Assembly (NCBI RefSeq): GCF_024297145.1
Contig: NZ_JANCTC010000019.1
Span: 1-64,000, forward strand
DNA from: Mesorhizobium sp. LMG 17147
GTDB taxonomy: Bacteria; Pseudomonadota; Alphaproteobacteria; Rhizobiales; Rhizobiaceae
Direction of reading: 5' to 3'
Length of the DNA stretch: 64,000 nucleotides
Under the pieces are notes generated by a model. The model did no database searches. It saw only the letters and a list, made by a program, of their open reading frames with translations, and was not told the DNA's origin. Of this stretch, positions 1 to 64,000 are shown one piece after another; position 1 is the first letter of the stretch, and the number at the start of each line of letters is the position of its first letter. Position numbers and translations under genes: made by a program.

Positions 1-2
1 TC

Positions 3-419
3 TGGGTGCGCAAGATGCCGCGCAAACAGGCCGAGGAAATCGCCATGCATTTCCTCAAGCGCGTCAAGATCCCGGAACAGGCCAACAAATATCCCGGCCA
101 GCTTTCCGGCGGCCAGCAACAGCGCGTGGCGATCGCCCGCTCGCTGTGCATGAACCCGCGCATTATGCTGTTCGACGAGCCGACTTCGGCACTCGATCCC
201 GAAATGATCAAGGAGGTGCTGGAGACCATGGTCGGCCTTGCCGAGGAAGGCATGACCATGCTTTGCGTCACCCACGAGATGGGCTTTGCCCGCAAGGTGG
301 CCAACCGGGTGATCTTCATGGATCAGGGCCAAATCGTCGAGCAGAACACGCCGGCCGAGTTCTTCGACCATCCGCGCCACGAGCGCACAAAGCTGTTCCT
401 CTCGCAGATCCTGCACTGA
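3..419 (+). CDS. Polar amino acid ABC transporter ATP-binding protein (C-terminal part)
   Basis: The gene enters from beyond the left edge; about 138 C-terminal residues remain. They contain the ABC signature LSGGQQQR, a Walker B with catalytic glutamate ([12 protein letters not shown]) and the switch histidine in CVTHEMGFA, followed by the short tail [18 protein letters not shown]. That tail is typical of GlnQ/AapP/HisP-type ATPases that energise uptake of polar amino acids at the inner membrane. Walker A lies outside the window. No partner permease follows; the next sequence is a decayed binding-protein gene. The family assignment is secure, the exact substrate is not visible. Confidence 0.93.
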
Positions 420-467
420 TCTAGAGCGCATCCTGCGGCCTTCGCCTTCACGCTTGGTAGATTTTCG

Positions 468-1314
468 CTGTTGCTTCATGCAGCACTTCTCGCGACCTGC
501 GGCTCGGCTTACGCAGACCACATCATTACGGACCAGCTCGGGCGCGAAGTTCAAGTCCCTGACACGGTCAGGCGCGCGGTTATCCTGCAGCACCAGACTG
601 TGAACATCGCGGTACAGCTCGACGCGAGGGACGAGGTAGTCGGCGTCCTCGACGAATGGAAGACGCTGCTTGGCCCTAACTACGCTCCCCTGGCGCCAAA
701 GCTCGCTGACCTGCCGATGCCAGGTGGGCTGACCAAAGTGAATGTCGAGGAACTTCTGACGCTCGATCCGGATGTCGTGTTCATCACAAACTCTGCACCA
801 CCCGAAGTGATCAATGAAATTATGAGCGTTGGCCTACGAGTCGTCGCAGTCTCTCTAATTAAAGTGTCCACAACGAGGCCACAAAGGACAACCCATCTGT
901 TTCAGATGAGTCCTTTGCCTTTGATGAAGGTTTCGTGGACGGAATCCGTCTGATCGCCGACGTTCTCGACCGCAAGCCCCAGGGCGAAGCGATGATCGCC
1001 AAGGCGACCGTGAGCCGCAAGCTCGTCGCCGATCGGCTTGTTGACCTGAAGGACAAGGAGCGCGTGCCGGTCTACATGGCGAACCGGACCTTTCGACCTA
1101 TGGCCATGGCAAGTACACGGGGTTGAAGATGCGGCGGGCGGGAGCCCGCAACGTCGCCGATGCGATCGCGGGCTTCAAACAGGTATCCATGGGGGACGTG
1201 ATCGGCTGGAATCCGTCCGTGATATTTGTGCAGGAGCGCTATTCGGCCGTGGTCGGCCAGATAAAGGCGGATCCCGCCTGGGCCAACTCTGACGAAATAA
1301 CTAGAATTTCATAG
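468..1314 (+). pseudogene. Decayed iron-siderophore ABC transporter substrate-binding protein
   Basis: Three successive reading frames together spell one protein of the FepB/BtuF-like helical-backbone metal receptor family: a signal-peptide-like start (about 471-520), then ITDQLGREVQVPDTVRRAV and LLTLDPDVVFITNS in frame 3, GFVDGIRLIADVLDRKPQ in frame 2 (from about 870) and MRRAGARNVADAIAGF plus VIGWNPSVIFVQ in frame 1 (from about 1095). Two small indels near 868 and 1090 break the frame and no clear start codon remains. The C-terminal third is lost where the oppositely oriented gene begins at about 1300. Its signal sequence would have sent it to the periplasm. No matching permease or ATPase is nearby. 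It is not expected to make a working protein. Confidence 0.8.
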
Positions 1315-2077
1315 GATCTTCGCCAAACCACTTCTTGTATATCGTCGCATATTCACCGCTATCGATTACCTTCGCCAGTCCGCTATTGATAAGAGATTCG
1401 TTTTTTGATTCTTTTGGTAGTCCTATCACATAGAAGTCTGTTGATATGAGTCCCGGTATTACTTTGATTCCTCTCACTTCGCCGGTTGCAACTGCATAAT
1501 TCACCTGAGATGCGTCTCCGATGGCAGCGTCCACGTTTCCGCTCGCCAACTCGAGAAGGCTATTAGGTGTGTTGAAGGTGCTAATATGGGCATCCGGAAT
1601 AGTTGCAGCTCTTGTCGCTCCCACCGAGCCAATCTCGACAGCGATACGCTTCCCCTTAAGGTCTGCTTCCCGAAGAATGGAGTTGTCGTTCGACGGGACC
1701 ACAATCACAAGCCCGGTTTTGAAGTAAGGTTTGGAAAAAGCGATTGACTTGGCTCTCTCCTCATTTGCCGACATCGCAGCCATCGCGCCATCGTAGGTGC
1801 CTGCTTTGAGCGCTGGAATGATACCATCGAATGGCACACTCTCAAGCTTCGCCTTAAATCCGGCAGCTTTGCCAATTGCGGCAAGGAGATCGATGTCAAA
1901 GCCGACCAGTACGCCATCCTTGCTGAACTCGAACGGAGGGTATGTGGGGTCGGTAGCGAAAGACAGTTCCTTCAGATCCTGAGGCCAGGCAATGGAAACA
2001 TGGGATAGAGAAGTGAGCATGATGATGGCAGCTGCGCCAAACATCTGTTTTGCATGCGAGCGGAATCTCAAGTCCAT
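1301..2077 (-). CDS. Amino acid ABC transporter substrate-binding protein (SBP_bac_3 family)
   Basis: About 258 residues. After a short basic N-terminus and a hydrophobic signal segment, the mature part starts near LKELSFATDPTYPPFEF, the family's N-terminal ligand-loop motif, and continues with GVLVGFDIDLLAAIG, FDGIIPALKAGTYD and MSANEERAKSIAFSKPY, all hallmarks of polar-amino-acid or opine binding proteins. The reading frame stays open to 2302, but the ATG at 2077 follows an AAGGA ribosome site at a good distance and starts the signal peptide, so I chose it. It probably delivers an amino acid or opine-like solute to a membrane transporter. The only transporter gene nearby is the ATPase fragment at the left edge, on the other strand. 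The base composition is AT-richer than the neighbours, which fits transferred DNA. Confidence 0.85.
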   Translation of the reverse strand: MDLRFRSHAKQMFGAAAIIMLTSLSHVSIAWPQDLKELSFATDPTYPPFEFSKDGVLVGFDIDLLAAIGKAAGFKAKLESVPFDGIIPALKAGTYDGAMAAMSANEERAKSIAFSKPYFKTGLVIVVPSNDNSILREADLKGKRIAVEIGSVGATRAATIPDAHISTFNTPNSLLELASGNVDAAIGDASQVNYAVATGEVRGIKVIPGLISTDFYVIGLPKESKNESLINSGLAKVIDSGEYATIYKKWFGEDPMKF

Positions 2078-2559
2078 AACGTCTATCCTTACTTTGAAGT
2101 TGCGAATAGAACCGTCGGGAATCTGCGCGTTCGATTCAACGGAGAGGAGTCGAACTTTGGATGCAGCGCGATGCAACTGAGTCAGGCTGGGATCGCCGCG
2201 CGCAGAAGCCCAGTTGAGCAAGCTATCTCCGCCTAATCGGCAAGGGCGGATTCGAGCAACTGCTGACCGGCGGCGAACCGCTGGGTGCGACGCGGAGGCC
2301 ATCTCGACACGAGTTTCGATATGTTTCGAACCAAGTTTATCGGCCGAACCGGTGGTCCCTGGCTGTGACCGCGAACGTTGCCTAACTCTCCACCCTAGGA
2401 TGAAAGCTGAGCTATTAAAAATTGAATTTTGCTACCGTATGCTAAGAGCAGAGACCAGTTCCATACTTATGCGAGACCGTCTGCGACTTCTGACAGTCCA
2501 GCTTCAAGTTTTCACCTATCTTTATTCATCCGAAAACCAACTCCTTGGGAGGGATGCCA
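2078..2559. other. Intergenic region, no gene recognised
   Basis: About 480 bases between the divergent binding-protein gene and the orphan gene that starts at 2560. Several short frames are open but none resembles a protein or has a convincing start. Promoters for both flanking genes should lie here, but I see no clear operator or repeat. Confidence 0.4.
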
Positions 2560-3246
2560 ATGGCCTCCACATTCGATCTGCCTTCAGCGCTGCGCGATGC
2601 GATCACTACACCGCCATTTCGAGTCCAGATTGCATTCGAAGCTAACTGGATGGAGGCATGGCGCTTCGAACCCAATGCGCTGCCCTCTCGGGAAGTTATA
2701 CAAAAGATGCTCGCTGGGCGGGAAGCGAACGTCGCAATTGAGTTCTGCTTCAAGCTCCTTAGCGGTGAAAATTTCTTTTTCGGGCAGCGGCGCCTTGGAG
2801 AGAAAGGTAATCGCGAAACACTGGAGTTCCTTGATAGAGCGCTGGGGTGTAGCCTCGGTCGTGACTGGATAGACTTTCCAGAGTTTCTCTCTCGCCTGGA
2901 GAAAGCGATGCCAGATATTGATGGCATTGGGGCGGATGCTTTATGTAGGAGCCTCGACAGTGTAGAAATCGGCATTACCGATTGGTGGCAACGCGGGGAC
3001 GTTGTTGAGGTTTGGGATAGTCGCGCTCCCGTTATGCTAGATCATGACCACTTGAAAATGAGGATGGAAAATTATCATTCATTGCATCGAAACAATATCA
3101 AGTTTGTTTGTTTGGAATTCAATTTCAAGTCCCCTTTGCATCATTGGTTTGGAATAGAAATTTCTGATCAGGAGGAAGGAATCCATACGCTTCGGATATC
3201 GAAGGCGCATTCGTGGATGGTGGCGTGTTTTCCGAATGGCAGCTAA
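2560..3246 (+). CDS. Hypothetical protein, 228 aa
   Basis: A single open frame of ordinary-looking protein sequence that I cannot place in a family. The ATG at 2560 is preferred because GGGAGGG lies seven bases upstream, where a ribosome site belongs; a TTG at 2545 and ATG at 2554 overlap that site. There is no signal peptide or membrane segment, so it is probably cytosolic. It is rich in aromatic residues (for example ITDWWQRGD and HHWFGIEIS) and in acidic residues. The gene is clearly AT-richer than the catabolic genes further right and is followed by an IS remnant, so it is probably recent foreign DNA. It has no operon partner. Confidence 0.6.
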   Translation: MASTFDLPSALRDAITTPPFRVQIAFEANWMEAWRFEPNALPSREVIQKMLAGREANVAIEFCFKLLSGENFFFGQRRLGEKGNRETLEFLDRALGCSLGRDWIDFPEFLSRLEKAMPDIDGIGADALCRSLDSVEIGITDWWQRGDVVEVWDSRAPVMLDHDHLKMRMENYHSLHRNNIKFVCLEFNFKSPLHHWFGIEISDQEEGIHTLRISKAHSWMVACFPNGS

Positions 3247-3344
3247 GCGATATGCTTTTTAGGGGTGGCTTGGCTCGTGCCTTTGCCTACGTGTTTTGCG
3301 GTCACAATTCTAGCCGGTAGAAGAACTGAAATCGTCAATCGGAA

Positions 3345-3771
3345 TACTGTGCCTCCATCGACCGAAGGTATCGGCCACCGGCTTCATCGGGAACCGTCCT
3401 TCGACAAAAAGAGCGGCCCCGAGATCGGTTTTTTGACTGGGCTTTGGAAAGGGGCTCGCGCAGTATCTCGGCTTCCAGCGTCTTGCGGCCGAGCATGCGC
3501 TCCAACTCGTGCACGCGTTCTTCGAGCTTCTTGACTTCGGAATTGCCGACGACAGTTTCGTCTGAAACCACGGCGGCTGCCCCTCCCTCGCTCAACAATC
3601 TGCGCCACCGATAAAGGAGATTTGGCGCAACCCATGCCGGCGGGCGGTAGACGATACCGTCTCGCCCGCCTCAAAGCTCTCCTCGATGATCTGCAGCTTT
3701 TGCTCGGTTGTCCACCGCCTGCGGCGGACGTCGCCCGTTATCACTTCAATGCGTCGATACTCGTTGGACAT
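3345..3771 (-). pseudogene. IS3-family transposase OrfA remnant with the first codons of OrfB
   Basis: On the minus strand from the ATG at 3771 the protein reads MSNEYRRIEVITGDVRRRRW and then TTEQKLQIIEESFEAGETVS, the helix-turn-helix start of IS3-group OrfA proteins in rhizobia. A one-base loss near 3630 moves the rest (NLLYRWRRLLSEGG and the leucine-zipper stretch VKKLEERVHELERMLGRKT) into another frame. A further shift lies near the OrfA end. The beginning of OrfB (MKPVADTFGRW) is present at 3387, but the catalytic DDE part is absent. The element is therefore dead and truncated. Confidence 0.8.
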
Positions 3772-4086
3772 AAGCTTATCCCCAAGCCTGTGCTTGAGCC
3801 TTTCTGCTTATGCCGAATACCCGGTCAGAATGGAGGGCACCTTACCGCGCCACCTGTGCCGAGAAAATCGGTTGTGTCACGTTTAACAATGGATCGCCAA
3901 TTCCTGACCGTATGAAGTCTTCTGAGAATGCTCATTTGAGAAGCCGGCGCCGTTGGTCATTCATCGAACATACGTTGCAGAACCAAGTGGTGACAAGCAT
4001 TCCGGTCCGCGTCATCCCTGTCACACGATGTTGTCTCACATTTGCAGTTGCAACGAATTCTAATTTAGGCGGGTTTTTGGATTGCG
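3772..4086. other. Intergenic region upstream of ferredoxin reductase gene
   Basis: About 315 bases between the IS remnant and the reductase gene. No coding sequence is convincing. It should hold the promoter of the reductase-ferredoxin pair. I looked for a -24/-12 promoter and for NifA-type TGT-N10-ACA sites and found no acceptable match. Confidence 0.35.
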
Positions 4087-5343
4087 ATGAAGAACGGCGT
4101 CGTGATTATCGGAGCGGGTCATGCGGGGGTACAAGCCGCCGCCAGCCTCCGTGAGTTGGGCTATGATCAACCTGTGATATTACTCAGCGATGAGCCTGAA
4201 CTACCATATCACAAGCCCCCACTGTCGAAGATGTTTATCAAGGATGCTGAGGGAAAGGCGCAGCCCCTCCGCGGCGAGGCCTTCTACGCTGGCAGCGCCA
4301 TCGACTTCCGACCTGGCGTTAGAATAGAGCGGATCGATGTTTGCCGGCGCAGTTTGGAGGTCGCAGGCGGTGGCGTGACTAATTTCGACAATCTGATCTT
4401 GGCGACCGGATCGCGCCCGCGCACTTTGGCACTGCCTGGCGCGGATCTTTCGGGTGTTTTGTCGCTTCGTTCGCTGGCCGATGCGCGGCTTATTCGGGAT
4501 TTAAGCGCACAGAGCGAAGATGTCGTCATTCTCGGCGGCGGCTTTATCGGGCTTGAGATCGCCGCTACGCTGCGCGCGGGTGGCCGCACCGTTAGCGTTC
4601 TCGAGGCAGCCGACAGGCTGCTTGGCCGCGCAGTGGGACCGATGGTTGCGGCCCATGTACGCCGTCGGCTAGAGGCGACGGGCGCGCGCATACTGCTAGG
4701 CACCACCGTTGCCAGCTTCGAAGGCAAGAACGGCCATGTAAGCGCCATCATCACCTCGTCCGGCGAAAGGTTACCGGCACGGATGGTCGTCGTCGGGATC
4801 GGCGCCTTGCCTAATGTGGAACTGGCGCAAGCAGCGGGACTTACTGTCGGCAATGGCATTCACGTTGATCACCAAATGCGCAGTTCGGCGCAGGAGATCC
4901 TCGCGATCGGCGACGTTGCATCCTATCATCACTGGTTCACCGGCAGCCGCGTAAGGCTTGAATCAGTGCAGAACGCCACCGACCAGGCACGGCTTGCGGC
5001 GCGCACCATCATGGGCCAAGGCGATGCCTTTTCGGCCGTGCCTTGGTTTTGGTCCGACATCGACGACATGAAACTGCAGATGGTAGGGCTTACAGCAGGC
5101 GGCGACAGCCACGTGTTGCTCGGTAGTCTGCCAGACAACAAGTTCTCAATCTACCACTTCGCGGGACAGCGGCTGCTCGGTATTGAATCAGTTAACCGTC
5201 CCAGTGACCACATACTTGGTCGCAAGATGCTCGCAGCTCGGTTTTCGCCGACGCCGCGTATGGTCATAGAGGGTAGTAACACAAGCTTAAATACCGCGAT
5301 CGCGGATCACCTGAAGCAGGGGCGGGCCGGGGCGGTATTATAG
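4087..5343 (+). CDS. NAD(P)H:ferredoxin reductase, putidaredoxin/rhodocoxin reductase type
   Basis: 418 residues, the usual length of class I ferredoxin reductases. Residues 4-25 carry the FAD-binding dinucleotide fold (VVIIGAGHAGVQAAASL), residues about 145-165 the NAD-binding fold (VVILGGGFIGLEIAATL), and ILAIGDVASYHH near residue 278 is the second FAD motif. The protein passes electrons from NAD(P)H through FAD to a small [2Fe-2S] ferredoxin, and one is encoded 39 bases downstream, almost certainly in the same transcript. Such pairs normally feed a cytochrome P450 or a ring-hydroxylating oxygenase, but none is visible within this window. The enzyme should be cytosolic. Confidence 0.93.
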   Translation: MKNGVVIIGAGHAGVQAAASLRELGYDQPVILLSDEPELPYHKPPLSKMFIKDAEGKAQPLRGEAFYAGSAIDFRPGVRIERIDVCRRSLEVAGGGVTNFDNLILATGSRPRTLALPGADLSGVLSLRSLADARLIRDLSAQSEDVVILGGGFIGLEIAATLRAGGRTVSVLEAADRLLGRAVGPMVAAHVRRRLEATGARILLGTTVASFEGKNGHVSAIITSSGERLPARMVVVGIGALPNVELAQAAGLTVGNGIHVDHQMRSSAQEILAIGDVASYHHWFTGSRVRLESVQNATDQARLAARTIMGQGDAFSAVPWFWSDIDDMKLQMVGLTAGGDSHVLLGSLPDNKFSIYHFAGQRLLGIESVNRPSDHILGRKMLAARFSPTPRMVIEGSNTSLNTAIADHLKQGRAGAVL

Positions 5344-5382
5344 CCTAAGCAACTATCCAAACGTACTTCTATCCGGAATCAA

Positions 5383-5703
5383 ATGACCAAGCTCACATTT
5401 ATCACCCATAACGGCACGCATTTCCAAATCAATGCAGCGGATGGCTCAACGGTCATGGAAAATGCGGTTCGAAACGCAGTGCCAGGAATAGAAGCCGAGT
5501 GCGGCGGCTCTTGCACTTGTGCAACCTGTCATATTTACCTGGACGAGGCATGGGTGGCGGAATTAGGTGAACCGGGCGAGACGGAAGCAGACATGCTGGA
5601 CTTCGCATATGATGTTCAGCCGAACTCCCGCCTTTCATGCCAGATTAAAGTACGTGCAGAGTTAGATGGCCTGGTCGTGAGGGTGCCCGAACGACAGGGA
5701 TGA
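5383..5703 (+). CDS. [2Fe-2S] ferredoxin, putidaredoxin/adrenodoxin type
   Basis: 106 residues, full length for the family. The cluster-binding cysteines are in [16 protein letters not shown] (C-x5-C-x2-C), with the fourth in [10 protein letters not shown] near residue 87. The spacing and the ending VVRVPERQ are characteristic of vertebrate/putidaredoxin-type ferredoxins rather than plant-type ones. It follows the reductase gene closely and should be its electron acceptor, delivering electrons to a monooxygenase encoded elsewhere. The gene is somewhat AT-richer than its right-hand neighbours. It is not a Rieske protein, so it does not match the MocE ferredoxin of rhizopine catabolism. Confidence 0.93.
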
Positions 5704-5901
5704 TGCGAACACTGACTTGACCTGCAGGTCGGCGCCGTGAGTAACGAGTTGTCCGAAAAATTGTATCTGTGTTGATGTCTTTGCCGCAGAGGCCATAGCT
5801 GCGGAACCTTTGGCTCGGCAGGCTGGGAATAGAGGCGTGGCGAAGAAATGAAGGACTTTCGCAAGGCTGAGGCTTGCCTGCATTCGTTCGCGCCACGCTG
5901 C

Positions 5902-6105
5902 TCAGGGCTTGATGCTAAGAAGCCGGCTGAGTTGGACCTTGTTGGGATCGAAATTCTGGCGGTGAATGGTTTGCGCCTGAAACAGCAGGTCATTGAAAGG
6001 CGCGTCACGCAGCGCCCGGGCCTCTTCCAGGGTCCACAGCCTGCGGCCGTCGACGGATTGAGCTTCAGGCATGGTCTTTTCCGAAATCGCTGCGTGTATT
6101 TCCAT
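5902..6105 (-). pseudogene. bioB: Truncated biotin synthase (N-terminal 67 residues only)
   Basis: The fragment from the ATG at 6105 contains [20 protein letters not shown] and [19 protein letters not shown], which is the start of BioB. In intact BioB the next residues form the radical-SAM CxxxCxxC loop; here the frame runs into a stop after one more residue and the downstream DNA is unrelated. The breakpoint is therefore near 5915. Without the iron-sulfur cysteines it cannot be catalytic. It lies 95 bases downstream of nadC on the same strand, suggesting an ancestral nad-bio arrangement cut by a deletion or rearrangement. Confidence 0.85.
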
Positions 6106-6200
6106 GCTGTTCCCCGGCGTTGTGGCGGCGTAGGCGCCCTTGAACCTGGCGGCTCGCGTCGAGAAGAGGCCGATCGACGGCCGATGGTCAGCCTCGACGA

Positions 6201-7055
6201 TCAAAGCACGTGGTAGTCGAGGCCGATATCGAGGATAGGCGCGCTGTGGGTCAACCAGCCGATGGAAATCAGATCGATACCGGTTGCGGCGACGGCTGGC
6301 GCAATCGCGGCGGTGATCCTGCCCGACGCCTCGGTGATCGCCCGGCCGGCAACCATGGCCACCGACTGGCGAAGCTCGTCGACCGACATGTTGTCGAGCA
6401 GTACAGCGTCGGGAGCGAGCGCCAGGGCTTCTTCCAACTGGGCCAGGGTATCGACCTCGACCTCGATCTTGATCAGATGGCCGACGCTGCTTCGCGCCCG
6501 CTCGATTGCCGTGCGGATTCCACCGGCTATAGCGATGTGGTTGTCCTTGATCAGGATGGCGTCGTCCAGGCCAAAGCGGTGATTGGAGCCGCCACCGGCG
6601 CGCACGGCGTATTTTTCGATAGCTCGTAAGCCGGGTGTCGTCTTGCGCGTGCAGACGATCTTTGCTTTGTGCCCGCGGATCGCATTGACAATCGATGCCG
6701 TCGCCGTGGCGATGCCGCTCAGATGACAGAGGAAATTGAGCGCTGTCCGTTCCGCCGTGAGTATCGCCCGGGCTGGACCGCTCACTGTCGCAATGACCTC
6801 TCCGTGCGCGACTTCGCTGCCGTCCGCACGATGCACGGTCATCTCGACATTCTGGTCGATGAGCTGGAAGGCGAGCGTCGAAACGTCCAGGCCGGCGACC
6901 ACCCCCGGCTGGCGTGCCGAAAGCACGGTCGTTGCCCAAAGGTCCTTCGGCACGATGGCATCGGTGGTCAAATCGCCGGCCCTGCCAAGGTCTTCGAGCA
7001 GAGCTGCCCGTACCAGAGGCTCGAGCATGATTGTTGGAAGTGGCGAGAGGTTCAT
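6201..7055 (-). CDS. nadC: Nicotinate-nucleotide pyrophosphorylase (quinolinate phosphoribosyltransferase)
   Basis: About 284 residues. It converts quinolinate and PRPP to nicotinate mononucleotide, the third step of de novo NAD synthesis in the cytosol. Family motifs are [10 protein letters not shown]-like residues near the start, [13 protein letters not shown] near residue 108, [20 protein letters not shown] for substrate binding near residue 135, [15 protein letters not shown], and the beta-barrel strand DAVLLDNMS. The ATG at 7055 overlaps the nadB stop (TGATG); a GTG one codon earlier is also possible. It is the last intact gene of the nadABC operon, which starts at the NadQ-type operators near 9600. 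Confidence 0.95.
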
Positions 7056-8596
7056 CACGTGAGGCTTTCCAGCACGGGAGAGTGTGCGAGGTCCCGACCT
7101 GCCGCCAAGGCAGCATCGAGGGTGATTTCGGAATGTCTGGCGACGGCCGCATGATCGGGAAAGTCCGTCCGGCAGTGGGCACCGCGGCTCTCCCGGCGCT
7201 GCAAGGCGGCGATCGCGATCATCAACCCGACCGCGGCGGGATCCGATGCCGCATCCTCGCGCTCGGCGAGCGGCAACAAGGCGCGTGCGGCTGCTTTCAA
7301 TGCTTCACCGTCCCGCAAGACGCCGACCGCGCGCGACAGAAGAGGGCGCACGGTTGTCGGGTCGGGCGAAGGGCAGTCGCTTGCAATCGCCGGCCTTATT
7401 CGGCGGGCAGGGGTTCCCGTCAGGCTTTCCGCGACCCAACGCGCGCAGACGACGGCCTCGGTCAAGGAATTGCTGGCAAGCCGGTTGGCGCCGTGCAGCC
7501 CGGTCGAGGCGACTTCGCCGCAAGCCCAAAGTCCTGGAATCGACGTATGCCCGTCCAGATCCACAGCGACGCCACCCATGTGATAGTGCTGCGCCGGCCG
7601 GATGGGGATGAGATCACGTGCCGGATTTATGCCAGCCTTGCCGCAGGCTGACGCGATCGTTGGAAAATTCTGCGCGAATGTCGCCCCCGGCTTTTCGCGT
7701 ACGTCGAGGAAGACGCGATGGCCGTCCGCGAGATGCTTCCAGACAGCGCGCGCGACGATGTCGCGCGGCGCGAGCTCGGCACCCCGCACACCGTCGAGGA
7801 AACGTCGGCCCGTCTCGTCGACGATCACCGCGCCTTCGCCGCGAACCGCCTCGCTGATCAACGGCATCGGACGGCCCGGCCCCTCAAGCGCGGTCGGATG
7901 GAACTGGATGAACTCCAAATCGGCAAGAGTTGCCCCGGCTCGCGCTGCGAGCGCCAGGCCCTGTCCGCAACTGCCCAGCGGGTTTGTCGTGTCATGGAAC
8001 AGGCCGCCGATCCCGCCAGTGGCGAGAACGACCCGTCCGGTGGCGAGGAGCACCCGACCGGTCGCCGAACTCGCCACCGCGCCGGTGATCCTGCCATCCT
8101 CCACGGCCAGCCGACGCGCTTCGACACCCTCGATGACTGCAATTGTCGGCGTGGAGCGCACAGCGGCGACAAGTGCGCGCATCAACTCCCGTCCGCTGCC
8201 GTCACCTTCGGCATGAACGATGCGCCGCCGACCATGCGCGGCTTCCAGCCCGAGACGAAGAGCACCTGCGGGCGTTCGATCGAAGCGAACCCCGAGGCGC
8301 GCTAGTTCCTCGATCGCGGCGGGCGCCGCGTAGACGATGCGCCGAGCTGCTTGCGCATCGCAAAGACCGTCGCCTGCGGCGAGTGTGTCGGAAAGATGAA
8401 GCGCCGGCTCATCATCCTCGCCCAGGCTGGCGGCAAGCCCACCCTGCGCCCACCCGCTCGACGCGTCCTCGCCAAGTGGGGATCTCGACAGGAGAAGCAC
8501 CGGCTCAGGCGCGAGATGCAGCGCGGTCATCAGCCCGGCTATGCCGCCGCCGATGATGACCGGCCGGCCGCCGAGATCGAGGACGTCCATGCTCAT
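7055..8596 (-). CDS. nadB: L-aspartate oxidase
   Basis: 513 residues. This flavoprotein oxidises L-aspartate to iminoaspartate, which NadA condenses with dihydroxyacetone phosphate. It shows the FAD fold [16 protein letters not shown] at the N-terminus, the conserved [13 protein letters not shown] loop, [12 protein letters not shown], the active-site regions [10 protein letters not shown] and YHMGGVAVD, and [20 protein letters not shown] near residue 355. The ATG at 8596 overlaps the nadA stop as ATGA, indicating translational coupling. The frame extends upstream inside nadA, but that extension is not protein-like. Confidence 0.96.
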
Positions 8597-9567
8597 ATGG
8601 CCAGCATCCGCTCGACGGCCAGCCGCGCGCGCCCGGCGATCGAAGGCTCGATGGTGACGACATGGCGGTTCTGCTCGAGTGCTGTGCGGATATTGGCGAG
8701 TGTTATCCGCTTCATGTGCGGGCACAGGTTGCACGGCCGGATGAACTCGACCTCGGGGTGTTCGACCGCGACATTGTCGCTCATCGAGCATTCCGTCATC
8801 AGCACGACGCGAGGCGGTTTTTGTCGTCCGACATAGTCGGACATAGCGGCAGTCGAACCGGAGAAGTCAGCTTCCGCGACGACTTCCGGCGGACATTCGG
8901 GATGCGCCAACACTGTCACGCCCGGATGACTTTCGCGCAACTCTCTGATGTCGGCTGGCGTGAAGCGCTCATGCACCTCGCAATGCCCTTTCCAGGCGAT
9001 GATCCGCACGGCGGTCTGGGCGGCAATGTTATGGGCCAGATATTCGTCCGGCAGCATGATCACCTGGGGAACGCCCAGCGACTCCACCACGGCCTTGGCA
9101 TTGCCGGAGGTACAGCAGATGTCGGACTCGGCTTTCACTTTGGCTGATGTGTTGACATAGGTAACGACCGGCACGCCCGGATAGCGTTGCCGCAGCAGGC
9201 GGACGTCCTCGGCGGTAATGGAGTCCGCCAGCGAACAGCCTGCCCTGAGGTCAGGAATCAGCACCGTCTTTTTCGGATTGAGCAACTTCGCCGTCTCGGC
9301 CATGAAATGCACGCCGGCCAGCACAATGACATCGGCTTCGGTCGACATCGCCTTGCGAGCAAGCGCCAGGCTGTCGCCCACGATGTCGGCGACACAGTGG
9401 AAGATCTCCGGCGTCTGGTAGTTGTGCGCCAGGATGACGGCATTTCGCTGTCGCTTCAGTTCGAAGATGGCGTCGATATCGCTGGCGAAAGCCGGCCATT
9501 CTATCGGCGGGATTACCCGCTGGACACGATCATAGAGCGATGCGGCGGTGGGCAGCGAAGTGGGCAT
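8593..9567 (-). CDS. nadA: Quinolinate synthase
   Basis: 324 residues. It makes quinolinate from iminoaspartate and dihydroxyacetone phosphate using a [4Fe-4S] cluster. The three cluster cysteines are recognisable in [10 protein letters not shown] (near residue 110), in the AHPECPPEV loop (near residue 222) and in [13 protein letters not shown] (near residue 285). Substrate motifs [11 protein letters not shown] and [12 protein letters not shown] are intact. It is the first gene of nadABC and starts at the ATG at 9567, 14 bases from the nearer palindromic operator, so its transcription is very probably blocked by NadQ. Confidence 0.96.
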
Positions 9568-9580
9568 CCGAGCTCCGAGT

Positions 9581-9599
9581 TATTCTCACAATGAGTATA
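9581..9599. promoter_or_regulatory. Probable NadQ operator, nadA-proximal
   Basis: Palindrome TATTCTCA-CAA-TGAGTATA: eight-base arms matching at seven positions around a three-base spacer. It lies between the end of nadQ and the start of nadA, 14 bases upstream of the nadA ATG. It has the same architecture as the second site at 9609. NadQ is an NrtR-like repressor known to control nadABC in alphaproteobacteria; assigning these palindromes to it is inference from position. Confidence 0.75.
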
Positions 9600-9608
9600 A
9601 GTACGCCA

Positions 9609-9627
9609 TATACTCACTCTGAGAATA
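9609..9627. promoter_or_regulatory. Probable NadQ operator, distal copy
   Basis: Palindrome TATACTCA-CTC-TGAGAATA, again seven of eight arm positions paired around three bases. Its centre is 28 bases from the centre of the other copy. The shared form is TATWCTCA-N3-TGAGWATA. It begins 42 bases upstream of the nadA ATG and ends seven bases before the nadQ stop codon, so both operators serve nadA rather than nadQ. Confidence 0.75.
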
Positions 9628-9634
9628 AATAGAG

Positions 9635-10606
9635 TCAAGCCCGCGACAGCGGCAATTTCGTCCCGGCGACCGCCCGCTCGTCGAGGACAGCGTGACGAAA
9701 GCGGAAGAGCTTGGCGGGCCGTCCGACGGTCTCGGCTGTTGTCTCCCCCACCTCCTCGACAAGATTCTGCTGCTCGATGAGCCGCCGGAAATTCGGCTTG
9801 TGGATCAGTCTGCCGGCGAGGGCTTCGACAGTGCGCTGCAATTGCAGCAAAGTGAATGCTGGCGGCATCAACTCGAACACCACGGGGCGGTATTTGATCT
9901 TGGTGCGAAGCCTGGCGATCCCGGTTGCCAGAATGCGGCGGTGATCGGCAATCATCGACCGACCGGGAAGGGGCGGTGGACTGCCGGTGTCCCGGCCACG
10001 TGTGGCCTCCGCCACCAGAGCGGCTTCATAGAGCAACTCGTATCGCTGTAGGACGAACTCTTCGTTCCAGTCGCGGTCGTCCAGGCCGAAGGCAGAGGCC
10101 ACGCGCTGCCGGCGATCACGGCGCATGTTCAAATCTTCGGCTCCGTCGGCCCAGGCCAAAAGCCTGGGCATGAGGATATCGGCCAGGATGGGCGGCACGC
10201 CCGTACGGTGATCTTCCCATGGAAAATAGTCGTACCAGCCTCGCCAGCCATGCACTGCGGAGCTTTCGGCCTGCTCTTCGCGCGTCAGGCCGAGATAGCT
10301 GATCGAGATCACCCGCTGTACATGCTCGTCACCAATCCGGTCGCGATCGGCGAAAGTGTAGAGCTGCTCGATATAGCCCAGCGGCTGACTGGTCTGCCGC
10401 TCTACCCAAGCTCGTAGTCCCGACTGCAGGGAGCGATGGCCGAGTTCAAAAGGGCCTGACGGCAAAGCGCCGGCTTGTCCTATGGTCAGCACGCGTGGCT
10501 CGCCATTCGTCACAGCAATTACAACGGCGATCAGGTCCGCGCAGACGGCCTGATTGCGGTCACTTCTTCCGGTCTGCTTCTTCGCCAGTGTTGTCTTGTC
10601 TTGCAT
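9635..10606 (-). CDS. nadQ: NadQ, Nudix-related repressor of NAD biosynthesis
   Basis: 323 residues. Residues about 20-170 form a Nudix-like domain (DLIAVVIAVTNGEPRVLTIG, LPSGPFELGHRSLQ, WVERQTSQPLGYIEQLYTF, VISISYLGL), as in NrtR regulators. Residues about 230-310 form the winged helix (FELMPPAFTLLQLQRTVEAL, LIHKPNFRRLIEQQNLVEE, GRPAKLFRFRH). NrtR/NadQ proteins sense nicotinamide nucleotides through the Nudix domain and repress NAD synthesis. The gene lies directly upstream of nadABC on the same strand with two palindromes between them, the expected arrangement for NadQ. The ATG at 10606 has only a weak ribosome site, so the exact start is less sure. Confidence 0.9.
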   Translation of the reverse strand: MQDKTTLAKKQTGRSDRNQAVCADLIAVVIAVTNGEPRVLTIGQAGALPSGPFELGHRSLQSGLRAWVERQTSQPLGYIEQLYTFADRDRIGDEHVQRVISISYLGLTREEQAESSAVHGWRGWYDYFPWEDHRTGVPPILADILMPRLLAWADGAEDLNMRRDRRQRVASAFGLDDRDWNEEFVLQRYELLYEAALVAEATRGRDTGSPPPLPGRSMIADHRRILATGIARLRTKIKYRPVVFELMPPAFTLLQLQRTVEALAGRLIHKPNFRRLIEQQNLVEEVGETTAETVGRPAKLFRFRHAVLDERAVAGTKLPLSRA

Positions 10607-10794
10607 AGGTGTTTGAAAGAATTCCGATTATCAAGTCGCCGGAGGGGACCAACGTGAGCGAAGGGTGGACCGCCGCCTGCTGCCCGTCAACGTTCCGCGC
10701 GAAATGGCGCGTGCAGTCAGGCCTTTGCCCTTCGCATCTGCACAAATTTATGCCAAATGCGGCCGCTGGGTGGCTAACGTGAGGGAAGGACGCC

Positions 10795-11640
10795 ATGAGC
10801 GCGACGCACCATGTGAGGGCGGTGACGCCACCGGAAGTAGAGGCGCGCAAGGGAGGCATCCCGCTGGTCTGCCTCACCGCCTATACGACACCGGTTGCCA
10901 GGCTTGTCGACCCGCACTGCGACATCGTGTTGGTCGGCGACAGCGTCGGCATGGTGCTGCATGGACTGCCTTCAACGCTTGCCGTCACGCTCGACATGAT
11001 GATCTTGCATGGAAAGGCCGTTCGCCGCGGCCTTGAGCGCGCGCTGATGATCGTCGACATGCCGTTCGGGTCCTACGAGGAAAGCCCCCAACAGGCGTTT
11101 CGCAATGCCGCTCGACTGATGGCCGAAACGGGCTGCGCCGCCGTCAAATTGGAAGGTGGTGAGAGCATGGCTGCGACAATCCAGTTTCTGACTGCCCGTG
11201 GTATTCCGGTCATGGCGCATATCGGGCTGACACCGCAGGCGGTCAACACATTTGGCGGCTACAAGGTGCAGGGCAGGGGCGATGATAGCGAGAGGATCGC
11301 TCGCGACGCAAATGCAGTCGCCGATGCCGGCGCCTTTTCGGTCGTGTTCGAAAAAGTGCCGGAGCAGCTGGCGCGCCGGATCACCGATGACATTGCAATT
11401 CCCACTATCGGCATAGGTGCTTCGGCCGCCTGTGACGGGCAGGTCCTGGTGGTCGACGACATGCTGGGCATGTTCACCGACTTTCGACCGAAATTTGTCA
11501 AGCGCTACGCCGAACTCGGTCAGGATGCCAGTGCCGCCATTGCCGGATATGCAAGAGACGTGCGCGAGCGTCGCTTTCCAGCCGCCGAACATGTTTTCGG
11601 CGATAACCCAAAAGCCGTTGATAGCGAGGACGCGGCATGA
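10795..11640 (+). CDS. panB: 3-methyl-2-oxobutanoate hydroxymethyltransferase
   Basis: 281 residues. It adds a hydroxymethyl group from methylene-tetrahydrofolate to 2-ketoisovalerate, giving ketopantoate. Conserved elements are [13 protein letters not shown], the Mg/substrate loop [40 protein letters not shown] and the C-terminal [24 protein letters not shown] precedes the ATG at 10795. The 188-base gap to the divergent nadQ gene must hold promoters for both. panB overlaps panC by four bases (ATGA), so the two are co-translated. Confidence 0.96.
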
Positions 11641-12539
11641 GCGTCGCCATCGTTCGGACTGTCGCGGACCTTCGGGCAATTGTTGGGGGCTGGCGTCGCG
11701 AAGGAATGAAGGTGGCCGTCGTCCCGACAATGGGTGCTCTCCATGAGGGACATCTCAGCCTTGTGCGAGCAGCGCTTGCCCAAGCTGACCGGGTAATAGT
11801 GACCCTGTTCGTCAATCCGAAACAGTTCAACAATGCAGCTGACCTCGCCGCCTATCCCCGCACTGAGAATGAGGATGCGGTCAAACTTGCTCCGATAGGG
11901 GCGCATCTCCTCTATGCTCCCAACGCGGAGGAAATATACCCCGACGGCTTTGGCACCACGGTTTCGGTCAGTGGCGTTAGCGAAGGCCTGTGTGGTGCGT
12001 TCCGGCCAGGTCATTTCGACGGGGTGGCGACCGTTGTGGCAAAGCTGTTCCTGCAAACCGCTGCCGACCTCGCGTTCTTCGGCCAGAAGGATTTCCAGCA
12101 GTTGCATGTCGTGCGGTGCATGGCTCGGGATCTCGACATTCCAATAACTATCGTCGGTTGCCCGACGGTGCGCGAGGTTGACGGGCTGGCTCTCTCCTCG
12201 CGCAATGTCCGGCTCACGGCCGCCGAACGAGAGGCCGCGCCGAAACTTGCATCGGTGCTATTTGACGCGGCGGAGCAACTCGCGGGCGGGGCACCGGTTG
12301 ATCCAACGCTTGTCGTGGCGCGGGCGGCGATCCTCGCCGGCGGCTACGCGCAAGTCGAATATCTGGAACTGCGGGCGGAGGAGGGTTTGCGGCCGCTGCA
12401 CGACCTCGACCGGCCTGGGCGACTGCTTGTTGCGGCGTGGCTCGGCGAGACGCGGCTGATCGACAATGTCAGGGTCTTGCCCCGGCAGAACATCGTTGGC
12501 TTTTCGCGAAACCCTGGCATCGCCACTGCACTGAACTAG
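11637..12539 (+). CDS. panC: Pantothenate synthetase (pantoate-beta-alanine ligase)
   Basis: 300 residues. It joins pantoate to beta-alanine with ATP. The nucleotide-binding signature [17 protein letters not shown] (HxGH) is at residues about 30-46, FVNPKQF follows, and FGQKDFQQ and [11 protein letters not shown] complete the active site. The ATG overlaps the panB stop. The last 15-20 residues, after [10 protein letters not shown], look longer than usual for the family. The stop codon falls exactly at the edge of an IS481-type element on the opposite strand, so the tail may have been altered by that insertion, but the catalytic core is complete. Confidence 0.95.
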
Positions 12540-13483
12540 GTGTTCAGTCCCGGCATTTGATGGATTGGATCAATAGTGAATGGATCCGGGTCTGAAGTCC
12601 ATCGTTTGCAGATGAACTCGTACGCTGTGAGGCCCTTCAGCGTCTTTAGCCTGCGGCCGAAATTGTAGGCGTCGATGAAGTCCTGAAGGTGACGCTGCAG
12701 TTGTTCATGGCTGTCGTAGTGGAAGCGCTTGACGGTCGCGTCCTTGATGGTTCGGTTCATCCGTTCCACCTGTCCGTTTGTCCAGGGATGGTTGATCTTG
12801 GTGAGCCTGTGCTCGATGCCGTTTTCGTCGCAGACGCGATCGAAGATGTGGTGGAACGCGTATTTGTGACGGGCGTGGTTGGTGAACTGGATGCCGTTGT
12901 CGGTCAGCACCGTGTGGATAGGGTAGGGGACCGCCGCGATCAGATTGCGCAGGAACTGAGCTGACCATTTGCCTGCCTCCCGGTGGAGCTCGGCGTAGGC
13001 GAACTTGGATGTGCGCTCGATGGCTACGAACAGGCGCAGCTTGCCCTCGGCCGTTTGCACCTCGGCAATGTCGATGTGGAAGAAGCCGATCGGATAGGCT
13101 TTGAACTTCTTCTTGGGCGCCTTGTCGCCTTCGATCTCCGGGAGCCGGCTGATGCCGTGCCGCTGCAGGCAGCGATGCAATGAAGACCGCGACAGGTGAG
13201 GGATCGTCGGCTGAAGCGCATAGAGACAGTTATCGAGCGGCAACAATGTGTGCTTGCGGAAGGCGACGATAATTGCTTCCTCTTCCAGCGAGAGCACCGA
13301 CGAATGCGGTTCTTTCGGCCCGGTCGCGAGGTCGGCGACCGAGTTGCGCTTCTTCCACTTGGCAACGGTCTTCTGGTTGATCCCGTAGCGCTTTGCCAGA
13401 GCCCTCAGGCTCTCTTGACCATTTTGTATCGCTCGACGGATCGCCTCTGTCGTCGTGGCGCTCCCGTGTAGAACCTGGCCCAT
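12536..13483 (-). mobile_element. IS481-family transposase
   Basis: About 315 residues from the ATG at 13483, which begins MGQVLHGSATTTEAIRRAIQ. The N-terminus has helix-turn-helix segments (LRALAKRYGINQKTVAKWKK), and the rest is an rve integrase core with the DDE triad in FFHIDIAEVQ, VLTDNGIQFTNH and NHPWTNGQVERMNRTIKD. The gene looks intact. TTTGATGG occurs near both ends, at 12556-12563 and inverted at 13517-13524, possibly part of imperfect terminal repeats, but I cannot fix the element's borders or a target duplication. It ends at the panC stop codon. Confidence 0.88.
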
Positions 13484-13604
13484 AGCGCATCCCTCCATTC
13501 CTGCGAGAAGACTGCACCATCAAAGATCCCATGACCGGTGGTGGATAGCGACCTGCGCTCTGGCAGAGTGGGGTTGTTGACCAACAACTCTGTGGAGGCC
13601 AATC

Positions 13605-14765
13605 ATGCGTGTTGTAGCCGATCGATCTGCGGCGCCTGTCGCTATCCGCACCGATCTTGGCGCGATCTTCGTTTCTTTGGAACTCAGTAAATCGACCTGG
13701 TTGATCACTTCGCTGTCGCCGGGCAGTGGGGAGAAGATGTCGAAACATGCGGTACGCGGCGGCGATATCACAGGACTGCTGGCACGCTTTGCCCAGCTTC
13801 AGGATAAGGCACAGGCGCGCACCGGCCGGCACTTTGCGCTTGTGGTCATTCAGGAGGCGGGTCTCGACGGCTTCTGGATCCATCGAATCCTGGAGGCCGA
13901 GGGGATCGAAAGCCATGTCGTCGACGCCGCCTCGATTGCCACGTCGCGCCGGCGGCGTCGTGCCAAGACCGACAAGATCGATGGTGAGGCGTTGGTGCGT
14001 GCGCTGCTCGCCTACAAACGAGGCGAGCCGCGCGTGTGCGCGATGGTTAGGGTACCGAGCGTCAAGGAGGAGGACCATCGGCGCATCGGCCGTGAACGCA
14101 AGGTTCTGGTTGGTGAGCGGACCTGCCATGTCAACCGGATCAAGGGCCTGCTGTTTGCTCAGGGCATCACCGGCTACGAGCCGCTGCGACGTGACCGGCG
14201 ACATCGGCTTGAGGAATTGAGGACCGGCGACGGCCGCGCACTGCCAGAACATCTGAAGGGGCAAATCCGTCGCGAGCTCGACCGACTCGAACTGGTGATA
14301 GCCCAGATCAAAGAGGTGCAGGCCGAGCGCGACGCTCTGCTGGCAATCGAAGTCGCCGAAACTCCAGCAGCGACATTGCTCGATCTCAAAGGTATCGGCC
14401 CCGAGTGTGCCGCCATCCTCTACGCGGAAGGGCTGTTCCGGCACTTCGATAATCGCCGGCAGGTCGCCGCCTATGCCGGGCTCGCGCCGACGCCTTGGCA
14501 GAGCGGATCGGTCCAGCACGAGCAAGGCGTCTCGAAGGCCGGCAACCCCCGGCTGCGAACGACGATGATCGAGTTGGCCTGGCTGTGGCTGCGCAATCAA
14601 CCGAGTTCAGCACTTACCCGCTGGTTCCACGAACGCGTGATGCGCAATCAGGGGCGCCTCAAAAAGACAACCATCGTCGCCCTTGCAAGGAAGCTGCTCG
14701 TGGCGCTGTGGAAATACGTGACCGCGGGCGTCGTCATCGAAGGTGCCGTCATGAAGGCTGTCTGA
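13605..14765 (+). mobile_element. IS110-family transposase
   Basis: 386 residues. The N-terminal half is a DEDD transposase (IFVSLELSKSTW, VIQEAGLDGFW, AKTDKIDGEALVRALLAY) and the C-terminal half is the Transposase_20 domain (LLDLKGIGPECAAILYAEGL and VAAYAGLAPTPWQSG). In the first motif glutamate stands where most members have aspartate. The frame is complete. IS110 elements lack terminal inverted repeats and carry long non-coding ends, which may explain the empty DNA on both sides. It lies about 120 bases from the start of the IS481 gene, so two elements have landed at the same spot beside panC. Confidence 0.9.
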
Positions 14766-15118
14766 CGAGATCACACCGATACACTCATCCCTCGAGGCCT
14801 GATCAGCCTCGGCGGATCCAGGAGGCGAACCGAGATCCCAGCTGGCTGGAATGCCGTATCAAAGACGGGTCTCGCCTTCTGGGCCCCTGCCGCCGCAAGC
14901 GGGATATTGGTGCAGCCGTCTCAAGCGGCGACCGTATGTGAGTTTGACTAGGCTCGATTGACAGAGCCGTGTCACGCAATCGGGCCCAGCTCTGGATTCC
15001 GCCGCCAATTGGGAGCAACACGATGCCGCCCTAACACACCTCTTGACCTCAGCATCGTCATGTGAGCCCGGGATCAAACACTCGCGCATATCCGCGCAAA
15101 AATTGACCAAGGGTCATG
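14766..15118. other. Non-coding stretch after the IS110 transposase
   Basis: About 350 bases with no credible gene on either strand. The left part is probably the non-coding end of the IS110 element. The right part lies at the 3' end of the minus-strand catabolic operon that stops at 15119. I see no obvious terminator hairpin. Confidence 0.4.
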
Positions 15119-15856
15119 TCATATGACTGTTCGCCCGCCATTGACCGCGAATTTCTGGCCCGTGATGAAATCGGCTTTGGGCGAAGCAAGGAAGACAACC
15201 ATATCGGCAATGTCGCGCGGCTTGCCGAAGTATCCAAGCGGTGTCCTTGCCAGGTACCAGTCGCGTTTGTCTTGCGGCACATCGGCGTGGCGTTCAACTG
15301 GAATCCAGCCCGGTGCCACCAGATTGACCGTGATGCCCTCCGGCGCCAACTCCTTGGCCCAGGATCGTGTCATCGACAGCATGGCGCCCTTTGCCGAGGC
15401 GTAGTTGCCGAAATACGGATTGCCTAGCTCCGCGATCTCGGAGCCGATATTGACGACCCGCCCGGACTTGCGGGCACGCCAGTCAGGAAGCACGGCTTGC
15501 AGGAGTTCCAGTGGGGCTTTGACAAAGAATTCGAGCTGGTCGAGATAGCTTCGCCAGGTTTGCGCCATCAGCGGCATTTCCGGCTGCGGACCGGTGGCAT
15601 TGTTGACGATCAGATCGACGGAGCCAAGGTTTCGCGCGATGGTCTCGACACCGCTGGCAAGTTGGTCCTTTTCGACGACACTGAATTTGGCAGCGAAGGC
15701 GCGTCCACCCGCCTTAACGATTTCGCTGACCACGCGGCCGGCGCCATCGTTGTCATGGGCGTAGTTAACCGCCACCGCCCAACCGTCCGCTGCCAGCCCC
15801 CTTGCGATCTCGGCGCCAAGTCCGCGCGAAGCTCCGGTTACCAACGCTGTTTTCAT
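15119..15856 (-). CDS. SDR-family oxidoreductase
   Basis: About 245 residues. TGASRGLGAEIARGL is the NAD(P) glycine motif, VNNATG the central beta-strand motif, and NYASAKGAMLSM provides the catalytic tyrosine and lysine. The C-terminus (FITGQKFAVNGG) is typical of classical SDRs that oxidise or reduce sugars and hydroxyacids. The ATG at 15856 overlaps the stop of the upstream aldolase gene as ATGA. It is the last gene of the operon Gfo-hydroxyacid dehydrogenase-aldolase-SDR that begins at the operator at 18832. The substrate is unknown. Confidence 0.88.
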   Translation of the reverse strand: MKTALVTGASRGLGAEIARGLAADGWAVAVNYAHDNDGAGRVVSEIVKAGGRAFAAKFSVVEKDQLASGVETIARNLGSVDLIVNNATGPQPEMPLMAQTWRSYLDQLEFFVKAPLELLQAVLPDWRARKSGRVVNIGSEIAELGNPYFGNYASAKGAMLSMTRSWAKELAPEGITVNLVAPGWIPVERHADVPQDKRDWYLARTPLGYFGKPRDIADMVVFLASPKADFITGQKFAVNGGRTVI

Positions 15857-16653
15857 GATGCACCCCTGTCTGCGTTTGACCACCCCTGCGCGGCGGCCTC
15901 AAAAGATGTGCGCAAGGCCTGGGCGCCCTGCATGAGAAATGTCTGATCGCTCGACAGCAGGAAGAAGCTGGCGCCCCGCTCAATCCAGACTGGGACGTCC
16001 GCGAGATTGGAGACGAACATGCCGACCCGCCGACCTGCTTCGCGCGCGCGACGGCAGATCTCCGTCACAGCTTCGATGACGGCTGGGTCATCCGGGCTCT
16101 GGGCGCCCATCGAGATGGTGAGGTCGATGCGGCCGACAAAAACGCAGTCGAGGCGATCGATGCGGACGATGTCGGCCAGATCGTTCAATGCTTCCCGATC
16201 CTCGAGCTGTGCGATGATCGCTGTGTCGTCAATGGCTCGCTGCCGATATGCCGCCATCGGGCTGCGCGTGAAGCCGGCAGCGCGGGTCGAGCCGGCATAG
16301 CCGCGTCCGCCCGGTCCGAACAGGCAATGGCGAACGAGCGCTTCAGCATCGGAGCCTGAACGGATGTGGGGAGCGACCACGCCGGTCGCCCCGAGATCCA
16401 GCGCATTGAGAATGTTTTCGGGTGAGGCCGAAGCCGGACGGACCAGAACCGGCATGTCCTGAGCGCTCGACGCGAAGATGGCGCCATCGAGGTCCTTGCG
16501 GTCAAAAGGAGCGTGCTCGGCGTCGAGGCACAGCACATCGAGCGCGGCGCCTGCCAGAACCTCGGCTACGATACGGCTCGGCGTCTTGATCCAGGTGCCG
16601 ACGAGCGGCTGTCCCGACAGCAATCTGCCACGGAATCCGAGTGCCGTGCTCAT
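15853..16653 (-). CDS. HpcH/HpaI-family aldolase
   Basis: 266 residues. The class II pyruvate-type aldolase family is shown by ALDVLCLDAEHAPFDRKDL, GATGVVAPHIRSGSDAEALV, GYAGSTRAAGF, the acidic/arginine motif QLEDREAL and VGRIDLTISMG. These metal-dependent enzymes cleave 2-keto-4-hydroxy or 2-keto-3-deoxy acids to pyruvate (or tartronate semialdehyde) and an aldehyde. In this region it could supply the carbon-carbon cleavage that IolJ performs in standard inositol catabolism; that role is inference. It overlaps both neighbours by four bases. Confidence 0.9.
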   Translation of the reverse strand: MSTALGFRGRLLSGQPLVGTWIKTPSRIVAEVLAGAALDVLCLDAEHAPFDRKDLDGAIFASSAQDMPVLVRPASASPENILNALDLGATGVVAPHIRSGSDAEALVRHCLFGPGGRGYAGSTRAAGFTRSPMAAYRQRAIDDTAIIAQLEDREALNDLADIVRIDRLDCVFVGRIDLTISMGAQSPDDPAVIEAVTEICRRAREAGRRVGMFVSNLADVPVWIERGASFFLLSSDQTFLMQGAQALRTSFEAAAQGWSNADRGAS

Positions 16654-17621
16654 ACCGGTGCCCGCAACGTCTGCCGGTTGACCACCGTTTCCGGCATGCT
16701 TCCGGCCAGCACATCGAGGACGGATTGTGTCGCCGAGGCGGTCATCCTGGCGACGGATTCGCGGCTGATGCCGCCTATATGGGCTGCGCAGACGAGATTT
16801 GGCACACCGTCAAAAGCTTGGGGATCGGGAGGCTCGGTCTCGAACACGTCCAGCGCGGCACCGGCGATTTGGCCGGACTTCAGCGCCGCAAACAATGCCT
16901 GTTGGTCGACCACGGGACCGCGCGCCGTGTTGACGAGGAGCGCCGATGGTTTCATCATGGCGATCGCAGCAGCATCGATGAGGTGACGGGTCTCGTCGAG
17001 CAGGGGAACATGCAGGCTGATGATGTCACAACGGGCATAGAGTTCGGTCAGGCTCGTCAGTTTCGTCGCGCCCGGGAAATCATCGACCATCTGGTCGAAA
17101 TAGCAGATCTGGACGCCGAAGCCGGCAAGCCTGCGCGCGACGGCGCGGCCGATCGTACCGGCGCCGATGAGGCCGACGGTCTTGCCGGGCAGTTCAGAGG
17201 GCATATACGGGCCGACGCGTTCCCATATGCCGGCCTTTACTGATGCATCCTGCTGCGGAACCTTGCGGACCAAGGCAAGGATCAGTGCCAGTGTGTGGTC
17301 GGCCACCGTTTCAGCGTTCATCCCGGGGGTGATCGAAATGGCGACGCCATGCGCGTCGGCTGCCGCGCGGTCGATGGAATCGACGCCGACGCCGACGCGC
17401 GCGATGACCCTGAGCGAGGGCAGGGCGCCTAGAACCTCGGCAGTGAACGGATCGGTGCTTACAATTGCCCCTGTACAGCCGTCGGCGAGGCGGACCACCT
17501 CCTCTGCCGTGCGCGCACCGAGTTTTGGGGCGAGCACCAGTTCGTGACCTGCGTCGACCAGGCGGCGCCCGGTCAGTTCATCTTCCGGATCATAGCCCGG
17601 CCAGCTGACGAATATTTTCAT
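16650..17621 (-). CDS. D-2-hydroxyacid dehydrogenase (NAD-binding)
   Basis: 323 residues, the family's usual size. The Rossmann motif GLIGAGTIGRAVARRLAGFG is near residue 148, the catalytic arginine lies in LLVNTARGPVVDQQALF, glutamate in DVFETEPPDP and histidine in CAAHIGGISRES. It resembles SerA/GyaR-type reductases that interconvert 2-hydroxy and 2-keto acids such as glyoxylate, hydroxypyruvate or tartronate semialdehyde derivatives. Placed directly before an HpcH aldolase, it may reduce an aldolase product or make its 2-keto acid substrate. It is coupled by a four-base overlap to the aldolase gene. Confidence 0.9.
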   Translation of the reverse strand: MKIFVSWPGYDPEDELTGRRLVDAGHELVLAPKLGARTAEEVVRLADGCTGAIVSTDPFTAEVLGALPSLRVIARVGVGVDSIDRAAADAHGVAISITPGMNAETVADHTLALILALVRKVPQQDASVKAGIWERVGPYMPSELPGKTVGLIGAGTIGRAVARRLAGFGVQICYFDQMVDDFPGATKLTSLTELYARCDIISLHVPLLDETRHLIDAAAIAMMKPSALLVNTARGPVVDQQALFAALKSGQIAGAALDVFETEPPDPQAFDGVPNLVCAAHIGGISRESVARMTASATQSVLDVLAGSMPETVVNRQTLRAPV

Positions 17622-17637
17622 GACGCGCTCCCCGAGG

Positions 17638-18765
17638 TCAGAGCGACCGGTAACGGATGTCGATCTTTTGCCCGGCCTGTGCCGCCCTGACAGCGGCGTC
17701 GATTATCTCTGAGCAATAGTAGCCGTCCCTGAAGCTGGCTCCGATCGGCTCGACATCGTGAAGACCGGCGACCGCGCCGAGAATATGGACTGCCTCGTGG
17801 CTGAACGTGTCGACCCAGCCCAGCGGGTGGCCAGGCGGGAACCAGTTCGTGCGGTATGGATCATCCTCGCGCAATACAGGGATGGTGCGGAAGGCGTGAT
17901 CGCGCCCGGCAACCTTGAGCTCGTTCAGAGTCTGCAGGGAGAATGCGATGGAACCCTTCGAACCGTCGACCTCGATGCGGCTGGTCACCAGGTGGCCGCC
18001 AGCGACACGTGAAGCCTCGACGACACCGAGCGCGCCGTTGTCGAAGTCGAGAAGTGCGGCAAACTGGTCGTCGGTCTCGATTGCGGCGCCATCGGCGTCG
18101 GAAGGTACCTTGACGCGGGTCGTTGCATGCACGGTGCATGGATCGCTTGCGAGCAGAAAACGCGACAGATCGAGGTGGTGCGCCGCAAGGTCGCCGAGCG
18201 CGCCTGCGCCTGCGGCTTCCTTGTCATCGCGCCAGCTTTTGCGTCGGCCGTCCCCCAGCGAAGAGGAAACGAGGAACTGCGAGCGATAGTGGTAGACGTC
18301 GCCGATTTCGCCCGACTGGATGATTTGCCGCGCTAGCTGCAGGGCCGGAAAGAACCGATAGTTGAAGGCACACATGTGCTTGACGCCGGCTTGCGCCGCT
18401 GCTTGCCACATGTCGAAGGCGGTGTCCGCTGTTGGGCCGAGGGGCTTTTCGCAGTAGACATGCTTGCCGGCCTTGACCGCGGCGATCGTCGGCTCGACAT
18501 GCAGCGCGTTGGGACCTGAGTTATCGATAAGCTGGATGGCCGGATCGGCGATGAGCTCCTTCCAGTCGGTCACGCCGCGTTCCCAGCCGAGCCGGCGGCG
18601 GGCTTCCTCGAGCCTCTCGCCGTTCCTGCCGTAAAGCGCCACGAGCCGGGGGCGGGGAATGTCATCTGTGGCAATTGACGTGACATCGCGGTAGCCAAGC
18701 GAGTGAGCCTTGCCCATGAAGGCATAGCCGATCATCCCGACGCCAACCTCGTTCGATCCAGGCAT
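17638..18765 (-). CDS. Gfo/Idh/MocA-family dehydrogenase
   Basis: 375 residues. The N-terminal Rossmann fold starts VGVGMIGYAFMGKAHSLGYR, and the family motif CEKPLGPTAD supplies the catalytic lysine of the EKP loop near residue 100. AFNYRFFPALQLARQ and GDLAAHHLDLSRFLL belong to the C-terminal substrate domain. Members oxidise secondary hydroxyls of sugars, cyclitols and their derivatives with NAD(P). It is the first gene of the minus-strand operon and has a regulon palindrome about 65 bases upstream. One of four such paralogues in this region; their substrates probably differ. Confidence 0.92.
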   Translation of the reverse strand: MPGSNEVGVGMIGYAFMGKAHSLGYRDVTSIATDDIPRPRLVALYGRNGERLEEARRRLGWERGVTDWKELIADPAIQLIDNSGPNALHVEPTIAAVKAGKHVYCEKPLGPTADTAFDMWQAAAQAGVKHMCAFNYRFFPALQLARQIIQSGEIGDVYHYRSQFLVSSSLGDGRRKSWRDDKEAAGAGALGDLAAHHLDLSRFLLASDPCTVHATTRVKVPSDADGAAIETDDQFAALLDFDNGALGVVEASRVAGGHLVTSRIEVDGSKGSIAFSLQTLNELKVAGRDHAFRTIPVLREDDPYRTNWFPPGHPLGWVDTFSHEAVHILGAVAGLHDVEPIGASFRDGYYCSEIIDAAVRAAQAGQKIDIRYRSL

Positions 18766-18831
18766 ATCCGCACCTTTAACGCTTCGTTTCTGTGATCGCG
18801 CCAGGCGCCGATCATCTGAGATATCTACAAT

Positions 18832-18847
18832 ATGAATAGCTATGCAA
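18832..18847. promoter_or_regulatory. Predicted LacI-type operator, site 1
   Basis: ATGAATAGCTATGCAA, matching the regional palindrome TTGCATWGCWATGCAA at 14 of 16 positions. It lies between the 3' end of the LacI gene and the start of the Gfo-dehydrogenase-aldolase-SDR operon, 67 bases upstream of that operon's first codon. Confidence 0.75.
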
Positions 18848-18885
18848 TGTCAATCCGGAAATCGGCTGCAGCCGAGGAAGCTTGG

Positions 18886-19956
18886 CTAGCGCAGTGTCGA
18901 TTTCCGATCTTTGAGGATGCCCGGAACAAGCTTCAGCTTGCCGGCGCTGCTCGCGCCTTCCTGCCAGCGCTGCTTGAGCAGTCCGATTGCCGCGTCGACC
19001 ATTTCGCTGGCGTTTTGCTGGATGGTCGTCAGTCCGTAGGACGGCCAGGCAGAGAAGGAAGCGTCGTCGAAACCGGCAATCATTATGTCTTCGGGAATGC
19101 GCAGTCCAAATTCGAACCGTGCACATTCCATGACGCCGATTGCTGTGAGGTCGTTGGCGCAAAAGACGGCATCTGGCCGGTTCGCACCTGCAAACATTTC
19201 CTTGGCCGCGGCGTAACCGCCCTCGTAGTGGAAGTCTCCCTGGACGATTTCCACCTCGTCGACGCCCAGTTCGCGCAGGCGTCCGATAAAGCCGGCCTGA
19301 CGATCGGTGTTGGCGAGCGTTTCTTTGCCGGCGATGTAGGCGAAACGGCTGCCACCTTTCTGGAAAAGCAGATTGGCAATCTGGCGGCCACCCTCGACAT
19401 TGTCGCAGCAGACGGCCGAAACCCATTTGTTCTGCTGCCGCCCGTTGAACAGAACGACGGGAATGCGCATGTGCGCGCATTCGTCGGCGGCCTCTTTCGA
19501 CAGGATGGACAGCGCCGAAATGATCCCGTCGACGCGGTAGCGCATGATCAGCGGAATGGCATCGTCGAAATACTCATTGTGGTCGACGAAGAAAACCAGA
19601 ACCTGGTAGCCCTGAGACTGGAACTGCCGGGTGAACAGTTCGAATATTTGGGCATAGTAGGGATTGTACATGCCGCCGATGACGATCGCGATCAGTTGCG
19701 ATCGATGGGTGACCAGGATGCGCGGCAGTATGCTCGGCTGATAACCAAGTTCGCGCGCCGCAGCGATCACCTTTTCGCGCGTCTTCTTGCTGACGCTGGC
19801 GCCCGCAGTAAAGGCCCGCGAGACCGCTGACTGGGATACGCCGGCAAGGCGTGCGACATCGATCGACGACGGCTGTAATTTCGCTCGTCCTTCGTTCTCG
19901 ACCAGGGGGTCACGCCCAGCCCGCCTCTTGTTCTCGTCGACGCCGTCTTCGCGCAC
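18886..19956 (-). CDS. LacI-family transcriptional regulator
   Basis: About 356 residues. The HTH is SSIDVARLAGVSQSAVSRAF near residues 29-48, followed by the hinge helix region REKVIAAARELGYQPSILPR. The remainder is a periplasmic-binding-like effector domain (LIAIVIGGMYNPYYAQIFEL, RVDGIISALS, AVFCANDLTAIGVMEC, MIAGFDDASF, LTTIQQNASEM). The frame is open to 20025, but the GTG at 19956 has GGAGGAAA directly before it, so I chose it. Lying in the middle of the catabolic region, it is the natural candidate to bind the eight palindromes found there, probably as a sugar-released repressor. That link is inferred. Confidence 0.93.
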   Translation of the reverse strand: MREDGVDENKRRAGRDPLVENEGRAKLQPSSIDVARLAGVSQSAVSRAFTAGASVSKKTREKVIAAARELGYQPSILPRILVTHRSQLIAIVIGGMYNPYYAQIFELFTRQFQSQGYQVLVFFVDHNEYFDDAIPLIMRYRVDGIISALSILSKEAADECAHMRIPVVLFNGRQQNKWVSAVCCDNVEGGRQIANLLFQKGGSRFAYIAGKETLANTDRQAGFIGRLRELGVDEVEIVQGDFHYEGGYAAAKEMFAGANRPDAVFCANDLTAIGVMECARFEFGLRIPEDIMIAGFDDASFSAWPSYGLTTIQQNASEMVDAAIGLLKQRWQEGASSAGKLKLVPGILKDRKSTLR

Positions 19957-20108
19957 CGTTTCCTCCAGGAATCGCGCTGCCTTGCAATGCATTGGGACGT
20001 TAGCCGCATCGGCGGTCGGGGACAATGATCCCGGCGCCGATTACACCGCAAGGCCGCCGGCCGACGCCAAACGACGAATTCAGGAGCTGCCAGCCGTCGC
20101 AGACTTTC

Positions 20109-21104
20109 CTAGACGGACAGTCGCCCGGCCGCCGCGTTGACGCGCTCGACGAGGTCGAATGCATTCAGTCCATCGAGGATCGTCGAGATCGGCGCAGCGC
20201 GACCAGCAAGAAGGCTGGCGAGATGATCAATTTCCGCCTGATAGGCGGCCCGGTATCGGTCGGGAAAATGCTCATGGCGCCGGGGCAAGCAAGTGGCATC
20301 GGCGCCATCGAAGACCACGGGGCTTATCTCCGGGTCGCCGCAGGTCAGCCGGCCGGCGGAGCCGAAAACTTCAAGCCGCTGTTCGAAGCCATGGGCTGCA
20401 CGGCGCGTGGCGGCGATCTGGGCAACCGGGCCGTCTTCCCACTCAAGCTGGACGGCGACGCTGTCATGGTCGTCCAGCTCGGCCAGGCTTTTGTCGGCGT
20501 TGCGGGCGAGAGCTGCGTGCACGCGCTCCGGCGGTCGTCCCACCAGCCACAGCAATTCGTCAAGGTCGTGGATCACCATATCCGCCACAATGCCGCCCTG
20601 GTGGGCGATCACGCCACGATCCGGCAGGCGGGGATCGCGGCTGATCTGTAGCAGATGTTCGATAGTGCCGACCAAGCCCTGGCCGATCTTGTCCTTGACC
20701 TCTCGACGGTAGGGATCGAACCTGCGGTGAAAGCCGAGAATGACCGGGATGTCAGCGGCCTTGACCGCCTCCACCGCCTCGACGATCGGCTGTCTGGTCA
20801 GCGCAACCGGCTTCTCGCATAACGAAGGCAGGCCGAAACGCAGCGCTTGCTTCAGATATTCGACGTGGGTCGCCGTCGGCGACGCAATGACCAAGCCCTC
20901 GGGCCGAAGGCACTCGACTGCCGCCTCCAGCGAGGGAAAGCAGGGCACTCCGATGAATTGCGGCAGATCTCCCGCTTCGAACCCGTTGACGAAGCCGGTG
21001 AGCTCGAGCGCCGGATTGCGGCGAACCGAGAGCGCGTGGACTGCTGCTATTCTGCCCGTGCCGATGATGACGATACCACGCCTGCGCATATGTACACTTT
21101 TCAT
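20109..21104 (-). CDS. Gfo/Idh/MocA-family dehydrogenase (inositol 2-dehydrogenase-like)
   Basis: 331 residues. GIVIIGTGRIAAVHALSVRR opens the Rossmann domain and LCEKPVALTRQP is the EKP motif near residue 98. FHRRFDPYRREVKDKI, VADMVIHDLDELLWLVG and RRAAHGFEQRLEVFGS are close to the pattern of IolG-type myo-inositol 2-dehydrogenases. The ATG at 21104 and a second ATG at 21089 are both possible. It is transcribed away from the operator at 21142 and may share a transcript with the LacI gene 153 bases downstream. The substrate is likely a cyclitol or sugar, not proven. Confidence 0.9.
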   Translation of the reverse strand: MKSVHMRRRGIVIIGTGRIAAVHALSVRRNPALELTGFVNGFEAGDLPQFIGVPCFPSLEAAVECLRPEGLVIASPTATHVEYLKQALRFGLPSLCEKPVALTRQPIVEAVEAVKAADIPVILGFHRRFDPYRREVKDKIGQGLVGTIEHLLQISRDPRLPDRGVIAHQGGIVADMVIHDLDELLWLVGRPPERVHAALARNADKSLAELDDHDSVAVQLEWEDGPVAQIAATRRAAHGFEQRLEVFGSAGRLTCGDPEISPVVFDGADATCLPRRHEHFPDRYRAAYQAEIDHLASLLAGRAAPISTILDGLNAFDLVERVNAAAGRLSV

Positions 21105-21141
21105 TTGAAATGGCGTTCACGACGTTATAGCACTAGCAGAA

Positions 21142-21157
21142 TTGAATAGCTATGCAA
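21142..21157. promoter_or_regulatory. Predicted LacI-type operator, site 2
   Basis: TTGAATAGCTATGCAA, 15 of 16 positions of the perfect palindrome TTGCATAGCTATGCAA. It fills the short divergent gap between the minus-strand dehydrogenase (start 21104) and the plus-strand binding-protein-like gene (start 21166), ending nine bases before that gene's ATG. Repressor bound here would block both directions. Confidence 0.8.
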
Positions 21158-21165
21158 GGATGAGC

Positions 21166-22062
21166 ATGCGACCGAAGCGCCTGAAGTTCTACGCCGTCAC
21201 CCATGACATATTGGGGGATGTGTTCTGGGAGGTGTTCCGCAACGGCCTGATGGATGCGGCGCAACGCTACGATGTCGATGTCGAGCATCTGCGGCCGGGC
21301 AAGTTCTCGCCCGAAATCCAGGCAGGGCTCATAGAAGGGGCGACATATGCGCTCCCGGACGGCATCATTTCAACCATCCCGGAGGTCGCTGCAGTCGATG
21401 CGCCATTGCGCAACGCGATCGCCCGCGGGATCCCGGTCATTGCCATTAACGCCAAGGACCCTCGGCCAAGAGGTGAGCGTATCCCGTATCTGTTCTACAT
21501 CGGCGGTGACGACACCAATGCCGGCCGGCTCGCCGGCGACTACCTGATCAACGAGACGGCGCCGCGGGCCGGCATGTGCGTCGATCACTATCTCCACGAG
21601 CATATCTGCCATTCCGATCGCTATCGCGGCGTCGACCAGGCTTTCACCGCGAAAGGATTGCCGATGGACAGGCTGCGCGTGCCGGGTGGCGACGCCGATG
21701 CCTGTGCGCAGGCGGTCGCCACCTATCTCACACAAAATGAAAGCGTCGACGCGGTGGTGACGCTTGGTCCTCCGGGCGCCCAGGCGGTTCTCGACGCGCG
21801 CAAGCTGTTGCCGCCACAGCGGACATGGTCGCACATTACGTTCGACGTTGCCCAACTCCAGATCGACGGCATTCGCTCGGGCGAGATCGTCGCGACGATC
21901 GACAGCCAGCAATATCTTCAGGGCTATCTGTCGGTTCAGCAGATGTGGCTCCATGTGGCGCAAGGATTTACCATGGCAGACGACATATTCACCGGCCCTA
22001 CCGTCGTCGACGCCCGCAACATCGATGCTGCCGAAGCAGGGGTCAGGCGGGGAACCCGCTGA
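21166..22062 (+). CDS. Periplasmic-binding-protein-like sugar-binding protein without signal peptide
   Basis: About 298 residues of the Peripla_BP_4 fold: DVFWEVFRNGLMDAAQRYDV, PDGIISTIPEVAAVDAPLRN, RGIPVIAINAKDP, YIGGDDTNAGRLAGDYLINE, VDAVVTLGPPGAQAVLDARK and DGIRSGEIVATIDSQQYLQGY are the expected strands and ligand loops of ribose-type binding proteins. Unlike the other such proteins in the window it starts directly with MRPKRLKFYAVTHDI and lacks a secretion signal. It also has no DNA-binding domain. CAAGGA precedes the ATG at 21166; an ATG at 21160 is an alternative. It may be a cytosolic ligand sensor or carrier. It stands alone under operator 2. Confidence 0.85.
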   Translation: MRPKRLKFYAVTHDILGDVFWEVFRNGLMDAAQRYDVDVEHLRPGKFSPEIQAGLIEGATYALPDGIISTIPEVAAVDAPLRNAIARGIPVIAINAKDPRPRGERIPYLFYIGGDDTNAGRLAGDYLINETAPRAGMCVDHYLHEHICHSDRYRGVDQAFTAKGLPMDRLRVPGGDADACAQAVATYLTQNESVDAVVTLGPPGAQAVLDARKLLPPQRTWSHITFDVAQLQIDGIRSGEIVATIDSQQYLQGYLSVQQMWLHVAQGFTMADDIFTGPTVVDARNIDAAEAGVRRGTR

Positions 22063-22088
22063 CGCATCGCTCTGAGTGATCTGCGCGG

Positions 22089-22958
22089 TCAGAGTCTGCA
22101 GACCGGTTCGCGCCGACCGCTGACATCCGTCTTGAAGATGAACAGATTGCCGGATTCGGTTTGGCTGCGTCGCTGGTCGTCATCCAGCAGCCGCTTGGCG
22201 GTGGTCACGACAAGATGGTTCAGCTCTGGCCCGGCAAAAGCGCAGGACGTCACCTGGCTGACCGGCAGGCGAATTTCGCTGACGATCTTGCCGAACCGGT
22301 CGTAGACCGCCACCCGGCCGCCGCCGAACTTGGCGTTCCATATCGTCCCGTCCTGGGCGAGGACTGCACCGTCGGGAATGGATGGCAGCGCGCGATCGTC
22401 GACGAAGACCTGACGCTCAGACAGTGTGCCATCGTCCAAATCGAACCGAAAGCGCCAGATCGTCTTCAGGTGGCTGTCGGAAAACAGCAGCTGGTTGTCG
22501 GGAAGGAAAACGAGCGCATTGGGGACATGCACTTCCGAGAGAACCTGACGGACATGACCGCCGGCTGAGACCCGATAGAGCGCGCCTTCCGGTCGACGCC
22601 TCAGCGTCGAGATCGAGCCAATCCAGAAATTGCCGGCGTCATCCGTCTTGCCTTCGTTGAGGCGGTTCGACGGCATGCCGGGTTCGGGATGAAGCAGAAA
22701 GTGATAGCGCCCCGTATGTGGGCTGAACCGGAACAGGCCGGTCTGGGCGGCGACGATCAGGTCGTCAGCGCCCAACAGGCCGAGGCCGCCGCCGAGCGCG
22801 GGCAGGGGCCACGTCCTTAGCGCGCCGCTGGCCCAGTCGCGTTCGAACAGGGTGCAGCGGATGATGTCAACCCAATAGAGGCGACCGTGGCGATGGTCCC
22901 ACAACGGACATTCGCCGAGCTCCATCTGCGTCGATAGCATGTCGACCAGTGCCGTCAT
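22089..22958 (-). CDS. SMP-30/gluconolactonase-family lactonase
   Basis: About 289 residues. The beta-propeller family is shown by LGECPLWDHRHGRLYWVDI (metal-binding glutamate), RLNEGKTDDAGNFWIGS, ALVFLPDNQLLFSDSHLKTI, IPDGAVLAQDGTIWNAKFGG (metal-binding aspartate region) and VTSCAFAGPELNHLVVTTA. Such enzymes hydrolyse sugar lactones to aldonates. The ATG at 22958 is preceded by AAGGA. The gene lies 34 bases downstream of the IolD-like gene on the same strand and is probably co-transcribed. A lactonase suggests that one of the dehydrogenases here forms a lactone. Confidence 0.92.
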   Translation of the reverse strand: MTALVDMLSTQMELGECPLWDHRHGRLYWVDIIRCTLFERDWASGALRTWPLPALGGGLGLLGADDLIVAAQTGLFRFSPHTGRYHFLLHPEPGMPSNRLNEGKTDDAGNFWIGSISTLRRRPEGALYRVSAGGHVRQVLSEVHVPNALVFLPDNQLLFSDSHLKTIWRFRFDLDDGTLSERQVFVDDRALPSIPDGAVLAQDGTIWNAKFGGGRVAVYDRFGKIVSEIRLPVSQVTSCAFAGPELNHLVVTTAKRLLDDDQRRSQTESGNLFIFKTDVSGRREPVCRL

Positions 22959-22992
22959 GCCCACATTCCTTGTGCGTTGTGTGCCGACACGA

Positions 22993-24861
22993 TCATACCA
23001 GTGCTTTTTGCCTTGCCCGGCCGGTTTCGTAACGACGTCGCGCTGCTCGAACCCGTTCGAGTTCGGAGGCTTCGGCCACGCCCACTTCCCACCAAAGGTC
23101 CGCGCCAGGTGAGCCGCCACGCTTTTCGGCCTGGGCGATGATGACGCTCGGACCGTCGAAGGCCTTTGCCCTTGCGAGCGCCTCGGCCAGTTCCTGGGGG
23201 TTCGAAGCCACGAAGGTCGCGCAGCCCATCGAACGGGCATTGGCTTCATAGTCGACATCGACATAGTCGCCGTCCGGCTGGCGGCCGGCAGCGGTGCGGC
23301 GGCGGAATTCGTTGCCAAAATTGTCGGAACCCGTCGAATGCTCTTGCAAGGCGCGAATGCACTGGAAGCCGCCATTCTCGATGACGATCGTGATCATCTT
23401 GGCTCCCTCCTGTGCCGCCGTGACGAGTTCAGTCGGCGCCATAAGATAGGTACCGTCTCCGATGACAACAAAGACGTTGCCCTGGTTGCTTCGGGCGAGT
23501 GCCACACCCAGGCCGGCAGGTATTTCGTGTCCCATGCAGGAAAAGCCGAATTCGATGAAGCATTCGCTTCCTGCCGAATTGTCCCACGCTTTCATGATTT
23601 CCCCAGGCGATGTGCCGGCAGCGGCAATGACAACGTCGCCCTTGGCCGCGGCTGCATTCACCGATGCGATGATGGTGCCCTGTTTCATCGGCGCGCCTTG
23701 CTCGTGGGTGATGGAGCCGTGATAGGTCGCCCACCAGCTTGAGATCGCGTGAGCCACTTCGGCACGATAGGCATCGGCAGTGGCGTAGTTGGCGAGTGCA
23801 TCGCCGAGCGCCTGCAGGGCAAGCCTGGCGTCGGCAACCACTGGTGCGGCACCGAGCTTGTAGGCATCCTGCGCATTGACATTGATCGCCACGAACCGCG
23901 TGTCATCGTTGAAATGAGAGCGCGAGGCTGTGGCGAAGTCGGTGAGCCGCGTGCCTATGGCGATGACAACATCAGCCTTTTCACCGATCCGGGCAGCGGC
24001 GGCGGTGCCGGTCGTGCCGCCGCCACCAAGCAGCAGGCTGGCGTTCTGCGACACGCCCTTGCCCGCAAAGGTTTCCATCACAGGGATGCCGAAGCGGTTG
24101 CAAAAAGCCACGAGTTCGGCCTCCGCCGCGGCATAGCGGACACCTCCGCCGGCAATGATCAGCGGACGCTTTGCGGTAGCGATCAATTTGGCAGCACTTG
24201 CAATCTCGTCGTCGTTTGGACGAATGCGGCGGATCTGCCAGCGGCGCTTTTCGAAGAAACGGGCAGGAAAGGGGAAGGCTTCCCCCTGCACGTCCTGCGG
24301 CAAGGAGATGGTCACCGCGCCGGTCTCTGCCGGATCGACCAGCACGCGCATCGCTTCGGGCAATGCGGTCAGGAGCTGCTCGGGACGCGAGATGCGGTCA
24401 AAGAAGCGAGACAAGGGCCGAAACGAATCGTTCACCGAGAGGTCAGCTTCGATCGGATGTTCAAGCTGCTGCAGTACATTGCCTGGCCGTCGATGGGCAA
24501 AGACATCGGAGGGCAGAAGCAGCACCGGAACGCGGTTGATCGTCGCCGTCGCTGCGCCGGTCAGCATGTTTGTCGAGCCGGGGCCGATCGAGGCCGTACA
24601 GGCCAAGGTGGCGCGCCTGTTCATGGCCTTGGCGAAACCCATGGCGGCATGCACCATCGATTGCTCGTTCTTGGCCTGGTAGAAGGGAAGACCTTCGCCG
24701 TATTCGTCGAGCGCTTCACCCATGCCGGCGACATTGCCGTGGCCGAATATTCCGAACATGCCGCCAATCAGCCGTTCCTCCACGTCGTCGTGCACGGAGA
24801 ACTGGGCTTTCAGGTAGAGCACCACCGCCTGTGCGGCGGTGAGCGATCTGGCGTTCGTCAT
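22993..24861 (-). CDS. iolD: TPP-dependent 3D-trihydroxycyclohexane-1,2-dione acylhydrolase-like enzyme
   Basis: 622 residues, the size of IolD. Residues about 1-190 form the TPP pyrimidine domain with the activating glutamate in FYQAKNEQSMVHAAMGFAKA. FIEFGFSCMGHEIPAGLGVA followed by VVIGDGTYLMAPTELVTA is the diphosphate-binding region (GDG...) and matches IolD rather than acetolactate synthase. In inositol catabolism IolD opens the six-membered ring by hydrolysing a C-C bond. Here it starts a minus-strand unit with a lactonase, 16 bases from operator 3. Its true substrate may be a cyclitol derivative different from that of the textbook route, because IolB, IolC and IolJ are not in this window. 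Confidence 0.92.
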   Translation of the reverse strand: MTNARSLTAAQAVVLYLKAQFSVHDDVEERLIGGMFGIFGHGNVAGMGEALDEYGEGLPFYQAKNEQSMVHAAMGFAKAMNRRATLACTASIGPGSTNMLTGAATATINRVPVLLLPSDVFAHRRPGNVLQQLEHPIEADLSVNDSFRPLSRFFDRISRPEQLLTALPEAMRVLVDPAETGAVTISLPQDVQGEAFPFPARFFEKRRWQIRRIRPNDDEIASAAKLIATAKRPLIIAGGGVRYAAAEAELVAFCNRFGIPVMETFAGKGVSQNASLLLGGGGTTGTAAAARIGEKADVVIAIGTRLTDFATASRSHFNDDTRFVAINVNAQDAYKLGAAPVVADARLALQALGDALANYATADAYRAEVAHAISSWWATYHGSITHEQGAPMKQGTIIASVNAAAAKGDVVIAAAGTSPGEIMKAWDNSAGSECFIEFGFSCMGHEIPAGLGVALARSNQGNVFVVIGDGTYLMAPTELVTAAQEGAKMITIVIENGGFQCIRALQEHSTGSDNFGNEFRRRTAAGRQPDGDYVDVDYEANARSMGCATFVASNPQELAEALARAKAFDGPSVIIAQAEKRGGSPGADLWWEVGVAEASELERVRAARRRYETGRARQKALV

Positions 24862-24876
24862 CTTCCACTCCTCATA

Positions 24877-24892
24877 TTGACTAGCTATGCAA
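24877..24892. promoter_or_regulatory. Predicted LacI-type operator, site 3
   Basis: TTGACTAGCTATGCAA, identical to the reverse complement of site 7 at 38016. It lies in the divergent gap between the IolD-like gene (minus) and the SDR/Gfo pair (plus), 16 bases from the former's ATG. Confidence 0.8.
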
Positions 24893-24998
24893 TTTAGGTT
24901 TCATACTGCAGACAAGCGTCGAGTTCAACAGGACAGGGGAGCCTTCCGAACGAAATCGGCCCGAGACGAAACGGCGGCAAAACGTGGAATTGAAACCT

Positions 24999-25754
24999 AT
25001 GCAACGCGACGGGCTGAGGCGATTCGAAGGCAAGGTGGTGCTGGTAACGGGTGCGTCTACCGGCATTGGTCTCGCCACCATCAGGCGCATCCGCGGCGAG
25101 GGGGGAAAAGTCGCGGCCGCCCATCGGCGAAGCAACAAGGATCTCGACCTCGACGGGGCCTACTCGGTCCGGCTGGATGTCACATCCGCCGAAGAGTGGG
25201 AGCAGGCAATGCGTTCCGTCGTCGACCAGTTCGGACGGCTCGACGTTCTGGTGAACAATGCGGGGGTGCGGGCGAGCGGCGGGGTCGAGGAGACCGAACT
25301 CGATCTCTGGAACGAGATGTTGCGCACCAACCTGACCAGCGTCTTCCTTGGCTGTCGCGCCGCGGTGCCGCATCTTCGTGCCGCCGGCGGCGGAGCGATC
25401 GTCAACGTTGGCTCGATCACCGGCATACGCGGCACAGAGAACATGGTGGCCTACAGCGCCTCCAAGAGCGGCATCACCACGCTCACCGCGTCGCTGGCGC
25501 TCGATCTCGCTAGGGACAGGATTCGCGTCAATGCCTGCTGCCCGGCAGCAATCAGCACGCGCATGGTGTCGAACTGGCTCGAAACAGCGGCCGATCCGGA
25601 GGCGGCCACCGATGTGGTTGTCGCCAAGCATCCCATCGGGCGCATCGGGCGCCCGGAAGAGGTCGCGAGCGTCATCGCCTTCCTGGCCAGCGATGACGCC
25701 AGTTTCATGACCGGCCTGTCCATACCGGTCGATGGCGGCCGGTCCATCAGATAG
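24999..25754 (+). CDS. SDR-family oxidoreductase
   Basis: About 251 residues. It has the classical motifs TGASTGIGLATIRRI, LVNNAGVRASGG, the catalytic serine in NVGSITGIRG and YSASKSGITTL, and the usual C-terminal FMTGLSIPVDGG. It resembles 3-oxoacyl reductase/glucose dehydrogenase-like SDRs that act on small polyols. The ATG at 24999 seems best; a GTG at 24984 is in frame. The gene is separated from operator 3 by about 100 bases and is followed after 26 bases by another Gfo dehydrogenase, so both are likely expressed together with the divergent IolD unit. Confidence 0.9.
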   Translation: MQRDGLRRFEGKVVLVTGASTGIGLATIRRIRGEGGKVAAAHRRSNKDLDLDGAYSVRLDVTSAEEWEQAMRSVVDQFGRLDVLVNNAGVRASGGVEETELDLWNEMLRTNLTSVFLGCRAAVPHLRAAGGGAIVNVGSITGIRGTENMVAYSASKSGITTLTASLALDLARDRIRVNACCPAAISTRMVSNWLETAADPEAATDVVVAKHPIGRIGRPEEVASVIAFLASDDASFMTGLSIPVDGGRSIR

Positions 25755-25780
25755 CAGCATACGGATTGGGAGAGCATCAC

Positions 25781-26905
25781 GTGCAAAGTTTGAGGTTCGG
25801 TATTGTCGGTTCGGGCTATATGGCCAAGACCCACAGCCTAGCACTGCGCAATATCGAAGGGTTCCTGTGGCCGAAGATGCCGCGCATCGAGATGGTTCGG
25901 CTTGCTGACATCGATCTGAGTCTGGCCGAAGACAGCGCCCGGCGCTGGGGATGGCGCGAGGCGACCACCGACTGGAAGGCAGTGACGCGCGGCGACGATA
26001 TCGATGTCGTCGTCATTATCACGCCCAATGACAGCCACGAGGAGATTGCGCTCGACGCCTTTGCCAACGGCAAGCATGTCTTCTGCGAGAAGCCGCTGGC
26101 CAACACTGCCGCTGCCGCCCGCCGCATGGCCGAGGCTGCCGGCCGCTCCGGCAAGGTCAACATCGTCAACTTCGTCTATCGCTGCTGGCCGGCCGTGCAG
26201 TTCGCGCGCAAGCTGATCGAAGACGGCGAATTGGGTGAACTGCGTCACTTCGAAGGGCATTTCTTCCAGGATTACGCCAATGACGGAGGCCTGCCTCATG
26301 CCTGGCGCTTCGACAAGGAAAGGGCCGGCGCCGGCGCCGGCGGCGATCTCGGATCGCATATCAGCGACATCGCTGTTTTCCTGCTCGGGCCGATCGGTCG
26401 CGTCGCCGCCAACAGCCGCACCTATTTTACCGACCGCGCGACGGCCACCGGTAGGGCAAGCGTAACCGTCGACGACATGACGACGACGCTGGTCGAATTT
26501 CGCTCCGGAGCGACCGGTTCGGTCCATTCCTCATGGGCGGCCACTGGCCACAAGAGCGATCTGGCCTTCACGATCATCGGCTCGAAAGGATCGCTTTCAT
26601 TCAGCTGGGAGCGCAGCAACGAGATCCATCTCTACACAGAAGCGGAACGCAAGGATCGCAGCGGTTTCCGCCGTATCATGATCGGAGGCATCCATCCGGA
26701 AGCGGAGCCCTTCTGGTATGCACAAGGGCAAGGGCTGGGTTATGGCGAAGCATTCGTGATCACGGCCCGACGCCTCATCGAGGCGATCCAGAAGAACGAT
26801 ATTTCGGCTTCGCCCAATTTTGCTGAAGCGGCTCATGTAAACGCTGTCATAGAAGCGACAGTCAAAGCCGCCGCAACACGGAATTGGCAGGAGGTCGAAG
26901 GCTGA
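25781..26905 (+). CDS. Gfo/Idh/MocA-family dehydrogenase
   Basis: About 374 residues. It starts at a GTG with GGGAGAG six bases upstream and reads LRFGIVGSGYMAKTHSLALR, the NAD-binding motif. FCEKPLANTAAAARRMAE is the EKP loop, VNFVYRCWPAVQFARKLIED and GDLGSHISDIAVFLLGP follow as in MocA/IolW-type enzymes. It follows the SDR gene in one transcript. MocA of rhizopine catabolism belongs to this family, but so do many sugar dehydrogenases, so I do not assign a substrate. It ends 58 bases before a convergent paralogue. Confidence 0.92.
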   Translation: MQSLRFGIVGSGYMAKTHSLALRNIEGFLWPKMPRIEMVRLADIDLSLAEDSARRWGWREATTDWKAVTRGDDIDVVVIITPNDSHEEIALDAFANGKHVFCEKPLANTAAAARRMAEAAGRSGKVNIVNFVYRCWPAVQFARKLIEDGELGELRHFEGHFFQDYANDGGLPHAWRFDKERAGAGAGGDLGSHISDIAVFLLGPIGRVAANSRTYFTDRATATGRASVTVDDMTTTLVEFRSGATGSVHSSWAATGHKSDLAFTIIGSKGSLSFSWERSNEIHLYTEAERKDRSGFRRIMIGGIHPEAEPFWYAQGQGLGYGEAFVITARRLIEAIQKNDISASPNFAEAAHVNAVIEATVKAAATRNWQEVEG

Positions 26906-26963
26906 TCACCATTGTCTGTGGTGGCGCGGTTTGTGCGGCGATCTGCAGGCGGGTGGGTGGAGT

Positions 26964-27968
26964 TCAAGAGAGCCTTACAGAAAGCCCCGACCTCATCGAC
27001 TCTTCTGCAGCCTCGGCGATCTGGAGCGCTTTCAGGCCGTCGGAAGCACCAGGTGACAGGGCGCCTCCCTCTTCGAGGCGCCTGACAAAGTAGTCGAGCT
27101 CTCGCCGGTAGGCTTCGGCATATCGTTCAAGAAAGAAGGGCTGCGGCTTGTCGGATGATCCGCCGCCGGCGTTCCAGGCGACGACGGGGGTCGGCAGCAC
27201 GTTGCCGAGTTGGAGCATGCCGCCCGCTCCATGAATCTCCGCGCGCTGATCGTAGCCATAGGCAGATCGCCAGGAATTATTGATCGAAACCAGCGTCCCC
27301 GAAGGCATGGTCAAGGTAACCATAACAGTGTCAGCATGTCCGGCTGCGGCGATCCGCGGGTCTGTGCGCGCAGCACCGACTGCATAGACGCTATCCGGTT
27401 CCTCGCCGGTCAACCATCGCGCCATGTCGATGTCATGGATGGTGGTTTCGCGAAGGATGCCGCCAGAAGCCACGATATAGTCGATCGGCGGCGGGCCGGG
27501 ATCGCGGCTCGTGAGCAACACCAGTTCCGGGGCTCCTGCCTCGCCTATTCCCAGCCGCGCGGCAAGCGACGCAAAGCCTGGGTCGAAGCGACGGTTGAAT
27601 GCCAGCAGAAAGGGGATGCCTGAAGCCTCAATGGCAGCGGCAAGGGATCGAACCGTGCCGAGATCGCGTGCCAGCGGCTTCTCGCAGAAGACGGCCTTGC
27701 CACTCGCAAGTGCCCGGTCAATCAGTTCGGGGTGCGTGGAAGCTGCGCTGGCAATGACGACGGCGTCTACGGCCGGATCGTCGAAGACATCGGCTGTCGT
27801 GCGCACACGAGACCGGGAGGCGCGCGCCAGCGCCTGCGCGGCCCCCTCATCCGGATCGCAGATTCCAGCAAGCGCGGCACGGGGGTGGGCAACGATGTTT
27901 GCCGCGTGGATGGTGCCCATGCGCCCGGCGCCGAACAGCGCCAGCTGCAACTGTCCCTGTTCAGACAT
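26964..27968 (-). CDS. Gfo/Idh/MocA-family dehydrogenase, IolG-like
   Basis: 334 residues, the length of alphaproteobacterial inositol 2-dehydrogenases. LALFGAGRMGTIHAANIVAH, PAVDAVVIASAASTHPELID, FCEKPLARDLGTVRS, AFNRRFDPGFASLAARL and ETTIHDIDMARWL follow the IolG pattern including the histidine-aspartate pair of the active site. It is the last gene of a minus-strand transporter operon that starts at the operators near 32705, 23 bases after a permease gene. Its position suggests that it oxidises the transported solute first. Distinction between myo-inositol and another cyclitol is not possible from sequence alone. Confidence 0.9.
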   Translation of the reverse strand: MSEQGQLQLALFGAGRMGTIHAANIVAHPRAALAGICDPDEGAAQALARASRSRVRTTADVFDDPAVDAVVIASAASTHPELIDRALASGKAVFCEKPLARDLGTVRSLAAAIEASGIPFLLAFNRRFDPGFASLAARLGIGEAGAPELVLLTSRDPGPPPIDYIVASGGILRETTIHDIDMARWLTGEEPDSVYAVGAARTDPRIAAAGHADTVMVTLTMPSGTLVSINNSWRSAYGYDQRAEIHGAGGMLQLGNVLPTPVVAWNAGGGSSDKPQPFFLERYAEAYRRELDYFVRRLEEGGALSPGASDGLKALQIAEAAEESMRSGLSVRLS

Positions 27969-27991
27969 TCGTCCTCCTTCCCGACCGCGTC

Positions 27992-28999
27992 CTACTTGAT
28001 GATGCCAATTTTCTCGCGATCGATCGTTATGGCGACGGCAATCACGATAACCACGCCGAAGACGATGTTCTGGTAGGCGGGATTGAGCCCGACGATGACA
28101 GTTCCGATGCGCACCAGTCCGGCTATCAGTCCACCGATCAAGGCGCAGGCAATACCCCCTATGCCTCCCGAAATGGCAGTGCCACCGACCACCACCCCGA
28201 CGATCGCCGGAAGGAGGTAGTTGTTCGCCATCGCAGGCGAGCTGTATCCGGTCTGCCCAAGCAGCAGGAGGCCGGCGACAGACGCGCAGATCGCCGAGAT
28301 GGCGAAGGCCAGCACCTTTACGCGCAGGGTCCTGACACCCGACAGGAGGGCCGCCCTTTCTGAAGCGCCCACTGCAAAGATCTCGCGACCAAGGCGGGTA
28401 AACCGGAACAGGGCGCCGAGTATGGCGGCCGCGACGAGAACAACGATCACGCCGTTAGGCAGTCCGGCGGTGCGGCTGCCGAAGAAGGAGATGATGGCTG
28501 ATGGCTGCGACAGGGGGGCCGCAGTGGCATTCGAAATGAAATGGGTGGCCCCGTAGAGCATTCCCAGAGATCCGAAGCTTACGACAAACGACGGAATCTG
28601 AGCCCGGTGGTGAACAAAGCCCTGTAGCGCGCCAATGAGGCCGGCAAGCCCGAGCACCGCGACAAAAGCGAATTCCCCCAGGGCCGGATTGAGAATGACG
28701 AAAGCAACTGCCGCAAACGAGGCCATGGTTGCCACACTCAGGTCGATACCGCCGAGCAGGATGACGACTGCGCTGCCCATGACCAGCATGAGCAGCGGCG
28801 CGGCGTCCGTTGTCAGTCCGGCAAGTGCCCGCAATGACAGGAGTTTGGGTTGGACCCAGGCTATGGCCGAGAACAGCGCGACAAGCGCGATCGCGGGGAC
28901 GGCGATTGACCTGAGCTTGCGGGCAATATCAATACGCCTGATGGATGCCGTCTGTTCGCCAGCCTGGCCAGCGCGCGTTTCTGGACTGTCGCCACTCAT
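27992..28999 (-). CDS. CUT2 (ribose-type) sugar ABC transporter permease
   Basis: About 335 residues with eight to ten hydrophobic segments. VMGSAVVILLGGIDLSVATM is the periplasm-proximal signature of RbsC-type permeases, and VGVVVGGTAISGGIGGI near residue 280 is the family's C-terminal motif. The ATG at 28999 overlaps the ATPase stop (ATGA). It pairs with the second permease at 30513 in an inner-membrane heterodimer, an unusual but known variant of CUT2 systems. Expression follows the upstream binding-protein gene and its operators. Confidence 0.92.
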   Translation of the reverse strand: MSGDSPETRAGQAGEQTASIRRIDIARKLRSIAVPAIALVALFSAIAWVQPKLLSLRALAGLTTDAAPLLMLVMGSAVVILLGGIDLSVATMASFAAVAFVILNPALGEFAFVAVLGLAGLIGALQGFVHHRAQIPSFVVSFGSLGMLYGATHFISNATAAPLSQPSAIISFFGSRTAGLPNGVIVVLVAAAILGALFRFTRLGREIFAVGASERAALLSGVRTLRVKVLAFAISAICASVAGLLLLGQTGYSSPAMANNYLLPAIVGVVVGGTAISGGIGGIACALIGGLIAGLVRIGTVIVGLNPAYQNIVFGVVIVIAVAITIDREKIGIIK

Positions 29000-30516
29000 A
29001 CCATTGCCTCGACAATTTCTTCGGGTCTCGGCTTGTGCAGGCAAAGGTCTTCAAATCTGGCCGACACTTCGCCATCACGCATGACGATCACGGTGTCTGC
29101 CATGCCCAGCGTCTCCTCGAGTGTCTCCGAGACGAAGACAATTGCGAGCCCCTGGCGTGCAAGCCCCCTCATGACAGCGAAGAGATCGGCCTTGGCGCCA
29201 GGATCAAGGCCACGCGTCGGATGGTCGAGGATGAGAACCTGAAGACGATCCGACATCAGCCATTTGGCGAGAGAAACCTTCTGCTGGTTGCCCCCGCTCA
29301 AGCGCTCGACATACTCGACAGGCGAGGGCGTCTTGATCTTGAGCCTGTTGATCCAGGAGAGCGCCTGCGCGGTTTCCTTTTTCCGATTAACCAGACCGCC
29401 CCGTCCCATCTGCGGGCCGAAGGTGAGGACGATGTTTTCCAGGACGGTGCGTCCAACTATGACACCCTCAAGCTTCCGCTCGGCAGGGACGTAGCCAATT
29501 CCGGCGCGAATTGCCGCATCGGGCATGGCGGACGAACCCAGTTCGTCGCCTGCGACCTTGACGCTGCCGCTCACTGCGTCCTCGGCGCCGAAGATGGCGC
29601 GACAGAAGGGTTCGGCGCCCGAGCCTGCCACGCCGGTGACGGCCACGATCTCGCCGGGCCGGACCGAAAGCGACACATCGCGAAACCTGCCGGGTGCGGT
29701 GAGGCCGCTAACCACCAGGCGCGGTTCAATCGCCTCGACCGGCCCACGACCGCTCTCCTGATAGTAGTCGTCGGACCGTCGCGAGCCGACCATCAGATGA
29801 TAAAGTTCCTCGTGGCTCGTGGTGTCCTGCGTTCTTTCCGCAACATTCTCGCCATTGACCATGACATGCACGCGGTCGGAGATCTCCAGCACCTCGTCCA
29901 TCCGGTGCGACACAAAAACCACCGAGGCGCGCGTCCGCAGCCGCCTGATCTGGCGAAACAGATCGTCGACCTCTGAGGGGCTGAGCAGTGAGGTTGGTTC
30001 GTCAAACAGGATGACAAGTGGCTGGTCCACCAGTTCCTCGATTGCAAGCACCTTGGCGAACTCAACCATCTGCCGGTCCGGAAAGCTCAGCGCATCCACC
30101 TTGATGTCTGGAGGGATATCGCACTCAAGCTTTGCGAGCTGGCGGGCGGCCTCCCGGTTGAGACCTTTCCAGTTGTAGATGCCGAAGCGGCGGTGCGGTG
30201 AGGGCTTGTCGAAAAAGATGTTCTCGGCAACCGTAAGATTGGGGATAAGCGACTGCTCCTGGTGGACCAGCCCTATGCCCATGCTCGCCGCAGCCAGGGG
30301 CGAGCGGACCACGGTGTCAATGCCACGCAGGCGGATCTTGCCGGTGGTCGGCTGCTCCATGCCAGAAAGGATCTTCAGCAGCGTCGACTTGCCGGACCCA
30401 TTCTGGCCAATGAGACCAAGAACCTCGTGCTGGCGCAGCTCGACGCTCACATCGTGCAAGGCACGCACGCCCGGATAGGTCTTGCCAATGCCTGTCGCAG
30501 CGAGAACCGGGGTCAT
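28996..30516 (-). CDS. CUT2 sugar ABC transporter ATP-binding protein (two ATPase domains)
   Basis: About 506 residues, RbsA/MglA type with two nucleotide-binding domains. Domain 1 has GQNGSGKSTLLKILSG and VILFDEPTSLL. Domain 2 has the usual degenerate Walker A (GVAGSGAEPF), the full signature LSGGNQQKVSLAKWL and LQVLILDHPTRGLDPGAK, where histidine stands in the place of the catalytic glutamate. The ATG at 30516 overlaps the stop of the upstream permease; the frame upstream of it is antisense-like and not used. It energises uptake of the solute bound by the protein encoded at 31572. Confidence 0.94.
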   Translation of the reverse strand: MTPVLAATGIGKTYPGVRALHDVSVELRQHEVLGLIGQNGSGKSTLLKILSGMEQPTTGKIRLRGIDTVVRSPLAAASMGIGLVHQEQSLIPNLTVAENIFFDKPSPHRRFGIYNWKGLNREAARQLAKLECDIPPDIKVDALSFPDRQMVEFAKVLAIEELVDQPLVILFDEPTSLLSPSEVDDLFRQIRRLRTRASVVFVSHRMDEVLEISDRVHVMVNGENVAERTQDTTSHEELYHLMVGSRRSDDYYQESGRGPVEAIEPRLVVSGLTAPGRFRDVSLSVRPGEIVAVTGVAGSGAEPFCRAIFGAEDAVSGSVKVAGDELGSSAMPDAAIRAGIGYVPAERKLEGVIVGRTVLENIVLTFGPQMGRGGLVNRKKETAQALSWINRLKIKTPSPVEYVERLSGGNQQKVSLAKWLMSDRLQVLILDHPTRGLDPGAKADLFAVMRGLARQGLAIVFVSETLEETLGMADTVIVMRDGEVSARFEDLCLHKPRPEEIVEAMV

Positions 30517-31553
30517 TTCACGATCCTCAGCCGCCCACGAAGGCTCCAGTTGCCCACGACCAGAGCTGCGATGATGGTGAGGCCCTCGGCCACATGGCGC
30601 AGGTAGGGGTCGACGCCAAGCTGGATCATGCCGTTGCGCAGGACCTCGAGAATGAACACCCCGATGATCGACTGGAGCACGCCGCCGGTGCCGCCACTGA
30701 GAAGCGTTCCGCCAATCACGGCGGCACTGACAGCCGGGAACAGGAAACCTTCGCCGGCCGCGGGATTGCCGACAGCGAGTTGCGCGGAGATCATGACGCC
30801 GCCAACGCCAGATATGAGCCCCATAAGCACAAAGGCCAGGATCTTGTGAAAGCGGACATGCTGTCCTGACTGCCTCGTGGCCTTCTCGTCGCGGCCGATG
30901 GCGTACGACATTCGCCCGAACTGGGTATAGGTCTGCAGAACCCATCCAAGTGCTGCAACCGCGAGCGCCAGAAAAACCAGGGCGGAGACGCCAAGGCTTT
31001 TGTCCAGGGCCAGGCGCGTCAGCCGCTCATCAAGAATTTGTGGCTGCCTGCCCGGAAAGAGCAGGGTGGCGATACCCAGCCCGACAAACCAGGTTGCGAG
31101 TGTGACGATCAGGGACGGCAATCGCAGGACTGTGTAGACAAGGCCATTGACCAGGCCAAAAGCCGATCCGAGACCGGCGCCTGCCAGGATGGCCCACCAG
31201 CCCAGATCGAAACCCGTCACCGAATTGGCGATCAGCAGCGATACCAGCATGCTCGATGCTGCCATGACGCCTTCGATCGAAAGATCGATTGAGCCCTGCA
31301 CCAGGATGAAGGAAAGGCCCACGACGAGGACAACCGGGATCGCACTCGATTCAAGAACGACCTTCAGGTTGCCAGCCGTCAGAAACTGCGCGCTTGTCAG
31401 CGAGAAGACCAGCACAAGAACTGCAAGAGTCGCGACCGGACCAAGTTCCCTGAGCGGAAGCCGCCGCCTTGATGCAGTCCTTGCCTGGCGCACAGGCCTC
31501 CCCGCATTCCTGTGCGGGGAGGCTTCGATGGCCGCATTTTGCGTAAGTGTCAT
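30513..31553 (-). CDS. CUT2 sugar ABC transporter permease
   Basis: 346 residues. After a basic cytoplasmic tail of about 35 residues come eight to ten membrane segments, with VVGLSFILVQGSIDLSIEGV and VSAAVIGGTLLSGGTGGV as family motifs. It is 18 bases downstream of the binding-protein gene and overlaps the ATPase gene by four bases. Together with the permease at 27992 it would form the membrane channel of transporter 1 of this regulon. Confidence 0.93.
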   Translation of the reverse strand: MTLTQNAAIEASPHRNAGRPVRQARTASRRRLPLRELGPVATLAVLVLVFSLTSAQFLTAGNLKVVLESSAIPVVLVVGLSFILVQGSIDLSIEGVMAASSMLVSLLIANSVTGFDLGWWAILAGAGLGSAFGLVNGLVYTVLRLPSLIVTLATWFVGLGIATLLFPGRQPQILDERLTRLALDKSLGVSALVFLALAVAALGWVLQTYTQFGRMSYAIGRDEKATRQSGQHVRFHKILAFVLMGLISGVGGVMISAQLAVGNPAAGEGFLFPAVSAAVIGGTLLSGGTGGVLQSIIGVFILEVLRNGMIQLGVDPYLRHVAEGLTIIAALVVGNWSLRGRLRIVK

Positions 31554-31571
31554 GACCGACCAGTTTCCAGC

Positions 31572-32642
31572 TTACTTGTTGGCACCGGCGGGGATCTGGC
31601 CGACGGAGGCGGCCCAGAAATTGGCCTTCACCTTGTCATAGCTGTAGGCAGCCGGATCGTTTTTCTTGGTGAGGATCGCGTCGACATTGTCCTTGTTGAC
31701 CAGGGTCTGCGACAGGTAGAAGTCACGTTGCTCATTGCCCAGCTTGGAAAGGTCGATGTCGCCGGTAATCGCTCCTACCGCCAGCGCCGTCGCCGTGGCA
31801 CCCTGGACAAAGCCATCGATGTACATCGTCGAAAGCATCTCACCCGTCTTGATCAGATGCATGGCATCACTGGAGCCATCCGATCCAGTGACCGGGACCT
31901 TTCCCGCAAGGCCTTGCTCGCGCAGGGCAGCTACGGCGCCCAACGCCATACCGTCATTCTCGGCAAAAATGCCGTTCAGGCTTTTGCCGTATTTGGTGAG
32001 CCATGCCCGCGTAATGTCCTGCCCATGGGTCTGGTCCCAATTGCCGACCTGAACGTCGACCAGCTTCATGCCGGGGCACTCCGCCACCGCCTTTTTCAGG
32101 CCGGCGAGGCGTTGCTTGGCCGGAGGATTGTCGGGAATGCCCTCCAGGGCGACGATGTTGCCATTACCATTGAGCGCCTTGCACAGTTCCATGCCGTTGC
32201 GGTAACCGGAATCCACGCCATCAAACGATATGTTGGCAACCCAGGCATCGGGTGCCGTATCCCAGGGGTGAATCTCGTCGGGGCGGTTCCACAGGTTGAC
32301 AATCTTGGCGCCGGCTTCACCGGCACGCTCTACGATCGCCTTCGTAAACGCATTGGACGCGGGGTCGACGGCGATCGCGCAGCCTTCGCAGCCGGTCGCG
32401 AACACGGCCCCGAACTGCTCCAGAAGTTTCTGTCCGTTGAAGTCGCTGACAATGACATTGACGTCCTTGCCCTTCGATCCGGCGACCGCCTTTGCTCCCT
32501 CGATAAACGCTGCCCAGTACTCGCTCGACGCGCTCCCGACGCCCACATAGACGTTCGCGAGGTCCCCCGCGAACGAGGGCGCGCCCGTCACTGACAGGAC
32601 GCCAAGTCCGATGGCAAGCTTTAACCTGAAATTCTTCAGCAC
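31572..32642 (-). CDS. CUT2 sugar ABC transporter substrate-binding protein
   Basis: About 356 residues. The start is taken as the GTG at 32642 because AGGGAGGA stands six bases upstream; an ATG at 32660 is in frame. The first 25 residues are a signal peptide (KLAIGLGVLSVTGAPSFA, cleavage after SFA), and the mature protein has the ribose-binding fold (SSEYWAAFIEGAKAVAGSKG, GCAIAVDPASNAFTKAIVE, DSGYRNGMELCKALNGNGNI, GIFAENDGMALGAVAALREQ, VTGSDGSSDAMHLIKTGEM). It captures the solute in the periplasm. First gene of a five-gene operon with its transporter and an IolG-like dehydrogenase, directly behind two operators. Confidence 0.93.
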   Translation of the reverse strand: MLKNFRLKLAIGLGVLSVTGAPSFAGDLANVYVGVGSASSEYWAAFIEGAKAVAGSKGKDVNVIVSDFNGQKLLEQFGAVFATGCEGCAIAVDPASNAFTKAIVERAGEAGAKIVNLWNRPDEIHPWDTAPDAWVANISFDGVDSGYRNGMELCKALNGNGNIVALEGIPDNPPAKQRLAGLKKAVAECPGMKLVDVQVGNWDQTHGQDITRAWLTKYGKSLNGIFAENDGMALGAVAALREQGLAGKVPVTGSDGSSDAMHLIKTGEMLSTMYIDGFVQGATATALAVGAITGDIDLSKLGNEQRDFYLSQTLVNKDNVDAILTKKNDPAAYSYDKVKANFWAASVGQIPAGANK

Positions 32643-32704
32643 GGCTTCCTCCCTAGTCATGAAAACCGCCCGCCAAGGACGGGCTGTCATCACCAAACGC
32701 CAAT

Positions 32705-32720
32705 TTGCATAGCAATGCAA
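32705..32720. promoter_or_regulatory. Predicted LacI-type operator, site 4
   Basis: TTGCATAGCAATGCAA, 63 bases upstream of the transporter-1 binding-protein start. It is the exact reverse complement of site 6 at 32837. It forms a pair with site 5, with centres 24 bases apart. Confidence 0.85.
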
Positions 32721-32728
32721 CAGGATTC

Positions 32729-32744
32729 TTGCATTGCTATGCGT
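32729..32744. promoter_or_regulatory. Predicted LacI-type operator, site 5
   Basis: TTGCATTGCTATGCGT, 14 of 16 positions of the consensus. It lies next to site 4 on the side away from the binding-protein gene. Confidence 0.7.
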
Positions 32745-32836
32745 AAGGAAGGCTTGCGCAGCGCAGTGCGGCCGGAAGCGTCTTGCTGGCCGGTCTTACA
32801 CAAAACCCCTCTGTTCACGTATTGCACAGCGGCAGA

Positions 32837-32852
32837 TTGCATTGCTATGCAA
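32837..32852. promoter_or_regulatory. Predicted LacI-type operator, site 6
   Basis: TTGCATTGCTATGCAA, the exact reverse complement of site 4. It lies 73 bases upstream of the IolE-like gene that starts at 32925 and should control the plus-strand operon. A further half copy (ATGCATAGC) is at 32902. Sites 4-6 lie within 150 bases, a spacing that would allow looping. Confidence 0.85.
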
Positions 32853-32924
32853 ATCGTGATTATGCTGTTTTGTCGCTCAGCGAAACGGATGGCGACACAA
32901 GATGCATAGCCAGAGGATATCTAG

Positions 32925-33812
32925 ATGCTCGTCAAACTTGCCAACGCGCCCGTATCCTGGGGGGTCGACTATGCCGACGATCCCAAAAACCCGGCATGGC
33001 CGCGTGTGATGGATGAGATCAGCGCAGCCGGCTACGGCTACACGGAACTCGGTCCTTACGGGTACTATCCGACGGATCCTGCGGTTCTGCGGCCCGAGTT
33101 CGACCGTCGTAGCCTCACTGTCATAGCCGGGTTCGTTTTCCAGGATCTCCACAGCCCGGAAAAGGCTGACGCCGTGCTCGACGTTGCCGACCGCACTGTG
33201 CGTCTTCTCGCTGCGGCGGGCGGAAAGTACCTTGTCACGATCGACCATATCTCACCGGAACGGATGAACACGGCAGGGCGACGCGATCTCGCTGAGCCGA
33301 TCGGTGCGCAGCGCCTCGACCATCTTGTTGGGTTGATCGACCGGATCGCTGACCTGGCGCTCGCCCATGACGTGATGCCTGTCATTCACCAGCATGCCGG
33401 CTGCTACATCGAATTTGAGGACGAATTCGAGACCATCCTGGACAGGCTTGACCCTGGCCGGGTCGGCATCTGCATAGATACGGGCCACATGGCTTACGCC
33501 GGCATCGATCCTGTCGCTTTCTACCGACGGCATGCGCATCGCGTGCGCTACTTCCACTTCAAGGATATCGATCCCGTGGTCCATAAGCGCGTGCTGGCAG
33601 ACCGCATACCGTTTCTCGCTGCTGTCGAGCAGAAGGTTTTCTGCCCGCTGGGCAAGGGCGTTGTCGAATGGGCCGAACTGGCGAAGGCTTTGCGAGACAC
33701 CGGATATGACGGGGCCGCCACAGTCGAGCAGGACATTGACCCGACCATTTCACTCAATCCGGCGGAGGATGCGTGCGCCAGTCTCGCCTATCTCCGCTCC
33801 GTCGGCTTCTAA
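32925..33812 (+). CDS. IolE/MocC-like sugar-phosphate isomerase/epimerase-family protein
   Basis: 295 residues of the xylose-isomerase-like TIM barrel. The start [19 protein letters not shown] resembles inosose dehydratase IolE and the rhizopine protein MocC. Metal ligands of the family are visible in [45 protein letters not shown] and the C-terminal [11 protein letters not shown]. IolE removes water from 2-keto-myo-inositol to give the diketone that IolD opens, and an IolD-like enzyme is present at 22993, which supports a dehydratase role. It is the first gene of the plus-strand operon behind operator site 6 and is followed after 13 bases by a HisD-like gene. Confidence 0.9.
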
Positions 33813-33825
33813 GCGAGGTGCTGCA

Positions 33826-35133
33826 ATGATCCGTGTCCTGAAGGAAGGCCGTTCATCGGTCCAGAAGGCCAACGACCATACCTCCGTCAAGACGGCGGTG
33901 GAATCTGTATTGGCTGCGGTTGAGGAGCGCGGCGACGAAGCCGTGCGCCACTATTCAGAAACATTCGACAAATGGGCGCCAGAGAGTTTCCGCCTGTCAC
34001 AGGCCGAAATCGACGAATGCATAGCCGCCGTGGCACCCCGCGACCTCGAAGACATCCGGTTCGCGCAGGCGCAGATTCGGCGTTTTGCCGAGATCCAGAA
34101 GGCTGCACTTCGGGAGGTCGAGGTGGAGACGCTTCCTGGAGTTGTGCTTGGGCACAAGAACATCCCTATGAATTCCGTCGGCTGCTATGTGCCGGGTGGC
34201 AAGTATCCTCTGGTGGCGTCAGCGCATATGAGCATCCTCACTGCGAAGGTCGCCGGCGTGAAACGCGTCATTGCGATGACGCCGCCCTTCCACGGCAAGC
34301 CGGCGCCTGCGGTGATCGCTGCCATGGCGATGGCTGGTGCCGACGAGATCTACGTTCTTGGCGGCATCCAGGCGATCTCTGCGATGGCGATCGGTACCGC
34401 CACTATCGCGCCGGTCGACTTCCTCGTCGGTCCGGGCAATGCCTATGTGGCCGAGGCCAAGCGCCAGTTGTTCGGCCGAGTCGGCATCGACTTGCTGGCC
34501 GGGCCGACCGAAACACTGGTGATCGCCGACGAAACGGTAGATGCCGAGCTCTGCGCCACGGACCTTCTGGGTCAAGCGGAGCATGGTCCCAACTCGCCGG
34601 CGATCCTTTTGACCAATTCCGAACGGCTGGCCCGAGACACCGTCATCGAGGTAGAGCGGCTCCTCGAAATCCTCCCAACCGCGACGATCGCCCGCCAGGC
34701 CTGGACCGATTACGGCCAGGTCATCGTCTGCGACACCGATGAGGAGATGCTGGCGGAGGCCGATCGCATCGCTTCCGAGCATGTCCAGGTGATGACCCGC
34801 GATCCCGATTACTTCCTTGAAAGAATGACGAACTACGGTGCGCTCTTCCTCGGACCGCGCACCAACGTTGCCTACGGCGACAAGGTCATCGGCACCAACC
34901 ACACTTTGCCAACGCTCGGCAACGCCCGGTTCACAGGCGGCCTGTGGGTTGGCAAGTTCATGAAGACCTGCACCTACCAGCGTATCCTCACCGACGAAGC
35001 CTCAGCCCTGATTGGCGAATACTGTTCGCGCCTTTGCGTGCTGGAGGGGTTCCTCGGCCATGCCGAGCAGGCCAACATCCGCGTGCGACGCTATGGCGGC
35101 AGGAACGTGCCTTACGCGGAGGCGGCCGAGTGA
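33826..35133 (+). CDS. Histidinol dehydrogenase-family enzyme (catabolic paralogue)
   Basis: 435 residues. All HisD catalytic features are kept: the zinc ligands in [16 protein letters not shown] (Gln, His), the acid-base pair in [12 protein letters not shown] (Glu-His), aspartate in [20 protein letters not shown] and the late histidine in [20 protein letters not shown] binding is at [15 protein letters not shown]. Lying between an isomerase and an SDR/kinase pair it is unlikely to serve histidine synthesis. Catabolic HisD paralogues such as sulfopropanediol 3-dehydrogenase oxidise an alcohol to an acid in two steps, so a polyol or amino-polyol substrate is likely. The start is at 33826, after a GAGG site. 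Confidence 0.92.
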
Positions 35134-35918
35134 CTGCAGTGCAAGAACCTGGCCTCGCATTGCCGGTGACACCGTCTTTTCGCCTCGACGGCCGCCGTGC
35201 CCTGGTGACTGGCGCCGGCCGCGGACTGGGCGTGGCGATAGCGGCTGCGCTGGCAGACGCGGGCGCGCAGGTACAGCTGATCGCGCGGACGGCTGGCGAC
35301 GTGGAAGCGGTGGCTGCTGCGATCGAAGCGCGTGGCGGCCGCGCGGGCGCGACCCTTGTCGACGTGACCGACCTCGATCAGGTCCGCTCCGCATTGGGCG
35401 CGATGCCTGCCTTCGATATTCTGGTCAACAATGCCGGGACCAATCGGCCCAGGCCGATGATTGAGGTGACACCGGCGGATTTTGCGGCGATTTTCGATCT
35501 CAACGTGCGCGCTGCCTATTTCGTCAGCCAGGCGGTCGTCGGCGCCATGATCGCCGACGGGCGCGGCGGTTCAATTATCAACATTTCGTCGCAGATGGGT
35601 CTTGTTGGAGCGCCCAATCGCACCCTCTATTGTGCTTCGAAGCACGCGCTCGAGGGGCTTACCAAAGCCATGGCGGTGGAACTCGCGGCGAGTGGCATCC
35701 GGGTTAACAGCGTTGCCCCCACCTTCGTCGAGACGCCTATGACGCGGCCCTATCTTGAGGACCCGACATTCTCGCGGGATGTGCTGTCCAAGATCAAGCT
35801 CGGCCGGCTTGGGCGGGTCGAGGACATTATGGGAGCGGTGGTGTACCTTGCTTCCGATGCGTCGGCCCTGGTCACCGGCACCGCGCTGGTGGTCGATGGC
35901 GGCTGGACCGCCGATTGA
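35130..35918 (+). CDS. SDR-family oxidoreductase (gluconate 5-dehydrogenase-like)
   Basis: About 262 residues starting at a GTG that overlaps the HisD-like stop (GTGA). Motifs: [43 protein letters not shown] and [20 protein letters not shown]. The NRP after NNAGT and the following MIEVTPADF are common in gluconate 5-dehydrogenase/IdnO-type SDRs acting on keto-aldonates. It is the third gene of the IolE-like operon and probably interconverts a keto acid or keto polyol. Confidence 0.9.
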
Positions 35919-35919
35919 G

Positions 35920-36912
35920 ATGCTCGCTCTGGTCTATGAAATCGGCGGATCGAACACCCGCGCAGCCCTCGTCAACACGCTCACGCTTGAGGTGCTGGTC
36001 GAGGCGCGGTCGCCAACACCCAATTTTCACAGTCACGGCAAGGCGGGGATCGATGGGCTGCTACAGGCTCTGGCCGCGACCATCCGAGACCTTGCTGAAA
36101 GTGCTCGATCTGGCGGGCAAGCAGACCTGGTCGCGATCGGTTATCCCGGCCCGATGTCGCCAGACGGGATAGCTTTGTCGTCGCCGACTTTGCTCGGCGC
36201 CTCGCTCGACCGCCATCTCGACATCACCGACCTTGTGCGTCGAGCGACTGGACTACGCCGTGTGGTGGCAATGAACGATGTGACTGCCTGCGGCTTCCGC
36301 TATGTTGCGGACGGAGAAACCGACTTCGCGCTTATCAATGTCGGTTCGGGGGTCGGCAACAAGCTTTTCGTTCGCGGAAATCCCGTTGTCGGCCCTGGCG
36401 GGCGTGGCGGTGAGTTCGGCCATTTCACCGTCGACATGCGGCCCGATGCACCGCTTTGCGAATGCGGTGGGCGCGGTCATCTTGCCGGTATGTCATCGGG
36501 ACGTGGGGTCGAACGGGCGGTCCGCCAGGCGGCCAGGGAAGATCCGGCAGGATTTCTCGGCAGCGCGCTGGGCGCGGACAAGGGGGGCCGCGGCCTCATC
36601 GACACGCCGGCGATCGTGGGCGCCTTCCGCGGCGGTGATGAATGGGTCATCCGTCACGTCGCGGCGGCCACCCGGCCGTTGGCTCACGCCATGGCCGGGT
36701 TGCACACGGCGACCGGCACCGAATCCTTCATCCTCGTCGGCGGTTTCGCTCTCGCGCTCGGTCCCGCCTGGCGTGATCTTCTGGCTGAACAGTGTGCGGC
36801 AGCTTGTTGGAATCTGGGTCAAAATTGGCACAGCATGGTTCGGCTTGGCGAGCCGGGAGACCGCGATGGCCTCATTGGTCTCGCGTTCGCCGCCGGCCGC
36901 GATCTGGCCTAG
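35920..36912 (+). CDS. ROK-family sugar kinase
   Basis: About 330 residues. The phosphate-binding start LVYEIGGSNTRAALVN, the adenosine/metal loop NVGSGVGNKLFVRG, the zinc motif GHFTVDMRPDAPLCECGGRG (CxCGxxG) and a C-terminal VGGFALALGP identify ROK kinases. There is no HTH domain, so it is an enzyme and not a NagC/Mlc-type repressor. It starts one base after the SDR stop. In textbook inositol breakdown a PfkB-type kinase (IolC) phosphorylates the ring-opened acid; this ROK protein could fill that place. It ends four bases inside the convergent HAD gene. Confidence 0.9.
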   Translation: MLALVYEIGGSNTRAALVNTLTLEVLVEARSPTPNFHSHGKAGIDGLLQALAATIRDLAESARSGGQADLVAIGYPGPMSPDGIALSSPTLLGASLDRHLDITDLVRRATGLRRVVAMNDVTACGFRYVADGETDFALINVGSGVGNKLFVRGNPVVGPGGRGGEFGHFTVDMRPDAPLCECGGRGHLAGMSSGRGVERAVRQAAREDPAGFLGSALGADKGGRGLIDTPAIVGAFRGGDEWVIRHVAAATRPLAHAMAGLHTATGTESFILVGGFALALGPAWRDLLAEQCAAACWNLGQNWHSMVRLGEPGDRDGLIGLAFAAGRDLA

Positions 36913-37496
36913 AGCAGAAGCCCCCGCAGCCGCTCGACATCCTGGAACAGGATCGCCTCAAACCCTGCCGCTTCGGCTCGACGAGCGGATGCCGGATCGT
37001 CCTCGATCATCAGCGGTCGCTCGGCAAAAGGGCCGGCGAGGCGGTAGGCGTGCCGGAACAGCGCGCCGTCCCGCTTGTCCTGCCGCACTTCGAACGACCA
37101 GAATTTCAGGCGGGGCAGGGCGGTCCAGGGGTGCAGGCGCTCGAGCACGTCGACACGATCTTTCACGGTCTCGGCAATGATGCCGAGTTCATGCCCGCGC
37201 TCCGCAAGGTCCGAGAGGAGCGCTTCGAAGCCCTGATGAGGCTGGAAGCTGGCGATCCAGCGGTCACGAAAGGCGGCGGTTGCAAGGCCGGTGATGCGGC
37301 GGACGTCGTCTTCCACTACGCTCCAGAAATCGGCCGGCTCGATCTCGCCACGCCGAAGCGCCCAGGACAGGGGGCCACTGACGATCGCTTCCAGGCCCGC
37401 ATGCTGGCCGCAGCCCTCTCTCTCAAGGCTCTCTATGAAACGTGCAGTGCCGTTCTCGAACAGCACGCCACTGGCGTCGAAGAAGATCGCTCTCAC
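36909..37496 (-). CDS. HAD-superfamily hydrolase
   Basis: 195 residues. The HAD nucleophile motif is MRAIFFDASGVLFENG, where alanine-serine replaces the usual second aspartate and its neighbour (DxDG-type loop reads DASG), a feature of some beta-phosphoglucomutase-like or catalytically altered members. KFWSFEVRQDKRDGALFRHA supplies the lysine region and LMIEDDPASARRAEAAGF the acidic motif. It probably removes phosphate from, or isomerises, a sugar phosphate, but the altered nucleophile loop makes activity uncertain. It overlaps the VOC gene start side by four bases, so both are in one minus-strand unit from operator 7. Confidence 0.82.
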   Translation of the reverse strand: MRAIFFDASGVLFENGTARFIESLEREGCGQHAGLEAIVSGPLSWALRRGEIEPADFWSVVEDDVRRITGLATAAFRDRWIASFQPHQGFEALLSDLAERGHELGIIAETVKDRVDVLERLHPWTALPRLKFWSFEVRQDKRDGALFRHAYRLAGPFAERPLMIEDDPASARRAEAAGFEAILFQDVERLRGLLL

Positions 37497-37981
37497 CGAT
37501 GGCCTTGCAGCAATTCGTAGCTATGCGAATAAATTTCGATGACGGTCCCGAAGGGGTCGCGGCAGTAGCACATTCTATAGCTCGGATCGCCATTGCGCTC
37601 GTTCCAGATCGCCGAGAGGCGCGAGCCGCCGGAGGCGACGATCCTGCCCGCAAGGTCCTCGACATTGGGATGGGTGACACAGATATGGAAAACCCCGCTC
37701 TTCCAAAACTCGACTGCATCGTCCCGACGCTCGAAAGGCGGATCGATCGACTGGAAGAACTCGATGCCGATGCCATTGATTGAACTCAGATGTGCCTGGC
37801 GCATCTTTCCAAAGCGCGAACCAAGAACGTCTTCTGCCTGGCGGTCGTTGCTCACCTCGACCGGCCCTGAAATCAGCCGCATGCCCAGCACGCCGCAATA
37901 CCAGGCGATCGCCGCCTCGAGGTCGGCGACACCGATACCGACGTGGTTGAAGGCGACCGCGAACGCCGGATTGTTGCCCAT
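37493..37981 (-). CDS. VOC (glyoxalase/bleomycin-resistance) family protein
   Basis: About 162 residues. VAFNHVGIGVADLEAAIAWY is the first metal half-site (His) and GIGIEFFQSIDPP, GVFHICVTHPNVEDL and DPFGTVIEIYSHS give the remaining ligands of a two-module VOC fold. Such proteins include epimerases, lyases and dioxygenases acting on small molecules. The frame begins at 38014, but that ATG touches the operator and has no room for a ribosome site; the ATG at 37981 follows GGGAG and fits better. First gene of the VOC-HAD unit. Confidence 0.87.
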   Translation of the reverse strand: MGNNPAFAVAFNHVGIGVADLEAAIAWYCGVLGMRLISGPVEVSNDRQAEDVLGSRFGKMRQAHLSSINGIGIEFFQSIDPPFERRDDAVEFWKSGVFHICVTHPNVEDLAGRIVASGGSRLSAIWNERNGDPSYRMCYCRDPFGTVIEIYSHSYELLQGHR

Positions 37982-38015
37982 CTCCATGCTCCCGTAAAAA
38001 TCGACGACTCCCATA

Positions 38016-38031
38016 TTGCATAGCTAGTCAA
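38016..38031. promoter_or_regulatory. Predicted LacI-type operator, site 7
   Basis: TTGCATAGCTAGTCAA, the exact reverse complement of site 3. It lies in the divergent gap between the VOC-HAD unit (minus) and the ATPase gene of transporter 2 (plus, start 38081), so it probably controls both. Confidence 0.8.
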
Positions 38032-38080
38032 TTTTGGCTAGCGTCTATCCAGACGGCCCGTTGCCGTCGGGAGGAATGCC

Positions 38081-39637
38081 ATGTCAGGCTTGGTCGCAGC
38101 GCACGCCGTCGTCGCCGACATTGCGCCCGCGATCGCGCTCTCCGCGATCCGCAAGAGTTTCGGCGGCAAGGTTGTGCTCGATAACGTGTCCTTCGCCGTC
38201 CGGCCGGGCGAATGCTTGATGCTGGTCGGCGAGAACGGAGCCGGCAAATCGACTCTGAAGAACATTATGTGCGGCCTGCTGCAACCGGACGCAGGATCGA
38301 TCACGATCGACGGCAGCGCGCTTACCATAGCCGGACAGCGGCAGGCGCAGGAATTGGGCATTGCTACCATCCATCAGGAACTGAGTCTGTTCCCGAACCT
38401 GTCGGTGGCCGAGAACATTCATCTTGGCCAGGTATCGGGATCCGCCGCCAGGATACCTTGGAAGGCCTGGCGCGAGCGCGCCTTGCGCGTCCTGCGCGAC
38501 CAGCTCGAAAGCGATATCGAACCGAATACCACCGTCGAGGATCTCAGCATCGGTCAGCGCCAGCTCGTTGAGATCGCAAAGGCACTCGTCCTCGACGCCC
38601 GCATCGTCATACTGGACGAGCCGACCACCTGCCTTACGCTTCCCGAGCGCGATCGTCTGATTGCGCTGGTTCGCCGGCTTCTCGCCGATGGCATAGGGGT
38701 TATCTACATCACCCACTTCATGGACGAGGTCTATGCGCTGGCAGATCACATTGCGGTTCTGCGCGACGGCCGGCTGGTTGGCGAGGGCAAGCCTTTCGAA
38801 ATCCCCCGCTCGGAACTTGGCAGGCTGATGGCCGGGCGCGACGTCGCAGAGTCCATCGGCGCCTTGCCGCTTGCGCCAGTCTCCGGTCCGGCCCGGCTGC
38901 GGGTGGTCAACCTTGCCGATGGCGATCTGGTACACGATGTCGGCTTCAGCGTGCGTCCCGGCGAGATCGTCGGTCTGGCCGGTTTGGTGGGCAGCGGCCG
39001 CAGCGAGGTCGCTGAGTTGCTGGTCGGGCTTCGCAGGGCATCATCAGGGCAGGTTTTCCTCGACGATGTGGCGGTCCGCCCGGCCGGAACGCGCGAAGCC
39101 CTTGGTCTTGGTATTGCGCTCATCTCGGAGGATCGCCGCCAGGACCAGGCATTTCTGGAGCGACCGGTGCTTGAGAACATGACGGCGCCCTTTCTCAGGC
39201 GCTTGATCGGCTCGATCGGCCTGCTCAGCAACAGGGCCGAAGCCGAAACGGCGGCGAAGCTTTCGAAATCCTACCACATCACCCATCCCGGCAACGATAG
39301 CCCGATGTCTTCGCTGTCGGGCGGAAACCAGCAGAAGGTCATTATCGGCCGCTGGCTGCAGACCAATCCGCAATTGTGCATCCTTGACGAGCCGACCAAA
39401 GGCATCGACATCGGCGCGCGCGAGCTCATCCATCGCCTGATCGTCGATCTGGCCGGTAAGGGAATGGCGATCTTGCTCATTTCCTCGGACCTGCCCGAAT
39501 TGATGGCGCTGTCGCACCGTCTTGTAATCCTCCACAAGGGACGCACGGTTGGTGAGGCCGATCCGCGCACAGTGTCGCCCAGCGAACTGATCCAGATGGC
39601 ATCGTCAGGATCGGTCGCCGGGAGTGCCACCCAGTGA
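38081..39637 (+). CDS. CUT2 sugar ABC transporter ATP-binding protein (two ATPase domains)
   Basis: 518 residues, RbsA type. Domain 1: GENGAGKSTLKNIMCGLL, LSIGQRQLVEIAKAL and VILDEPTTCLTLPE. Domain 2: degenerate Walker A GLVGSGRSEVAE, LSGGNQQKVIIGRWL and LCILDEPTKGIDIGAR with the catalytic glutamate kept. The cytoplasmic protein energises transporter 2 of the regulon, together with permeases at 39634 and 41681 and the binding protein at 40693. It starts about 50 bases after operator 7 and overlaps the permease gene by four bases. Confidence 0.94.
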   Translation: MSGLVAAHAVVADIAPAIALSAIRKSFGGKVVLDNVSFAVRPGECLMLVGENGAGKSTLKNIMCGLLQPDAGSITIDGSALTIAGQRQAQELGIATIHQELSLFPNLSVAENIHLGQVSGSAARIPWKAWRERALRVLRDQLESDIEPNTTVEDLSIGQRQLVEIAKALVLDARIVILDEPTTCLTLPERDRLIALVRRLLADGIGVIYITHFMDEVYALADHIAVLRDGRLVGEGKPFEIPRSELGRLMAGRDVAESIGALPLAPVSGPARLRVVNLADGDLVHDVGFSVRPGEIVGLAGLVGSGRSEVAELLVGLRRASSGQVFLDDVAVRPAGTREALGLGIALISEDRRQDQAFLERPVLENMTAPFLRRLIGSIGLLSNRAEAETAAKLSKSYHITHPGNDSPMSSLSGGNQQKVIIGRWLQTNPQLCILDEPTKGIDIGARELIHRLIVDLAGKGMAILLISSDLPELMALSHRLVILHKGRTVGEADPRTVSPSELIQMASSGSVAGSATQ

Positions 39638-40626
39638 TCGCCGCGGCGCGCCGAATGCTCGGGACTGTCGAGCCGCGCGGTGCGGCGCTGCTCGGCGTGC
39701 TTGTGGTTCTGGTGGTTGCCTTCGGCATCCTCTCCGACCGATTCCTAGACTACGACAACATGGCCAATCTGCTGCTCCAGTCGAGCATAACCGGGATCGC
39801 CGCGATCGGGCTCTCCTTCGTCATCATGACAGCCGGTATCGATCTATCGGCAGGCTCGTCGATGAATCTTGCGCTGGTGCTGGCGATCTCGATCGCCGGG
39901 ACGGCGGGCACTATGGAATATACAACGCAGACGAACTGGTTGGTCTATCCGGTAGCGCTCGTCGCCGGCACGGCACTCGGATGCCTGAATGCGTTGGCCA
40001 TCATTTTCCTGAGGCTCAGTCCGCTCATCGTCACGCTGGCGACGCTTAGCCTGTACCGCGGCATTGCACTTCATCTCACTGGCGGGCGTGAAATGCTCGT
40101 CTTCGGCTCGATCCGAGAATTCGGGCGAGGGTTGATCGGCATCGGCATTGGTTATCCAGTCGTCGCCATGTTTGCACTGGCCGCGCTGGCAACGGCTCTG
40201 CTACGCCATGTCAGCATTGGCCGCTTCGTCCTGGCCGTCGGTGGGTCCGAGCGCTCGGCCCGCGAGAACGGCATTCCCACCGGTCGTGTCCTGCTCTTCG
40301 CCTATGGTTTTGCCGGAATTACAGCGGCGGTTGCGGGCCTGGTGCTTGTCGGTCGAGTTGGCGCCGTCAATCCGGATCTCGGCTGGCAGTTCGAATTCAC
40401 CGTCATAACCGCCGTTGTCCTCGGTGGCACCAGCCTGCTCGGCGGCAAGGGATCCATCCGCGGTGCCATCGTCGCCGCCGTGGTGCTCAGCACGATCAGC
40501 AACGGCCTGAACCTCATCGGTGCCGATCCTTACATCTACGACGTCATCCGAGGCTGTGTGCTGTTGTTTGCGGTCGTGCTCGACGCCGCCGCGCAGCTCC
40601 ACACTCCTGCAACCCGAACGGTCTGA
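39634..40626 (+). CDS. CUT2 sugar ABC transporter permease
   Basis: 330 residues, starting at a GTG that overlaps the ATPase stop. Eight to ten membrane segments, with AAIGLSFVIMTAGIDLSAGS and ITAVVLGGTSLLGGKGSIRG as RbsC-family motifs. It is the second gene of the unit behind operator 7. The next gene has its own operator, so transporter 2 is split into two promoter units. Confidence 0.93.
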   Translation: MIAAARRMLGTVEPRGAALLGVLVVLVVAFGILSDRFLDYDNMANLLLQSSITGIAAIGLSFVIMTAGIDLSAGSSMNLALVLAISIAGTAGTMEYTTQTNWLVYPVALVAGTALGCLNALAIIFLRLSPLIVTLATLSLYRGIALHLTGGREMLVFGSIREFGRGLIGIGIGYPVVAMFALAALATALLRHVSIGRFVLAVGGSERSARENGIPTGRVLLFAYGFAGITAAVAGLVLVGRVGAVNPDLGWQFEFTVITAVVLGGTSLLGGKGSIRGAIVAAVVLSTISNGLNLIGADPYIYDVIRGCVLLFAVVLDAAAQLHTPATRTV

Positions 40627-40660
40627 CGATCACTCTGGAATTCATCGCGTACGCACATGA

Positions 40661-40676
40661 ATGCATAGCAATGCAA
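40661..40676. promoter_or_regulatory. Predicted LacI-type operator, site 8
   Basis: ATGCATAGCAATGCAA, 15 of 16 positions of site 4. It lies 16 bases before the ATG of the transporter-2 binding-protein gene, close to the ribosome site (GGAGGA at 40680), so it may act on transcription start or early elongation. Confidence 0.8.
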
Positions 40677-40692
40677 AACGGAGGAGAATAAA

Positions 40693-41667
40693 ATGAAAAT
40701 GAAGTCTGGAATTTGTGCCGTATCGGCGCTCGCAATGGCCATATTCGCCGGAGCTTATCAGGCCGCGGCTCAGGAGCCGGTGGTTATCGGCGTCTCTTTC
40801 GACAAGATGGAATCGTTCCGCGAGGGCGAGTTCAATGCGATCAAAGCCGCAGCGGCCGCCAAGGGCGCAAAGATTATCTTCCAGAACGCTCAGGAGGACG
40901 CCCAACGCCAGGCATCGCAAATCGAAAGCATGATCGCGCAGGGGGCCAAGGCCATTATCGCCATTCCGTGGGACATCGAAGCGGCGGTCAACGATGCCAA
41001 CAATGCCCGCAGCGCCGGAGTGGCTTATGTGACGCTCGACCAGGCGCCCGCCGACCTAAAGGCGGTCGATTTTCATGTCGGGGGCGACCCGTGTGCTGAC
41101 GGCACCGCGGCTGGCGAATTCTTTGCCAAGGCAGCCGGCGACAAGCCCTACAAACTGCTCGAACTGCAAGGCGGCTTGTCGAACGACAACGGCATTCGAC
41201 GCTCGAAGTGCCTGGACGAGGTTCTCGCCAAGCATAGCAACATTGTGATTGTCGCGCAGGTGCCCACCGATTGGAAGCCTGAGAAGGCCCTGGTCGGTAC
41301 CGAGAACGCGCTGCAGGCTCATCCCGATCTCAACGCCATCTATTCCCCGTGGAACATAGGCCTTCAGGGCGTCTTTTCCGTGCTCGAAAAGGCCGGCAAG
41401 CTGAAGAAGGTTGGCGAAAGGGGCCATATCGACATCGTTTCCATCGACGGTGCCCCAACCGGTTGCCAGGCCGTCCGCGACGGCTTGATCGACATGGACC
41501 TGGCCACGCCGGTGGGCGACATGGCCGCAGCCGCCGTGGACGCGGCTCTTGCCGTCGCGACCGGTGGCAAGCCGGCCGCGCCAACTGCCTTCCTGCCTGG
41601 CACGCCATACACTCCAGCGGATGTAGCGACCCAGGCCCCGAAAGTCTGGGGCTGCGCGGCTGGCTGA
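40693..41667 (+). CDS. CUT2 sugar ABC transporter substrate-binding protein
   Basis: 324 residues with a clear signal peptide (residues 1-26, cleavage after AYQAAA) and a strong GGAGGA ribosome site. Ribose-binding fold motifs: VVIGVSFDKMESFREGEFNA, QIESMIAQGAKAIIAIPWDI, GDPCADGTAAGEFFAKAAGD, LQGGLSNDNGIRRSKCLDE and IDIVSIDGAPTGCQAVRDG. Two cysteine-containing loops suggest a possible disulfide. Different from the transporter-1 binding protein, so the two systems probably take different solutes, or one solute and its precursor. Confidence 0.93.
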   Translation: MKMKSGICAVSALAMAIFAGAYQAAAQEPVVIGVSFDKMESFREGEFNAIKAAAAAKGAKIIFQNAQEDAQRQASQIESMIAQGAKAIIAIPWDIEAAVNDANNARSAGVAYVTLDQAPADLKAVDFHVGGDPCADGTAAGEFFAKAAGDKPYKLLELQGGLSNDNGIRRSKCLDEVLAKHSNIVIVAQVPTDWKPEKALVGTENALQAHPDLNAIYSPWNIGLQGVFSVLEKAGKLKKVGERGHIDIVSIDGAPTGCQAVRDGLIDMDLATPVGDMAAAAVDAALAVATGGKPAAPTAFLPGTPYTPADVATQAPKVWGCAAG

Positions 41668-41680
41668 GCGGATCGACAAG

Positions 41681-42682
41681 GTGGAAAAAGTGATAGTTAG
41701 CAAACGGCCGGGCGATGGAGTCGCCCGGTTCTTCGAACTTGGTTTGCGGCTTGTCGCTGCCTTGCCGCTTTTGCCAATCGTATTTGTCGTGGCGGTGGCG
41801 ATGTGGGTTTTGGTGCCGGGCTTTGCCACGCTCATCAACCTGGAGAACATGGCACGGGTGCTGGCGCCGCTGCTCGTTGCCGCGATTGGCGCGACCTTTG
41901 TCATGCTGACCGGCGGCATCGACCTCTCGGTCGGCGCGACGTTCGGGCTGGCTTCCGTCGTCGGCGCAACTGTCATGCGTGACAGCGGCAGTGTCGGTCT
42001 CGGACTGGTCGCCGGGATTGCCGTTGGCGCTGTGGTAGGCGCCGCCAACGGTTTCGCGGTGGCCCGGCTCAGGCTGTCGCCCTTCGTCTATACGCTGGCG
42101 ATCCTTTTGACGGTGCGGGCGACGGCCTTCCTGCTCTCGCGAGGCTACTCCGTGGGCCGACTGCCGAGCGAGGCGACTGCCTTCGGCCGCTACCAGATCT
42201 TTGGCGTGCCGTCGCTTCTGTGGATCGCGCTCGTGATATTGGCGATCGGGCTGGTCGCCCTGCACAAGACGCCGTTTGGACGCTCCGTCTATCTGGTCGG
42301 CTCGAATGAGCGAGCCGCCACCTTTAATGCCATAAACGTCAATCTTACCAAGTGGCTGGTCTATTTCATTGGCGGCACCCTTGCGGGCGTCGCCAGCATG
42401 CTCGCAGTGCTTCGGCTTGGGTCCGGAGCGCCTGTACTCGGCGATACTATCCTGTTGCAGATCATCGCCGCGGTTGTCGTCGGCGGCACCAGCGTGTTCG
42501 GAGGCGAGGGTGGTTTGTGGCGAACCTTCACCGGAGTCGTACTGGTCGTGATGCTTGAGAAAGGCCTCGATCTGATGGGCTTGGCCTTCTACGACCAGGC
42601 GATCGTCATCGGGGCCGTCATCCTGTTCGGCAGCGCCTTCGGCGTCTATCTGCGGCGTCGCAGGAATTTTGGCCTGCGTTAG
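41681..42682 (+). CDS. CUT2 sugar ABC transporter permease
   Basis: About 333 residues from the GTG at 41681; a GTG at 41690 has the better ribosome site (AAGG). Membrane segments are spread over the whole length, with AIGATFVMLTGGIDLSVGAT and IIAAVVVGGTSVFGGEGGLW as family motifs. It is 13 bases after the binding-protein gene and supplies the second membrane subunit of transporter 2. A hairpin follows its stop codon. Confidence 0.92.
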   Translation: MEKVIVSKRPGDGVARFFELGLRLVAALPLLPIVFVVAVAMWVLVPGFATLINLENMARVLAPLLVAAIGATFVMLTGGIDLSVGATFGLASVVGATVMRDSGSVGLGLVAGIAVGAVVGAANGFAVARLRLSPFVYTLAILLTVRATAFLLSRGYSVGRLPSEATAFGRYQIFGVPSLLWIALVILAIGLVALHKTPFGRSVYLVGSNERAATFNAINVNLTKWLVYFIGGTLAGVASMLAVLRLGSGAPVLGDTILLQIIAAVVVGGTSVFGGEGGLWRTFTGVVLVVMLEKGLDLMGLAFYDQAIVIGAVILFGSAFGVYLRRRRNFGLR

Positions 42683-42688
42683 CTGCCG

Positions 42689-42716
42689 GCGGGGGCACTT
42701 GGCTTGGTGTCCCCGC
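42689..42716 (+). terminator. Possible transcription terminator hairpin
   Basis: GCGGGGGCAC pairs with GTGTCCCCGC (nine of ten positions) around an eight-base loop, seven bases after the permease stop codon. There is no run of thymines, so it may be a weak or Rho-assisted terminator. It marks the right end of the LacI-type regulon. Confidence 0.5.
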
Positions 42717-42744
42717 ATGCAAGCGGCGCCGAAGAGCTGCGTAT

Positions 42745-43160
42745 TTACAGCACCGTCCAGTTGCGGTCCTGAAAATCCCTGAGAATGTCGTGCACTCGAT
42801 CTGCCGCCCCGCGAAGAAGCGGCAGCACATCACTCTTCATTTTTTCCGGCGAGTTTCGCGAGCGATGTGACGCAACACTCATCGCCGCAACAACGCGACC
42901 GCGCCGCTCGGAAAGCAGGACAGCAATCGACAATGTTCCATCTTCCAATTCGTCGATTGCCATCGCGAAACCCTCGGCACGAATTTCGGCCAGTGCAGCC
43001 TTGAGTTGATCGAGTTTGGTGAGCGACGCAGCCTTGTGGTTTCGCCCAATGCGAGGACATTGGGTGCAGGGGCATAGAGGCCTCTTTCTGCCTTCACCAA
43101 GCCGAGGCTTTCAAGCGTCAACAAGATACGTTGTGCCGAGGCTCGGTGGCGGCGGTCCGT
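42745..43160 (-). pseudogene. IclR-family regulator remnant
   Basis: The 5' part reads ASAQRILLTLESLGLVKAE and RGLYAPAPNVLALG, the end of an IclR helix-turn-helix domain. After a frame change near 43040 it continues as LTKLDQLKAALAEIRAEGFA, MAIDELEDGTLSIAV and RRGRVVAAMSVASHRSR, the end of an IclR effector domain. About 100 residues between the two are missing, and the N-terminus with its start codon is not present. The gene is therefore dead. It lies at the border of the catabolic region and may have been a former regulator for it. Confidence 0.78.
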
Positions 43161-43417
43161 TCCTGGTCACCGGGATTCGCGCGGGAGGCTGTGCTTCCAG
43201 CAGGGGCTATGCGGGAGAATCCGGCGCGGGGCCACCCGAACTGAGGCGGCGTATTCCTTATCTGCATCACCTTTTCGACGAGCAGACTGCCAGCCCAATG
43301 GTCGTCCTCTTATCCGCGCGCTGGCACGCTAGGTTGCCCGGTTTGCCGGAAGGAATAATCACTTGCGGCCGAGGAGTATGAAACGTGCGGTGCCCCCCGC
43401 CGCAGCGACAGCCTTCG

Positions 43418-44110
43418 CTATTCCTTCTTGTCGACCAGCGCCCGTAGTGCCGAGACGTCATGCAGCAATAACCTGCTGCCGCGCTTTTCGATCAGGCCTC
43501 TCTTGGCGAGGTCGCTCATTTCGCGCGAGACCGCTTCCCTGTGCGTGCTCATCGTTGCCGCCAGCTCGGAATGCGTCGGTGCCGGGCTTATGGACACCTC
43601 GCCGTCCACGAGTGCGGCTTTCTCCGCCCGATGCAGGAGCTCGACGATCAGCCGTTTTCGCACGACCAGAGTGCTGTATTCGAATACCCGCTCGGTCATG
43701 CGCCGGAGCTGGGCAGACAGATGCTCAAGCAGCACCCAGGCAAAAGTCGGGTGGGTCATCACGATATCCCGGAATGCTGTGCCGGACAGCCGTGCAGCGC
43801 GGGTTGCCTCCAGCGCGACTACGCTGGCAGAGCGTGCAATCCCGTCAATGCCTCCGAGCTCCCCGAAAATGTCACCCGGTTCGACATCGCGATACGCTAT
43901 CTCCCTGCCGTCCGCTGAAACCAGTGTCACGCGAGCCCGTCCTTCCAGCAGGAAGAAGACATCGCGACCAGTGTCGCCGTGGGAAATGATTAGCTCGTTG
44001 TGTCGATAGCTGCGCTCGTGCCACCGTTTGGTCAGCGCGGCGAGGTCGGCATCGCAAAGTCTTGAGATGAAGGCCAGAGAGCCTGTCACAACGGTCTCTT
44101 GTTCAATCAA
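43418..44110 (-). CDS. Crp/Fnr-family transcriptional regulator
   Basis: About 230 residues. Residues 30-125 form the cyclic-nucleotide-binding-like barrel (DVFFLLEGRARVTLVSADGR, EPGDIFGELGGIDGIARSAS), then a dimerisation helix and a C-terminal winged HTH (THSELAATMSTHREAVSREM). The GELGGID...RSAS loop resembles the cAMP pocket of Crp-type proteins rather than the cysteine-bearing FNR type; no FNR cysteine cluster is present. The TTG at 44110 is the most upstream start and has little support, so the N-terminus is uncertain. It stands alone, divergent from two small genes. Confidence 0.88.
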   Translation of the reverse strand: MIEQETVVTGSLAFISRLCDADLAALTKRWHERSYRHNELIISHGDTGRDVFFLLEGRARVTLVSADGREIAYRDVEPGDIFGELGGIDGIARSASVVALEATRAARLSGTAFRDIVMTHPTFAWVLLEHLSAQLRRMTERVFEYSTLVVRKRLIVELLHRAEKAALVDGEVSISPAPTHSELAATMSTHREAVSREMSDLAKRGLIEKRGSRLLLHDVSALRALVDKKE

Positions 44111-44313
44111 GTGTACTTCACCTTACTCCCTATCCAAGGAAATTTGATGGCCGCAGGCCCCGCATTCCGGGATGCAAACTGGGAGCGGATTTCGCCATTG
44201 TTTTCCCCGGTGTGGGAATTCCCACAGCCGAGCCTGGTTCGACTGTCATATCCTTGTTGCAACGTCAGGCCCGCCGGCTCGTGTGCAAGCCGGCGAAGGG
44301 AAAGGGAACAGTC

Positions 44314-44475
44314 ATGAAATTCTTGGCTCCCGTCACAAAACTTGCTGCGGGGTTTCGCAAATTCGTCGCGCCGCGCTACCGCCCGGAGCTTTATTACATG
44401 CGTGGCCCGGGGCCAGCCACCGCCCGCCGTATGGGCACGCCGCGGCAAAACCAATCCATCGACCACTACGCCTAA
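44314..44475 (+). CDS. Small hypothetical protein, 53 aa
   Basis: Starts at an ATG after a strong AAGGGAAAGGGAA purine stretch and reads MKFLAPVTKLAAGFRKFVAP, a basic amphipathic N-terminus, ending DHYA. No family recognised. It lies close upstream of a DUF1127-type gene, and small basic proteins of this kind often occur beside DUF1127 genes in rhizobia. The short length keeps confidence moderate. Confidence 0.5.
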   Translation: MKFLAPVTKLAAGFRKFVAPRYRPELYYMRGPGPATARRMGTPRQNQSIDHYA

Positions 44476-44567
44476 TTTGCCTCGCGGACGGCTGACGCTC
44501 TCGCCCGGAGTGCCGTTCGCGCCGTTCCGTACCGGTCAATTCAGATCAATGAAGGGAGGATCTGATC

Positions 44568-44975
44568 ATGGTTATAATTCCTGCTGCCGCCATTGGTCCA
44601 TTTCGCAGGTGGTTACGCCTCCGCGCCGAGCGAAAAGCTCTCTTGTCGGCAACGGACCAGTTGAGCCGTTTACCCGATGACGTCCTTGGCGACATCGGCA
44701 TCTCACGTGACGAAATCATGTGCGATTTGCGAAGCCCCGCCATCCGTCATGCGGAGGCAGGCGCGGCCGGCACGACGATCGAGCGCACCAGGATCGCTTC
44801 GGCCTCGAGCCCGAAACGGTTGGCCGCCGGCAGTGGCTACGCCTCGGCCGAGATCCCCTTTGGCTGGTCCACGAGCGCGCGATCGAGCCTTACATCGTGG
44901 CTTCGACAAGCAGCGGGCGCGTGGACGGGACCTTCGAACGGCACTACACCTGCGACCCCAAGGACTGAATGTTGA
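44568..44975 (+). CDS. DUF1127-domain protein
   Basis: The N-terminal part is a typical DUF1127 domain: WLRLRAERKALLSATDQLSR at residues 15-34, then LPDDVLGDIGISRDEI, the conserved L-x-D-I-G-I/L-x-R-D core. GAAGGGAGGA precedes the ATG at 44568. DUF1127 proteins are usually 45-75 residues; this frame is 135, and its second half (after about residue 60) is rich in Ser, Ala and Thr and not family-like, so a frame shift near 44760 may have extended it. These proteins are linked to RNA binding and to phosphate or carbon metabolism in related bacteria. Confidence 0.7.
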   Translation: MVIIPAAAIGPFRRWLRLRAERKALLSATDQLSRLPDDVLGDIGISRDEIMCDLRSPAIRHAEAGAAGTTIERTRIASASSPKRLAAGSGYASAEIPFGWSTSARSSLTSWLRQAAGAWTGPSNGTTPATPRTEC

Positions 44976-45002
44976 CCGACGGGAGCTGGGGAGGATCTCA
45001 AA

Positions 45003-45232
45003 ATGATCATGCCAGTTGTTAAGTCCCTCGCGCCTGTGACGCTCGGCACCGTGCTGATCGCAATCAGTCCGGCTTCATTGTCGGCTTCTGACGCTCAGGA
45101 CCTCGCGTTCGCTCACGCTGACATGCCAATCAAATAGCTGAAAGACGTCTATTTGGATTGCGAGCAGGGAGGCCGCCGGTGCGCTGGGGACGGAAGACGT
45201 GATGTACTGTTCGACGCGCGAGTTCCGACTAG
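45003..45232 (+). pseudogene. Small secreted protein gene broken by a stop codon and a frameshift
   Basis: The ATG at 45003 starts MIMPVVKSLAPVTLG, a signal-peptide-like stretch, and the frame stops at TAG (45135) after HADMPIK. Reading through gives LKDVYLDCEQ, and in the next frame ALGTEDVMYCST, which together resemble a known type of small rhizobial exported protein where glutamine (CAG) replaces the TAG. An amber mutation and at least one indel therefore inactivate it. Confidence 0.6.
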
Positions 45233-46109
45233 GCGCGCGATAGCAGTTTGCGCATAATCAACGATGCATGGCCTTCTGCACCGTGCGACGCGGCCTGCGA
45301 TCGACCACTTCGAACCATGTTTGCACCCCGCACGTCGCCGACCAGCGCATTGTGGACCGTCTGGCTTGGCACGCGCCCCGACAGGAAGAACATGCGCCAG
45401 CTGACCACCGGGATGAGGGCGAGGAACTTCGCCAGCCTCTCGGCGGTTTCGAGCCTTGCCTCCTCCGCACGGCAGCCGGACTTCATAGCCCTGTGGAAGA
45501 CCTCCGCCTTCTAGCGCAGGGCGTGCCAGCCGAGCTTCTCGACCGCCACGGAGAGATCTTCGACCGGCAAGTTGGTCACCAGCTTCCAGTCGATCGGCTC
45601 GCGACCGGGCGGCGGATCTTCTTCGAGGGCGTGGATATAAGTCAGAACCTGCGGACTGTAGCGCTTTTGCTTGCCCACGGGCGGCAAGGTGTTAATGGCG
45701 GCGAACTTCACCTGCAGCCGGGTCGTCTCGTTCTGATCGACCGTAATGCGATGACGCCCCGCCCAAGGCGTCGCCCCAAGTTGGGCAAAGACGCGATGAG
45801 CCGGATCGTGTGGGGCAGCATCGGCAGGTCGCTCGTCCAGCCTGTTCGTCTGCACCCGCACGATGAAGCTAGCACACAAGGTCTTGCGCCGTGCAATAGA
45901 GCTCGTAGATATCGCTCTCCCGGTCACCCACATGCACGCCGCTCGGGCGCGCCAACGAGCGCGATGGACTGGCGCAGGTTCTCCAGCCAGTGGTAGCTCT
46001 CTTTCGTCTCGATCGGCACGCGCGTGGGATTGATGTGCCGCTTGAGCGCGAGCGTTCCCTTCGAATTGGCGACGGTGCTGGACGGTTTGTGCGCCACGCT
46101 GAACGACAA
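45229..46109 (-). pseudogene. IS4-family transposase remnant
   Basis: Pieces of one transposase appear in order on the minus strand: TKESYHWLENLRQSIALVG (about 45960), ASFIVRVQTNRLDERPAD (about 45865), INTLPPVGKQKRYSPQVLTY and PIDWKLVTNLPVEDL (about 45600), then VFHRAMKSGCRAEEARLETA (about 45490). An amber codon at 45511-45513 sits where the family has tryptophan, and a frame change lies near 45925. The N-terminal part is lost. The element is dead and abuts a recombinase fragment on its right. Confidence 0.78.
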
Positions 46110-46648
46110 GGCGCTGATCGACCACTATGTCGCCGCCTACAATGACGAGCCTCAAAAGCTCTATTCCGGGCAGGGCGCCTCGCACGAAAAGGCAGCGCAA
46201 CGGCTGGACGCCGCCAAGCGCGAATATGGCCGGGTGCTGAACGCCTACGGCAAAGGCATGATCTCCGAAGCCGAGGCCCGAGCAGCGCCTGCCCGAACTG
46301 CGCACCGGGCGTCAGCGCCTCGAGGGCGAGCCCGCGGCGACACCGCAGCCGCCGAAAGTCGTCATGCTGAAGCCGGCGCTGGTCGCCCGCTACATCAGGA
46401 ATATGGAAGCGCTGGCCGCCTCAATCGCCGAGAACGGCTATGTGTCGGAGGAAGCCAAGAAGCACCTGCGGGCCATCGTGTCGACGGTCACGGTCTGTCC
46501 GCCGAAAGCCGGCGAACCGCCCTCGATCGCCCTAGACGGCTGTCTGTCCAACCTGGTCGACCAGGGCCTAAATCAACGCCTCTCCGTTCGGGGGCGAGCG
46601 ATGGTAGCGGGAGACCGTCCAATACTCAAACGTTTCGGGCGGGACTGA
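46095..46648 (+). pseudogene. Large serine recombinase remnant (C-terminal part)
   Basis: Two frames joined near 46285 give the C-terminal region of a resolvase/invertase-type recombinase: DKALIDHYVAAYNDE and RLDAAKREYGRVLNAYGKG, then LPELRTGRQRLEGE, ARYIRNMEALAASIAENGY and EEAKKHLRAIVSTVTVCPPK. The catalytic serine domain is absent. Such recombinases move or invert islands and phages, and the piece supports the view that this stretch has been a landing site for mobile DNA. Confidence 0.65.
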
Positions 46649-46864
46649 AGAGGTTGATGACTGCCGCACCCGGAGCAGTTCGACGTATTTCCTTATTTCG
46701 CTTGGCCCGCTGAAATGCAGCCGCGTTTCAAGAAGGAACGACCGTCTGGCAGGACGACGCAAGCACTTGATAGCAAGGCCGTCGAGTGGATGGAGAAAGT
46801 CAGCGACGAACAATATCGCCGCTGAACGTTACAGGGCAGCAGCGTCTCGCACTTGGCTGCCGAC

Positions 46865-47299
46865 TCACCCCAGCCAATACCTCGGCCCCGGCCCCTTGCG
46901 TCCTGCCATATCGGCAGGGTTCGCAAGGCTACACCGGTCGATCGACAGACAGCCGCAACCGATGCACTCGGTAAGCCCGGACCTTAGGCGCTGCAACTCG
47001 GCGATGCGCTGGTCGATGCGCTTAGTCCACTGGCCCGACAACCGCGACCAATCCCGACGCGACGGCACGCGATCGGCTGGCAACTTGGCGAGCTCGGCGC
47101 CGATCTCCTCAAGCGTCAGCCCAATTCGCTGCGCGAAGACGATGAAGGCGATCCGGCGCAGCACGGATCGCGGATAGCGTCTGTGTCCCGAGCCGGCCCG
47201 CTCGGACGCGATCAGCCCGCGCTCCTCGTAGAAGCGCAGGGCCGATGAGGCGACGCCGCTGCGCCGCGACACGTCGGTGATGGTCAGCATGGAATCCAT
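46865..47299 (-). CDS. soxR: Redox-sensitive transcriptional activator SoxR
   Basis: 144 residues of the MerR family. The HTH is ITDVSRRSGVASSALRFYEE followed by RRYPRSVLRRIAFIVFAQRI, then a coiled dimerisation helix and CIGCGCLSIDRCSL near residue 119, the C-x2-C-x-C-x5-C ligands of SoxR's [2Fe-2S] cluster. SoxR senses redox-cycling compounds by oxidation of this cluster. The ATGs at 47299 and 47290 are both possible. It is divergent from an SDR/QueA-like pair, and a sox box lies in the gap, so its target is next door rather than soxS. Confidence 0.93.
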   Translation of the reverse strand: MDSMLTITDVSRRSGVASSALRFYEERGLIASERAGSGHRRYPRSVLRRIAFIVFAQRIGLTLEEIGAELAKLPADRVPSRRDWSRLSGQWTKRIDQRIAELQRLRSGLTECIGCGCLSIDRCSLANPADMAGRKGPGPRYWLG

Positions 47300-47324
47300 G
47301 CATGAACGAAAGCACGATTCCCGC

Positions 47325-47355
47325 TTGACTTCAAGTTAACTTGAACTTGTAGCAA
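47325..47355 (+). promoter_or_regulatory. SoxR-type promoter with sox box
   Basis: A -35-like TTGACT at 47325 is followed by the perfect palindrome TTCAAGTTAACTTGAA (47330-47345) and by TAGCAA at 47350 in the -10 position. The -35/-10 spacing of about 19 bases is the long spacing that MerR-family activators correct. The core CAAGTTAACTTG is the same as in the E. coli soxS promoter. It would drive the SDR gene at 47385. Confidence 0.85.
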
Positions 47356-47384
47356 GGGCCATAAAGCTTGAAGGAGCACCGGTA

Positions 47385-48107
47385 ATGCAGTCGAATGTTG
47401 ATCTTCAAGGACTTCGCGTGGCGGTCACGGGCGGCACCTCCGGGCTCGGAATGGCGCTTGTGCGGCAGCTGACCGCGCAGGGTGCGTGCGTGGCCTTCGT
47501 CGCTCGCACCGCCGCGAATGTCGAACGCATCGCTGACGAGACGGGCGCGCACGGCATTGTCGGCGACGTCGGCAAGAAGGAGGACACCTACTCGATCGCG
47601 CTACAGGTCACTGCCAGCCTCGGCGGGCTCGACGTCCTGATCAACAATGCCTCGAGCCTCGGCCCTGTCCCTCTGGCGCTCCTCGCCGATACTGAGTGCG
47701 AGGAGCTGGAAGTGGCGCTCGCGGTCAACCTGGTCGGCGCGTTCCGGCTGACGAAGGCCCTGTTCGGTGCGCTTGCCGCGTCCGCACGCGAGGGCCGTGG
47801 CGCGATGGTGATCAACATCTCCAGCGACGCGGCGGTGAACGCCTATCCCGGCTGGGGAGCATACGGCGCGAGCAAGGCCGCTCTTGCCCATCTGACGGCG
47901 ATTTGGGAGGAGGAGGCGAAGGCCGACGGCATACGGCTCCTCGCACCCGACCCTGGCGACATGGACACCCCGCTGCACGCGCTAGCGCTTCCTGACGCCG
48001 ATCCGTCTACATTGAAACGCCCCGAGCTGGCTGCTGCCGAGATCATCGAAAAGATGATCGACGCGCTACAGGTCCGCGCTACGCTTCACGCCGGGGCATG
48101 CGCATGA
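47385..48107 (+). CDS. SDR-family oxidoreductase, SoxR target
   Basis: 240 residues. LRVAVTGGTSGLGMALVRQL is the cofactor motif, VLINNASSLGPVPL the central strand, and ISSDAAVNAYPGWGAYGASK holds the serine, tyrosine and lysine of the active site. The start is 30 bases after the predicted -10 of the SoxR promoter. SoxR targets outside enterics often encode oxidoreductases and pumps that deal with redox-active compounds, so this SDR may reduce a quinone-like or phenazine-like molecule; that is inference. Overlaps the next gene by ten bases. Confidence 0.9.
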   Translation: MQSNVDLQGLRVAVTGGTSGLGMALVRQLTAQGACVAFVARTAANVERIADETGAHGIVGDVGKKEDTYSIALQVTASLGGLDVLINNASSLGPVPLALLADTECEELEVALAVNLVGAFRLTKALFGALAASAREGRGAMVINISSDAAVNAYPGWGAYGASKAALAHLTAIWEEEAKADGIRLLAPDPGDMDTPLHALALPDADPSTLKRPELAAAEIIEKMIDALQVRATLHAGACA

Positions 48108-49198
48108 TTGCCGCCGACCGTCCCGATCGGCGCGCAGCCAGGCTGTTGGTCGTCGAGGCGGACGGCACGATGCGCGACGTTCCGCGTGCTGGAATCGCGA
48201 CGCTATTCGGTCCCGGCGATCAGGTCGTCGCCAATGACGCCGCGACCTTGCCTGCCAGCTTGCACGGCACGCATGTCCCAAGCGGTGAGGCCATCGAGAT
48301 CCGCCTGGCGGGCTGGCTGTCACTTCCCGATCCAACCCGTTTCGTGGCAATTGCCTTCGGCTCGGGCGATTACCGCACGCGCACGGAAGACCGGCTGCCT
48401 CCACCTCCGCTGTCACCAGGCGATCGCCTCCGGCTCGGCTCGCTTGACGCCGTCGTCGAGCGCCTTCTCGACCATCCACGCCTTCTCGAGTTGCACTTCC
48501 CAGGCAACTGCGCAGCAGTGCTTGCAGGACTGGCGCAGCACGGCCGGCCGATCCAATACGCGCATGTTCCCGAGCCGTTGGCACTGTGGGATGTTTGGAC
48601 GAAGATTGCCGCCGGGCCGGTCGCGTTCGAGGCGCCGTCGGCAGGCTTCGCGCTCGACTGGCGCACGCTCCAAGCCTGGCGTCGGCACGACGTTGGCTTT
48701 GCAACACTCACGCATGCTGCGGGCGTGTCTTCCACCGGCGACCCCGCGCTGGACTCGCGCCTTCCCTTCGACGAGCCATACCGCATCCCTGGGCGCACCG
48801 CGGCGCAGGTCGCGCGGGCGAAGCTGCGCGGCAGCCGCATCATTGCGATCGGCACGAGCGTAGTGCGCGCACTTGAAGCAGCGGCCAATCCCGGCGGCAA
48901 TGTGCGTGCCGGAAATGGCATTGCGACAGGGCGCATCGCGCGGGGCACGCGGCTTCGCGTGGTCGATGCGATTCTCACAGGCGTCCACCAGCCCGGCGAA
49001 AGCCATTTCGAGCTCCTGCGCGCCTTTGCCGACGATGCTCTGCTCGCTAAGGCCTCCGCAGCCTTCGCCGCGTATCGATACCGCGCGCATGAATTCGGCG
49101 ACTCCATGCTGCTCAATCGCCAACCGCTGCTTCTATCGCGCAAACGGAACCGTGCCGAGGGGCTCGAGACGAAGCCTCTGCTCGAGGCGTGGCCATGA
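48098..49198 (+). CDS. QueA-like S-adenosylmethionine:tRNA ribosyltransferase-isomerase family protein
   Basis: 366 residues. The fold is that of QueA: the early barrel strand PGDQVVANDAATLPASLHGT, then HFPGNCAAVLAGLAQHGRPI and QYAHVPEPLALWDVWTKIAA, where QueA has QTVYA-like residues, TLHAAG-like ATLTHAAGVSSTGDP and GTSVVRALEAAA, and GIATGRIARGTRLRVVDAIL with HQPGESHFELLRAF. QueA adds the epoxycyclopentandiol ring to queuosine tRNA. This copy diverges at several usual motifs and is coupled to a SoxR-controlled SDR, so it may be a paralogue with a new role. Ten-base overlap with the SDR gene. Confidence 0.85.
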   Translation: MRMIAADRPDRRAARLLVVEADGTMRDVPRAGIATLFGPGDQVVANDAATLPASLHGTHVPSGEAIEIRLAGWLSLPDPTRFVAIAFGSGDYRTRTEDRLPPPPLSPGDRLRLGSLDAVVERLLDHPRLLELHFPGNCAAVLAGLAQHGRPIQYAHVPEPLALWDVWTKIAAGPVAFEAPSAGFALDWRTLQAWRRHDVGFATLTHAAGVSSTGDPALDSRLPFDEPYRIPGRTAAQVARAKLRGSRIIAIGTSVVRALEAAANPGGNVRAGNGIATGRIARGTRLRVVDAILTGVHQPGESHFELLRAFADDALLAKASAAFAAYRYRAHEFGDSMLLNRQPLLLSRKRNRAEGLETKPLLEAWP

Positions 49199-49602
49199 TG
49201 TCGGCAGGTTCGGTAGCATTCCGGGCCGCACCGCGAACGTCAGCTTCGGAGAAGTGTAACAGACGAAGGTTGATTGACGATTCTCCCCAGGTCCACCCGG
49301 TTCCGAACCGGCACAACGCGCCAATCGCCGACCTTTCCGGCGAGTGTACCACCTACCCACCGCCGCCCCGACCATCCCCGACACAGAGCCTCGGCATGAC
49401 GGCGAAATGTCGTTCCGCCGCTTCGGCCAATGGCTGGCCCACGTCGCTAAGGCCATCGGCCGCATGGACGACGATCGGTTCCCAGTCGAGCACCAAGCCG
49501 CCCACGATGAACCGCGCTCGCCGTCTGTGGACATGGTTGCCGCCGTGCTTGAGTGGTGGCGCCGGTGGCCGGTGGGCGCGACGAATGAAGCGCCGGCCCA
49601 GT
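49199..49602. other. Stretch without a recognised gene
   Basis: About 400 bases after the QueA-like gene. Frames are open on both strands because the DNA is GC-rich (for example 49353-49625 on the minus strand and 49344-49790 on the plus strand), but none has a recognisable family or a convincing ribosome site. It may be relic DNA. Confidence 0.4.
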
Positions 49603-49830
49603 TCAACCTGGGCGACGCCGTTCAAAGCTGGGGGGATCGATCTTCACCAAGCGGTCTGCGGCCTCGACCGCAGCTCGTATCCTGCTGCGCAGCGCGAGAT
49701 TCTTGGCCAGCATTTCTTCAGTGCGTTGAAGCGCGAGCTCGGTCCGATGGATGCGCTGCCTGGCAATGGCAACTTCTGATGTCAAAATAGCGGCCGCTAT
49801 CCCGTGGCCGTGGGGTTCCATAGTGTCCAT
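49603..49830 (-). CDS. Small hypothetical protein, possibly coiled-coil
   Basis: 75 residues. The central part, VAIARQRIHRTELALQRTEE followed by MLAKNLALRSRIRAAVEAAD, has the heptad-like spacing of a helical coiled coil and a composition normal for a real protein. No domain is recognised and the start lacks a strong ribosome site. It lies in an area poor in genes, so I keep confidence low. Confidence 0.4.
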   Translation of the reverse strand: MDTMEPHGHGIAAAILTSEVAIARQRIHRTELALQRTEEMLAKNLALRSRIRAAVEAADRLVKIDPPSFERRRPG

Positions 49831-50602
49831 CAGTTTCTAATACATGGGGGGCGATATCGTTCCCTGATATCGGGCGAGCGGGGTGCCGCCGTTCCTCTAT
49901 CAGTGATGAGCGCTGCCAATATGGTCCGGCCGTCTTTGCAGCCCCGACAAAGGCGCGATGCGCCGAATGATCAACGCGCTCCCTGTCAAAACAGCGCCAG
50001 AAACAGGGCGCCCCCCTCGATCCGTCCTGATGCGGCCCGATGAACTGCGGGATATCAAATCAGCGGCCGACTATGGCCGCGATGACAGGACCATTCGTCG
50101 TTGAGCAAAGCGATATGGGATCGGGCGCCAGAGGGACGAGGTGCGCCCCATCGAAATTAGCCTGCCAGCCTTGGAAATGGTTGCATGGCGAATGGGAGGC
50201 GCTGGAGAGGCTGCGCGCCGGCGACAGATCAAATCGATGCTGCGGCCGCGCTCGAGTTTCAAACGGGCAACCGGCGTTGGAGACGGTCGCCGGCCGCTTC
50301 ACGTAACGGCGCGGCGGGCGAACGCAGCCGCGTCACCCAGGGTAGCACATCGCCGTTCCGATCAAGTTCCTGCGCGACGATACGTCGGCCCGGTTCCTCG
50401 ACAACCGCATATCCTCGTCGGGCGCCTCCATAGATTGGTTGAACCAACGACTGGAAAGGGTCGGTCTTTCGCGTTCCGTCAGAGTCGCAAGAGCGTGGGG
50501 TGAACGGTACTACATCCACCCGGCCAGACGCCATTCCAACCGCTGATCCGTCTCGACCGCTTTCGGCCGCCTCGGCCGTTTCGCTAGGTCGCTTCGCCCG
50601 GC
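49831..50602. other. Long stretch without a recognised gene
   Basis: About 770 bases. On the minus strand around 50260-50460 the segment YGGARRGYAVVEEPGRRIV looks protein-like, but no start or family could be supported and it lies inside a frame that also crosses the DUF6494 gene. Elsewhere I see only spurious frames, and no repeats or RNA genes. Confidence 0.35.
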
Positions 50603-50794
50603 TTATGGAAGTTCGATCTCGCCGTCCACCACGTGGTTGAGGCCGGTGCCTTCCGCCGTCAGCGTCATGCGGACCTTCAGCTTCTTGCCGCCGATTTGTC
50701 CTTCGCGCACCGTCTCCTCGATCTTGCGCTGGGAGGTGACGCCGACTTCCTTCAGGAACTTGCGGATCGACATGTTGACGGCGTCTTCGCTCAT
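50603..50794 (-). CDS. DUF6494-family small protein
   Basis: 63 residues: MSEDAVNMSIRKFLKEVGVT, then SQRKIEETVREGQIGGKKLK and VRMTLTAEGTGLNHVVDGEI. This pattern is that of the DUF6494 family widespread in alphaproteobacteria; the function is unknown. GGAGTTCC-type purines (AGAGGAG) precede the ATG at 50794. Composition is acidic-basic mixed with no membrane segment, so it is cytosolic. It stands alone. Confidence 0.8.
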   Translation of the reverse strand: MSEDAVNMSIRKFLKEVGVTSQRKIEETVREGQIGGKKLKVRMTLTAEGTGLNHVVDGEIELP

Positions 50795-51015
50795 GGCGGA
50801 ACTCCTCTGTATCCGGAAGGGATTGTAAGAGAAGGCAAGGGATCAAGGAAGCAGGACGGTGACGCACGGTTTTATAGAAATAGACCTGGATGACCACTTT
50901 CTCCTTATTGCTAAGGGGCCGCCATTTAAGGACCAAATTCGCAACAATTTCCGCACCGCGTGGTTGCGATCGAAAAGCGACCCGGGATCACCTAGCTGTC
51001 GGTGGCGAAGTGGCG

Positions 51016-51441
51016 CTAAGTACGACCAGTCCTTGGGACCTCGTCCAGGAGATTTGGACCTTTGCTCGCTGGCAACTGACCCTCGGGCGTAAGCTTGTCC
51101 ACTGCGTCGGGGAGTTCTCTAGTGAGCCGGTCGAGAAGCTCGTCGTGGGACAATCCTGTTTGCTCGGCAAGATCGTCCAATGTTTGCGGGTCGATTGCCT
51201 TCTCAACCTGTTCGCGCTGAACGGGCCGGTTTGATCCCTTGCTTACCCACGAATCAACTTCGTCGCCCGCACCCACATTTCTGAGGCGGTCCAGGATGTC
51301 GCCGAGGCCGCCTGGGGGGCCAGCGCTAGCGTTGGGATCGGTCGATTTCCTGCCAGCGATCAACTCGCCGATCTTGTCCCTGTTCTTGTAGGCAAGCAGG
51401 CCGAGCAACGCTATGGCGACCTTTCCTATGTCAAGGCTCAT
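51016..51441 (-). CDS. YidB-family (DUF937) protein
   Basis: About 141 residues. The start MSLDIGKVAIALLGLLAYKN has a short hydrophobic stretch; then comes a glycine-rich linker (GPPGGLGDILDRLRNVGAGD) and the family core VDSWVSKGSNRPVQ, IDPQTLDDLAEQTGLSHDEL and LTRELPDAVDKLTPEGQLP. The ATG at 51441 follows GAAGGAGATG. YidB-type proteins are of unknown function; many are small soluble proteins expressed in stationary phase. The open frame upstream of the ATG is not used. Confidence 0.88.
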   Translation of the reverse strand: MSLDIGKVAIALLGLLAYKNRDKIGELIAGRKSTDPNASAGPPGGLGDILDRLRNVGAGDEVDSWVSKGSNRPVQREQVEKAIDPQTLDDLAEQTGLSHDELLDRLTRELPDAVDKLTPEGQLPASKGPNLLDEVPRTGRT

Positions 51442-52361
51442 TTCGCATCTCCTTCCACAAGAAAGCAAAAGCCATGCGCTTTTGAAAGGTTCCACGGTTC
51501 GGTCTCCCACCGGGAATTCCGGGCTATATTTAGCATCTGCGGAATTTTCGGCCTTTCGCGTGTTGGTACTTTGTACTCCGGCCAGACAGCAAATTGTGCC
51601 AGCTGCCGGTCGCACTTGGCCCGTCGGCTTCGTTCGGCGGGCTTTTCGTTGTCTTGGGTGGAAAACCCGCCTGCGACGATGGTTCGATCAGTAGCACTAT
51701 TCGCCCAGATCGGGCCTCGCATAGGAGAGCGCCGCTTGGCCATCGAGAAGCAAAGACACGACAGAGCGTACGTCAGATGCCGCACGGGCGCTGATCGACG
51801 ACGAGCGCACGGCACGAGACTTCAGCCGCTCGCCTCCGGGAGCAGCGGCTGAGGCTGAAACCACTTGGAACCACGCGATGGAGCAGCTTCGCAGTGAAAT
51901 GGCGTTGTTGGCGGATCCGGGATATGGGTCGCGCTGGCCGCAGTTCTGGTTCGCTACGGAATCGTCGCTGCAATGCTTCCGGGGTAGTTCCCTACAGGTG
52001 GCAGTTTTTCGCGTTTCTTCGCGGCGAAACGTTTCGCTGCTAGGCTCAGAGATGATCCGGGGCCTCTTGGGAACTAAGGGTCCGCTTGCCAAATCCAGGA
52101 ATGGCCGGCGGACCCCGTCAGCGCATGAAGGGACTTTTTATGCGCCAAATCTCCTCTCGAGATGACGCTACCAACAGGCAATGGCGAGGGTTGGTTCCCG
52201 CCGCATCCTGCGCACCGGACCATTGCGCGGCCAGGCCAGACTTAAGTCCTACGGTCTAGTGGTTTAAGCCTCTTCGAGGAACGTTCGTTGGTTGGCTCAC
52301 GTTGTGGTGAGCTTGGGGCGATGAAGATTGCGTCCCGGCAAATTCCAACAAGGAGACAGCT
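51442..52361. other. Long intergenic stretch, no gene recognised
   Basis: About 920 bases between the YidB-like gene and the DUF1236 gene. Frames such as 51571-51852 and 51878-52165 (plus) have no family features. A short hairpin, CGTTTC...GAAACG, occurs near 52012-52031. Promoters for both flanking genes should be here, but I see no clear operator. Confidence 0.4.
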
Positions 52362-52661
52362 ATGAGAATGCATCTTTCCACCGCAGCCGCGGGATTTTTG
52401 CTGCTGGCCGGCATTGGTGCCGCTGCTGCTCAGGACGTGATCATCGAACCGCAGCAGGAAACCGTCATCAAGGAATACGTGAAGAAGCAGCCGCTCGCAT
52501 CGGTGAAAATCCCTGGAGTGGAGCTTAATATCGGCTCGCCCCTCCCAGATACCGTCGAGCTTCACGAGGTCCCCAACGTAAAATACCGTTACGTTGTGGT
52601 CGACGGCAGAACCGTCCTTGTCGATCCTGGCACACGCAAGATTGTCAAAGTCTACGACTGA
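52362..52661 (+). CDS. DUF1236-domain exported protein
   Basis: 99 residues. Residues 1-24 form a signal peptide (STAAAGFLLLAGIGAAAAQD, cleavage after AAA-Q or thereabouts). The rest holds one DUF1236 unit: IGSPLPDTVELHEVPNVKYR and YVVVDGRTVLVDPGTRKIVK. Such small periplasmic or envelope proteins are common in rhizobia and of unknown function; this one has a single short repeat unit. The ATG follows AAGGAGACAGCT, a strong ribosome site. Confidence 0.88.
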   Translation: MRMHLSTAAAGFLLLAGIGAAAAQDVIIEPQQETVIKEYVKKQPLASVKIPGVELNIGSPLPDTVELHEVPNVKYRYVVVDGRTVLVDPGTRKIVKVYD

Positions 52662-52841
52662 TCTGATCTTGGGAGCGCTGGCCCGGATAGCGGTGGCAAT
52701 CGTCAATAGTCCGGGTCAGCAGCTCCACAGGGGGCGACCGTTCTTGGTGATGATGACCGGACGGGCGGGCGCTACGTGCAAATGGACATATTCGTGCCTA
52801 GCGGCGGCTCGCCGCCGCAACCGGCGCGACTTCGAGGAATG

Positions 52842-53522
52842 TTACTTCAGCAGTTTGATCAGCACTGCGAAAGCCGCGTCGATGTCGGCGCGAACCGCCG
52901 CCCGAACCGCTTCCGCATTGCGGTCTCGCAGAGCTGCAAACATCTGCTGATGGTGCTGGTTGGCGGTCGAATAGTTTCCAGAATCGTGCAGCATGTTGAA
53001 ATAGGGGCTGATCTGCAACCACAGGTTCTCGATGATGCTGAGCATGTTTTCCGAGCCCGCGGCCCGGTAGATGGAAAAGTGAAAAGCGTAATTGGCCCTG
53101 AGATAGGATTTTACGTCTCCGGCGGCATTGGCCTGCTCGAGTGCCTCCAGATGCTGCCCCAGCAGCATCACGCCGTGATCGTCAATGCGTTCTGCGGCCC
53201 ATGCGGCGGCGATCGCCTCGATCTCAAACCTGACGTTCCTGAGATCGATGAGTCGCGCGCGGCTTAATGCCGGGATACCGATCGAACGGCCCGAAACCAC
53301 CATCAATGCGTTGGCAGCGCTCAGACGCCGCAGTGCCTCCCTAACCGGCATCGGGCTGACGCCAAAAGCATCGGCAAGGCTCTGCACCGTCACCATTTCA
53401 CCTGGAACGATACTGCCATCGAGGATCAACTCGGTAACGTGCCGGTAGACCCTGTCCTGCAGGGTTTCCCTGGACAGCGGCGTGATTTCAACGCCCGGCT
53501 TCCTGAATGCCGCCCCAGCCAT
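52842..53522 (-). CDS. GntR-family (FadR/FCD) transcriptional regulator
   Basis: About 226 residues. Winged HTH at residues 20-80 (LQDRVYRHVTELILDGSIVP, VQSLADAFGVSPMPVREALR), then the all-helical FCD effector domain with metal-ligand histidines in ANYAFHFSIYRAAGSENM and ANQHHQQMFAALRDRN. The ATG at 53522 is preferred to a TTG three codons earlier. FCD regulators usually repress sugar-acid catabolism and are released by a pathway acid. It is divergent from the transporter and catabolic genes at 53754-62212, its likely targets. Confidence 0.93.
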   Translation of the reverse strand: MAGAAFRKPGVEITPLSRETLQDRVYRHVTELILDGSIVPGEMVTVQSLADAFGVSPMPVREALRRLSAANALMVVSGRSIGIPALSRARLIDLRNVRFEIEAIAAAWAAERIDDHGVMLLGQHLEALEQANAAGDVKSYLRANYAFHFSIYRAAGSENMLSIIENLWLQISPYFNMLHDSGNYSTANQHHQQMFAALRDRNAEAVRAAVRADIDAAFAVLIKLLK

Positions 53523-53654
53523 TTGTGCCAACCTTCCCCCATTCGGGCGACGCTTTCGTCATACCCGGCGCTTTTGCCGGGAATGCAAGGTTCGAATTGC
53601 CGCGTCAAGCGCCCGCGTGTCTAGCTTTGCCTCTCAGTCATTTCATCATTGATC

Positions 53655-53664
53655 TTTGATCAAA
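53655..53664. promoter_or_regulatory. Possible GntR operator
   Basis: TTTGATCAAA is a perfect ten-base palindrome in the divergent gap between the GntR gene and the binding-protein gene; TTGATC also occurs just upstream (53649-53654). FCD regulators commonly bind short AT-rich palindromes of this kind. Assignment rests on position only. Confidence 0.45.
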
Positions 53665-53753
53665 TCATGATACGGTCAGCCGCATCGAATGACAAGGCGT
53701 ACGTCTCGTGCCCTTGGGAGGCATTCGGTCGTCTGAACTGGGAGGAGTTTCGA

Positions 53754-54881
53754 ATGGGTATCGGATCGAAGGCCCGGCGGCTCGCGCTGCTTGCCGGCAT
53801 GGCTGTTTGCGCTTTTGGGATGTCCGGCGCCGAAGCGGCCGGAAGGCACAAGATATTTCTCAGCATGAGCTTCATCGGCAATGATTGGCAGGCCGAGGCG
53901 GCCAACATGGTCAAGGCAATGGCCTCGCACAAGAGCATGGTCGACAAGGTAGACCTTCAGGTCCAGGTGGCGGGGCCGAACGCACAGCGCCAGATCCAGC
54001 AGATCAATGCCATGGTCCAGGCTGGCGCCGAAGCCATCGTGATCTTCCCGATTTCACCGACAGCCCTCAACCAGGTGGTGAAGAACGCATGCGAAAAGGG
54101 CGTGAAAGTGTTTGCCTATGATGCCGAGATCACGGAGCCTTGCGCCTACAATGTCCATATCGACCAGGAGGAGGCTGGCCGCGTAACGGCGGAGTGGCTG
54201 GTTAAGAAGCTCAATGGCAGGGGCAACATCATCGCGGTGACCGGCGTTCCTGGCACCTCGGTCGATGATCTGCGCACCAAGGCCGCGAAGGAGGTGTTTG
54301 CCAAGCACCCCGACATCAAGATCGTCGGCGAGGCTGTCGGCATGTGGAGCCAGGCGGTGGCGCGTACCGAACTTTCCAAGATATTGGCGACGCGCAGCTG
54401 GGACGACATCAACGGGTTATGGATGCAGGTCGGCTGCTTCACCGCCAATTCCATGCAGCTCGAGGCCGGCAAGAAGAGCAGCGAACTCCTGCCTTGCGCA
54501 GGCGAGGGTTCGAATGGCGGGCGTATCCAGATGCTGCCGGAGGGCACGGAGGTCGAGGGCGCGACCTCTCCCTATGCGCCGCTCGGCGCCCCGCGCATTT
54601 CCTACGCATCGCCGCCTTATTCCGGGGCGCTCGCTCTCAAGCTTGCCGTCGAAGCACTTGAAGGCAAGGACGTTGCCAAGAAGACGATCCTGCCGCTGCC
54701 GGTCGTCACCAACGAGACGATAAAGCTTTGCGACGAGGGCACCTGGGCGGAGATGAAGGCTGGTTGCAACGCGTTCAAACCGTCGCTGGTCTCGAACCCA
54801 GGCTGGTTCGCCTCGATCTTCTCCGATCAGACACCTGAAATCGGTCTCGCAGCAGCTCTTGTAGGCCAGCCCGAGGAGTAG
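53754..54881 (+). CDS. CUT2 sugar ABC transporter substrate-binding protein
   Basis: About 375 residues. The ATG at 53754 follows GGGAGGAGTTT; the frame upstream is not used. Residues 1-29 are a signal peptide (LALLAGMAVCAFGMSGAEAA). The mature part shows FLSMSFIGNDWQAEAANMVK, QINAMVQAGAEAIVIFPISP, NVHIDQEEAGRVTAEWLVKK and VTGVPGTSVDDLRTKAAKEV, the ribose-binding type. It contains cysteines in several loops (for example NGLWMQVGCFTAN and GSELLPCAGEG-like ELLPCAGEG). First gene of the GntR-controlled cluster. Confidence 0.92.
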   Translation: MGIGSKARRLALLAGMAVCAFGMSGAEAAGRHKIFLSMSFIGNDWQAEAANMVKAMASHKSMVDKVDLQVQVAGPNAQRQIQQINAMVQAGAEAIVIFPISPTALNQVVKNACEKGVKVFAYDAEITEPCAYNVHIDQEEAGRVTAEWLVKKLNGRGNIIAVTGVPGTSVDDLRTKAAKEVFAKHPDIKIVGEAVGMWSQAVARTELSKILATRSWDDINGLWMQVGCFTANSMQLEAGKKSSELLPCAGEGSNGGRIQMLPEGTEVEGATSPYAPLGAPRISYASPPYSGALALKLAVEALEGKDVAKKTILPLPVVTNETIKLCDEGTWAEMKAGCNAFKPSLVSNPGWFASIFSDQTPEIGLAAALVGQPEE

Positions 54882-54953
54882 GCACTCCGAAAGTGGGCGT
54901 GGGGTGCTTGCGAGGCGCTCCACGCACCTTTCATGCAGGCCGGGACTGGGATC

Positions 54954-56492
54954 ATGATGTCAGCGCATTCGACAGCGGTCGGCATAGAGGGCGTCCGCAA
55001 GGCATTTGGCGCAACAGTCGCCCTCGATGGCGTTTCCTTCGAGATCGCTTCCGGCAGCGTGCATGCCTTGCTTGGCGAGAACGGTGCGGGCAAGTCCACG
55101 CTCGTCAAGCTGCTGTCGGGGCTGGTGCGGCCCGACGACGGGCAAATCACCCTGTCAGGCGAACCGGCGCCACTCGGTTCGCCGCGGGCCGCGCATGCCA
55201 AAGGCGTCCAGACAGCCTTCCAGGAAATGACCCTGGTACGCGATCTCAGCGTTCTCGACAACATGTTGCTGCCTTACGCGCCCGTTGGCCCAGTCGGCTT
55301 GACAAGGCGGTTGAGCGCGCGTAGGGCAGTCCGCAAGCACATCTCCGATCTGGAGTTTACGGTCGATCTCGATGCCGAGGTAGCGACTCTAGATCTCGCC
55401 ATCCGCCAGAAGATCGAAATCGCGCGCGCGCTCTATCGCAAGCCGCGCATCCTACTGCTCGACGAGCCGACCTCGACGCTGTCGGGTGGCGATGTCGAGT
55501 GGCTTGCCGCGATCATCGCGCGGTTGAAAGCGGCCGGTACAACGGTCGTGTTCATCACCCATCGCATGCGCGAGGTGCGGGCTTTCTGCGACACGCTGAC
55601 CATTCTCAGGAACGGCCACCACATCGTCACCGCGCCGGTTGCCGACGTTTCGGATGGTGAGGTGATCGAAAAAATCATCGGCCGCAGCATCGCCCAGACC
55701 TTCCCGCCGAAACCAGAAGGCGAGGCCGCCTTTGGTCCGCCGGTGCTCGGCGTGCGCGATCTCAAAGCCGGGAGGAAGCTCGACGGCATCGATTTCGACC
55801 TGCGCAAGGGCGAGATCCTCGGCGTTGCCGGATTGCAGGGCATGGGTCAGCTCGACCTGTTCCTCGCCTGTTTCGGCATGGCCGAGATCGAGCGCGGCCA
55901 CATTCTGGTCGACGGGCGCCAAGTGTGGCTCGGCTCGCCCGCGGATGCGCTCAAGCCCAATATGGCAATCGGGCTGGTGCCGGAGGACCGCAAAACCGAA
56001 GGCCTGTTCCTGAAACTCTCGGGCCGGCAGAATGCATCGCTGCCGGTCGTGGCGCGCTTCACCCGTTATGGCCTGATCAGAACAGACGAGGAGGCAAAGG
56101 CCGTACAGTCCGCCTTCTCGACCGTGGAGGTCGACCGCAGTGCCTTGTGGACGAGGGCTGGGGCCTTCTCGGGCGGCAACCAGCAAAAGATAGCCATTGC
56201 CAAATGGCTCGTCGCCGAAAGCCGGATCCTGCTGCTTTTCGATCCGACCCGGGGCATTGACGTGGGGACCAAGCACGAGCTCTACGTGATGATGCGCGAC
56301 TATGTGGCGGCCGGCGGCTCGATCCTTCTGCATTCAACCGAGATTCCCGAGCTGGTCCATCAATGCGACCGGGTGCTCGTGCTTTATGACGGCCATCTGG
56401 TGGCTGAGCTTGCCGGCGACGAGATCACCGAAGGCGCGATCATGCGGCCGGCGCTTGGCCACCGGGACGTGGTCCGGGAGGCGGCGCAATGA
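54954..56492 (+). CDS. CUT2 sugar ABC transporter ATP-binding protein (two ATPase domains)
   Basis: About 512 residues (ATG at 54954 or 54957, after GGGA). Domain 1: LGENGAGKSTLVKLLSG, LDLAIRQKIEIARAL and LLLDEPTSTLSGGD. Domain 2: GLQGMGQLDLFLA as degenerate Walker A, FSGGNQQKIAIAKWL and RILLLFDPTRGIDVGTKHE, where phenylalanine and aspartate replace the Walker-B aspartate and catalytic glutamate. One working site is normal for CUT2 ATPases. It overlaps the permease gene by four bases. Confidence 0.93.
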   Translation: MMSAHSTAVGIEGVRKAFGATVALDGVSFEIASGSVHALLGENGAGKSTLVKLLSGLVRPDDGQITLSGEPAPLGSPRAAHAKGVQTAFQEMTLVRDLSVLDNMLLPYAPVGPVGLTRRLSARRAVRKHISDLEFTVDLDAEVATLDLAIRQKIEIARALYRKPRILLLDEPTSTLSGGDVEWLAAIIARLKAAGTTVVFITHRMREVRAFCDTLTILRNGHHIVTAPVADVSDGEVIEKIIGRSIAQTFPPKPEGEAAFGPPVLGVRDLKAGRKLDGIDFDLRKGEILGVAGLQGMGQLDLFLACFGMAEIERGHILVDGRQVWLGSPADALKPNMAIGLVPEDRKTEGLFLKLSGRQNASLPVVARFTRYGLIRTDEEAKAVQSAFSTVEVDRSALWTRAGAFSGGNQQKIAIAKWLVAESRILLLFDPTRGIDVGTKHELYVMMRDYVAAGGSILLHSTEIPELVHQCDRVLVLYDGHLVAELAGDEITEGAIMRPALGHRDVVREAAQ

Positions 56493-58561
56493 GTGTGACG
56501 AGCCTGGCCGCCGCGGCACCGGCCGCGACATTGGCGCGGCTCCTCGCGCGGCATCGCGGCGCCATCATCGCGGCGATCGTCTTTGCCCTGCTCCTGCTGG
56601 TCGTCGATCTGGTCAGTGCCGGGCAGCTCACCTATTTCGACATTTCGTTCCTGTCGAGCGGCGGCGCCACTTCCGCACTGGCAGCGATCGGCCAGACCCT
56701 GGTCATTCTGTCCGGCGGTTTCGACCTGTCCGCCGGCGCGGTGATCTCGCTGGTCAATGTCGTCCTGGCAAACGGCATGGATCCGATGGCGACCGGCACC
56801 AGTGTCGCGCTGTGGACTTTGGCCGGAATTGGGGTCGGCATGCTGGTCGGCGCCTTCAACGGCTTCTTCATTGCCGTCCTGCGCATGCAGCCTATCGTCG
56901 TCACGCTGTCGACCATGTTCATCCTGCAGGGGGTAACGCTGCTGGTCATGGACAAGCCCGGCGGCTTTGTCTCGCCCGATCTTGGTGCCTTCTATCTCGG
57001 TGATGCTATCGCCGGCTGGATACCGATGCCGCTGGTGGTCATCGGCGTCGTCCTGCTCGGCTGGTTCTGGCTCAAAGGCACACGCTTCGGGACGGCGCTT
57101 TATGCCGTCGGCAGCGATCCGGACGCAGCCGCCTCGGTCGGCGTGCGGGTCGTTCTCGTACGCTTCCTGGTCTATGTCATTGCCGGCGGCTGCTATGGGC
57201 TTGCCGGCGTTTTCATCAGCGCCCAGACCGGCAGCGGCGATCCGCTGGTCGGCAACCCGTTGTTGCTGTCGATGTTCGCGGCGGTCGTCGTCGGCGGTAC
57301 AAGGCTGGGCGGCGGTCAAGGTGGGCCCGTCGGAACTGTCTTCGGCGCCTACATCCTGATGATGGTCGTCAATATCCTGCTCGTGCTCAACGTCTCGGCC
57401 TACTATTCGACGATCGCCGAAGGCACGATCCTGATCCTTGCCGTGCTTGCCGGCTCGCTGTCGCACGACTCCGTGCTTGCCCGCCAACTGCGTGCGCTGC
57501 GGGCTCGGCTGGCCGCGTGGCGGGCCGGAATGCTGCCCTCGCAGATCGATCGCACCGACCGGCGACTGGGAATTGCGCGGGGCAGCGCCGGCGAGCAGCA
57601 GGTGCCGCAGCCGGCCTTCCATGTCCGTAACGCCGAGACGCTGCGTTACGCGCTGCCGGCCTATGTCTGTCTTGCCATTGTCGTGATCGTCACGCAGATC
57701 TGGCTCGGACGGGCCATCGCCAATTTTGGTTACTGGAATTCGCTGTTCGTGCTGTCGAGTTTCCTTGCCATCCTGGCGCTTGGGCAAGGCAGCGTGATTC
57801 TTACCGGCGGACTTGACCTGTCAGTGCCGTGGATGATCGGCCTGTCGGGCATCCTGCTTGCCGGTATGGTCAACGGATCCGACGCTGCACTTGCCTATGC
57901 GCTGCCGGCGGTGCTCGCTGTCGCTTGCTTGATCGGTCTCGCCAACGGCATCGGTGTCGTTTTTCTCGGCATCTCGCCAATTGTTATGACGCTGGCCACC
58001 AACGGCATTCTGCAAGGGTTCGCTTTGCTCTACTCGCAAGGCACGCCGGCCGGCTTCTCCTCGCCGATGCTGCGCTGGTTCATGACCGGCAAGGTATTCG
58101 CCATCACGCCGGTGGTGCTGTTCATGATCGCCTTCGTCGTCTTTGCCGTGCTGCTGCTCGGCCGCACCGCTTTCGGCCGCCGCGTCTACGGTATCGGCAA
58201 CAGCCTGCGCGCAGCCCAGCTCTCCGGCATAGCGGTCGGTCGCACGCTCATCCTCGTCTATGTGCTGTCGGCAGTCTGCGCGGCGCTGGTCGGCATCATG
58301 CTGACCGGCTTTTCCGGCCAGGCCAGCCTCGGTATGGGCGACGATTATCTGCTGCCCTCCATCGCCGTCGTCGTGGTCGGCGGTGCGCTGATCACCGGCG
58401 GGCGCGGCCATTATCTCGGCATGCTGGGCGGGGTGCTGCTCCTGACCGCGTTGCAGATGCTGCTCGCCGGCACGACGCTTCCTTATGCGACGCGGGCGAT
58501 CCTGTTCGGGCTGGTGGTGCTCGGTGCCGTCATGGCGCTGCGTGAAAGGCGGATTCAGTGA
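56489..58561 (+). CDS. Fused double permease of a CUT2 sugar ABC transporter
   Basis: 690 residues, twice the size of a normal RbsC. The N-terminal half (about 20-340) has AIGQTLVILSGGFDLSAGAV and FAAVVVGGTRLGGGQGGPVG. A hydrophilic linker of about 40-60 residues around residue 360 (IDRTDRRLGIARGSAGEQQV) leads to the C-terminal half (about 380-690) with ALGQGSVILTGGLDLSVPWM and IAVVVVGGALITGGRGHYLG. Each half carries the full permease motif set, so one polypeptide can supply the whole membrane channel. The ATG overlaps the ATPase stop. Confidence 0.93.
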   Translation: MSVTSLAAAAPAATLARLLARHRGAIIAAIVFALLLLVVDLVSAGQLTYFDISFLSSGGATSALAAIGQTLVILSGGFDLSAGAVISLVNVVLANGMDPMATGTSVALWTLAGIGVGMLVGAFNGFFIAVLRMQPIVVTLSTMFILQGVTLLVMDKPGGFVSPDLGAFYLGDAIAGWIPMPLVVIGVVLLGWFWLKGTRFGTALYAVGSDPDAAASVGVRVVLVRFLVYVIAGGCYGLAGVFISAQTGSGDPLVGNPLLLSMFAAVVVGGTRLGGGQGGPVGTVFGAYILMMVVNILLVLNVSAYYSTIAEGTILILAVLAGSLSHDSVLARQLRALRARLAAWRAGMLPSQIDRTDRRLGIARGSAGEQQVPQPAFHVRNAETLRYALPAYVCLAIVVIVTQIWLGRAIANFGYWNSLFVLSSFLAILALGQGSVILTGGLDLSVPWMIGLSGILLAGMVNGSDAALAYALPAVLAVACLIGLANGIGVVFLGISPIVMTLATNGILQGFALLYSQGTPAGFSSPMLRWFMTGKVFAITPVVLFMIAFVVFAVLLLGRTAFGRRVYGIGNSLRAAQLSGIAVGRTLILVYVLSAVCAALVGIMLTGFSGQASLGMGDDYLLPSIAVVVVGGALITGGRGHYLGMLGGVLLLTALQMLLAGTTLPYATRAILFGLVVLGAVMALRERRIQ

Positions 58562-58574
58562 AAGGGATGGGACA

Positions 58575-59381
58575 ATGAGCTCAAGCGCACCGGCATCGGC
58601 GGACGAATTCCTGACGGGGCTCAAAGGCCAGCGCGTGCTGGTCACGGCGGGCGCCGGCGGCATCGGCTTTGCCATTGCAGAGACACTGTCGCGGCTCGGC
58701 GCGCGTGTCGTGATCTGCGATATTTCGGACGAGGCATTGGCGTCCGCTCCGAAAAGGATTGCCCTTGCCGCTGCGGTCAAGGCCGACGTTTCGCGCGACG
58801 ACGATGTCGACCGGCTGTTCGAGACTATCAAGGAGAAGCTCGGCGGGCTCGACGCCCTGATCAACAATGCCGGCATTGCCGGGCCGACCGGCGGCGTCGA
58901 TGAGATCGATCCGGCAGACTGGCGGCGTTGCATAGATATCTGCCTGACCGGCCAGTTCCTGTGCGCGCGGCGTGCCGTGCCGCTGATCAAGGCGGCGGGC
59001 GGCGGCTCGATCGTCTCGATGTCTTCGGCCGCCGGCCGCCATGGCTACGCGTTCCGAACGCCGTACTCGGCTGCCAAGTTCGGCGTTGTCGGCCTGACCC
59101 AGAGTCTTGCAAAGGAACTCGGACCGCATGGCATCAGGGTCAATGCCATCTTGCCCGGCATCATCGAAGGGCCGCGCATCGACAAGGTCATTGCCGACCG
59201 GGCAAAGCAGCTCGGCGTTTCAAACGAGGAGATGACACAACGCTATCTGCAGAACATCTCGCTGCGCCGCATGACCAGCCCATACGATGTCGCGGCAATG
59301 GTGGCCTTCCTGCTTTCCGATGCGGGCATCAACATTTCCGGCCAGTCGCTTGGCGTCGACGGCAACGTCGAGACACTCTGA
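58575..59381 (+). CDS. SDR-family oxidoreductase
   Basis: About 268 residues. VLVTAGAGGIGFAIAETLSR is a slightly altered cofactor loop (TAGAGGIG for TGxxxGIG), ALINNAGIAGPTGGV, the serine in SMSSAAGRHGYAF and YSAAKFGVVGLTQSLAKELG complete the fold. The start follows GGGATGGGACA. In this operon it probably oxidises the imported sugar or its aldonate; the pairing with a lactonase suggests a sugar 1-dehydrogenase giving a lactone. It is 13 bases after the permease gene and 10 before the next gene. Confidence 0.9.
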   Translation: MSSSAPASADEFLTGLKGQRVLVTAGAGGIGFAIAETLSRLGARVVICDISDEALASAPKRIALAAAVKADVSRDDDVDRLFETIKEKLGGLDALINNAGIAGPTGGVDEIDPADWRRCIDICLTGQFLCARRAVPLIKAAGGGSIVSMSSAAGRHGYAFRTPYSAAKFGVVGLTQSLAKELGPHGIRVNAILPGIIEGPRIDKVIADRAKQLGVSNEEMTQRYLQNISLRRMTSPYDVAAMVAFLLSDAGINISGQSLGVDGNVETL

Positions 59382-59391
59382 GGGGGAGATC

Positions 59392-60339
59392 ATGGCGAAG
59401 GTAGCAATTGTCGGAAGCGGCTTCATCGGGCGAGCGTGGGCGATCAGCTTCGCTCGTGCAGGCCATGATGTGCGCATGTGGGACCAGGCGCCGGCCGCGG
59501 CCAGCGGTGCGCGCGACTATATCGCCGGCGTGCTCGGCGACCTCGCCACCAACGATTTGCTGCGGGGACAGGCGGTCGATGCCGTGCTTGGCCGCATCAC
59601 CATTGTGGCCGAGCTTGGCGAGGCCTTGGCCGATGCCGTCCACGTCCAGGAGAACACGCCGGAAAACCTCGAGGTGAAGCGGGAAGTGTTCTCCCGGATC
59701 GACGCCCTTGCCGGTCCGCAGGCGGTGCTCGCCAGTTCCACCTCGGCGCTGTTGCCGTCGAAATTCAGCGATCATCTTCAGGGGCGCCATCGCTGCCTCG
59801 TCGTGCACCCGATCAATCCGCCCTATCTCATCCCGGCAGCGGAAGTCGTGCCGGCGCCGTGGACCTCCGCCGAAACGGTGGAAAGGACCCGCGCCTTTCT
59901 TGTCGAGGCGGGCCATGCGCCGCTGGTGATGAAGAGCGAACTCGACGGCTTCATTATGAACCGCTTGCAGGGTGCGCTGTTGGAGGAGGCGTTCCGGCTC
60001 GTCGCCGACGGCTATGCCAGCGTCGAGGACGTCGACACGGGCCTGCGCGAGGGGCTGGCGCTGCGCTGGTCGTTCATGGGTCCGTTCGAAACGATCGACC
60101 TCAACGCGCCTGGTGGCGTGCGCGACTATGTAGAGCGCTACCAGACGATCTATTCCAACATCTTCCCGCAGACGCTGCGTCGGGTCGACTGGGCCGGCGA
60201 GGTCATGGAGACGGTCGAGGCCGAGCGCCGCAGCCGGCTGCCGCGGGAAGAACTCGGCGAGCGGCAGGTCTGGCGCGACCGCCGACTGATGGCGCTGGCT
60301 GCGCACAAGAAAAAATCGGATCAGGAGTTTGGACGATGA
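59392..60339 (+). CDS. 3-hydroxyacyl-CoA dehydrogenase-family enzyme, L-gulonate 3-dehydrogenase-like
   Basis: 315 residues. VAIVGSGFIGRAWAISFARA is the NAD fold, VQENTPENLEVKREVF and LASSTSALLPSKF follow, and the active-site histidine lies in CLVVHPINPPYLIPAAEVVP. The NPPY/IP pattern is that of lambda-crystallin/L-gulonate 3-dehydrogenase and of carnitine dehydrogenase, enzymes that oxidise a 3-hydroxy group of a small acid, rather than of fatty-acid oxidation enzymes. Its product, a 3-keto acid, is the substrate type of the enzyme encoded next, with which it overlaps (ATGA). Confidence 0.92.
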   Translation: MAKVAIVGSGFIGRAWAISFARAGHDVRMWDQAPAAASGARDYIAGVLGDLATNDLLRGQAVDAVLGRITIVAELGEALADAVHVQENTPENLEVKREVFSRIDALAGPQAVLASSTSALLPSKFSDHLQGRHRCLVVHPINPPYLIPAAEVVPAPWTSAETVERTRAFLVEAGHAPLVMKSELDGFIMNRLQGALLEEAFRLVADGYASVEDVDTGLREGLALRWSFMGPFETIDLNAPGGVRDYVERYQTIYSNIFPQTLRRVDWAGEVMETVEAERRSRLPREELGERQVWRDRRLMALAAHKKKSDQEFGR

Positions 60340-61298
60340 CGGAAACAAGCCGCAAGCCCGGCTCCCAGCAGACCAAGGGCAAGGTCATCATCACCTGTGC
60401 GGTGACGGGCGCAATCCATACGCCGACCATGTCGCCCTATCTGCCGATCACGCCGGACCAGATTGCCTCGGAGGCGATCGCGGCGGCCGAGGCCGGTGCG
60501 GCGATCCTGCATCTGCATGCCCGCGACCCTGAGACCGGCAAGCCCGACCAGACGCCGGAGGCGTTCGCGCGTTTCCTGCCGCGCGTCAAGCAAGGCACCA
60601 ATGCCGCCATCAACATCACCACCGGCGGCAGTCCCTACATGAAGGTCGAGGAACGCGTGCGCCCCGCCGCGCAGTTCGAGCCGGAAGTCGCCTCGCTCAA
60701 CATGGGATCGATCAATTTCGGGCTCTATCACCTCGTAGACAAATACGAAACATTCAAGTTCGACTGGGAAAGGCCGCACCTGGAAGCGACGCGTGACCTG
60801 GTCTTCCGCAACTCGTTCAAAGACATCGAGTACATACTGGAGACCTGTTACGACAACGGCACGCGCTTCGAGTTCGAGTGCTACGACATTGCCCATCTCT
60901 ATAACCTCTCCCATTTCGCAGATCGCGGGCTGGTGAAACCACCGTTCTTCGTGCAGTCCGTGTTCGGCCTGCTCGGCGGCATCGGTACGCACCCCGAAGA
61001 CGTCGCCCATATGAAGCGCACCGCCGATCGTCTGTTCGGCGAGCAGTACCGCTGGTCGGTGCTGGGCGCGGGCGCCAGCCAGTTGCGCATTGCCGCGCAA
61101 TCGGCAGCGCTTGGCGGCAATATCCGCGTTGGGCTCGAAGACAGTCTGTGGGCCGGCAAGGGCAAGCTTGCCAAATCGAACGCCGAGCAGGTGGTGCTCG
61201 CCCGCAAGATCATCGAAGGCCTTGGCATGGAAGTGGCGACGCCTGACGAGGCCCGCAAAATCCTGTCATTGAAGGGCGGCGACCAGGTCGCGTTCTGA
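60336..61298 (+). CDS. Beta-keto acid cleavage enzyme (BKACE, DUF849)
   Basis: 320 residues. KVIITCAVTGAIHTPTMSPY opens the TIM barrel, AGAAILHLHARDPETGKPDQ carries the zinc-binding HxH, INITTGGSPYMKVEER, SLNMGSINFGLYHL, FECYDIAHLYNL and VGLEDSLWAGKGKLAKSNAE complete the family pattern. BKACE enzymes react a beta-keto acid with acetyl-CoA to give acetoacetate and a shortened acyl-CoA. The substrate should be the 3-keto acid made by the dehydrogenase encoded just upstream. In carnitine users the same pair degrades dehydrocarnitine, but the sugar transporter and lactonase here favour a sugar acid. Confidence 0.93.
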   Translation: MTETSRKPGSQQTKGKVIITCAVTGAIHTPTMSPYLPITPDQIASEAIAAAEAGAAILHLHARDPETGKPDQTPEAFARFLPRVKQGTNAAINITTGGSPYMKVEERVRPAAQFEPEVASLNMGSINFGLYHLVDKYETFKFDWERPHLEATRDLVFRNSFKDIEYILETCYDNGTRFEFECYDIAHLYNLSHFADRGLVKPPFFVQSVFGLLGGIGTHPEDVAHMKRTADRLFGEQYRWSVLGAGASQLRIAAQSAALGGNIRVGLEDSLWAGKGKLAKSNAEQVVLARKIIEGLGMEVATPDEARKILSLKGGDQVAF

Positions 61299-61333
61299 CC
61301 GGTTTCTGCAAGATTCGAACAGAGGAGGACGGC

Positions 61334-62212
61334 ATGAAGATAGAGGTCGTGGTGGACGTGAAGACCACGCTGGGCGAGGGACCACTGTGGGACGTTGAAC
61401 AGGAGCGCCTCTACTGGATCGACAGTTTCGACGGGCGTGTGTTTCGGGCGACCGCCGACGGTCGCGAGATCCGTTGCTGGGACGTGCCGATGAAGATCGG
61501 TTCGATGGCATTGCGCAACGACGGCGGTGGTGCGGTGGTGTCGCTGCAGCGCGGTTTCCATCTGCTTGATTTTGCTACTGGCGAGGTGACGCTGATCCAC
61601 GATCCAGAGCCGGATAGGCCGATGAACCGGCTCAATGACGGCAAGGTCGATCGGCGCGGCCGCTTCTTCGCCGGCTCGATGGATACCATGGAAGAGGGAC
61701 CCTCGGGCGGGCTCTACCGGCTCGATCCCGATTTCTCCGTGACCAGGATCGATTCCGGCATCATCTGCTCCAACGGCCCATGCTGGAGTCCCGACGACCG
61801 CACCTTCTATTTCGCCGACACCTGGACCGGCGAGATCTGGGCCTACGACTATGATATCGAAACCGGTGCCGCCACCAACCGGCGCACTTTCACCCGCGTC
61901 GATACCAGCCGGGGAGGGGCGGCCGACGGCTCGACAGTCGATGCGGAAGGATTCCTCTGGAACGCACTGGTCTATGACGGCAGGCTGGTGCGTTACGCGC
62001 CCGACGGCAGCGTTGATCGCATCATCGACATGCCCGTCAAGAAGATCACCAGCGTCATGTTCGGCGGACCGAAGCTCGACACCCTGTACGTCACGTCGAT
62101 GGCCAAACCGCCGCTGCCGCGCTTTCCGGGCGACGGAGTTTTACGCGGCAGCCTTTTTGCCATCACTGGCCTCGGCGTAACGGGAGTTCCGGAGCCAAGA
62201 TTTGCCGCGTAG
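61334..62212 (+). CDS. SMP-30/gluconolactonase-family lactonase
   Basis: 292 residues. TTLGEGPLWDVEQERLYWID holds the first metal ligand (Glu), RLNDGKVDRRGRFFAGSMD the second region, SNGPCWSPDDRTFYFADT the Asn/Asp ligands and DGSTVDAEGFLWNALVYDG the last. It hydrolyses a sugar lactone to the open acid in the cytosol. The gene ends the GntR-controlled cluster, 35 bases after the BKACE gene with a GAGGAGGA ribosome site. It differs clearly from the other SMP-30 protein at 22089. Confidence 0.93.
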   Translation: MKIEVVVDVKTTLGEGPLWDVEQERLYWIDSFDGRVFRATADGREIRCWDVPMKIGSMALRNDGGGAVVSLQRGFHLLDFATGEVTLIHDPEPDRPMNRLNDGKVDRRGRFFAGSMDTMEEGPSGGLYRLDPDFSVTRIDSGIICSNGPCWSPDDRTFYFADTWTGEIWAYDYDIETGAATNRRTFTRVDTSRGGAADGSTVDAEGFLWNALVYDGRLVRYAPDGSVDRIIDMPVKKITSVMFGGPKLDTLYVTSMAKPPLPRFPGDGVLRGSLFAITGLGVTGVPEPRFAA

Positions 62213-62383
62213 GTCGGTGCGTAGTTGCGGTCATCCTTCCCGCCTGCTTCGTGCCACCCCAACGTCTCGTCGCAGGGCACCCGGGGCTGGAAGCTCGTGC
62301 CCTGCGGTTCCGATGGAACCCACAATGACGAGCCTGGGGCCGCTTCGCGCTAGGTGGCGCGAACATGGTTCCCGGAGAAACCA

Positions 62384-62572
62384 TCAACCGAGCCTTGGAA
62401 GCCTGCTCGGAACAAGAAATCCACCCATTAGCAACTCCAATGCATCGAGTGCGTCTTCGTCTCGCAAATTGGTCAGAGCTACACTGTCCACGAAGACAAC
62501 CTCTTCACTGTCTATGTCATAGACCTCCCAAAGCCCGTCCTTGATCCTCCGGATGGCGTGCCGACGCTCCAT
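62384..62572 (-). CDS. Small hypothetical protein, 62 aa
   Basis: From the ATG at 62572 the protein reads MERRHAIRRIKDGLWEVYDI and then DSEEVVFVDSVALTNLRDED, ending PSRLPRLG. The composition is that of a real small soluble protein with a basic N-terminus and an acidic middle. No family is recognised and no good ribosome site is seen. The surrounding DNA is AT-richer than the clusters on either side, as in transferred DNA. Confidence 0.5.
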   Translation of the reverse strand: MERRHAIRRIKDGLWEVYDIDSEEVVFVDSVALTNLRDEDALDALELLMGGFLVPSRLPRLG

Positions 62573-62674
62573 AAGCAAAATCTAATACTTGAGTCGCGGT
62601 GAGGTTGGTAGAAAATTAGGGGCACGAGCCGATCATAATAGTGGAAAACCCGCAGGCCCTGACGATGCTCTTCT

Positions 62675-62762
62675 ACGATCGAATCCACGAAGAAGCGCTT
62701 CGGAAAACGAAGAGCACCGACAGGGACTGCGCCGGCCATCACCAGTCCTGTGTTGAGGACAG
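62675..62762 (-). pseudogene. Decayed fragment of a MalG-type permease gene
   Basis: The stretch repeats, with substitutions and a gap of about 15 bases, the 3' end of the intact permease gene at 63023-63124. Both begin ACGATCGAATCCACGA, and on the minus strand both encode RFFVDSIV after an MAGA segment. It is a partial duplicate or the scar of an older transporter gene, separated from the intact copy by about 260 bases. Confidence 0.65.
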
Positions 62763-63000
62763 GTTGTTTTCCGCGTCAAGCGGTCAACAGGGAAGTTCGA
62801 CGCCGAACTTTTTTCGCTGGTCGAGGCTGCGCCGAAATGTATCGTGCTTTTGCTGCGCTGGATCAACGTAGGCAGCGGGGCATTCGCGTCGGATTCGCCG
62901 ATGAATAGATAGCTTCAGAACGCGGCTATCTGCGTAGCTCCGTCATACGCACCAGCGCGTCCCTATGACAGCCGGGCGGATGCCGGCAGTGCCGCCGACG

Positions 63001-63873
63001 CTAGCCCTTGACCGCCGAGCCGACGATCGAATCCACGAAAAAGCGCTGCAGGAAGACGAACAGCACCAATGGAGGCAGCACGGCAAGAGTGGCGCCCGCC
63101 ATGACCAGTCCGGTGTTGAGCGCGCCTCGGTTGTAGCTGAGCAGACGGCTGAGGCTAATGACGATCGGATAATCTTCCGCATTGCCCTGCAGCACGGTAA
63201 GCGGCCAGAGATAGCTGTTCCAGTGGTAGACGAAGGCAAACAGCGCCAATGCTGCGATCGCGGGCGCCACGCTCGGCGCGACGATCCTGAACAGGATCAG
63301 CAGTTCCGACGCCCCATCCATCCGTGCCGCGTCGATCAGATCGTCCGGCACGCCGGCGATGAACTGGCGCATCAGAAAGATGCCGAGGGCATTGGCGAGA
63401 TTGGGCACGATGATGCCGGCAAGGCTAGCATTCAGGCCGATCGATCCGACGAGCCGGTACAACGGGATCAGCGTGACGATCGGCGGCAGAAACATTGTGG
63501 CGATCAGCACGGAAAACAGCAGCGAGCGACCGGGAAAGTGGTGCTTGGCGAAGGCGTAGCCAGCCATCATGCTGGTGACCAGAATGCCGGCGGTGGTGAC
63601 CGTGGCGATCGCAAGCGAATTCCACATCGAGCGGCCGACATTGATGACGCCGGACACTTTCTCATACGCTTCGAGGCTCGGCGCGCGCGGTATCCACACC
63701 GGCGGCACCTGCATGGTTTCGGCCGGCGTCTTCAGGCTGGAGAGCACCATCCACAACAGCGGGAAGGCGGAGGCCACGGCAACCAGCAGCATCAGCGTGG
63801 CGAGCAGCGCTCTGCGGCCGGCCAGGCGTTTGCGCGCCGACCGGCTCGATGCTGAGCGGCCTGGCGCGCTCAT
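63001..63873 (-). CDS. CUT1 carbohydrate ABC transporter permease (MalG type)
   Basis: About 290 residues. Six membrane segments; PLLWMVLSSLKTPAETMQVP is the conserved N-terminal SLKT motif, and FIAGVPDDLIDAARMDGASE is the EAA loop that contacts the ATPase. The C-terminus FVFLQRFFVDSIVGSAVKG is typical. The ATG at 63873 overlaps the stop of the upstream permease (ATGA). It forms the membrane channel of a CUT1 sugar importer with the partner that continues beyond the right edge. Confidence 0.93.
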   Translation of the reverse strand: MSAPGRSASSRSARKRLAGRRALLATLMLLVAVASAFPLLWMVLSSLKTPAETMQVPPVWIPRAPSLEAYEKVSGVINVGRSMWNSLAIATVTTAGILVTSMMAGYAFAKHHFPGRSLLFSVLIATMFLPPIVTLIPLYRLVGSIGLNASLAGIIVPNLANALGIFLMRQFIAGVPDDLIDAARMDGASELLILFRIVAPSVAPAIAALALFAFVYHWNSYLWPLTVLQGNAEDYPIVISLSRLLSYNRGALNTGLVMAGATLAVLPPLVLFVFLQRFFVDSIVGSAVKG

Positions 63874-64000
63874 TGGTCGTCCTTCCGGTTGGCATAGGCG
63901 AATAGCGCGCACACGACGACGATCAGCGCCAGCATCAGCATCACTGCCATGGCCGAGCCCAATCCGCCTTGCGCGCGCTCGATGCCGACACGGCGGATGT
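63870..64000 (-). CDS. CUT1 carbohydrate ABC transporter permease (MalF type), C-terminal end
   Basis: The last 42 or so codons of a permease, running off the right edge: GIERAQGGLGSAMAVMLMLA followed by LIVVVCALFAYANRKDDQ. A final membrane helix with the preceding GLGSAMAVML pattern is characteristic of MalF/UgpA-type permeases. It overlaps the MalG-type gene by four bases. Confidence 0.85.
   Translation of the reverse strand, partial: IRRVGIERAQGGLGSAMAVMLMLALIVVVCALFAYANRKDDQ

Follow-up and report, generated by a model that had tools for sequence, protein, structure and literature searches.

What does an operon consume that couples a ribose-type ABC importer to two dehydrogenases, a beta-keto acid cleavage enzyme (BKACE) and a lactonase, and in which order do its enzymes act? 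This question is raised by positions 53754 to 62212 of the window, the whole 64,000-nucleotide stretch of Mesorhizobium sp. LMG 17147 DNA analyzed here. We propose, at a probability of roughly 0.6, that a rhizobial version of the oxidative 2-deoxyribonate pathway is encoded here. The sequence basis comprises protein families, catalytic residues, conservation, a candidate operator and homology to clusters of published layout, and from it we infer the substrate, the order of steps, and the roles of the second dehydrogenase (HCDH) and of a hydrolase.

According to this proposal, the CUT2 importer would take in a 2-deoxypentonic acid, the corresponding lactone or the free sugar; import of a 2-deoxy sugar acid or lactone, deoxyribonate from DNA being one example, is probable. 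The SMP-30 protein would open the lactone, and the C3 hydroxyl would be oxidized by the SDR and, in parallel, by HCDH on the opposite C3 configuration. Using acetyl-CoA and zinc, BKACE would then convert the 2-deoxy-3-keto-pentonate into acetoacetate and glyceryl-CoA. Finally, glyceryl-CoA would be hydrolyzed and the product phosphorylated by glycerate kinase, the putative genes for these steps being found next to the operon in a few relatives and at other places in this strain's genome.

Layout and conservation of the operon

The earlier note described an operon with a divergent FCD regulator, and every gene that it named was found on the plus strand, with the FCD/GntR transcription regulator (52842-53531; Pfam FCD 88.8 bits, GntR 65.6 bits) on the minus strand. 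The divergent promoter contains the candidate operator TTGATCAA (53656-53663). Transport genes come first: a CUT2 sugar-binding protein (53754-54881; Peripla_BP_4, 161.9 bits), a double-cassette CUT2 ABC ATPase (54933-56492; ABC_tran in two stretches) and a fused double CUT2 permease of 690 amino acids (56489-58561; BPD_transp_2 in two stretches of one protein), whose gene overlaps that of the ATPase by 4 bases. The SDR, a probable 2-deoxyaldonate 3-dehydrogenase (58575-59381; adh_short_C2, 200.9 bits), HCDH (59392-60339; 3HCDH_N and 3HCDH) and BKACE (60336-61298) follow contiguously, the latter two genes with a 4-base overlap, which places SDR and BKACE in one cluster as in the pathway clusters of Price et al. 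2019. The SMP-30 lactonase, a probable deoxyaldonolactonase (61334-62212; SGL, PF08450, 285.2 bits over a cut-off of 26.3), had been listed ahead of the gulonate-3-dehydrogenase-like enzyme; its actual place is last, after BKACE.

Conservation was assessed in 61 BKACE loci with a score of at least 500 bits and at least 6 kb on each side, counting SDR, HCDH and SMP-30 homologues within 9 kb. All three exceeded their thresholds near BKACE in 39 of these loci, many of them from near relatives, and the full set was present in 14/16 loci at 600 bits or more and in 25/45 at 500-600 bits. The co-occurrence of the gene set is greater than chance. Loci carrying it were found in Mesorhizobium, Phyllobacterium, Jiella, Aureimonas, Tistlia, Bordetella and others, and the operon is kept in many Alphaproteobacteria and some Betaproteobacteria. 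If our reading is true, the 2019 pathway, so far a handful of MFS-based clusters, would come to include an operon that is common in rhizobia and their relatives and has an ABC transporter and possibly a second C3 dehydrogenase. The reading would also suggest that the labels ‘3-keto-5-aminohexanoate cleavage’, ‘3-hydroxyacyl-CoA dehydrogenase’ and ‘SDR family oxidoreductase’ are misleading in such operons.

Cleavage chemistry and the nature of the substrate

BKACE belongs to Pfam PF05853 (357.9 bits, cut-off 24.8), and in an alignment it keeps the zinc HxH motif and the equivalents of BKACE15 E171 (Glu) and R254 (Arg). In the accessible part of the published account, such enzymes move C1-C2 of the keto acid out as acetoacetate, and the named substrates are unsubstituted at C2, none being 2-hydroxylated. 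Cleavage is thus sensible only with C2 free of hydroxyl, and the substrate should be a 2-deoxy-aldonate. The route drawn in the earlier note, through a lactone and an aldonate to C3 oxidation and BKACE cleavage, holds in this outline, but its plain aldonate has to give way to a 2-deoxy-aldonate on these grounds. Oxidation of a 2-hydroxylated sugar acid at C3, followed by cleavage, would suit the resemblance of HCDH to L-gulonate 3-dehydrogenase; the product would then be 2-hydroxyacetoacetate, however, for which the operon holds no further enzyme, and a dehydratase family is absent from its eight proteins in Pfam. We rejected this route as very improbable, mainly because of BKACE chemistry as that part of the account gives it. 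The use of BKACE on a sugar acid had itself been thought unusual, yet Price et al. 2019 (PMC6365646) had already described an SDR, a BKACE and a lactonase for 2-deoxyribonate, backed by data on mutants and enzymes. The core chemistry has been public since 2019, but the form found here differs in its transporter, has one dehydrogenase more and has relatives that hint at the enzyme still lacking from the pathway.

A substrate other than a sugar acid is suggested by NCBIfam model NF053538 (3,5-dioxohexanoate:acetyl-CoA acetone transferase), which BKACE matches at 546.3 bits against a cut-off of 430 and which gives the BKACE group its name in NCBIfam. This model-predicted activity could indicate a route for non-sugar hydroxy acids or lactones with a 3-hydroxy or 3,5-dioxo skeleton, for instance those leading to 3,5-dioxohexanoate or 5-hydroxy-3-ketohexanoate. 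The importer is of the ribose type, however, the lactonase shares a clade with that of deoxyribonate-type clusters, a glycerate kinase gene adjoins the operon in some relatives, and the BKACEs of Pseudomonas-type deoxyribonate clusters lie within the same wider BKACE clade as that of the window. A non-sugar route is accordingly given a low probability. BKACE identity was dropped as a substrate guide because genomic context changes within the clade; 17 of 61 rows in the window's supported BKACE clade have none of SDR, HCDH and SMP-30 nearby. The arginine at the GAGRxQ site of the Pseudomonas-type BKACE is replaced by alanine in the window, which, like those 17 rows, counts against the deoxyribonate reading.

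The BKACE and HCDH families take in dehydrocarnitine cleavage and carnitine dehydrogenase, and models of L-carnitine dehydrogenase do match HCDH, but at scores far below their cut-offs (NF005716, 190 against 592; NF005471, 172 against 414). A sugar importer and a lactonase would moreover have no place in the degradation of carnitine or another quaternary-amine beta-hydroxy acid. This route was rejected on the HCDH scores, and we give it next to no credence.

Published deoxyribonate clusters and the two dehydrogenases

The SDRs and BKACEs of P. simiae and Paraburkholderia are 50-60% identical (Price et al. 2019, PMC6365646). Our comparison with P. simiae rests on three Pseudomonadaceae loci of published layout that are near copies of each other (L217-L219); both their gene order, GntR-SDR-BKACE-lactonase-MFS-MFS, and the place of the palindrome GTGATCAC, exactly -47 to -40 of the regulator, are those published. 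Against seven AraC-MFS-type loci, L218 shows 56-60% identity in its SDR and BKACE, in line with the published range. Identities between the window and the three loci are 70-71% for SMP-30, 65% for BKACE and 51% for the SDR, and the window SMP-30 aligns over 292/292 residues, at 70-73% identity, with lactonases of Pseudomonas-type clusters and of locus L191. A quick midpoint-rooted tree places the lactonases of L217-L219 and of L191 within the window-type clade of SMP-30 proteins (40 rows, support 93). The P. simiae cluster (PS417_07240-07265; Price 2019) shares with the window the SDR, BKACE, lactonase, FCD-GntR regulator and operator core TGATCA, whereas the window has a CUT2 ABC importer in place of the MFS pair, an added HCDH, a divergent regulator and the TTGATCAA operator.

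The Paraburkholderia bryophila cluster (H281DRAFT_00640-00644: AraC, BKACE, transporter, HADH, SDR) likewise unites an SDR, a BKACE and a second dehydrogenase, but this type differs from the window in having no lactonase of the SMP-30 family, an AraC regulator (checked in L172) and an MFS transporter. The SDRs of its look-alikes, like those of AraC-MFS-type clusters, are about 50-54% identical to the window SDR, and several of these look-alikes have as their second dehydrogenase an SDR-type protein, not a lambda-crystallin-type one. Both layouts are joined on plasmid p1 of Caballeronia grimmiae (LDZ21_RS20050-20010), where each of the window operon's eight gene families is represented: GntR-SDR-BKACE-lactonase is followed by a CUT2 transporter, then by HCDH and SMP-30, and GTGATCAC lies upstream. 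Its gene order differs from that of the window, it has an extra lactonase of metallo-beta-lactamase fold, and its SDR falls in the deoxyribonate-type clade.

These clusters bear on the role of the SDR, to which the earlier note had assigned the oxidation of the sugar to the lactone. The published SDR oxidizes deoxyribonate and showed no activity on deoxyribose (Price et al. 2019, PMC6365646). Together with the 51% identity between the window SDR and its counterparts in the Pseudomonas-type deoxyribonate-like clusters, this makes a C3 dehydrogenase more likely than a sugar 1-dehydrogenase. In the alternative order, the importer would bring in 2-deoxyribose, the SDR would oxidize C1 to the lactone, SMP-30 would open it, HCDH would oxidize C3 and BKACE would cleave. 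Such a route would make use of the sugar-type binding protein, would employ the lactonase and two dehydrogenases for two oxidations, and agrees with HCDH-BKACE pairs that have no nearby SDR of the window subfamily (L058, L060, L122). Against it stand, besides the acid specificity of the published SDR, loci with SDR and BKACE but without HCDH (L028, L072, L083) and the many Pseudomonadaceae and Burkholderiaceae loci that combine SDR, BKACE and an MFS gene with no adjoining sugar ABC importer. We consider the 2-deoxyribose route unlikely, though the strongest competitor to the 2-deoxyribonate pathway.

The SDR tree sets the window clade (41 rows, support 99) apart from the deoxyribonate-type clade, and a topology forcing both together, a group named after the tree was seen, was not rejected (p-AU 0.377). 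Among 220 evenly sampled genomes of the window's class, 40, the window's own included, have an SDR match at E<=1e-45; of the 48 other SDR matches, 27 were re-read with wider flanks, and BKACE was present in only 6 of the 27. Linkage to BKACE is not a fixed trait of this SDR subfamily, which counts against the deoxyribonate reading. We infer the substrate rather than read it from either subfamily, since those of both SDR and BKACE also occur in unrelated contexts. A clean orthologue group of deoxyribonate dehydrogenases was also considered and discarded: the bit-score gap among BKACE-selected loci is gone in the even sample.

HCDH scores 491 bits on NCBIfam PRK06129 (cut-off 347), and its nearest solved structure is the lambda-crystallin 3ado (230 bits, full length), whose HPxNPP stretch reads HPVNPPYYIP against HPINPPYLIP in HCDH. 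Unlike this lambda-crystallin / L-gulonate 3-dehydrogenase, the window HCDH is embedded in a BKACE operon and has a predicted substrate. It may be a second C3 dehydrogenase of the other stereochemistry. On a tentative extension of this idea, the operon could be blind to the C3 epimer, with the SDR taking one configuration and HCDH the other to yield the same 3-keto acid for BKACE, so that erythro and threo 2-deoxypentonates are both eaten; in relatives, an adjacent 3-hydroxyisobutyryl-CoA-hydrolase-like protein would be the missing glyceryl-CoA hydrolase, and in one a LarA-type racemase would correct the glycerate.

Import, regulation and the proposed fate of glyceryl-CoA

The ATPase scores below the cut-offs of xylose/arabinose-type NCBIfam models. 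For the predicted model of the binding protein (mean pLDDT 83.4), the best PDB folds are binders of ribose, xylose, arabinose, fructose, glucose/galactose and other sugars; because the listed matches are tied (Z ~27-30), the fold search names no ligand. A sugar-type importer counts against the deoxyribonate reading in that the substrate may be the sugar itself. Among 47 orthologous gaps between the FCD and binding-protein genes, many from close relatives, TTGATCAA occurs in 38, GTGATCAC in 4, another TGATCA in 2 and none in 3, with a chance level for TGATCA of 1.85 gaps on average (200 base shuffles). The P. simiae-type subtype is marked by an MFS pair and by GTGATCAC at -47 of gntR; the window bears neither mark, having a CUT2 importer and TTGATCAA instead. 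In itself GTGATCAC is no rare sequence, with 31 copies in the 1.56 Mb of loci where 23.8 are expected, so only its exact place counts.

Deoxyribose-phosphate aldolase (DeoC) was found in 5 of 13 genomes or records searched, including the window genome; it was absent from the three Pseudomonadaceae genomes that carry a published-type cluster, from G588, from the genomes of Ancylobacter and Bordetella, and from the two plasmids. This pattern fits Price et al. but decides nothing for the window operon. A literature search, read at the level of listings and covering few subscription journals, yielded no description of a CUT2-SDR-HCDH-BKACE-SMP-30 operon or of a glyceryl-CoA hydrolase.

The glyceryl-CoA hydrolase of the pathway has been described as unknown (Price 2022). 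The genome of this strain encodes one MOFRL glycerate kinase, as the pathway calls for, and one homologue of the hydrolase, both unlinked to the operon; the presence of the latter says little because all 12 of the 12 genomes searched have one. No MOFRL kinase was found in the Caballeronia-like genome G249. A glycerate-kinase-type gene, a 3-hydroxyisobutyryl-CoA-hydrolase-like gene, or both adjoin the cluster in Rhizobium ruizarguesonis, Agrobacterium tumefaciens Q15/94, Ancylobacter tetraedralis and a Rhizobiaceae MAG. Such linkage is rare: among 192 sequences searched, the hydrolase gene accompanies BKACE at 3 loci and the SDR without BKACE at 2, and the kinase gene was found at 3. These neighborhoods make the 3-hydroxyisobutyryl-CoA-hydrolase-like gene a candidate glyceryl-CoA hydrolase, and would thereby put a concrete name to the step left blank in 2022.

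Organization and conservation of the operon

The eight genes at 52842-62212 form one unit, and the gene families named in the earlier note were all found in this stretch. A divergent GntR/FCD regulator (52842-53531, minus strand) faces seven plus-strand genes: a CUT2 importer consisting of a binding protein (53754-54881), a double-cassette ATPase (54933-56492) and a fused double permease (56489-58561), followed by a short-chain dehydrogenase (SDR, 58575-59381), a lambda-crystallin-type dehydrogenase (HCDH, 59392-60339), a beta-keto acid cleavage enzyme (BKACE, 60336-61298) and an SMP-30 lactonase (61334-62212). Overlaps of 4 bases join the ATPase to the permease and HCDH to BKACE. The permease holds both CUT2 halves in one 690-aa chain (lengths of 698-699 aa were obtained for two relatives), and fold matches of the binding protein left several sugar binders tied. 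The genome is 5.98 Mb and of Mesorhizobium type; among the best 80 of at least 589 relatives found in a genome scan with the window BKACE, the nearest named operon is that of Mesorhizobium sp. LSHC420B00 (BKACE 98%).

At loci with at least 6 kb on each side of BKACE, SDR, HCDH and SMP-30 were sought within 9 kb. All three were present at 14/16 loci with a BKACE score of at least 600 bits, 25/45 at 500-600 bits, 3/24 at 400-500 and 0/30 at 300-400, while loci with none of them numbered 0/16, 7/45, 8/24 and 15/30, respectively. The gene unit occurs in Rhizobiales, one Roseovarius, Tistlia, Bordetella, Caballeronia and one further genome (G588). Four more BKACE paralogues are encoded in the window genome (contigs C44, C11, C70 and C3), none of which is accompanied by the window gene set in the surrounding 18-19 kb. 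Two tandem SMP-30 genes follow BKACE at several compared loci (L029-L036, L039-L041, L043-L045, L049, L050, L056, L061, L199, L238); the first of the pair falls in a separate clade in the tree and is missing from the window.

Relationship to the published deoxyribonate pathway

We propose, with a probability of roughly 0.6, that the operon is a rhizobial form of the oxidative 2-deoxyribonate pathway. The excerpted text of Price et al. (2019, PMC6365646) presents genetic evidence from Pseudomonas simiae and two Burkholderiaceae that 2-deoxyribonate is oxidised by an SDR and the product cleaved by a BKACE, yielding acetoacetate and, by inference, glyceryl-CoA, which would proceed via glycerate to 2-phosphoglycerate. 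In the same excerpts, the P. simiae operon runs gntR-SDR-BKACE-lactonase-MFS-MFS, a palindrome, GTGATCAC, lies at -47 to -40 of gntR, and the purified SDR oxidised deoxyribonate and had no activity on deoxyribose. The earlier note had outlined a route from sugar through lactone and aldonate to C3 oxidation and BKACE cleavage; the outline of a sugar-acid route holds, whereas a role for BKACE in a sugar-acid pathway, which it considered unusual, had already been published there. New relative to that pathway are the CUT2 importer, a second dehydrogenase and a candidate hydrolase.

P. simiae was compared by proxy, through loci sharing the published layout rather than its own sequence. Three Pseudomonadaceae loci that are near copies of each other (L217-L219) show the published order (FCD-GntR, SDR, BKACE, SMP-30, MFS, MFS), with GTGATCAC at exactly -47 to -40. 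Two others deviate: L220 stops at a contig end without an SMP-30 match, and L223 has SMP-30 and lacks a second MFS match. Burkholderiaceae loci such as L172, whose AraC regulator was confirmed by Pfam, and L174 have the published P. bryophila layout, BKACE-MFS-SDR2-SDR. L218 shares 56-60% identity with seven loci of this type in both SDR and BKACE, and the excerpts give 50-60% between the two published types (PMC6365646). Compared with L217-L219, the window proteins reach 70-71% for SMP-30 (292/292 residues), 65% for BKACE and 51% for SDR. In a quick, midpoint-rooted SMP-30 tree, the window-type clade (40 rows, support 93) includes the Pseudomonas-type lactonases and excludes the proteins of Caballeronia and Ancylobacter. 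Both layouts occur in one stretch of Caballeronia grimmiae, where GntR-SDR-BKACE-lactonase is followed by a CUT2 importer, HCDH and SMP-30, and GTGATCAC is located at position -55 relative to the annotated start of GntR. Two Pseudomonadaceae loci (L221 in genome G964, L222 in G1075) consist of HCDH-BKACE-MFS-galactarate/altronate-dehydratase-like genes with GntR and SDR divergent; G1075 also has the published-type cluster L218.

A candidate operator, TTGATCAA, lies in 38/47 orthologous regulator-importer gaps. Four gaps (two Bordetella, Metarhizobium, Ancylobacter) carry GTGATCAC, two contain a different TGATCA site, and three, all from Aureimonas, have no TGATCA; after base shuffling, a mean of 1.85/47 gaps contain TGATCA. 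These counts are not independent, since many of the loci are near relatives. The TGATCA core common to both forms fits related FCD regulators. On its own, GTGATCAC is not rare (31 in 1.56 Mb of loci versus 23.8 expected).

Substrate and the two dehydrogenases

BKACE hands C1 and C2 of a keto acid to acetyl-CoA, forming acetoacetate (PMC6365646, excerpts), and C2 is unsubstituted in all BKACE substrates named in the excerpted text of PMC6365646, PMC11961710 and PMC10470551. Since, in addition, Pfam identified no dehydratase family among the eight operon proteins, a 2-deoxy-aldonate is compatible with this cleavage, unlike a plain aldonate. We therefore consider a plain aldonate very unlikely: the aldonate suggested earlier survives as a sugar acid, likely in 2-deoxy form. 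The window BKACE retains its zinc histidines as well as the counterparts of BKACE15 E171 and R254.

We can only infer the substrate and the order of steps because SDR and HCDH often occur without BKACE, the SDR clades lie apart, BKACE contexts and label differ, and fold matches are tied. Among 220 evenly sampled genomes of the window's class, 40 (its own included) had an SDR match at E<=1e-45; BKACE was present in 6/27 SDR loci re-read from the 48 other matches (flanks up to ~9 kb, some cut by contig ends) and within ~1.5 kb in 7/22 HCDH matches, the window's excluded. The window SDR clade (41 rows, 99) is separate from the deoxyribonate-type clade, and forcing them together was neither rejected (p-AU 0.377, for a group named after seeing the tree) nor positively supported. 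In the BKACE tree, 17/61 rows in the supported clade (96) that contains the window's protein have no SDR, HCDH or SMP-30 nearby, AraC-type BKACEs fall outside the wider clade, and NCBIfam labels the window's group 3,5-dioxohexanoate.

HCDH scores over the PRK06129 cut-off (491 versus 347) and under those of both carnitine models. Its closest solved structure is lambda-crystallin/L-gulonate 3-dehydrogenase, with which it shares an HPxNPP stretch. This class oxidises L-3-hydroxy acids; C3 of 2-deoxy-D-ribonate is in the D arrangement. SDR accompanies BKACE without HCDH at L028, L072 and L083, and HCDH accompanies BKACE without a nearby SDR of the window subfamily at L058, L060 and L122. This separate occurrence suits alternative C3 dehydrogenases better than consecutive steps, and SDR and HCDH may act as such. 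The nearest solved SDR is PDB 5unl (290 bits versus 142 for the next), deposited as a 3-ketoacyl-ACP reductase and presumably from Burkholderia multivorans; this name may mislead, since in a B. multivorans record the SDR, 56% to the window's, adjoins BKACE.

Downstream genes in relatives

On Rhizobium ruizarguesonis pRlX3, the genes after the operon encode a chemoreceptor, LarA, LarC, LarE-like and LarB proteins, a MOFRL-type glycerate kinase and a 3-hydroxyisobutyryl-CoA-hydrolase-like protein (PRK05617, 445 bits versus a cut-off of 274). A chemoreceptor, glycerate kinase and hydrolase-like gene (426 bits) also follow the operon in Agrobacterium tumefaciens Q15/94, the hydrolase-like gene (371 bits) sits between SMP-30 and SDR in Ancylobacter tetraedralis, and a Rhizobiaceae MAG has a MOFRL glycerate kinase gene shortly after HCDH-BKACE-SMP-30 and a different kind of SDR. 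Across the 192 sequences searched, the hydrolase-like gene occurs in these three named BKACE loci and in two with a subfamily SDR and no BKACE (L297, L305), and glycerate kinase adjoins the cluster in 3. The glyceryl-CoA hydrolase was described as unknown by Price et al. (2022). Short 3-hydroxyacyl-CoAs are substrates of 3-hydroxyisobutyryl-CoA hydrolases, which makes this family a concrete candidate for that enzyme. The window genome encodes a single MOFRL kinase and a single hydrolase homologue (42%), both unlinked to the operon; such presence is weak evidence, as among 12 genomes searched the kinase type occurs in 11 (Caballeronia-like G249 lacks it) and the hydrolase homologue in all 12 (36-42%). 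The Lar genes of the R. ruizarguesonis locus (L119, 14434-18471) lie between operon and glycerate kinase and encode a LarA-like nickel racemase, LarC, a LarE-like protein and LarB; the LarA-like protein scores under the lactate-racemase cut-off (340 versus 460 bits) and is possibly a glycerate racemase.
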